In this document: one piece after another, positions 1 to 26,418 of the stretch
Numbering within the stretch: the first letter of the stretch is position 1
Layout: each line of letters opens with the position of its first letter
Source: a virus
Reading direction: 5' to 3' (one strand)
DNA length: 26,418 nucleotides
IMG/VR virus record: IMGVR_UViG_3300048042_000004
Coordinates: 1-26,418 of that record
Program-made: the position numbers and the translations under genes
The notes under the pieces: generated by a model
What the model saw: only the letters and a program-made list of their open reading frames with translations
Told to the model about the DNA's origin: nothing
The model's database searches: none

Positions 1-2
1 TT

Positions 3-221
3 ACCCTTGAAGAATTGAGGGAGATGGATGGGGAACCAGTATGGATTTACAATCCCGATACTGGCGTTTGTCTTGGATGCCGCGTAATTGCTCAGTACAT
101 TGGAAATCAATTCAACGATAAATGCAATCGGTTTATTTTAACCGATAGAGATTCTAAATTTGATTGTGAATACGGCAAAACATGGCTTGCCTATCGTCAC
201 AAATTGGAGGTAGACAAATGA
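3..221 (+). CDS. Partial small phage protein, C-terminal module shared with the gene at 403
   Basis: The open frame runs in from the left edge, so the true start lies outside the window; a TTG at 15 is probably internal. The visible 72 residues begin TLEELREMDGEPV and end YGKTWLAYRHKLEVDK. The same opening and the same YGKTWLAYR ending recur in the C-terminal half of the gene at 403, with an unrelated-looking middle. The missing N-terminus may therefore also carry a zinc-ribbon, but this cannot be seen. The stop overlaps the next start as ATGA, so the genes are translationally coupled. Function unknown; such modules are common in accessory regions of Bacillota phages. Confidence 0.7.
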   Translation, partial: TLEELREMDGEPVWIYNPDTGVCLGCRVIAQYIGNQFNDKCNRFILTDRDSKFDCEYGKTWLAYRHKLEVDK

Positions 222-406
222 ATATAGGAAAAGCCTGTGCTATATTTATGCAAATCGAATCTGATAAGTACACGGAGGAAGAAAAAGGGATTGCAATTGA
301 CGTTGTTTTAAAAATGCCAACGCACATGGGAATCACGAAAGATATGATGTTAAAAGTTACAAAATATCTTTTTGACAAGATATATGAGGTGGAGGCAGAC
401 AAATGA
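218..406 (+). CDS. Small hypothetical phage protein (62 aa)
   Basis: The start at 218 is chosen over an in-frame ATG at 182 because TTGGAGG at 204-210 lies at the right distance and the ATGA overlap with the preceding gene is typical of this cluster. The product starts MNIGKACAIFMQIESDKY and is acidic and apparently all-helical. It has no recognisable catalytic motif, signal peptide or membrane segment. It ends in another ATGA overlap with the gene at 403, placing it in one operon with its neighbours. I do not recognise the family. Confidence 0.7.
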   Translation: MNIGKACAIFMQIESDKYTEEEKGIAIDVVLKMPTHMGITKDMMLKVTKYLFDKIYEVEADK

Positions 407-798
407 GTGAAGAATTAAAACCATGTCCATTTTGTGGATGTAAAGCCGAAGTTGAAAGTGGCAAAGCTAATATTACCATGTCAAGCGGAGATGTATTTGT
501 TGTTAAGTGTACAAATATTGGTTGCAATGCCGCTATTTATTTTGAATTTGAAACTGAACAGGAAGCCATCTCCGCATGGAATCACCGCCCACAGCCCGAA
601 AATCCACCGCTTACCCTTGAAGAATTGAGGGAGATGGATGGGGAACCAGTATTTATCATAGACGGTGATGAACCGCTTGATAGGTATTGGGAATTATCCG
701 AAAACGCAGCAGATTATATTGATAGCCGATTCGCGGAAGATTACGGCAAAACATGGCTTGCCTATCGCTACAAATTGGAGGATAAGTCATGCAAGTAG
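403..798 (+). CDS. Lar-like zinc-ribbon protein fused to a repeated C-terminal module
   Basis: The 131-residue product has two parts. Residues 5-63 look like the Lar restriction-alleviation family: a CPFCGCKAEV knuckle (C8, C11), a second pair (C36, C41) and the closing EAISAWNHRP signature. Lar of the Rac prophage modulates type I restriction, but most phage members with this fold are uncharacterised, so an anti-restriction role is only a possibility. Residues 70-127 repeat the module of the gene at 3-221 (TLEELREMDGEPV ... YGKTWLAYRYKLE). The DNA of the two copies is identical over about 42 bases at the module's 5' end, indicating recent duplication or recombination. GTGGAGG precedes the start. 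Confidence 0.75.
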   Translation: MSEELKPCPFCGCKAEVESGKANITMSSGDVFVVKCTNIGCNAAIYFEFETEQEAISAWNHRPQPENPPLTLEELREMDGEPVFIIDGDEPLDRYWELSENAADYIDSRFAEDYGKTWLAYRYKLEDKSCK

Positions 799-881
799 CA
801 ATTATAATCGGTGTGATAATAGTTGTAGTTGCGGTTGATTTTGTGACTTGGAAGGAGAGGAATCATGGCAAAGACAGTTGA
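789..881 (+). CDS. Tiny single-pass membrane peptide (30 aa)
   Basis: An ATG at 789 lies 7 nt after GGAGG (777-781) and overlaps the end of the preceding gene. The peptide begins MQVAIIIGVIIVVVAVDFV, an almost perfect transmembrane helix, followed by a short charged tail (TWKERNHGKDS). The start context and overlaps on both sides support real translation despite the size. Function unknown. Tiny membrane peptides are common in phage early regions, but no holin role is implied here, since the lysis genes are at the other end of the window. Confidence 0.55.
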   Translation: MQVAIIIGVIIVVVAVDFVTWKERNHGKDS

Positions 882-1038
882 ACAGCTTATCCGATGCGCA
901 TATATTAATCTATTTCAAGTTCCACATAGTCTGTTTTGTCCAGAAAAATCATTAGAGCAACTTAGAACCGCTCTTGATGCAATAGACGCAGGAAAAGGAT
1001 TAAATGATTTTGTACGGGAGGCACAAGATGACTGCTAA
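865..1038 (+). CDS. Small hypothetical phage protein (57 aa)
   Basis: The ATG at 865 follows GGAAGGAGAGG (850-860) at good spacing. The product runs from MAKTVEQLIRCAYINLF to LNDFVREAQDDC with no internal stop and overlaps both flanking genes by a few codons, as elsewhere in this operon. It looks helical and soluble with two internal cysteines but no clear metal motif. No family recognised. Confidence 0.6.
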   Translation: MAKTVEQLIRCAYINLFQVPHSLFCPEKSLEQLRTALDAIDAGKGLNDFVREAQDDC

Positions 1039-1450
1039 AGAATTTTTATGGCAATATCTTAACGCACAACGCGAAATTGATGCAAAGTTGGACAAGATAC
1101 GCAAGTTACGCGAACAGGCTACTAAAATCACTACCACACTCAACCCTGACAAGGTACAATCAACCCAAGGTAATAACATGGAACGTGCAATCATGCAGAT
1201 TATCGAAATGAGCGAAGAAATAGAGGGCAGCGTTAATTTGCTACGTGAAACGCAAAAACGCGTCAACGAAGCAATTCAAGGGGTCGGAGATTCACTGCAA
1301 CGTACAGTATTATATAGGCGGTACATAAACGGTGAGAAGTTTGAAGAAATCGCAGTGAATATGAATTATTCATACAAGCAAGTATGTAGAATCCACGGTA
1401 AGGCTTTGGACGAAATAAATCATGTCCTAGCATGTCCTATTGAATTGTGA
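1028..1450 (+). CDS. DUF1492/ArpU-type late-gene transcriptional regulator
   Basis: The 140-residue protein is read from ATG 1028, after CGGGAGG at 1015-1021; an earlier in-frame codon at 1004 lacks a ribosome binding site. The first 85 residues are charged and helical, probably a coiled coil (QREIDAKLDKIRKLREQ). Residues about 88-132 contain LQRTVLYRRYINGEKFEEIA followed by MNYSYKQVCRIHGKALDEI, a sigma-70 region-4-like helix-turn-helix typical of DUF1492, ArpU and RinA-type phage proteins. These usually sit at the end of the early region just before the terminase genes and activate late transcription, as the position here fits. It is followed by a terminator. A role in late activation is inferred from family and position. 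Confidence 0.8.
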   Translation: MTAKEFLWQYLNAQREIDAKLDKIRKLREQATKITTTLNPDKVQSTQGNNMERAIMQIIEMSEEIEGSVNLLRETQKRVNEAIQGVGDSLQRTVLYRRYINGEKFEEIAVNMNYSYKQVCRIHGKALDEINHVLACPIEL

Positions 1451-1519
1451 TAAAATAGTATTGTAATAATTTATTTTAGCAATTACTTCCTTTCGTTGTT
1501 TGCCTCAACCTCCTTTTTT
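1451..1519. other. Spacer with nothing recognisable
   Basis: AT-rich spacer between the regulator stop codon and its terminator. I see no gene or repeat in it. Confidence 0.5.
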
Positions 1520-1560
1520 AAAATGCCTATCCGGTAATAAATCGGGCAGGCATTTTCTTT
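1520..1560 (+). terminator. Rho-independent terminator after the late regulator
   Basis: ATGCCT (1523-1528) pairs with AGGCAT (1548-1553), with A-run and T-run flanks that extend the stem and an inner CCG/CGG pairing. TTTTCTTTT follows. It separates the early operon from the tRNA genes. Confidence 0.75.
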
Positions 1561-1574
1561 TAATAATTTAATAT

Positions 1575-1650
1575 TGGGAAGTAGCCAAGTGGTAAGGCAC
1601 AGGGCTTTGAACTCTGTATCTCATTGGTTCAAATCCAATCTTCCCATCCA
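1575..1650 (+). tRNA. tRNA-Gln (anticodon TTG)
   Basis: A complete 76-nt cloverleaf. The acceptor stem is TGGGAAG (1575-1581) with CTTCCCA (1640-1646), followed by discriminator T and an encoded CCA. The anticodon stem is CAGGG/CTCTG around loop CTTTGAA, giving anticodon TTG at 1607-1609. The T arm TTGGTTCAAATCCAA is canonical. The body matches the general pattern of Bacillota tRNA-Gln (AGCCAAGTGGTAAGGCA). It would decode CAA and, by wobble, CAG. Confidence 0.95.
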
Positions 1651-1652
1651 AT

Positions 1653-1707
1653 AGGCTCACCACGCTTAACGGCACAGAGTACCGATGCGGACTAGGGTGA
1701 GCTTTTT
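1653..1707 (+). terminator. Branched or extended hairpin with T-run after tRNA-Gln
   Basis: GCTCACC (1655-1661) pairs perfectly with GGTGAGC (1696-1702), followed directly by TTTTT. Inside, CGC (1663-1665)/GCG (1687-1689) and CGG (1670-1672)/CCG (1682-1684) can stack into one long interrupted stem. It begins 5 nt after the tRNA CCA. It could be a terminator or processing hairpin of the tRNA transcript, or the 5' part of a larger structured RNA. Confidence 0.55.
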
Positions 1708-1804
1708 AAACATCCTGCATGTGATGTACATAAGTAACGTGTGCCGTGTTTAGCGGAGTTCACGGGGTGTCAAAATAAATTGCTGCCTACCAAGGCATAT
1801 ATAT
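1708..1804 (+). other. Non-coding spacer between the two tRNAs with alternative pairings
   Basis: No open frame with a ribosome binding site is present. TGTGCCG (1740-1746) is an exact complement of CGGCACA (1670-1676) in the preceding hairpin. CCGTG (1744-1748) can instead pair with CACGG (1761-1765). These pairings are mutually exclusive, suggesting a folded RNA, but they have not been tested by covariation. Confidence 0.35.
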
Positions 1805-1880
1805 TCCCACTTAACTCAGCCGGTAGAGTGCCTGATTGTTAATCAGATGGTCGTAGGTTCAAATCCTACAGTGGGAGCCA
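1805..1880 (+). tRNA. tRNA-Asn (anticodon GTT)
   Basis: A complete 76-nt cloverleaf. The acceptor stem is TCCCACT (1805-1811) with AGTGGGA (1870-1876), then G and an encoded CCA. The anticodon loop TTGTTAA gives GTT at 1838-1840. The anticodon stem CCTGA/TCAGA has a C-A mismatch at its outermost pair, the position where E. coli tRNA-Asn has a G-U pair. The T arm GTAGGTTCAAATCCTAC is perfect. It decodes AAC and AAT, and probably lies in one cluster with tRNA-Gln. Confidence 0.95.
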
Positions 1881-1882
1881 CT

Positions 1883-2030
1883 CTTTTCTGATAGCTGGTG
1901 AAGAAATCAGACGTGAGCAACGAGAGCAACGATATAGCTCAACCGACAGTGCGGCGCTTATATTAAATTGGGCAAGAAAAGACTATTGATGCTGTATAGA
2001 TAGAAACTAGCTTGCTCATTACTGATTATT
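1883..2030 (+). ncRNA. Candidate structured leader RNA with competing helices
   Basis: This stretch directly follows tRNA-Asn and contains no plausible gene. A long-range helix is clear: AATCAG (1905-1910) pairs with CTGATT (2022-2027) and, after a symmetric 3/3 internal loop, TGAGCAA (1914-1920) pairs with TTGCTCA (2012-2018). Enclosed small hairpins include GAGC/GCTC (1924-1927/1937-1940) and CCG/CGG (1943-1945/1952-1954). A competing upstream hairpin uses TCTGAT (1887-1892) with ATCAGA (1906-1911). A terminator-like hairpin follows at 2032. The layout resembles a cis-acting attenuator or a phage non-coding RNA next to tRNAs. I do not recognise a named family. Confidence 0.5.
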
Positions 2031-2031
2031 T

Positions 2032-2060
2032 AGCGTCTGCCTTATGGTAGGCGCTTTCTT
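2032..2060 (+). terminator. Terminator-like hairpin ahead of the late genes
   Basis: AGCGTCTGCC (2032-2041) pairs with GGTAGGCGCT (2046-2055), allowing two G-T wobbles, around a TTAT loop. TTCTT follows. It would end the tRNA transcript or act as a conditional barrier before the packaging genes. Confidence 0.7.
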
Positions 2061-2090
2061 ATTGCTATTTTAGGGAAGTGAGGTTATGCT

Positions 2091-2264
2091 ATGAAAATAA
2101 GAACTAAAATAATTTTATGGCAATGTTTTTTTGATTTGCCTTTTCTCGTTGTGCTTATATTACCGCTGCTAAATTATAGGCTTAATATATATTTTGTTGT
2201 GCTCATTATTTCGACAGCTGTCGCTGCAATTGGGATGTGGAAATTTAATCCCAACAAATATTGA
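2091..2264 (+). CDS. Small two-helix membrane protein (57 aa)
   Basis: The frame from ATG 2091 encodes MKIRTKIILWQCFFDLPFLV and onward, with two hydrophobic segments (about residues 14-28 and 32-50) separated by a short polar turn NYRLN and ending KFNPNKY. A moderate Shine-Dalgarno (AAGTGAGG, 2076-2083) precedes it. It is the first frame after the tRNA/RNA region and leads into the packaging genes. Function unknown; position alone does not support a lysis role. Confidence is limited by its small size. Confidence 0.45.
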   Translation: MKIRTKIILWQCFFDLPFLVVLILPLLNYRLNIYFVVLIISTAVAAIGMWKFNPNKY

Positions 2265-2276
2265 GGGTATATCATC

Positions 2277-2426
2277 ATGAGTAATAAGCACCCACATTAT
2301 AAACCTCAAATGGATAATAAGACGTGGGGTGAGATTGTAAAAGATGATGACGAGTATTACGCAAAGCATAAGAAACATAAAAAGGGTGAGGGAAAATGCC
2401 GCATGCAGGGTATAAAAAGCCAGTAG
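2277..2426 (+). CDS. Small basic/acidic hypothetical protein (49 aa)
   Basis: The ATG at 2277 follows TTGAGGG (2261-2267). The product starts MSNKHPHYKPQMDNKTWGEI and continues with an acidic patch (KDDDEYY) and a lysine/histidine-rich stretch (KHKKHKKGEGK). It overlaps the following terminase gene by 31 bases in another frame, so its 3' end carries that gene's ribosome binding site. No family recognised. Proteins this small just before the small terminase are frequent in Bacillota phages. Confidence 0.5.
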   Translation: MSNKHPHYKPQMDNKTWGEIVKDDDEYYAKHKKHKKGEGKCRMQGIKSQ

Positions 2427-3160
2427 AAGAAACAGCAGCTTATAAGCGCGAACATGGGAAACAGATCAGATATAAAAGCGGTAAAAATGTTGGCAGAGGT
2501 AACCCTCATCCTACAAAAGGTTATACAGAAAGAAATCTTGAATTGCAAGAATTAGCAGCATTAAAAAAGACAAAAGCAGAATGTCCCGGAACAGTTGATT
2601 TTGAAACACTTTCTGAAAACAATCAACGCATAATAAACAGTTTTTTCAAGATTGCTGAAAACGGTAATCTTATATATACGCCTGACGATATAAAGAATGC
2701 CATAATTGATTATATTAGTCACGGAATGCAGGAAAACGAAAACGCACCCGAAACGGAACGGCGTGTCGGCTATGCGACTGAAAAAGTTAAAAAAATTCAA
2801 TGGGTTCCATCTATATTGGGATTTTGTGTTTATGCAGGGATTCCGAGTGCTTCATATTACACGTTTAACAAAAAAACAGAATATAAAGATATATGTGTAG
2901 CGCTTAAAGATTATTGTCAACAATGGACAATGGACGAAATGCTCAAAGAACGGTTACCGGCTATTCCAGCGATATTTGTTGGCAAAGCACAATATGGTAT
3001 GATTGAGGCTCAAGCAGAGCAGACAATCACTGTAAAACATGAATCTATGGACAACCAGCAGTTAGACGAAATATTTAGCAAGTACAAACAAGCAGGCATC
3101 GAGGAGCAAAAAATAAAGTCTATTGAGGGAGAATGTCACGAGGTAGATAATAGTGAATAA
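2396..3160 (+). CDS. terS: Terminase small subunit (gp3-like DNA-packaging protein)
   Basis: The ATG at 2396 lies 6 nt after GTGAGGG. The 254-residue product starts with a basic region (YKREHGKQIRYKSGKNVGRG) likely to contact DNA. Residues about 93-205 have the layout of gp3-type small terminases: a helix opening LIYTPDDIKNAIIDYI, a helix-turn-helix-like core (WVPSILGFCVYAGIPSASYY), a helix ICVALKDYCQQWTMDEML, and AIFVGKAQYGMIEA where the family often has AIFxLKN. The C-terminal tail after residue 215 is charged and may contact the large subunit. The protein recognises the packaging start site on the concatemer. It is separated from the large subunit by about 1.5 kb, which is unusual. The assignment is by pattern, not search. 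Confidence 0.65.
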   Translation: MPHAGYKKPVEETAAYKREHGKQIRYKSGKNVGRGNPHPTKGYTERNLELQELAALKKTKAECPGTVDFETLSENNQRIINSFFKIAENGNLIYTPDDIKNAIIDYISHGMQENENAPETERRVGYATEKVKKIQWVPSILGFCVYAGIPSASYYTFNKKTEYKDICVALKDYCQQWTMDEMLKERLPAIPAIFVGKAQYGMIEAQAEQTITVKHESMDNQQLDEIFSKYKQAGIEEQKIKSIEGECHEVDNSE

Positions 3161-3236
3161 TATCATCGATACATTATTCTTTTTAATAATAAAAATACTT
3201 TAATAATAGACCGAGAATAGAATAGAAATAGAAATT

Positions 3237-3258
3237 AAGGAGGGACACCCTCCTTTTT
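3237..3258 (+). terminator. Strong rho-independent terminator after the small terminase
   Basis: AAGGAGGG (3237-3244) pairs perfectly with CCCTCCTT (3248-3255) around a 3-nt loop, and the T-run extends to 3258. It would separate transcription of the small terminase from genes downstream, implying a new promoter before 3960. Confidence 0.85.
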
Positions 3259-3907
3259 AAACAGCTGTTTTTAAATGCCATTTTTAAATAGGCATATTGA
3301 TTTATGGAGAAACAAGTGACAAGCGTATAATACGGCATATAGCCTATATGTAAGTGCATTAGTAAGCTGTGTATAATAAGACCACAAGCAGTCATGAGCG
3401 ATAAGGCAGACAGATGAGGTACATGGTGATGTGAAGACATGGTGAGGGATGAGACGTAGCTAAGCAGTGCAATAGCAGGCACTTCATAAAATTTTACATT
3501 TAATTTTGCATAGCAAGGCCTCATAAATCTGCACATCTTGTTGCAATACATGCAATTATACCAATAACCAACTGCACAAAATATGAATAATTATATGCAA
3601 AGTATGCGAACCCGCATAAAGCCTAGGTTTGTTTGATGATATGAATTAGACTAAATAAAGATTTTGTATAATTCAATTTGTTATGTTGATGAATGAACGC
3701 TTGCACATAGGGGGTGCCGGGTAAGATGGTGCTCAAAGCCCAATTTTCGCACTGCTTAGCCTCACAAAAATTCGCTACAAACAAAAGGCAAGTTTTTTAA
3801 TAGCTGATGCAGTCAAGAGTAATGTCAAGAGTGTAAGAATACAGAGGCACAAAACACCTGTAACCCCTGTAAATTAGCCGTTCGATTAATTTGATAGGTG
3901 TCCTCAG

Positions 3908-3950
3908 TTGCACATATCAGGCCTTTAACAGTATACCATTTGCACATATC
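3908..3950 (+). repeat. Direct repeat TTGCACATATC before the RepL-like gene
   Basis: The 11-mer TTGCACATATC occurs exactly at 3908-3918 and 3940-3950, 32 bp apart (about three helical turns). A shorter copy (TTGCACATA) lies at 3701-3709. The second full copy directly abuts the GGAGG ribosome binding site of the gene at 3960. Such placement suits an operator or initiator binding site for the wHTH product; this is inference. Confidence 0.6.
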
Positions 3951-3959
3951 GGAGGTAAG

Positions 3960-4496
3960 ATGGACAACCATTTAATAGTTGATGGCAGTACAGGGGAACA
4001 AATAGGCGAATTGAATCCCGGTGACCGTATTGTCCGTGCGTCTACTGCAGTAAGGTATAAAGAATGGATTGAGCAGCAGCACGTAGATAAAGACAAATGG
4101 ATTATAGCTGACTTTTTAAAGATATCAGCACAAGAGCAGCAACTGTGGAATAAAGACTTATCACTCAATGAAAAAGCGTTTCTGTTTTCTATTCAGCCGT
4201 ACTTATCTTTTGACAACGATTTATGTGATGATAAAGGTGTGCAGCTCGGAACAGAAGAACTTATTTACTTAACAGGTATATCACGGCGGACAGCTTTCAC
4301 AGTTATTAAAAGCCTAACCAATAAATTTATTTTGTATCAAGGCAAAAATGGACGAGGCCGGCAATACATAATTAATCCTTGGATAATGTGCAAAGGCGTT
4401 TACGTTAAGCGTGACTATCAAGCACTGTTCAGAGATTATAGGGTGCGCATGCTTGGCGGTAAACGTTGGGGTGACTTAAAGGAATTTCAGAGATGA
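3960..4496 (+). CDS. RepL-like winged-helix DNA-binding protein
   Basis: The start at 3960 is chosen because GGAGG (3951-3955) lies 4 nt upstream; an earlier in-frame codon at 3891 has no such site. The 178-residue protein resembles the Firmicute RepL/replication-initiator-like winged-helix group. It has a segment on growth and sensing (NKDLSLNEKAFLFSIQPYLS), a helix-turn-helix (GTEELIYLTGISRRTAFTVI), a wing (YQGKNGRGRQYIINPWIM), and a C-terminal KGVYVKRDYQALFRDYRVR with GGKRWGDL. Such proteins bind DNA as plasmid replication initiators or phage regulators. Lying between the terminase genes and behind repeated TGCACA sites, it may be a local regulator or a captured initiator. DNA binding is well supported; replication is not proven. 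Confidence 0.6.
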   Translation: MDNHLIVDGSTGEQIGELNPGDRIVRASTAVRYKEWIEQQHVDKDKWIIADFLKISAQEQQLWNKDLSLNEKAFLFSIQPYLSFDNDLCDDKGVQLGTEELIYLTGISRRTAFTVIKSLTNKFILYQGKNGRGRQYIINPWIMCKGVYVKRDYQALFRDYRVRMLGGKRWGDLKEFQR

Positions 4497-4609
4497 ATAT
4501 ACTTAAACAATTATTTTGCAAACATAAGTATGAGCATAAAATTGGATATTGTGGATTTCAAACATTCTATTTTCGTGAATGTAAAATATGTGGAAAAGTA
4601 AAAGGCTGA
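4493..4609 (+). CDS. Tiny zinc-finger-like protein (38 aa)
   Basis: The start ATG overlaps the preceding stop as ATGA at 4493-4496. The product reads MNILKQLFCKHKYEHKIGYC and ends FRECKICGKVKG. C9/H11 and the CKIC pair near the end form a plausible zinc site, a pattern seen in many very small phage proteins (CKHxY ... CxxCGK). Its stop codon lies inside a weak terminator hairpin. Function unknown. Confidence 0.6.
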   Translation: MNILKQLFCKHKYEHKIGYCGFQTFYFRECKICGKVKG

Positions 4610-4624
4610 ATAAGCCTTATTTTT
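4602..4624 (+). terminator. Short hairpin with T-run overlapping a stop codon
   Basis: AAGGCT (4602-4607) pairs with AGCCTT (4613-4618) around a 5-nt loop, followed by ATTTTT. The stem is short, so termination is probably partial. It lies just before the large terminase. Confidence 0.5.
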
Positions 4625-4646
4625 ATGCCCGAAAGGAGGCAGCTAG

Positions 4647-6347
4647 ATGCTCACACCACATGATATTGAACTCATGGCAGAATATTGCGTTAAATATGCG
4701 ATAAGTAACGGCGTGCCTGCATCTGCCGCCCCTGATGCCGCACAAGAACTATTTGCATATTATCAAAGCAACGAAAAATTGACAGGCCCGGGTGGCCTGC
4801 GCTCTATCTTGGGCGAAAAGTACCCCGAATACTTCTGCAAGGCATATTTGTCAGATCAGTTTGACCGCGAATTCGGTGATTACGCAATTGAGATACTTCA
4901 TACATTTAAAAACGTTGTTGAAACCCCAAGCAGAGAAAAGCAAGCTGTAACTGCTCCAAGAGGACATGGCAAGTCAACACTAGATAGCTTCGCAATGCCA
5001 ACATGGTGTGCTTGTTATCAAAAAAAGCAATTTATTTTATTTATCTCTGCCAACTATGATACTTCAAAAAACTTTCTTGGTAAGGTTCGTAAAGCTCTTG
5101 AAAGTCAAGAAATTACAGAGGATTTCGGCGTGCAATCAAACAATACAGCATGGAGCGCAGAAGAACTTTGCACTAAAAATGGTGTTTGGATAAAATGTGC
5201 CGGTTGGCGAAGTGGGTTGCGTGGGATGAATAAAGACACGCGTCCTGACCTTATCATTCTTGACGATCTTGAAGACAAGGATGTTATCCAATCTACAAAA
5301 GAGCAAAAAAGATTAGATATTTGTTTTAATGAGGAAATCGGACGGTTAGGAGATTACCGCACCGATCTTTTTTATATTGGCACACTCCTTTCCGAAGATT
5401 CGCTTTTAGCCCGAACAATGAAAAATCCTGCATGGCGGTCATCGTTATTTAAGCGAGTAATTTCATTTCCAACAAACAACGCTTTGTGGGATGAATGGCG
5501 AAAAATTTATTGTGACATTACAAATCAAAACCGATTTGATGATGCATGGAAGTTTTATGAAACCCATAAAAGTGACATGCTTAAAGGTTCTAAAATCTTA
5601 TGGGAAAATAAAGTACCTCCAAAATCAACACAATACCCCGGTGGCTACTACAATGTCATGCTTGACCGTGTGGGATTTGGTGAAGATGCCTTTTGGCAGG
5701 AAGATCAATCCGAACCCGCCAAAGCCTCAGACAAACCTTTTAAATCCTTAACTTTTTGGAATGAGAAATACAAAGGTGAGGAATTTAAAAAAGCTCTGCA
5801 AAACATTACGCTTGGCATTGACCCATCCGAGGGCAAAGGGTTTGATGGCACTGCCTATGGCGTTGGTGGCAAGATTAATCGCGGTGTTGGAATATTAGAG
5901 GGGCAGTTACGAAATGATGCACTGGCGGCGATTATGGCGCATACAGCGTGGTTCTTACAAACTTACCCCGAAATTCAAGAAATCATCATTGAAGAAAACA
6001 CCTACAAAGAGGATGGAACAAATCAGCTTAGAGAGTATCTAGCTGAACATGGATTTACTCAAAAAGTTGCAGGGTTTCGCTCTGAAGGGATCAGCAAGTA
6101 TAACCGCATAATGCAGATGGAACCGGATGTTAATTCTGGGCAAATCCTTTTCAACCAAAATAACGTTGACTTTAACACAGAGGTTATAAGGTTTAGTGCT
6201 TCATGCTCACATGATGATGCGCCGGATGTTACGCACGTATTGTGGAAAAAGTTTAAAGGCTCTGCTACTTCTGCATTTGTGGAATATGCGCGAATGGAAA
6301 GTGAAAGATTAGCAAAGGAGAAAACAAATGTTTCAAACGGTTTTTGA
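4647..6347 (+). CDS. terL: Terminase large subunit (packaging ATPase and nuclease)
   Basis: The ATG at 4647 follows AAAGGAGG (4631-4638). The 566-residue protein has the two-domain plan of large terminases. The N-terminal ATPase carries Walker A APRGHGKST (residues 103-111) and Walker B LIILDDLE (202-209), followed by a coupling-like YIGTLL (243-248). The C-terminal RNase H-fold nuclease shows the acidic residues in LGIDPSEGKGFDGT (D392), IIIEENTYKED (E449/E450) and DDAPDVTH (D523/D524/D527). It drives DNA into the prohead through the portal and cuts it at the start and end of packaging. The C-terminal region resembles the putative large terminase family of many Bacillota and proteobacterial phages. 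Its end overlaps the next gene by 20 bases. Confidence 0.93.
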   Translation: MLTPHDIELMAEYCVKYAISNGVPASAAPDAAQELFAYYQSNEKLTGPGGLRSILGEKYPEYFCKAYLSDQFDREFGDYAIEILHTFKNVVETPSREKQAVTAPRGHGKSTLDSFAMPTWCACYQKKQFILFISANYDTSKNFLGKVRKALESQEITEDFGVQSNNTAWSAEELCTKNGVWIKCAGWRSGLRGMNKDTRPDLIILDDLEDKDVIQSTKEQKRLDICFNEEIGRLGDYRTDLFYIGTLLSEDSLLARTMKNPAWRSSLFKRVISFPTNNALWDEWRKIYCDITNQNRFDDAWKFYETHKSDMLKGSKILWENKVPPKSTQYPGGYYNVMLDRVGFGEDAFWQEDQSEPAKASDKPFKSLTFWNEKYKGEEFKKALQNITLGIDPSEGKGFDGTAYGVGGKINRGVGILEGQLRNDALAAIMAHTAWFLQTYPEIQEIIIEENTYKEDGTNQLREYLAEHGFTQKVAGFRSEGISKYNRIMQMEPDVNSGQILFNQNNVDFNTEVIRFSASCSHDDAPDVTHVLWKKFKGSATSAFVEYARMESERLAKEKTNVSNGF

Positions 6348-6645
6348 TATTATTTTTGCAATTGTAATTTTAGGCACAGCTTTCACCATTCTTTTTTGGG
6401 AATTTAAGAAAAAGCGCAGTGCTGAAAAAACTTATGAATATCACCTAAGAATCGTGTTAAACAGTGGGAAAATTATTCGACTAACTCTTGGCGAAGAACT
6501 TTACCAACAATTCAATCAGCTTCTTAACCAAGAAACGGGAAAATTCCAAATTAACTCACCAAATAAGGCTGACACCAAAATTCAAGATGCCTCCACCATG
6601 TTATACATGCAGTATATTGCCGCTGTGACAATGCGCCGATGGTAA
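6328..6645 (+). CDS. Small single-pass membrane-anchored protein (105 aa)
   Basis: The ATG at 6328 is preceded by AAAGGAG (6315-6321) inside the end of the terminase gene. Residues 4-24 (TVFDIIFAIVILGTAFTILF) form a transmembrane helix, followed by KKK, so the rest is probably cytoplasmic. The soluble part contains a short beta-like region (YEYHLRIVLNSGKIIRLTLG) and a helical part. No family recognised. Its place between terminase and portal is constant for small accessory genes in some phages, but no role can be assigned. Confidence 0.65.
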   Translation: MFQTVFDIIFAIVILGTAFTILFWEFKKKRSAEKTYEYHLRIVLNSGKIIRLTLGEELYQQFNQLLNQETGKFQINSPNKADTKIQDASTMLYMQYIAAVTMRRW

Positions 6646-6676
6646 CAGTCGGCAGCGAAAGGCAGGTGAAAAATAA

Positions 6677-8983
6677 ATGAGATTTACACAAAAAGCAAGC
6701 ATAAGTACGAATATAAGCGGAATGACCAACTCCATGAATGCTGGAGCATATGGTATTACAATCCCGCAAACCGCCTATAACTCCGAGCAACTGCAAGGCA
6801 TGGATATGAGAACGCCATTTAGTCCTGGCTCACCTATGAGCCCTCGACGCGAGTATGGAACAAGCCCACTGCAATACGAATATATGGTTGGTCAAAACAT
6901 AGTGCAGCTACCTAGAGCAAACGAAAGAGTAAGTTTTAAAACCATTGATGATTTATTTTCAGTTTATGATGATGCCAAACTTGCCAGAAAAGTAAGAGTT
7001 GACCAAGCACGCACGATGGATTGGCATGTTAGACCTTATGACATGTCAAAGTATAAGGACTATGCGAAAGATATTAAAACTGTTGAAGCTTTCTTTGAAA
7101 AGCCATATAGTGGTGCATTATTTTCGGACTTTCAAGTAGCGATTGAACATGACCGGATTTCCTATGATGCCACCGCATTTTTTAAAAGGTATACAAGGGG
7201 TGGAAAGCTTGGTGCACTAGAACCAGTTGACGGGCGTACAATAGCACCGATAATTGATTTTTACGGTCATGCTCCATTGCCTCCCGCCCCTGCGTATATA
7301 CAGTGGATTAGAGGATATCCCGAAGTATGGCTAAACCGTGACGTACTTATGTATCGTCCATACTATAAACGCCCCGATTCCATTTATGGCAGTCCTCCAC
7401 TTGAACAGGTCTTGATGAACGCCAATACAGCAACAAGGACTTATTTATACTATCTTATGTACTTTACGGAGGGGAACATACCGGGTGCGTATATGACTGC
7501 GCCGGACGGTTTAATAGACCCCGTACTCATAAAGCAGCTCCAAACCGACTGGGATAACTTAACGGCGGGCGATGCGGCGCAAAAGCACAGAATGCTTATA
7601 ACTCCGGCAGGTTCAACCGTTAAAGAATTTAGAGAGTATGCACCGAATAGCGACTTTTCAAAGCATTTAATGACCTTAACGTGTGCTGCTTTTGACGTTG
7701 TCCCCTCTGAATTAGGATTTACCGAAAGCACAAATAAATCAAGCGGTGACAGCCAAGAAAATGTCCAAATGCGGCGCGGGCCTAAGCCTATGATGAAGTT
7801 CTACAATGAGATGTACACCGACATTATACATAAAGATTTCAACATGCCTTATTTGAAATTTGAGCTTGCTTACGACAATAAAGACGAAGATCAACTCATG
7901 GATGCTCAACGGTGGCAGATATTTGTAAATTGCGGAATTGCAAGCAGAGAAGAAGCAGCTTTAACAATGTTTGGACATGAGCCGACTGATGGTATTGATT
8001 CGGGGAGGTCTGTTCTACTTGGCAATGAGGTTATTCCTGTAACGCAGCTTGTAAATGGCTATACAGGTCAAGGAAACACGTTGTCAACAAGCGGCGCGTC
8101 TGCACCTCCGGCTGACGGAATGAACCCAAAGCCAACTAATAATCCTCCACCCGCTGATGGGCAACAAGCTCAGCCAGTGCAAAAGGCGGCTGCTGATAGA
8201 CTAAAAAAAAACGCGAATGAGTTTCCAAGCAAAGTAGAGGAAACACTGCGTAAGTCTTTTACAGATGCCATTACAGCCGAACTAAAAAAACAAGGTGATG
8301 CAATTTCTCTATGGGCTGAGAAATGCATAAGCAAACTTGGCAAATCAGATAAGGATAATCAGACTTTAATCCTTGAGATCATTGCAATAATCAGTTCCCA
8401 AGGTTGGAATACAGCTCTTGCAAAAACCTTGACTGCAAATATTACTAAGATATTTGTTGAATCCATGAAAACCACTCAAAAAGAGCAAAGCATTACCTTA
8501 CCCGCGCAAACCGCTTCTAATGGTGCAGAATTAACTGCCGAAGAAATATTCCACTCTGCTGCTGATGATTACGCAGGAAGTCATATAGGTGAGCTAATAA
8601 CAGGGCTAGACGATACTACAAAAAGTCTTGTCCAAAACTCCCTACAGGATGCTATTGCAAAAGGTAGTACGCCTACCGAAATATCAGATATGCTGCAAGG
8701 TAACTTTGCATTTTCACCAAGTCGAGCCATGACAATCACGCGAACTGAAACAGGATATGCATGGAACAGCGGTGCGATAGGAATTGCCAAGGCTGCCGGA
8801 ATGAATGCAGTTATTGTGTCGGATGGGCAAGATTTTGATGCAGAATGTCAAGAGGCAGACGGGCAAACGTGGACGGTTGAATATGCCGAAAATCACCAAC
8901 TACAGCACCCGAATTGTAGCCGTAGCTTTACAGCAACACAAGCAGATCCCGAAGACATAGACAAAGGAGATGATGACGAGTGA
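6677..8983 (+). CDS. Portal protein fused to a Mu F-like minor head domain
   Basis: The 768-residue protein begins at ATG 6677 after AGGCAGGTGA. Residues 1-460 are portal-like: MDWHVRPYDM, a conserved early region DFQVAIEHDRISYDA, LMYRPYYKRPDSIYGSPPLE (225-243), a stem-like helical segment, the loop region SELGFTESTNKSSGDSQENV, and a C-terminal REEAALTMFGHEP. A proline/glycine-rich linker (about 465-505) follows. A helical segment leads to residues 640-752, which match the Mu gpF-like domain: RAMTITRTETGYAWNSGA, a DGQ/ADGQTW segment and HPNCSRSF. The portal forms the dodecameric DNA gateway; Mu F-like proteins are minor head components sometimes injected or needed for infectivity. These are usually two adjacent genes. 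No stop or frameshift separates them here. Confidence 0.88.
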   Translation: MRFTQKASISTNISGMTNSMNAGAYGITIPQTAYNSEQLQGMDMRTPFSPGSPMSPRREYGTSPLQYEYMVGQNIVQLPRANERVSFKTIDDLFSVYDDAKLARKVRVDQARTMDWHVRPYDMSKYKDYAKDIKTVEAFFEKPYSGALFSDFQVAIEHDRISYDATAFFKRYTRGGKLGALEPVDGRTIAPIIDFYGHAPLPPAPAYIQWIRGYPEVWLNRDVLMYRPYYKRPDSIYGSPPLEQVLMNANTATRTYLYYLMYFTEGNIPGAYMTAPDGLIDPVLIKQLQTDWDNLTAGDAAQKHRMLITPAGSTVKEFREYAPNSDFSKHLMTLTCAAFDVVPSELGFTESTNKSSGDSQENVQMRRGPKPMMKFYNEMYTDIIHKDFNMPYLKFELAYDNKDEDQLMDAQRWQIFVNCGIASREEAALTMFGHEPTDGIDSGRSVLLGNEVIPVTQLVNGYTGQGNTLSTSGASAPPADGMNPKPTNNPPPADGQQAQPVQKAAADRLKKNANEFPSKVEETLRKSFTDAITAELKKQGDAISLWAEKCISKLGKSDKDNQTLILEIIAIISSQGWNTALAKTLTANITKIFVESMKTTQKEQSITLPAQTASNGAELTAEEIFHSAADDYAGSHIGELITGLDDTTKSLVQNSLQDAIAKGSTPTEISDMLQGNFAFSPSRAMTITRTETGYAWNSGAIGIAKAAGMNAVIVSDGQDFDAECQEADGQTWTVEYAENHQLQHPNCSRSFTATQADPEDIDKGDDDE

Positions 8984-9369
8984 CTAAGAAAAAGCAAAGT
9001 TCACTTAAAACTTTTAATGATTGGTTTGCATTAAAAATGACACAAAAGTTTGGCAGTATGGGAATGTTCTACTTATTGGTGTTTTATGGTCTGTTGCCTT
9101 GCATACGGTTTTTAGCACCATTTCAAAATACATTTTTATATTATTCGAACTTTGTACAACTTATCTCACTCCCTTTACTTATGGTTGGGCAGAACTTGAC
9201 GGGGCGCGTTGCTGAAAAAAGAGATCAGGAAACGCACAGACTTGTAAAGCAATCTCACGATTTGCTAATTCAAGAGCTTAAAGATATCAAGGAAACTCAA
9301 GACGAATTAGCTGAAATTATCAAAAAGGCTCTGTTTTCATGTTTGAAAGGAGTGATGCAAATTGGCTGA
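8980..9369 (+). CDS. Two-helix membrane protein with coiled-coil tail, DUF1003-like layout
   Basis: Translation probably starts at GTG 8980, overlapping the portal stop as GTGA, with AAAGGAGA at 8963-8970. The 129-residue product has two hydrophobic helices (about residues 28-46 and 56-72) separated by a short loop. A charged amphipathic tail (LKDIKETQDELAEIIKKA) follows. The pattern GSMGMFYLLVF, a second helix ending in LPLLMVGQN, then an Arg/Glu-rich segment, resembles the DUF1003 membrane family (GS-W-F ... MSQNRQ ... RDR), but the match is weak. It is tightly coupled to head genes on both sides. Function unknown. Confidence 0.6.
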   Translation: MTKKKQSSLKTFNDWFALKMTQKFGSMGMFYLLVFYGLLPCIRFLAPFQNTFLYYSNFVQLISLPLLMVGQNLTGRVAEKRDQETHRLVKQSHDLLIQELKDIKETQDELAEIIKKALFSCLKGVMQIG

Positions 9370-11116
9370 CTTAGAAGACAAAGAATTTATTTACTCAGGT
9401 GGCATATTTAAATCTGAAACAACTTCAGATGGTGGACTTAACATTTCTGGCTATGCCACGCTTGAAGTGCCGGACAAATCCAATGAAATTATTGACTTCC
9501 CCTCTACGGTGGCAGAACTTCAAAAATGGTCAGATGATACTTCACAGCGTAGCGGCGGAAAATCAAAAGGCAATCTACGAGTTATGCACAAGTTAGAACT
9601 TGGTGGCAAAGTCACCGACATGAAAGCCGTAAAAACCACAATAAAAGATAAAAATGGCAACGACCAAGAAGTTAATGCTGTTTTGATTGATGGTTATATA
9701 CCGCCCTCACTTCCTGATGTTATCAAGAATGTGCAGGATGGTATTTTAAATGGCTTTTCTATCGGTGGCAAATACAAGTCTAAGCCAAGTTATGATCCAT
9801 CGGCAGGGGCGAACAGATATACCCCTATACCAACCGAAATATCGCTTGTGGACAACCCTTGTTGCCCCGGCGCAGATATTGTAGATGCTATTGCAAAAGC
9901 GGCAGGAGCACCGCAGAAAGGAACAACCATGGAAGATACATCAGCGCAGGATAACCTTGTAAAAGCTAACGCAGTTTCATCAAATGATGCAGCAATGGCA
10001 GGTAGCTTTGAAGAACTACGCGAACGCATCATGGCAGCAATTAAAGCCAAATTTGCGGGGTTCAATGACGATTGGGATGGCTACATATGTGCCACATATC
10101 CAGATAAGGTCATTGTTTACAATTGGGATTCTTCAAAATATTTTGAAATTCCTTATACCGTAGAAAATGAAGTAATTACAATTGGGGATTTAATCCCGGT
10201 AGACAAGATTGAGCAATACGTGCCTATTGAAGTTCAAAAAACCATTCAAGATGAGCTTGCAAAAAGGAAACTACAAAAATCCGTATCCCAAAACAAGGAG
10301 GCTAAAAAAGTGACCAAGACCAAAGAAGATATCCAGAAAGCTGCCGAAGCCGCAGGGCTTATAGGCGAAGCACTTGACAATTTTGTCAAAGCAATGACCG
10401 CCGATGATGGCGAAACTGACGAGCAAAAGGCTGCAAAAGCTGCAGAAGCTGAGGCAGCGGCCGCCAAAGCAAAAAAAGCAGAGGAAGACAAGGCTGCCGA
10501 AGATGCCGAAAAAGCAGTTAAGGTCGACCTTACAAAAGCCGCTTCTGCAATCGGGGTTACTTATGATGTACTACTTCAAAAAGTAGGTAAAACCATAAGT
10601 GACGATACTGCGAAACATCTCAACTCTATGAAAGCCGCCGCAGGGCATGTAGTTAAAGCGGCAGACACTTTGCTTTCCGGTAATACACTGCCGGATGACC
10701 AGCTATTCCCTGCCGGTATGATTTCACCAGTTGATACCTCGATTGTTGACGAATGCGCAAAAGCCGCGCAGCAGGAAAGTCTCACAAAAGCCATAGGCGA
10801 TAAATTACATGAAGCTGGCGTTGATGGACTTCAAAAAGCAGTCGGTGGGATTGTAGACCTAATTAAAAGCGTTTCAAGTGAACTTGCTGATCTTAAAAAG
10901 TCTGTACAGGAAATTCATGACCAACCACAACAGGCAGGCCCGATTTCAGCACAGGCGGTTACAAGCAGGCTTGCAAAAGCAGAGAATGGACAGGCCTCTT
11001 TAAGTGCAGATGATCTCGTAAAAGCAATTAATGCAATGAGCAATCCACAGGATAAAGAAATATTGTCAAAAGCCGTAGGAGAACCAATACTCAAAAATCT
11101 CCTGCGCGGAAATTAA
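9362..11116 (+). CDS. Prohead protease fused to a scaffolding domain
   Basis: The likely start is TTG 9362, with AAAGGAG at 9346-9352, overlapping the previous gene. The 584-residue protein has an N-terminal serine-protease-like domain (1-190): SGYATLEVPDKSNEIID, RVMHK with H76, LNGFSIGG with S133, and TEISLVDNPCCPGA with E159. Order and spacing fit an S78/HK97 gp4-like His-Ser-Glu triad, assigned by pattern. Residues about 215-290 form a small beta domain often attached to such proteases (VIVYNWDSSKYFEIPYTVENE). The rest is Ala/Lys/Glu-rich and helical (KAAEAEAAAAKAKKAEEDKA), as in scaffold proteins, and ends just before the capsid gene. The scaffold part would guide head assembly and be digested by the protease part. 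Confidence 0.82.
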   Translation: MADLEDKEFIYSGGIFKSETTSDGGLNISGYATLEVPDKSNEIIDFPSTVAELQKWSDDTSQRSGGKSKGNLRVMHKLELGGKVTDMKAVKTTIKDKNGNDQEVNAVLIDGYIPPSLPDVIKNVQDGILNGFSIGGKYKSKPSYDPSAGANRYTPIPTEISLVDNPCCPGADIVDAIAKAAGAPQKGTTMEDTSAQDNLVKANAVSSNDAAMAGSFEELRERIMAAIKAKFAGFNDDWDGYICATYPDKVIVYNWDSSKYFEIPYTVENEVITIGDLIPVDKIEQYVPIEVQKTIQDELAKRKLQKSVSQNKEAKKVTKTKEDIQKAAEAAGLIGEALDNFVKAMTADDGETDEQKAAKAAEAEAAAAKAKKAEEDKAAEDAEKAVKVDLTKAASAIGVTYDVLLQKVGKTISDDTAKHLNSMKAAAGHVVKAADTLLSGNTLPDDQLFPAGMISPVDTSIVDECAKAAQQESLTKAIGDKLHEAGVDGLQKAVGGIVDLIKSVSSELADLKKSVQEIHDQPQQAGPISAQAVTSRLAKAENGQASLSADDLVKAINAMSNPQDKEILSKAVGEPILKNLLRGN

Positions 11117-11131
11117 GGAGGATTACATAAT

Positions 11132-12676
11132 ATGAATGATATGGAATTATGGTCAAAAGAAACAATGGATAAGGTGACTGGCGCACTTCGCAAAGATGCA
11201 TCACAACAGGGCTATACCACGGGACTTGGCTTAACCAACATTGAGCTTGCCGAATATGCCCGCGTACTGATTCCGTCCCTTACTCCTTTCAGAAACTCAC
11301 TGCCAAGAACTCCATCAAAGGTAGGATCCCTAACCACCATGTGGCGTTCGATTTTGAGCGCAAATACAACCAACCTCAGGCCTACTCTTGCGTTGGGTTC
11401 GGCAGGTGTCACCCCAAACACGCAGGAAGCCGACTTCATGGCTTCTTATTCACTTATTAGTCAGGGTGGCCGCGTTATGCGAGATGCTAGGATGCTGGCA
11501 GAGGGCTTTGACGATTTGCAGGCACTTTCTGTTCAGAACACCCTCATTGATCTTATGAAGCAGGAAGAAATCATATTGCTTGGTGGTCAGAACTTTACTC
11601 TTGGCACTCCTGCTGCTCCAACGCTTGTTCCTACATCCTCTGGCGGGTCAATCGGCACTGTTAACGTAAGTGTTGCGGTTGCAATGAGAACCTTGCAAGG
11701 CGTACAGGATGGGCAGTCAACAGCAGCATCAACGCCACAGGTAACCGGAGCATTAACAGGCTACACTAACGGTAGTGTTACTGCAACAGCAGCATGGTTG
11801 CCCGGCGCAATGTGCTATGACTGGTATGTTGGCTTGGCTGGCGGTTCTCTGTACTATTACGGCACAACGACAATCAACAGCATTACAATAACTTCTGTTC
11901 CAACACAGGCAGCAACCGCTACAGGTGCACCTTCTGTTCCATCCGTTCCGGGCGCCAATTCTGTAAATACAACCACAGGCGTTATTACCTTTACAGCTAT
12001 TGCCACCGCCACCGCTTGTAATGTCGATAACTCAGCGGATACAAATTCCATGAACGGATTTATCGCTACTCTTATCGGCGGATTCAGCCATGTCGGTAAC
12101 GCAAACATTCTCGTTCAAAATGGCACAGGTTCTATGGCTTCTGGAGCTAGTGTAACATCTCTAAATGGTGCATCACTTATCGGTAACGGAGGCACTATTC
12201 TCCAGATTGACAATGTACTTGATTCGCTCTGGCAGGCATATAAGGTTAGCCCATCTAAAATTTATTGTAACAGCCGCACAAAACGTTCTATTTCTGACTT
12301 GATGGTGTCAAGTGGTGGTACAACTACATTAGTACCGATTCAATCACCCGACCAGCGTATAGCGGCTGTAGGCGGTGTGATTCCGACACAGTATGCTAAC
12401 AAAGCCGGTGAGGGATTCCTTGACATTGTTTCACTTCCATGGATTCCACAGGGAACAGTTATAATTGCAACCGAAAAGCTGTCATTTCCAAATAGCCGTG
12501 TCAATGCCGTTTTCGATGTTGAATGTCAAATGGACTACACAATGACTCCATATCCTGCAAATAAGCAGTATGGTACCAATGGCGGCCCTCGCTATGAGTA
12601 TGATGTAGCAGCAATAGAAACTTTCAGAAACTTCTTCTCCGGCGCACACGCCGTCATTCAAAACGTAGGTGTTTAA
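11132..12676 (+). CDS. Major capsid protein with an inserted Ig/FN3-like domain
   Basis: AAGGAGG (11115-11121) precedes ATG 11132; a second in-frame ATG lies three codons later. The 514-residue protein follows the protease-scaffold gene, as major capsid genes do. Residues 35-155 include LIPSLTPFRNSLPRTPSKVG and a long helical segment compatible with an HK97-type fold. Residues 355-514 include SLWQAYKVSPSKIYCNSRTK, GFLDIVSLPWIPQGTVIIA and YDVAAIETFRNFF. Residues about 158-300 are different: Ser/Thr/Ala/Gly-rich beta sequence with AAWLPGAMCYDWYVGLAGG, a pattern of FN3/Ig-like domains. Such inserts decorate the outer capsid surface in several phages. A hairpin terminator follows. Capsid identity rests mainly on context and size. 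Confidence 0.82.
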   Translation: MNDMELWSKETMDKVTGALRKDASQQGYTTGLGLTNIELAEYARVLIPSLTPFRNSLPRTPSKVGSLTTMWRSILSANTTNLRPTLALGSAGVTPNTQEADFMASYSLISQGGRVMRDARMLAEGFDDLQALSVQNTLIDLMKQEEIILLGGQNFTLGTPAAPTLVPTSSGGSIGTVNVSVAVAMRTLQGVQDGQSTAASTPQVTGALTGYTNGSVTATAAWLPGAMCYDWYVGLAGGSLYYYGTTTINSITITSVPTQAATATGAPSVPSVPGANSVNTTTGVITFTAIATATACNVDNSADTNSMNGFIATLIGGFSHVGNANILVQNGTGSMASGASVTSLNGASLIGNGGTILQIDNVLDSLWQAYKVSPSKIYCNSRTKRSISDLMVSSGGTTTLVPIQSPDQRIAAVGGVIPTQYANKAGEGFLDIVSLPWIPQGTVIIATEKLSFPNSRVNAVFDVECQMDYTMTPYPANKQYGTNGGPRYEYDVAAIETFRNFFSGAHAVIQNVGV

Positions 12677-12684
12677 TAAAAATA

Positions 12685-12708
12685 GGGCGGCTTAAAAACC
12701 GCCCCTTT
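12685..12708 (+). terminator. Terminator after the capsid gene
   Basis: GGGCGG (12685-12690) pairs with CCGCCC (12699-12704) around an 8-nt A-rich loop, followed by CTTTA. The T-run is short, so it may be a partial terminator or an mRNA 3'-end stabiliser that raises capsid expression over downstream genes. Confidence 0.7.
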
Positions 12709-12725
12709 ACTTTGGAGGAAACAAC

Positions 12726-12962
12726 ATGTTAATAAAAGTTTTAGCAAAGGACTGCGGTCAAATAATTCATAGAAAAGGAGTATTCAAAGTTGTAAAAAGC
12801 TTTGCTGATATTCCGGCTGAAGTTCATGAGGAATTGCTTGAATTTCCAACACTTTATGCTCAAGTCCTCGAACCAACAGCACAAGATATTATTGACGAGC
12901 TGAATAAAACAGATTCAAAAACCGACTTAACCAAACCTAATGAACCCACTGCCACGAAATAA
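12726..12962 (+). CDS. Small head-region protein (78 aa)
   Basis: TTGGAGG (12711-12717) precedes ATG 12726. Residues 1-45 look like a compact domain (MLIKVLAKDCGQIIHRKGVF, then KVVKSFADIPAEVHEELLEF). The last third is polar and low-complexity (KTDSKTDLTKPNEPTATK). Genes of this size between the capsid and first connector are common and usually uncharacterised. No enzymatic motif is seen. Confidence 0.65.
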   Translation: MLIKVLAKDCGQIIHRKGVFKVVKSFADIPAEVHEELLEFPTLYAQVLEPTAQDIIDELNKTDSKTDLTKPNEPTATK

Positions 12963-12980
12963 TTAGAGGAGGCGTTATAA

Positions 12981-13781
12981 ATGTTAACCGATAAGTCTAG
13001 CATTCTTTACACATCTGCTGCGGCAGTAGCTACAACGGCGCTCAACAGCGACATAACGCCTCAAACTCTTTCTGCCAATGCTACGGCGGGTGAAATTTCA
13101 ATCACAGTCAACAATTTAGGGCAAGGTTGGACAATAGGCAGTCAATTATTGCTTGATGGCAATAATGCAAACGCCGAAACCGTTATAATTACCGCCGCAA
13201 TAAGTGGAAACTCTATACCCATAACAGCCTTGCAAAATAATCACATCATAGGTTGTGCTATCTTTAATGTTACTGTCCTATCTCAATATATCGCTATTGC
13301 TTCACGCTTTTTTGATGAAGAAACTCATTATCCGGCAGGGTGGGGATATGAGAGCTGGACGGAAATGAAAGAATCACGCATTAATAATTATGGCAACTTG
13401 TCGATAGCGCTGAGCAAACCGATTGTTCAAATCGGTGATATATCAAATGTAAGCATTCAAGAAATGCGATCTCACGGTTCTAATCCAGTGGATATTACAA
13501 ATGCCTATATCCGCAATAATTTCTATCTTGAAATTCCATTACCTTGGGCATACACGCCTTGTGCAGTTATGGCTACTGTTACATATTTGGGTGGCTATAA
13601 TCTCCTCCCTGCATGGGTTCCGTGGGCAACAAATGTAATAGCAGCTCGTATGTACATGGAACGACAAAGCGGCTACAGTGACACTATAGGCAGCGCAGAG
13701 CAAGGAACGCTGTCGTTTAAAAAAGCCATTCCTGCGGATGTTCAAGAAATGATTTCCCATAACAGGCGGTGGGTAGTTTGA
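12981..13781 (+). CDS. Head-tail connector-like protein with a beta insertion
   Basis: GAGGAGG (12965-12971) precedes ATG 12981. The 266-residue product has a short helical start, then a beta-rich segment (30-95) with ITVNNLGQGWTIGSQLLLDG and AETVIITAAISGNSIPITAL, a pattern found in phage surface and connector inserts. The second half (100-266) contains SRFFDEETHYPAG, LEIPLPWAYTPCAVMATVTY and the helical PWATNVIAARMYMERQSGYS, consistent with an adaptor that joins portal and tail. The position (capsid, adaptor, gp10-like, terminator) supports this. Exact family membership is uncertain. The stop overlaps the next start. Confidence 0.6.
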   Translation: MLTDKSSILYTSAAAVATTALNSDITPQTLSANATAGEISITVNNLGQGWTIGSQLLLDGNNANAETVIITAAISGNSIPITALQNNHIIGCAIFNVTVLSQYIAIASRFFDEETHYPAGWGYESWTEMKESRINNYGNLSIALSKPIVQIGDISNVSIQEMRSHGSNPVDITNAYIRNNFYLEIPLPWAYTPCAVMATVTYLGGYNLLPAWVPWATNVIAARMYMERQSGYSDTIGSAEQGTLSFKKAIPADVQEMISHNRRWVV

Positions 13782-14215
13782 TAAGATTTACATTTAACAA
13801 GCCTGACGACATGCAGCCGATGGTAGCGCAAGGCCTTAAAGACGGTGTGCAACAAGCTACAAGTTATTTAGCAAGCTACGAAAAAAGTATTATTCCGCAA
13901 TATCCGAATATACAGCGTTCTATAATTCCCGACCTAACAGCACTTGCAAGTTACAAAGGAACCGTTATACAGCAAGTGAGTGTTGCTAAATATGGGCTGT
14001 GGGTAAATAACGGCACTGGAATATATGGGCCTTACAATACTCCAATAGTACCAAAAAATAAAAAGGTTATGGCATGGCCTAAGAATGGGCCTCAATATTT
14101 CAGAGTATCTGTTAAAGGACAACAGGCACAGCATTTTTGGGAAAAAGCAAAGACACAGACTGGCAAAGTCACTGAAATTATTCAAGCTGCAATTGAGAAA
14201 GCATCGGGGGCGTAA
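13778..14215 (+). CDS. HK97 gp10-like tail/head-joining protein
   Basis: I prefer TTG 13778, overlapping the previous stop as TTGA, giving MIRFTFNKPDD; a GTG at 13769 would add three residues. The 145-residue product has the signature of HK97 gp10-like proteins: an N-terminal helical half, then YGLWVNNGTGIYGPY, IVPKNKKVMAWP and SVKGQQAQHFWEKA, ending in a helix. Members sit at the neck or tail completion zone and help join the tail to the head. The neighbours fit that role. Confidence 0.8.
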   Translation: MIRFTFNKPDDMQPMVAQGLKDGVQQATSYLASYEKSIIPQYPNIQRSIIPDLTALASYKGTVIQQVSVAKYGLWVNNGTGIYGPYNTPIVPKNKKVMAWPKNGPQYFRVSVKGQQAQHFWEKAKTQTGKVTEIIQAAIEKASGA

Positions 14216-14217
14216 AA

Positions 14218-14661
14218 GTGGCAATACAAGATATTATTACTCAAGCAGGTGCAATATTGCAAGGCTTAACAATAGGAACGCCTCCGGTCACAGCGTTGCA
14301 AATGGTTTATACCAACTTACCGTCTGCACTTGGACAAACTCCATGCGCTACAATTATGCCTCATCGTGGCACTTTAACATGGCCTAGAAAACCAATGCAA
14401 CGCGAAGTAAATCATGACTTTGATATTTTCTTATACTTTTCTAAAGGCGGAGATTTATCCTCTGTCGACCAACTTTTAAAGCCTTACATTGATGCTGTTA
14501 TTTTGTTGTTTGACACTCATATAACGCTCAATGGTACATGTTTTAATTCTGGCATCACAGATTATAACTATGGTGGAATAACCTATGCTGGCGTTGATTA
14601 TATCGGTGTAAAATTCACTTTGCATGTTATCGAATTTAGTCCATTTCAATATCAAGCCTAA
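14218..14661 (+). CDS. Tail completion/terminator-like protein
   Basis: The start is GTG 14218 with GGGGGCG upstream (14206-14212). The 147-residue product begins MAIQDIITQAGAILQGL, has a central NHDFDIFLYFSKGG and ends HVIEFSPFQYQA. Length, alpha/beta pattern and position, after the gp10-like gene and before the tail tube, match tail terminator proteins, which cap the tail tube and set its length with the tape measure. No unique motif is visible, so the call rests on context. Confidence 0.6.
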   Translation: MAIQDIITQAGAILQGLTIGTPPVTALQMVYTNLPSALGQTPCATIMPHRGTLTWPRKPMQREVNHDFDIFLYFSKGGDLSSVDQLLKPYIDAVILLFDTHITLNGTCFNSGITDYNYGGITYAGVDYIGVKFTLHVIEFSPFQYQA

Positions 14662-14672
14662 AAGGAGGGCAT

Positions 14673-14891
14673 ATGAAATATAAATTTATAGGAGCAGAAC
14701 CGGAGTTTTTCCCGGCACTCGGTAAAGAACTTCAACCGGGTGAAACTTTTGAAAGTGATTTAACAATCGTCAACCGAAATGTTGATAAAATTACCGAAGT
14801 TGGAGCAACGCCGCCGCCCGCACAACCAATAGAACAATCACAGGAAGTAGAAACTCCAACAGAATTGCAAGGAGTGATGAGTAATGTCTAA
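14673..14891 (+). CDS. Small tail-region protein (72 aa)
   Basis: AAAGGAGGG (14661-14669) sits 3-4 nt before the first ATG. The product starts MKYKFIGAEPEFFPALGKEL and has a compact first half and a proline/glutamate-rich tail (PPPAQPIEQSQEVETPTE). Its last codons carry the ribosome binding site of the tail tube gene, with which it overlaps by 8 bases. The N-terminal half is similar in style to the small protein at 12726. Function unknown. Confidence 0.65.
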   Translation: MKYKFIGAEPEFFPALGKELQPGETFESDLTIVNRNVDKITEVGATPPPAQPIEQSQEVETPTELQGVMSNV

Positions 14892-15813
14892 TTATTTTTC
14901 CAGTGACTTACAATGGCTTGGTGCTGGTAAAGAAACCTCATGGGGAGCAGCTGCATCAAGCACATATTTTATACCTTTTAAGGACTGTAAACCTGTCGAC
15001 AAACCCGAAGTTGTAAAAGATGAGGGCACTCGTGGTGTTATGGCTGGCACATTTGGAGCTTATCAGTCCATTCGCACATCAACGTTTGATTGCGGTGGCG
15101 AAGTTTTTCCTGATAGTATAGGGCTGTTTTTGCTTGGCATGTTTGGCTCTGATACAGTTACGGGTACAACAGTCAAAACCCATACGTTTGGTCTTGCACA
15201 GACGGCACAGCCACCGTCACTCACACTAAATTATTTTAATGGAAATAACGAAAGAGCATTCACAGGGCAGAAGCTCGAAGAATTGACTTTCAAATGGGCA
15301 ATAAAGTCTGCGCTCGAATGGTCGGCAAAGTCTACTGGCAAAATTTCAACTGTTGTTGGCTCTACTGAAACAGTGTCGCTTGCAACTACGGCTCCGATTA
15401 TGTCGTGGGCATTTGCTTTGCAGCTTGCAACTGTGGCAAATCTAAACCTCGAAAGCTTTGAAATAAGTCTAAAGCGTAAAAGCGATGCAATTCATGCCGC
15501 GAACAATAGTCAAGACCCTGCTTTTATCAATGTTCAAGGCATGACAGCAACAGGCAAAATGTCTTTTGCATATACCGGAGACCCCGAACTCCTGCTTGCC
15601 TTAAATAACACACAAGAAGCAATTACTTTTGTTGGCACTCAGGCAGGTACGAGCTACGGAATTACATTCCAGCTTTCAAAGGCTTATTTTAGCGAGCCGT
15701 CAGTAAGCGGTAAAGACCACATGATGGTTGACATGTCTTTTGAGGGCTTGTTTAATGCAACTGATGCAGGTCCTTGCACAATCAGCCTTATCAATGCAGT
15801 AACAAGTTATTAA
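14884..15813 (+). CDS. Major tail tube protein
   Basis: AAGGAG (14869-14874) precedes ATG 14884. The 309-residue beta-rich protein begins WLGAGKETSWGAAASSTYFI and continues with KPEVVKDEGTRG, the typical opening of phage tail-tube proteins (G-ET-G ... Y-P). The middle and end include ERAFTGQKLEELTFKW, NLNLESFEISLKRK and MMVDMSFEGLFNA. Its place before the tail assembly chaperones and tape measure is diagnostic. It polymerises into the tube through which DNA passes. A strong terminator follows after about 60 bases. Confidence 0.85.
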   Translation: MSNYFSSDLQWLGAGKETSWGAAASSTYFIPFKDCKPVDKPEVVKDEGTRGVMAGTFGAYQSIRTSTFDCGGEVFPDSIGLFLLGMFGSDTVTGTTVKTHTFGLAQTAQPPSLTLNYFNGNNERAFTGQKLEELTFKWAIKSALEWSAKSTGKISTVVGSTETVSLATTAPIMSWAFALQLATVANLNLESFEISLKRKSDAIHAANNSQDPAFINVQGMTATGKMSFAYTGDPELLLALNNTQEAITFVGTQAGTSYGITFQLSKAYFSEPSVSGKDHMMVDMSFEGLFNATDAGPCTISLINAVTSY

Positions 15814-15870
15814 TGAGATAAGTGCGATTTATTACATTTTGTTCGTACATATAGATAAACGAAGTATTTT

Positions 15871-15907
15871 AGAGGTTTTAGTCGTAAAAAGCTAAAGCCT
15901 CTTTTTT
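15871..15907 (+). terminator. Strong rho-independent terminator after the tail tube
   Basis: AGAGGTTTTAG (15871-15881) pairs with CTAAAGCCTCT (15892-15902), one T-G wobble in 11 pairs, followed by a run of Ts to 15907. It splits the tail operon, so genes from 16032 need read-through or their own promoter. The rest of 15814-16031 shows no gene. Confidence 0.9.
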
Positions 15908-16031
15908 GTAACGCATATTCCAAAGCTTATTAAGTTTAAGGAGTGTGCGTAAAAGTTCGCAGACCTCCGATAGAGTATATCCAAAAATGGTGACACCCTT
16001 TACATTATAAAACATAAAGGAGAATAAATTT

Positions 16032-16718
16032 ATGTTAATGGAAACAACCAACTTAACCCCTATTGAGGTATTACTTAAAGTTGACAAGGATGGATTTACG
16101 AGTTCAAAAAATCTTTATGACTTTCTCAAACTAGACAAAGGCAATTACTCAAGATGGTGCAAGTCTAATATAGAAGAAAATACTTTTGCTGAAAAAAACA
16201 TTGACTATTTTTCGTTCCTCATAAAGGAAGAACGAAATCCGAACCCGACTACCGAATACAAACTTACACCATCATTCGCTAAAAAGCTTGCCATGCTTTC
16301 AAAAACAGAGTATGGAGAACAGGCACGGTGTTATTTTATAGCTTGTGAAGAGGGCTTGAAAAAGCTTGCCTTCGAACATCAGAAGTGGGAAATTGAACGA
16401 GCTAAGGGCGTTGTTATTCGGCATATTTTAACTGACACTATCAAAATTAAAATTGCTGATAGCCCACATAAACGCTTTGCCTATCCCAATTACACCAAAC
16501 TTATTTATAAAACTCTCTTTAATAAAACAATGGATGAACTTAAAAATGAATTTGGTGTTAAGGAAAAAGAAAGTGTACGCGAACATATGACTGCCGAGCA
16601 ACTTCAAGAAGTTGAAAGTATGGAAATGCTTATCAGCAGTCTTATCAATATCGGCATGAGCTACGATGAAATCAAAGAATTTATAATTTTAAAATGCACG
16701 TTAAGATTGACGGCATAA
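16032..16718 (+). CDS. AntA-type phage antirepressor with ORF6C-like C-terminus
   Basis: AAAGGAGA (16016-16023) precedes ATG 16032. Residues about 20-110 match the AntA/AntB antirepressor domain: TSSKNLYDFLKLDKGNYSRW, then FAEKNIDYF, TEYKLTPSFAKKLAMLSKTE and GEQARCYFIACEE. Residues 145-218 (RFAYPNYTKLIYKTLF, VREHMTAEQLQEVESMEMLI, IGMSYDEIKEFI) resemble the C-terminal domains joined to such regulators (ORF6C-like). Antirepressors counteract the phage repressor to favour lytic growth. Finding one between tail tube and tail chaperones, just after a strong terminator, is unusual and marks it as an inserted cargo gene (moron). Confidence 0.82.
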   Translation: MLMETTNLTPIEVLLKVDKDGFTSSKNLYDFLKLDKGNYSRWCKSNIEENTFAEKNIDYFSFLIKEERNPNPTTEYKLTPSFAKKLAMLSKTEYGEQARCYFIACEEGLKKLAFEHQKWEIERAKGVVIRHILTDTIKIKIADSPHKRFAYPNYTKLIYKTLFNKTMDELKNEFGVKEKESVREHMTAEQLQEVESMEMLISSLINIGMSYDEIKEFIILKCTLRLTA

Positions 16719-16737
16719 TATAGGAGGAAAATAGATT

Positions 16738-17106
16738 ATGGGATATAACATAAAGTACAAAGCACCAACTATTAAAAAAGAATTCCCCGAAATTGGGGAT
16801 AATGAGGGAACACCGTTTTTTGTGGAATTTAAAAATCCACATTTGCTCCCATATGGTGAAAAGGTGAAGACGCAAACAGCGGCGGGGATTACTTCTGGTG
16901 CAACTCCTGACGAACGAATTAATCAAATGGGAAGTTACGCACAGAGCTTAATCACAAGTTGGAATTTGCTTGACAAGGAAACGGAAGAAGCGGTTGACTT
17001 CAATGATTCTGATGCTTTACAAAAAGTACCGTCTGAAATTGTTGAAACAATTATTTCTGAAATGCTACCATTGAAAGCTAAGCAGGAAAAAATAAAAAAC
17101 TCCTAA
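16738..17106 (+). CDS. Tail assembly chaperone, short form (gpG-like)
   Basis: TAGGAGG (16720-16726) precedes ATG 16738. The 122-residue acidic/helical product starts MGYNIKYKAPTIKKEFPEIG and ends KAKQEKIKNS. Position between the tail tube and the tape measure is that of the lambda gpG-type chaperone. The last codons ATA AAA AAC form a canonical A AAA AAC slippery heptamer (17094-17100), so most ribosomes stop at 17104-17106 and a minority shift into the frame ending at 17321. The chaperone keeps the tape measure soluble and recruits tube subunits. Confidence 0.8.
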   Translation: MGYNIKYKAPTIKKEFPEIGDNEGTPFFVEFKNPHLLPYGEKVKTQTAAGITSGATPDERINQMGSYAQSLITSWNLLDKETEEAVDFNDSDALQKVPSEIVETIISEMLPLKAKQEKIKNS

Positions 17107-17321
17107 ATGCGGTCAAGGATTTACAGCTTAACCGCATAAGCTCATGGAATGCCCCACAGGACGTTGATTATACGCCGTACATGGAACATCGCCTATGCAA
17201 AGAATGGGGCTGTACACCGTCACAATTACGCAAGGAACGCAACGAAGATGTGCAGCTCGCATTTCGGTTTATGGACATGGAGGGCGAAGTAGCAAATATC
17301 AAATCAAAAGAAAAACGGTAG
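16738..17321 (+). CDS. Tail assembly chaperone, frameshifted long form (gpGT-like)
   Basis: This protein is joined from 16738-17100 and 17100-17321, the C at 17100 being read twice after a -1 slip. The downstream frame has no start codon of its own and is open for 73 codons: LLNAVKDLQLNRISSWN, then DVDYTPYMEHRLCKEWGCTP, and VQLAFRFMDMEGEV, ending KSKEKR. The fusion is 194 residues. The extension resembles the T part of gpGT-type chaperones, which contacts the tail tube while the G part binds the tape measure. Slippery site, spacer and hairpin all fit the known mechanism. Confidence 0.85.
17094..17142 (+). promoter_or_regulatory. Programmed -1 ribosomal frameshift site with downstream hairpin
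   Basis: The heptamer A AAA AAC at 17094-17100 is in the correct zero-frame phase. After a 6-nt spacer containing the zero-frame stop, ATGCGGT (17107-17113) pairs perfectly with ACCGCAT (17131-17137). A second perfect stem, AGCTTA (17125-17130)/TAAGCT (17137-17142), would compete with the first. Confidence 0.85.
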
Positions 17322-17334
17322 GAGATGATGCAAA

Positions 17335-17475
17335 ATGCCGGGCAGCGGTAAACGGATGAACTCTCTCGAAAAAAGAATTGCCGCCCTCGAAAAGCAACTT
17401 CAAGGGCGGCAAAGTAAGTCTACGGATGATTTGGAAAAGAAACTGGACGGAATTTTTGCTAAGTATTCAAAATAG
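17335..17475 (+). CDS. Small coiled-coil protein (46 aa)
   Basis: TAGGAGATGA precedes ATG 17335. The product MPGSGKRMNSLEKRIAALEK continues as a heptad-like helix (LEKKLDGIFAKYSK at the end). Its DNA contains a perfect 10-bp inverted repeat (17378-17387 with 17403-17412). Short helical proteins at this position can be extra chaperone components, but no family is recognised. Confidence 0.55.
   Translation: MPGSGKRMNSLEKRIAALEKQLQGRQSKSTDDLEKKLDGIFAKYSK
17378..17412. repeat. Perfect inverted repeat inside a small gene
   Basis: TTGCCGCCCT (17378-17387) and AGGGCGGCAA (17403-17412) are exact complements around a 15-nt loop, GC-rich against an AT-rich background. No T-run follows immediately. 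It may act as an mRNA structure or simply reflect Ala/Leu and Gly/Arg codons. Confidence 0.6.
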
Positions 17476-17528
17476 AACTAAGCCGTGAATGGTATCCATT
17501 CAGAAGTTGAAAGTGAGATGAAAGAGAA

Positions 17529-17693
17529 GTGAACGAGTCAAAAAATAGCGTACTTCCTCTGATAAAAGAAGTATGCGAAGAAAGCGATTTACAGTTAATA
17601 CAGGAACTTGTAAATAGCCACGTTTGGATTGTATTTATGATTTACAATCCAGTGCCAGAGAAAACGGTATTTTGCCTCGGCAGAGTTATTTGA
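17529..17693 (+). CDS. Possible small protein (54 aa), GTG start
   Basis: A GTG at 17529 after AAAGAGA opens a frame starting MNESKNSVLPLIKEVCEESD and ending PEKTVFCLGRVI. An in-frame stop at 17514-17516 limits how far upstream it could start. The ribosome binding site is only moderate. Its 3' end overlaps by 8 bases the end of a gene on the opposite strand whose C-terminal style is similar (W followed by hydrophobics, then a final LG/IGK). It could be a true small gene or a worn remnant of one. Confidence 0.4.
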   Translation: MNESKNSVLPLIKEVCEESDLQLIQELVNSHVWIVFMIYNPVPEKTVFCLGRVI

Positions 17694-17865
17694 GCTTTCC
17701 AATAATGTACTTTGGCTCACTACCAATTAAATCGTTGTCCATTTGGTAGTAATGAATGTACGTATTCAAGAGAATCCAACCATTGTTGATTTTTTCATTC
17801 ACTTTTGATAAATCGTACTCCTCTTTAATTTCTGCAACATTAAATATCGGGTTAGTTTCCATCAT
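17686..17865 (-). CDS. Small reverse-strand accessory protein (59 aa)
   Basis: Read on the minus strand, ATG at 17865-17863 (with a second ATG immediately after) follows GGAAAGGAGG at ideal spacing. The product starts MMETNPIFNVAEIKEEYDLS and continues KVNEKINNGWILLNTYIHYY, ending PKYIIGKLK. The pattern of a small alpha/beta protein with a GW-hydrophobic core is common in tiny phage or host accessory proteins. It has its own sigma-A-like promoter at 17886-17914. It runs against the tail operon and converges with the frame at 17529. Function unknown. Confidence 0.7.
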   Translation of the reverse strand: MMETNPIFNVAEIKEEYDLSKVNEKINNGWILLNTYIHYYQMDNDLIGSEPKYIIGKLK

Positions 17866-17885
17866 CTATCCCTCCTTTCCACCTA

Positions 17886-17914
17886 ATTTTATTCCTAATA
17901 TCAGTAACTTTCAA
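17886..17914 (-). promoter_or_regulatory. Sigma-A-like promoter for the reverse-strand gene
   Basis: On the minus strand the sequence reads TTGAAA (17914-17909), a 17-nt spacer, then TAAAAT (17891-17886), about 20 nt before the ribosome binding site of the gene ending at 17686. Both boxes are close to consensus. Confidence 0.65.
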
Positions 17915-17922
17915 TTAAACCG

Positions 17923-17951
17923 TTGATATTCTCCATAATACGGAATATAAT
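17923..17951 (+). promoter_or_regulatory. Strong sigma-A-like promoter for the SHOCT gene
   Basis: TTGATA (17923-17928), a 17-nt spacer and a consensus TATAAT (17946-17951) lie 24 nt before ATG 17976. The promoter is back to back with the one at 17886-17914 and implies expression of the cargo gene independently of the late operon. Confidence 0.75.
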
Positions 17952-17975
17952 TAATGAAAAGAGGGGGCGTATTTA

Positions 17976-18560
17976 ATGGCAGACACAAAATCAATTTCTT
18001 ATGGGAAGATAGCATGTGATTATTGTGGTGGATTAGTAGACGAAATAGATGCAAAAAATCCTTTTACGGTGAATATAACACTTGAAGGAATTGAAGTTAC
18101 TTTTTTCTTGTCACCTTCCGTAAAACGAACTTTTAATCCATACAATCGTAGAAAAACGATTGTATTTCCTATGGACAATATTAAAGATGTTTCTTTCAAA
18201 ACTGACGAGCAAATCTCGAAAGATGTAACTTTAACTCGATTGCTTTTAACTGGTGTACTTGCATTTGGATTAAAGAAAAAATCAAAAAACGTAACCAATT
18301 ATCTTACGATTGAATATGATTTAGATGGCATTCATTCAGATTTAATTTTAAAAGGTGCTTCAATTGTAAAATTAAATTCACTGATTTTAAAAGCTCGAAG
18401 AGATTATTTGATTGAGAATCCACTCGCGCAACCAATTGAAGAATCTACAGCGTCAAACATTCCATCCCAAATTAAGCAACTTTCCGATTTAAAAAATCAA
18501 GGCATTTTGACCGAAGAAGAATTTAGCTATAAAAAAGCTGAATTGCTCGCAAAAATGTAA
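17976..18560 (+). CDS. SHOCT-domain protein with PH-like region
   Basis: GAGGGGGCG upstream and ATG 17976 give a 194-residue protein. Near the N-terminus is a CDYC motif (C14, C17). Residues 35-140 look like a bacterial PH-type beta domain (IVFPMDNIKDVSFKTDEQIS, TRLLLTGVLAFGLKKKSKN). Residues 162-194 are a clear SHOCT motif: PSQIKQLSDLKNQGILTEEE followed by KKAELLAKM. SHOCT domains are short C-terminal oligomerisation-like modules on many bacterial and prophage proteins of unknown role. With its own promoter and two terminators, this gene is a self-contained cargo unit inside the tail operon. Confidence 0.8.
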   Translation: MADTKSISYGKIACDYCGGLVDEIDAKNPFTVNITLEGIEVTFFLSPSVKRTFNPYNRRKTIVFPMDNIKDVSFKTDEQISKDVTLTRLLLTGVLAFGLKKKSKNVTNYLTIEYDLDGIHSDLILKGASIVKLNSLILKARRDYLIENPLAQPIEESTASNIPSQIKQLSDLKNQGILTEEEFSYKKAELLAKM

Positions 18561-18567
18561 TTTTTAA

Positions 18568-18600
18568 AAGCTCGTTACTGATTGTAGCGGGCTTCTTTTA
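18568..18600 (+). terminator. Terminator after the SHOCT gene
   Basis: AAGCTCGTTAC (18568-18578) pairs with GTAGCGGGCTT (18584-18594), two wobbles in 11 pairs, around a 5-nt loop, followed by CTTTTA. Confidence 0.85.
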
Positions 18601-18607
18601 TGCTCGA

Positions 18608-18631
18608 AAGCATCCGTAAGGGTGCTTTTTT
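18608..18631 (+). terminator. Second, tandem terminator
   Basis: AAGCATCC (18608-18615) pairs with GGGTGCTT (18620-18627), one wobble, around GTAA, followed by six Ts. With the preceding hairpin it tightly insulates the cargo gene from downstream tail genes. Confidence 0.85.
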
Positions 18632-18663
18632 CATGCCCATTTTTAAGAAGGGAAGTGAAATTA

Positions 18664-18822
18664 ATGAATTCTAATAAAGTGAATGCTCAGCAAGACCTCG
18701 CGATGAAAATTGCTTTGATTCTTGAGACAGAAAAATGCACGGTAAACGAATCTTATATTGTTCTTGACATTGTTAAGGAGACGATACGTGATTCAAAATT
18801 TACCGTGCGAAAAGAAAACTAG
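18664..18822 (+). CDS. Small hypothetical phage protein (52 aa)
   Basis: GAAGGGAAGTG upstream supports ATG 18664 rather than an in-frame codon at 18622 that lies inside the terminator. The product MNSNKVNAQQDLAMKIALIL continues with TVNESYIVLDIVKETIRDS and ends FTVRKEN. It looks helical and soluble. Its stop region overlaps by 4 bases the end of the reverse-strand gene at 18819. Lacking a promoter of its own that I can see, it may depend on read-through. Family not recognised. Confidence 0.6.
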   Translation: MNSNKVNAQQDLAMKIALILETEKCTVNESYIVLDIVKETIRDSKFTVRKEN

Positions 18823-19058
18823 ATTTTGCTTTCGATGTACTTTAATCCCAAATAAGATGGTCTAGGATTATAGATGCTTACGATTCCTTTTTGATAAGTA
18901 AGGCCTTTTACCAGTCCTTTGCTCAAGCACTCTTCCAACGCATCATTAAAATTGCCTTGCCCTAATGAATTTGAAATTTCGTTAATGTCTTTCTCATCCT
19001 TTACACCTTTAAGGATTGACAACATTGCAGATTCAAATTCTTCTGATGTTTTAATCAT
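18819..19058 (-). CDS. YjcQ-like small winged-helix protein (79 aa)
   Basis: On the minus strand GGGAGGGAGGTGAT sits at ideal spacing before the ATG ending at 19058. The product begins MIKTSEEFESAMLSILKGVK, continues NFNDALEECLSKGLVKGLTY and ends LGLKYIESKI. This order (helices, a recognition-like helix, GLV-G, a beta wing, then LGLKYIE) resembles YjcQ-type proteins of Bacillota prophages, which have a winged-helix fold and unknown role. A promoter-like pair lies at 19084-19112. It is transcribed against the tail operon. Confidence 0.7.
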   Translation of the reverse strand: MIKTSEEFESAMLSILKGVKDEKDINEISNSLGQGNFNDALEECLSKGLVKGLTYQKGIVSIYNPRPSYLGLKYIESKI

Positions 19059-19083
19059 TCTGTATCACCTCCCTCCCGAGAAA

Positions 19084-19112
19084 ATTATAATCCATTATTC
19101 GACATTATACAA
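19084..19112 (-). promoter_or_regulatory. Sigma-A-like promoter for the YjcQ-like gene
   Basis: On the minus strand, TTGTAT (19112-19107), a 17-nt spacer and consensus TATAAT (19089-19084) precede the gene ending at 19058 by about 25 nt. It lies immediately before the ribosome binding site of the tape measure gene on the other strand. Confidence 0.65.
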
Positions 19113-19131
19113 CTGAAAGGAGGTAATAATC

Positions 19132-21942
19132 ATAGACCCGATAAATATGGAAATCCTAATGGAAGCTACAAACGAAACGGCAGAGGCATTTGATGCTCTC
19201 AATGGCTCGCTAGGGGATATAAGTGGGCTTGTTGATGCTCTAAATGGAGCGTTCGATAGTCTTGAAACAACTGTTGATAGCTCAATGGGTGGAGCAGGAG
19301 AAGCTGTTTTGGGACTACAAACCCCAATTGATGATATAAGTGGCTCCATTGTGGGGTTACAAGCTCCTATAGTAGACATAGGAACGGCATTTGAAGCTCT
19401 TAACGCTCCAATTGATACTGTTAGTACGTCTATAGATGCAATATCAGGAGACGCAGACGCGGCAGCAACAGCCATTGACAGAATCGGAGCAGCAGGAACA
19501 GAAGCAGGAACCACAACAGCAGCAGGAATGACTGACGTAGCATCAAAGGTGGGAGGCATAGGAACATCTGCCGCAATCAGCCTCGGTGAAATAAGCGGCG
19601 CAGTTGACATTGCTAAAGCCTCTGTTAGCTCAATAAGTGAAGCAATCCCCGCTGTTGAAACTAGTTTTTCAGATTTGGCAGCAACGGCAACGGCAGCAAT
19701 GGGTGAAGTCGGTGGAGCTGCCATAAAAGCAGAGGCAGCCGTTGGTGAATCAGCCATGGGACAAGATGCAGCCATAACTGAAATATTAGCGGCATTTGAA
19801 AGAGAATCGGCAGCGGCAGAGGCAGCGGCAGCAGTACAAGCACAAGCATGTGGTGAAGCAGAACTCTATATGGATGAAGCTGCAAACGAAGAAATGCTAG
19901 TAATGGATAGAGAATCAGCAGCGGCACAAGCATTTGCCGACAAGGTAGCGGCAGCTGAAGCAGAAGCCGGAGGCGCTGCAAGAGGGGCTGGCGTTGCCGC
20001 AGGAGAAGCAGCCGGAGGCTTTGAATTATCCTTTAAGTCAATCATGGAAACACTCGCTCCTTTAGCCGTTATGTTTGGTATGTATGAGGGGGGCAAAGCA
20101 GTTTTTGAAGCTGGTGTTGAGGAAACCAATCAGTATAATTCCGCACAAGCACAACTTGTAAATCAACTTAAGAGTAGTAAAGATGCAATAGGCATGTCCG
20201 CTTCTCAACTTGATGCACTTGCTGATTCTACTTCAAAAGGTACCGCCGTTTCAGCGGCTATGAATTTAACAGCCGAATCGACTTTGCTAAACTTTAACGA
20301 AATTGGTAAAAGCTCTTTGCCAGCCGCAACACAAGCGGTTGACGATTTAGCAACTAAAATGGCTGTTGCTAAAGGGCAGGCAGTACCGTCACTTGCTCAA
20401 ATAACACAAGCTGCTAAAATGGTAGGCAAGGCAATGGAAGACCCTGCAACTGGAACTACGGCTTTTACAAGGGCGATGGTAACTTTCAGCCCTGTACAAG
20501 ACGCAGCTATCAAAGCCATGCAAAAAGCCGGAGACACAGCCGGAGCACAAAAATTACTTATGGAAGATTTGGCATCACAAACAGCGGGTGCGTCTGCGGC
20601 AGCGGCAGAAACTTTTCAAGGCAAAGTCGCCATGCTTAAAAAGCAAATGGACGATTTATCAGGTGGAATAGTAAACGGAGTAGAAACAGCACTTGAAGCA
20701 ATGGGCGTTGCTTTTGTGAATACTACAATGTTTTTAGAAAATCACAAGGCCGTGCTTGCCTTAGTTACAGGCGCTCTTGTTGGAATAGGAACAGCAATTT
20801 TTATATATATGTTACCAGCAATTGGAGCTGCAATAGTAGGGCTGGGAGGCATGGCGATAGCTGCTTGGGCTGCAATGGCACCGTTCCTTCCACTTATAGC
20901 AGCCTGTGCTTTACTTGCGTTAGGTGCATACGAACTTATAACAAATTGGGGAACAGTATGCTCGTTTTTTCAAGGCTTATGGAAAACGGTAAGTGAAGCG
21001 TTTGTGACAGCATGGGATGCAACGGTAAGCTTTTTGGCGGGTATTTGGTCAGACATTACAGGCGCGCTAGAAACGGCTTGGAATGCTGTTTCAAGCTTCT
21101 TTGTAGGACTATGGAACGGCATTGGTTCGGGAATAAAAACGGCTTGGGATACTATTAAAAGCTTTTTTGGCGGTATATGGAGTTGGATAACCTCGTTCTT
21201 TACACAGTGGGGGCCACTGATACTTGCTGTGCTAGTGCCGTTTATAGGCATACCGCTTTTAATATGGCAGCATTTTTCACAAATTAAAGATTGGCTAAGT
21301 GGGCTTTGGACTGATGTTACAAATGGAATTAAAACGTTTGTAGCAGACATTGCCGGCATTGTTCCCGAAATCGGTACAACAATCGTAAACGGATTTGACA
21401 GTGCAGTTACTTTTATTACAGATTTACCAGCGCAAATGCTCCAATGGGGCGAAGATGCAATAAACGGATTTATTAACGGCATTAAAAGCGCGGCCACTGG
21501 GCTTGCTGATGCTGTAAAAAATGTTGCAAGTACAGTTGCCTCTTATCTCCATTTTTCCGTGCCGGATATTGGGCCTCTTTCTGATGCCGATACATATGGT
21601 CCTGATATGATTAATCTTATTTCAAACGGTATTCTAAGTGGCATTCCAAACATCACTAGTGCCGCCAAACAAGCGGCTGCCGCTGTGTCCACTGCAATGC
21701 AACCTAGTAATGTTATCCCGATAACTGCGGCTTATACAGCGCAAATGACGGGCACATATGGAGCGTCTGCAATTTCGGGGCCATATGGTTCGGCTATAGC
21801 GGCAGGTAGTGGAAATGGCGCACCAGTATATAACATCACGGTCAGCGCGTCCGGTAACGTGGCACAGAGCAATCAACAACTAGCAACAACAATTAGCCAA
21901 GTCTTTATGCAAAATATAAAAACTCTTGGCAAGATCGGATAG
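19132..21942 (+). CDS. Tape measure protein
   Basis: AAAGGAGGT (19116-19124) lies only 7-8 nt before an in-frame ATA at 19132, but 22 nt before the first ATG (19147), so a non-standard ATA start is likely. The form from ATG 19147 is 931 residues. Residues 18-98 hold five 14-residue repeats (LQTPIDDISGSIVG, LQAPIVDIGTAFEA, LNAPIDTVSTSIDA and two earlier ones). Residues 100-290 are Ala-rich helical. Hydrophobic stretches lie at about 535-598 and 688-710. Trp-rich repeats occupy 600-690 (AFVTAWDATVSFLAGIW, VSSFFVGLWNGI), as in many tape measures. It sets tail length (by the usual ~1.5 A per residue, roughly 140 nm) and enters the cell envelope at infection. Confidence 0.92.
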   Translation: MDPINMEILMEATNETAEAFDALNGSLGDISGLVDALNGAFDSLETTVDSSMGGAGEAVLGLQTPIDDISGSIVGLQAPIVDIGTAFEALNAPIDTVSTSIDAISGDADAAATAIDRIGAAGTEAGTTTAAGMTDVASKVGGIGTSAAISLGEISGAVDIAKASVSSISEAIPAVETSFSDLAATATAAMGEVGGAAIKAEAAVGESAMGQDAAITEILAAFERESAAAEAAAAVQAQACGEAELYMDEAANEEMLVMDRESAAAQAFADKVAAAEAEAGGAARGAGVAAGEAAGGFELSFKSIMETLAPLAVMFGMYEGGKAVFEAGVEETNQYNSAQAQLVNQLKSSKDAIGMSASQLDALADSTSKGTAVSAAMNLTAESTLLNFNEIGKSSLPAATQAVDDLATKMAVAKGQAVPSLAQITQAAKMVGKAMEDPATGTTAFTRAMVTFSPVQDAAIKAMQKAGDTAGAQKLLMEDLASQTAGASAAAAETFQGKVAMLKKQMDDLSGGIVNGVETALEAMGVAFVNTTMFLENHKAVLALVTGALVGIGTAIFIYMLPAIGAAIVGLGGMAIAAWAAMAPFLPLIAACALLALGAYELITNWGTVCSFFQGLWKTVSEAFVTAWDATVSFLAGIWSDITGALETAWNAVSSFFVGLWNGIGSGIKTAWDTIKSFFGGIWSWITSFFTQWGPLILAVLVPFIGIPLLIWQHFSQIKDWLSGLWTDVTNGIKTFVADIAGIVPEIGTTIVNGFDSAVTFITDLPAQMLQWGEDAINGFINGIKSAATGLADAVKNVASTVASYLHFSVPDIGPLSDADTYGPDMINLISNGILSGIPNITSAAKQAAAAVSTAMQPSNVIPITAAYTAQMTGTYGASAISGPYGSAIAAGSGNGAPVYNITVSASGNVAQSNQQLATTISQVFMQNIKTLGKIG

Positions 21943-21957
21943 TGGGGAGGTGACAAA

Positions 21958-23337
21958 TTGGCTATTCAAGTTTTAATTGGAGGTGTGGATTATACTTGTG
22001 CAGAGGTTGGCGGTCAACTCGCCTCCGTTGTTGATTATGATGGATTTCAAATCAACGAGGATATTACCACGACCAACAAAAACTCCACATTCAACCTCTA
22101 CATTTATAATAACCTAATGCCTCCCCCAATGGGTGGGCAAGAGTGCGTGATACTCAACAATGGTGTCAAGGAGTTCGCGGGGATTATTATCGGGCCAACT
22201 GAGGATAACCCCTCGCCCGGCACTATGCTTTATCAAGTACAGTGCAAGGATTATGAGTTTTGGTTTGATAAGCGAATTGTGACACAGACTTACACAGGTG
22301 CAACGCTTGAAGTTATGGTAAACGACATAACATCAAATACCAATTTATCCGGTGCAGGATTTACAACTAACCATGTATATCCATCGGGTGTTATTATGTC
22401 ATCTACCAAAAAGTTTGACCACAAGCAAAGTACAGAGGCATGTAATGAATTAGCCAACTATGTTGGCTTCTTTTTTTATATTGACTACGACAAAGATGTG
22501 CATTTTGAGCCAGTATCAAATACGCCGTCACCTTTGCCAAATAACACGTTGCTACCTGATACAGCAGCAGGATCACAATATTATAACACTCTTGAATTTG
22601 TCGAAGATGTAAGCCAGCTCCGCAACCAAATTTATTACATCGGTCATTCACTTCCGCAACCACCACAATTAACGCAGCAATTCACCGGTGATGGACAAAC
22701 TTTATCATTTGACACTCTATACCAGCCAAAGCACAGCTTAAAAACAACCGATTTAACGGTTACAGTTGACGGAATAACGCAAACAAACGCTCTTGATATT
22801 TCAACTGCGCTACCTGGGACAGGAAATGCAGGAACGGTATATATTTATTATACAAATTCATCATTCCGTTTTTCTTCGCCTCCAACTACCGGTGCATTAA
22901 TTACAATTACATATTTTCCTATGTTACCGGCAGTAAATATGTTTAATGATCCTTTTGCTATTTCGGTTATGAAAAAGCGTGATTTGCTTGATGGCGTTTA
23001 TGAATATGCAATTAACGATCCAAAAATGAGCAGTACGGATGCAACATTGGTAACTATGGCAGGGATGTATCAGCTCCAAAAATATGGCTATCCGCATATT
23101 ACCGGAACATTCAACAGCTTTTTGCAAGGTTGGTCAATAGGGCAGTCTTTTAACTTGACAAGCAATCTGAGAATGGGTGGAAGATTCCAAAACCAATTAT
23201 TTTATGTTGTAAAAGTAACAAAAATATTGGTTCATTCCGACCCAACCGGTGATAATCCTATTGTTATAAATGGGATTGTAGTAGAAAACGCAATGCAATA
23301 TACAATTACGTTTTCAGACATTCCGTTTTACACTTGA
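21958..23337 (+). CDS. Tail hub / baseplate-like protein
   Basis: The start is TTG 21958 with GGGGAGGTGA (21943-21952). The 459-residue product opens MAIQVLIGGVDYTCAEVGGQ and is beta-rich. It contains GVKEFAGIIIGPTEDN, YQVQCKDYEFWFDKR, VGFFFYIDYDKDVHFEPV and a late ITGTFNSFLQGWSIGQSFNL, the domain order of phage hub proteins related to the tail-tip (gp27/Tal-like) fold. Position directly after the tape measure supports this. An inserted beta region (about 240-330) with FTGDGQTLSFDT and LTVTVDGITQ looks like an added carbohydrate-binding or Ig-type module. No peptidase motif is evident. A separate distal tail (Dit) gene is not seen. Confidence 0.72.
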   Translation: MAIQVLIGGVDYTCAEVGGQLASVVDYDGFQINEDITTTNKNSTFNLYIYNNLMPPPMGGQECVILNNGVKEFAGIIIGPTEDNPSPGTMLYQVQCKDYEFWFDKRIVTQTYTGATLEVMVNDITSNTNLSGAGFTTNHVYPSGVIMSSTKKFDHKQSTEACNELANYVGFFFYIDYDKDVHFEPVSNTPSPLPNNTLLPDTAAGSQYYNTLEFVEDVSQLRNQIYYIGHSLPQPPQLTQQFTGDGQTLSFDTLYQPKHSLKTTDLTVTVDGITQTNALDISTALPGTGNAGTVYIYYTNSSFRFSSPPTTGALITITYFPMLPAVNMFNDPFAISVMKKRDLLDGVYEYAINDPKMSSTDATLVTMAGMYQLQKYGYPHITGTFNSFLQGWSIGQSFNLTSNLRMGGRFQNQLFYVVKVTKILVHSDPTGDNPIVINGIVVENAMQYTITFSDIPFYT

Positions 23338-23345
23338 GGTGACTT

Positions 23346-23585
23346 ATGGACAATAGATTGGCAGCTTTAAACTTGGCTTATATGCAAAAGGAAACAGTGG
23401 ATGATACAGACGATAATACACTCATTCAGAAAATGACTGCCCCAATTGACAACGTGCAAGTTGATGACAGCCAATTAATACTTACTGCCGCTTTACCCAG
23501 CAACATGCAGTGGGGCGGATATGACACAAGCGGGGTATGGCACGATGCAGGATGGTTATGGGGAACATCGGGATATTGGGGGTAA
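23346..23585 (+). CDS. Small tail-tip protein (79 aa)
   Basis: TGAGGTGAC directly precedes ATG 23346. The acidic product starts MDNRLAALNLAYMQKETVDD and ends in a Trp/Gly-rich stretch (WHDAGWLWGTSGYWG). It is tightly packed between the hub and the gene at 23590, whose ribosome binding site (GGGGGT) lies in its last codons. No family recognised. Confidence 0.65.
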   Translation: MDNRLAALNLAYMQKETVDDTDDNTLIQKMTAPIDNVQVDDSQLILTAALPSNMQWGGYDTSGVWHDAGWLWGTSGYWG

Positions 23586-23589
23586 CGAT

Positions 23590-24060
23590 TTGAATTTAAA
23601 AAACGAAATAGGCTGGCATGGCGATCTTACATGTACTGTCCAAAACAAGGACGGTATTTTTTTGCGCGATTATCATTTCAAAAATGAAGCAACCAAATAT
23701 GCATTGTCTTATATTGCAGCAACTATAGCAAATGGGTGGACAGCTCCAACGCAAACTATCGTACCGCCATCAATAATTGAACTTGGCACAGGAACCGGAA
23801 CGCCAACGCCCTTAGACACTGGATTGTGGGCTCCGGCACCTGCAACAATCAACCCTTGCTCAATTGTGCAACAATATCTAGGCAACTATATACAGTTTGT
23901 TGCCGGTTGGCAACCGACCGCGCCGATACAAGGCGTATGGACAGAGGCAGGACTATTTGACACAGCCGGTAATCTATGGGCGCATGTCAGCCTCAATATC
24001 ACTATTAATGCCGGTGAAATGCTTACCGCACAATGGACGGTAGGATTTGTCGGGCTGTAA
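23590..24060 (+). CDS. Tail fibre/baseplate accessory protein
   Basis: I place the start at TTG 23590 (MNLKNEIGWHGDL), 7 nt after GGGGGT; an in-frame ATG at 23521 lies deep in the previous gene. The 156-residue product has FHFKNEATKYALSYIA-like helical sequence followed by a beta region ending WTEAGLFDTAGNLWAHVSLN and AQWTVGFVGL. The GLFD-G-LWA pattern occurs in tail-fibre and tail-tip proteins of Bacillota phages. It probably attaches fibres or forms part of the tip. Confidence 0.6.
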   Translation: MNLKNEIGWHGDLTCTVQNKDGIFLRDYHFKNEATKYALSYIAATIANGWTAPTQTIVPPSIIELGTGTGTPTPLDTGLWAPAPATINPCSIVQQYLGNYIQFVAGWQPTAPIQGVWTEAGLFDTAGNLWAHVSLNITINAGEMLTAQWTVGFVGL

Positions 24061-24075
24061 AAGGGAAGTGAACTA

Positions 24076-25158
24076 ATGTCTTTTAAACCAATAGTAGCAG
24101 GAGCAAAGCCTCTCGCCAGCGATGCAGACCAATACAGACTTGCAATGACAGGGCAAGCTGATGTGGGACAAGTTACATTTGCAAAGGCACAAACAACGCC
24201 AGCAGCTCCAACAGTTGCTATAAACACCACATCAGGAAATTTAAATGGCAGTTATCATTATAAAATTGTTTTGATTACCGGATTTCAAGAATCTGACGGC
24301 ACATATTGGGTTAATGGGTTCGCTCCATCTGCTGATAGCGCCTCTGTTTCTCCTGCAAATAAACAAGTAAACTTGTCCAGTATTGCAGTAGGCACAGCAG
24401 TTACAATCGGGCGTTTGATTTATCGCACAGATTCAGGTGGAGCAACTGGAACAGAAAAATTTTGCGGCGTAATTTGGGACAATGTAACAACAATTTATAC
24501 TGATAATTTGCCAGATTCAAGCCTTGGCACTAATATGCCAACTGCTGCAACTTCCGTAACAGTCACAAACATGACGTTAGGAAGTCCAAACATTTCTGTA
24601 TCTTCTACCAGTGGATTTCAAATAGGTGGCGTTGTAACCGGAAATGGTGTACCACTTGGAACAACAATTTTGTCTGTCACAAACAGTACAAATTTTGTTA
24701 TGAGTCAGGACGCGACATTAGCAGAGACAAGCGGAAACATTTCGGTTTACCCATTGAATGGCGTCGCGTACGGCACAGCTATTCCAGCAAATGTGCCAAC
24801 TACAAATACCACAGGCAGTTATCTTATAAGCGCACCTAATGCAACATCTGATGTTCTGATTACAAGTACAAGTGCAACAAATGTATTAGCATATATGCCA
24901 ACAGCAGCAGGAAATTTTGAAATATTGTCTTATATAAGGGTGGTAACAGCTACTACAATAGTGAGCATAACAATTACTTATACTGATGGTGGTGGTGCGC
25001 AGACTTTAATCGTTTTACCCTCTCAAGCTCTTTTAGTCGGTAGCAATATGCTACTTCCAATGTTTATTAATTCGGCAGCAAATCAGCAAATAACAATAAC
25101 TGTCACAGTCGGAACAACAAATCAAGTGTATGTTTCAGCAAGCATAGTGGGGGTGTAA
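24076..25158 (+). CDS. Beta-rich tail fibre-like protein
   Basis: AAGGGAAGTG precedes ATG 24076. The 360-residue Ser/Thr/Asn-rich product has three beta modules: an opening MSFKPIVAGAKPLASDADQY, an FN3-like segment (GSYHYKIVLITGFQESDGTY, GRLIYRTDSGG), a second repeat-like segment (NISVSSTSGFQIGGVVTGNG), and a C-terminal receptor-binding-like region (SYIRVVTATTIVSITITYTD, SASIVGV). Composition and position after the hub suit an adhesin or tail fibre. The receptor cannot be guessed. Confidence 0.65.
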   Translation: MSFKPIVAGAKPLASDADQYRLAMTGQADVGQVTFAKAQTTPAAPTVAINTTSGNLNGSYHYKIVLITGFQESDGTYWVNGFAPSADSASVSPANKQVNLSSIAVGTAVTIGRLIYRTDSGGATGTEKFCGVIWDNVTTIYTDNLPDSSLGTNMPTAATSVTVTNMTLGSPNISVSSTSGFQIGGVVTGNGVPLGTTILSVTNSTNFVMSQDATLAETSGNISVYPLNGVAYGTAIPANVPTTNTTGSYLISAPNATSDVLITSTSATNVLAYMPTAAGNFEILSYIRVVTATTIVSITITYTDGGGAQTLIVLPSQALLVGSNMLLPMFINSAANQQITITVTVGTTNQVYVSASIVGV

Positions 25159-25160
25159 TA

Positions 25161-25667
25161 ATGGCTGAAATATTAGGATTAGGATATGACCCATCACAAT
25201 ATACCGAGCATCAAGCAGTAAATACATCATTAAGTTCAACAACTTTGACAACTTTAATAAGTGTGACAGGTCAGGGAATGCTAGAAGCGGCATTGATAAC
25301 TGCAACCACTACAACTACAACAGCACCAGAAATCGTTATAACTGTTGATGGTACAGTTATCTTGGATTTAGTACAGCCAACAGGTGCCGAAGGTTCGTCA
25401 GCAATGGGGATAGTTTTTTCACCAAACCTCAAATATAGTTCCTCAAGTTCAGACTATATAAGCGGAATGGAAAATCTTTTTGGAGGCAGTATCACTGTCT
25501 CTAATTTGCAAGTAGTTGCTTTCCCCAACGCCTCACAAGTCACATTAGGAAGTACCGGATATTCAGGCATCGTTGCTATAGATCAGCCAATCTATTTTAA
25601 ACAATCACTTTTGATACAAGTTAAAGGTGTTTCTGGACTTAAGGCATATGCGAAAGTGAGGTATTAA
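25161..25667 (+). CDS. Tail tip/fibre protein (168 aa)
   Basis: GGGGGTG precedes ATG 25161. The product starts MAEILGLGYDPSQYTEHQAV, is Thr/Ser-rich and beta-rich in the middle, and ends with FKQSLLIQVKGVSGLKAYAK. Its style and length resemble the C-terminal module of the gene upstream, so the two may form a mixed fibre. No enzymatic motif is visible. Confidence 0.6.
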   Translation: MAEILGLGYDPSQYTEHQAVNTSLSSTTLTTLISVTGQGMLEAALITATTTTTTAPEIVITVDGTVILDLVQPTGAEGSSAMGIVFSPNLKYSSSSSDYISGMENLFGGSITVSNLQVVAFPNASQVTLGSTGYSGIVAIDQPIYFKQSLLIQVKGVSGLKAYAKVRY

Positions 25668-25669
25668 TC

Positions 25670-25999
25670 ATGAATTACACAATTGAAAACGGAATAGTTT
25701 ATCTTAATGACGGAAAAGGTCAATGCTGTATCGGCAACGCAGAGCAGTACAGCACAACCACAACAGCTACTCAAACGGTTTACCAGTGGCAGAAATTTAA
25801 TACGACCACAGGGCAGTATGAGGATGATACTGCCAACACAACGCCCATAAATGGTATAACGCCTACGAATGGGCAAGTAACGGTTGCAATAGCCCCAGTA
25901 CCTACAATGCCAACATTAGAAGAACTACAAGCCAACCAGTTAACCATAATGAGTGCATTGGCAGACCTATACACAACCATATTAGGGGGTGCTTCGTAA
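25670..25999 (+). CDS. Small tail-associated protein (109 aa)
   Basis: GTGAGG precedes ATG 25670. The N-terminal half has a short beta region (MNYTIENGIVYLNDGKGQCC), then a linker-like Thr/Gln-rich part. The last 30 residues (PTLEELQANQLTIMSALADL) form a helix of the type seen in small proteins just before the lysis genes of Bacillota phages (XkdW-like position). Stop and next start overlap as TAATG. Confidence 0.6.
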   Translation: MNYTIENGIVYLNDGKGQCCIGNAEQYSTTTTATQTVYQWQKFNTTTGQYEDDTANTTPINGITPTNGQVTVAIAPVPTMPTLEELQANQLTIMSALADLYTTILGGAS

Positions 26000-26139
26000 T
26001 GGCACAATTATTTTTTGTGTTGATACAAAACCACATGAGGACGCTTTCACAAGTTCCCACAGCTTTACAAAGTGATGTTCAAGCACTTCTTACGGCGGCA
26101 GGACTTGACGCAAACGGCAATCCGATTACAACATCATAA
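25999..26139 (+). CDS. CD1375-like small protein (46 aa)
   Basis: ATG 25999 overlaps the previous stop. The product MAQLFFVLIQNHMRTLSQVP continues TALQSDVQALLTAAGL and ends with a short polar tail. The pattern (short hydrophobic start, LI, then T-VP and a helix) resembles the CD1375 family, usually encoded between tail and lysis genes in clostridial phages. Its role is unknown. Terminator-like hairpins follow. Confidence 0.6.
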   Translation: MAQLFFVLIQNHMRTLSQVPTALQSDVQALLTAAGLDANGNPITTS

Positions 26140-26147
26140 TCATTTTA

Positions 26148-26169
26148 AACGCCGCAGGACGTTATTTTT
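26148..26169 (+). terminator. Weak hairpin with T-run after the tail genes
   Basis: AACG-CC (26148-26152 region) pairs with GG-CGTT (26157-26162 region) with a bulge, followed by ATTTTTA. It is the first of two hairpins ending the tail operon. Confidence 0.5.
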
Positions 26170-26171
26170 AT

Positions 26172-26203
26172 GCGCTCCGGCAAACGTCGGAGCGCAATCT
26201 TTT
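26172..26203 (+). terminator. Strong terminator before the lysin
   Basis: GCGCTCCG (26172-26179) pairs perfectly with CGGAGCGC (26188-26195) around an 8-nt loop, followed by AATCTTTT. It lies 17 nt before the lysin start. Confidence 0.75.
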
Positions 26204-26219
26204 ATGAAAGGGAAAACAC

Positions 26220-26418
26220 ATGAATGTAATTTCTTTTATTGCATTAGTTGCCCCCGGCGCGCAAGCAGCAATGAAAAGCAGTGACATACTCGCGTGTGTC
26301 GAAATGGCGCAGATTGCAGAGGAAACCGGATGGCTTGCACATGCTCCCGGAAACAACGTGGGTGGCATTAAAGCAGATAGCAATTGGCACGGCGCAACGC
26401 AAATCCTCACTACAGAAG
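26220..26418 (+). CDS. Endolysin, glucosaminidase type (partial)
   Basis: GAAAGGGAA precedes ATG 26220; the frame is open to the right edge, giving 66 residues of a truncated gene. The sequence MNVISFIALVAPGAQAAMKS, then ILACVEMAQIAEETGW with a probable catalytic glutamate at position 34 or 35, and NNVGGIKADSNWHGATQ match the start of the glucosaminidase (FlgJ/autolysin-like, PF01832) family. It would cleave the glycan strand of host peptidoglycan at lysis. The cell-wall-binding part lies outside the window. No holin is seen before it, so the holin is probably downstream. Confidence 0.85.
   Translation, partial: MNVISFIALVAPGAQAAMKSSDILACVEMAQIAEETGWLAHAPGNNVGGIKADSNWHGATQILTTE

Follow-up and report, generated by a model that had tools for sequence, protein, structure and literature searches.

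The stretch between the tail tube and tape measure protein (TMP) genes of this phage most probably represents a moron hotspot within the tail module, with cargo inserted at two junctions, a SHOCT-domain gene and two minus-strand genes predicted to be transcribed from their own signals, and an AntA-type regulator that would be expressed through read-through. Four observations point to morons in a recurrent hotspot: insertions relative to a close relative, a conserved frame of promoter and terminators around one cargo gene, recurrence of the AntA gene in a second phage (L026), and related regulators occupying the same slot elsewhere. The window analysed is the whole virus record, 26,418 bases in length and a fragment of the genome of a siphovirus-like phage whose host, to judge from related phages, is probably clostridial. 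Its nearest relative, and the only close one, is IMGVR_UViG_3300047650_000003 (L002), also a fragment record; a more distant relative, Thermoanaerobacterium phage THSA-485A, has related structural genes (tail tube 39%, distal tail protein 44%).

The slot is anchored on the left by the tail tube gene (14884-15813, plus strand; PF18906, E 2.6e-22; 94% amino acid identity in L002) and on the right by the TMP gene (19147-21942, plus strand), which is 78% (N-terminal part) and 55% identical to L002 and 28% identical to the TMP region of THSA-485A. The TMP frame has its first conventional start codon at 19147; the ribosome-binding site lies some 20 bases before that codon (19115-19147) and the homologous frame of L002 opens at an upstream GTG, such that the true start in the window may lie a few codons upstream of 19147 and be of an unusual kind. 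Between the anchors, 15814-19146 holds the AntA regulator, the tail assembly chaperones G and GT, the SHOCT protein and five small open reading frames (ORFs), three on the plus strand and two on the minus. Gene calls, family searches and the comparison with L002 thus bear out the sequence-only reading, which had placed an antirepressor, a SHOCT protein and several small genes between tube and TMP with the chaperone pair in their midst. Chaperone G (16738-17106, plus strand) was assigned by position and shares 95% amino acid identity with L002 and 31% with THSA-485A. Direct reading of the sequence places a slippery A AAA AAC at 17094-17100; from there a -1 frame T extension (the GT protein) continues on the same strand to 17321, with 92% identity to L002 and 41% to THSA-485A. 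Both G and the T extension are thus conserved in the two relatives, and the pair (16738-17321) has cargo on either side.

Over the 13.5 kb compared by blastn, L002 and the window are collinear, with 87-92% nucleotide identity upstream of and around the slot. The match breaks at the two junctions and at a short gap, of equal length in both, near 9042-9326, and it is looser (73-80%, with gaps) through the TMP and distal tail region; within the TMP, 19530-21440 is strongly unlike L002, though both ends align. Elsewhere in the window, the putative major capsid protein (11132-12676) is 99.2% identical to L002 and its neighbouring proteins 83-95%, an excess that suggests strong constraint or recent exchange; a strong hairpin, terminator-like on both strands, lies between the capsid gene and the next (12684-12705). 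Two tRNA genes (Gln-TTG and Asn-GTT, 1575-1880) stand upstream of the head genes, and 403-798 encodes a Lar-type restriction alleviation protein (PF14354, E 3e-13). Gene content differs at two junctions only. At the tube/chaperone site L002 is empty, the chaperone starting 17 nt past the tube stop codon; between chaperone and TMP it carries a different gene, in an interval of 898 bp as opposed to 1825 bp in the window. Relative to L002, the window therefore shows three insertions, delimited by blastn breakpoints, and one replaced gene (17965-18591). The first insertion (15818-16707) comprises a terminator, a structured leader and the AntA gene; the second (17314-17922) holds ORFs of 46, 54 and 59 amino acids (aa); and the third (18639-19114) ORFs of 52 and 79 aa. 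All leave the flanking tail genes untouched, and their genes are absent from between the same neighbours in L002, as expected of morons. So, too, is a base composition distinct from the flanks: most cargo has a GC content of 31-37% (AntA 34.9%, SHOCT 31.5%) against 42-46% for most flanking genes (tube 43.4%, TMP 46.1%), with the exception of the 46-aa ORF at 44.0%. Segment 15818-16707 could represent either insertion in the window or loss in L002; insertion is preferred because six distant actinobacterial relatives (L009, L010, L012, L017, L019 and L020) have short tube-chaperone gaps devoid of extra genes. With one close relative only, it is uncertain of any single segment whether the window gained it or L002 lost it.

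Evidence for self-contained transcription is clearest for the SHOCT unit. The SHOCT-domain gene (17976-18560, plus strand; PF09851, E 1.2e-5; phrog_2700, 2.9e-11) encodes a protein whose role is taken from its family only, with the motif at its expected C-terminal position scoring 25.3 bits, just under the cut-off of 27. It aligns with Tsac_2851 of THSA-485A, which passes that cut-off; it had no match in phage records or viral contigs, and its structure was poorly predicted (mean pLDDT 41). Upstream on the plus strand, a sigma-70-type promoter-like pair, TTGATA-17-TATAAT (17923-17951, scoring 11 of 12), forms part of a 42-bp promoter and ribosome-binding-site block (17923-17964) that shares 90% identity with L002 9537-9578 (E 6e-10). 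In L002 this block precedes an unrelated gene, whose 258-aa product gave a weak tRNA_anti-like match and none in phage records. Retention ahead of different genes is far beyond chance, and it is mainly for this reason that the promoter is taken as real; among viral contigs, the core of the block occurs in the L002 record only. Downstream, tandem terminator hairpins of the unit's own (18568-18638, plus strand; 18568-18594 and approximately 18606-18630) follow the SHOCT gene, as terminator hairpins follow its L002 counterpart, and one is alignable: 18592-18638 matches L002 10384-10430 (E 0.007, collinear). On sequence grounds, the replaced gene sits in a frame common to both phages, preceded by the promoter block and followed by terminator hairpins, and autonomous transcription of the SHOCT unit is well supported. 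A terminator of the same type, 79.5% identical over 44 bp to window 18618-18661, also follows a small probable membrane protein gene in L026 (3365-3746), which is probably another cargo unit.

The claim that promoters and terminators insulate the cargo holds for the SHOCT unit and does not extend to the AntA gene (16032-16718, plus strand). Here, an intrinsic terminator (15871-15902, plus strand; a 12-bp stem followed by a T tract) stands upstream and no good sigma-70 site was found; the gene lacks the promoter of its own expected of a moron, and its autonomous transcription is not supported. The leader (15814-16031) folds with a z-score of -3.7 and had no match in Rfam. The protein joins an AntA N-terminus (PF08346, E 1.9e-14, 54.4 bits against a curated cut-off of 27; phrog_2657, 5.5e-31) to a C-terminal domain common to Rha regulators; its role as a putative antirepressor is taken from the family only. 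In L026 the gene recurs at 84% nucleotide identity, in an alignment that ends exactly at the stop codon, immediately before a Phage_portal_3 portal gene and a Mu F-like gene, within a head module unrelated to that of the window. The AntA gene is intact, and the C-terminal half of its protein is 95% conserved in L026; identity between the two genes varies along their length, from 95-100% over 16368-16547 to 67-68% over 16188-16307, a pattern suggestive of intragenic recombination.

Of 23 scanned proteins that carry the C-terminal domain, 21 have a Rha N-terminus (PF09669), and only those of the window and L026 have AntA. These Rha-like regulators (from Blautia phage Montmirail, L033, L040 and L057, among others) differ from the window protein in their N-terminus and share the C-terminal domain at, for example, 36% identity in Montmirail and 61% in MT837588; like the AntA gene, they sit by late genes. 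In L033, L040 and L057 the Rha-type gene occupies the same chaperone-TMP slot, directly before a PHROG-confirmed TMP in L033 and L057 and before a TMP-like protein, so judged by its look, in L040. The L033 slot holds 3.9 kb of cargo, including, besides the Rha-type gene, a PHROG-confirmed anti-repressor and, by eye, a ribbon-helix-helix-like ORF and a Bro-like ORF. Elsewhere such genes precede a portal (L038) or scaffold (L041) gene, or follow an endolysin or amidase. In a human gut phage fragment (L027, 353-2949), four consecutive ORFs lie just ahead of tail genes; they encode a ribbon-helix-helix-like product, an AntA protein, an HNH-like product and a Rha regulator. A terminator-like hairpin lies upstream in 10 of 15 leaders of these regulators, and most share an A-rich leader with a ribosome-binding site, around AAAATAAAAC..AGAAAGGATGATTTTATGTTA, suggesting that the regulator cassette carries its own 5' terminator along, which would explain the presence of a terminator inside the tail operon of the window. 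The recurrent hairpin, the conserved leader and the location of relatives in late regions, often after endolysin, could also be expected of a late-operon gene proper, in which a terminator and AntA/Rha cassette controls the timing of late or lysis functions and lies among tail genes here by chance. This is possible but doubtful: the AntA gene is absent from the records of L002, THSA-485A, L008 and L024 (all but THSA-485A being fragments), and positions vary widely between phages, from portal and scaffold to TMP and endolysin.

The small ORFs constitute weaker evidence than the other genes of the slot. On the plus strand they encode proteins of 46 (17335-17475), 54 (17529-17693) and 52 aa (18664-18822); on the minus strand, proteins of 59 (17686-17865) and 79 aa (18819-19058). 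The 59-aa ORF has a minus-strand promoter-like pair at 17914-17886 (10 of 12), and that upstream of the 79-aa ORF, before 19058 (TTGTAT-17-TATAAT), is weaker at 9 of 12. A minus-strand terminator with a 15-bp stem (17412-17378) is placed to stop transcripts from that strand before the chaperone genes. Across 10 kb, promoter-like sites were no more frequent than in shuffled sequence (19 against 23.3), nor were terminator-like sites above shuffles (12 against 9.5); a divergent promoter pair scoring 10 of 12 or better within 17866-17975 was, however, unusual, arising in 0.2% of shuffles. Transcription of the minus-strand genes from signals of their own is thus plausible, with promoters weaker than that of the SHOCT unit. 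A search of 50,697 phage records yielded nothing for the 59-aa and 79-aa proteins, and the other small ORFs had no convincing family match, NCBIfam included. A low-confidence model of the 79-aa protein (mean pLDDT 56), comprising three helices and a beta hairpin, gave no result in a fold search; a YjcQ-like winged helix is a guess. A likeness between the 54-aa and 59-aa ORFs, noted by eye, was discarded as no alignment was found between them. Several of these ORFs lack homologs and may be non-genes, and the 54-aa and 59-aa ORFs overlap tail to tail, features also to be expected if the cargo were the degraded, mostly non-coding remnants of an older insertion. Such decay is improbable for the slot as a whole, given the intact AntA gene with its conserved C-terminal half in L026, and the intact promoter, frame and terminators of the SHOCT unit.

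Cargo of other kinds merits consideration. Helper-embedded satellites insert into late genes and encode Bro-N network proteins that swap domains (PMC10111431), and the exchange of AntA and Rha N-termini on one C-terminal domain resembles such swapping. That the slot houses a satellite of this sort, with Bro-N-type regulators as in helper-embedded PICIs, is nevertheless barely credible: each insertion is below 1 kb and intergenic, they are split over two junctions, and no integrase or replication gene was recognised. The candidate was dropped with no integrase among the ORFs of 15814-19146. The sequence-only reading had treated the phage as a prophage, which is not supported as written, since no integrase, repressor or other gene of integration or lysogeny was recognised in the ORFs scanned of this 26-kb fragment record; THSA-485A, the distant relative, is annotated with recombinase and repressor-like genes.

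With the slot read as a moron hotspot, a tentative sequence of events can be proposed. New cargo would enter by recombination at short conserved intergenic elements. Promoters of their own would drive the SHOCT and minus-strand genes, outside lytic growth as well, and their own terminators would end the transcripts, such that host-directed products could be made without the tail genes. The AntA gene, with a terminator upstream and no good promoter, would be expressed mainly by read-through of late transcription, its product acting in trans on phage repressors or promoters, be they its own or those of co-resident phages. Unless transcription passes through them, terminators within the slot would be expected to hamper TMP expression, and the downstream chaperone and TMP genes would then depend on late read-through or antitermination. 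It is conceivable, if unlikely, that phages of clostridia-like bacteria reserve the chaperone-TMP junction for cargo, with promoter and terminators staying fixed as the gene between them is exchanged, preferentially for AntA/Rha regulators acting on other phages in the cell. More broadly, with a relative that has an empty site and with breakpoints placed precisely, the window illustrates clearly how phages load accessory genes into the operon they conserve most, and a regulator family is shown to recur through late regions, including the position of HK97 gp15. The replaced gene within a conserved promoter-terminator frame provides a sequence landmark by which further cargo may be located in related phages.

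Comparison with known systems places these features in context. THSA-485A carries a single cargo gene, Tsac_2851, whose product has an added DUF4428 domain; this SHOCT gene lies between tube and chaperone, with the TMP directly after the chaperone extension, whereas the SHOCT gene of the window lies between chaperone and TMP. By analogy of position and layout, with no sequence relation claimed, the textbook precedent at the chaperone-TMP junction is Escherichia phage HK97, where the gene for Gp15, a 'moron product', separates the frameshifted tail protein from the TMP. A putative terminator follows that gene, and another lies between tube and chaperone. HK97 has one small plus-strand gene there (189 bp including stop); the window has several genes, on both strands, at two junctions, one of them a regulator. 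With this precedent at the same junction, and regulators there in several contigs, the interruption of gene order is not exceptional. The minus-strand ORFs compare, again by layout and not by sequence, with tab of Pseudomonas phage JBD26, a small minus-strand moron of proven anti-phage function that has its own promoter and sits between the terminase genes of the late operon (PMC10884400). These parallels, and the exclusion role that a passage of PMC11318856 cites for HK97 gp15, favour the view, also put forward initially, that the cargo forms a prophage-expressed island for defence or superinfection exclusion. We regard this as a weak contender: neither PADLOC nor NCBIfam searches gave the cargo proteins a convincing name, no cargo gene convincingly matched a PADLOC defence family, and the only matches below 1e-3, of the AntA C-terminal domain to PDC-S22 and PDC-M59A, probably reflect a common regulatory domain. 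As a moron hotspot, the slot belongs to a kind of site already known from HK97, to which it adds some new details: as far as open papers go, these are a regulator-loaded slot in several phages and a gene replaced within a conserved frame.
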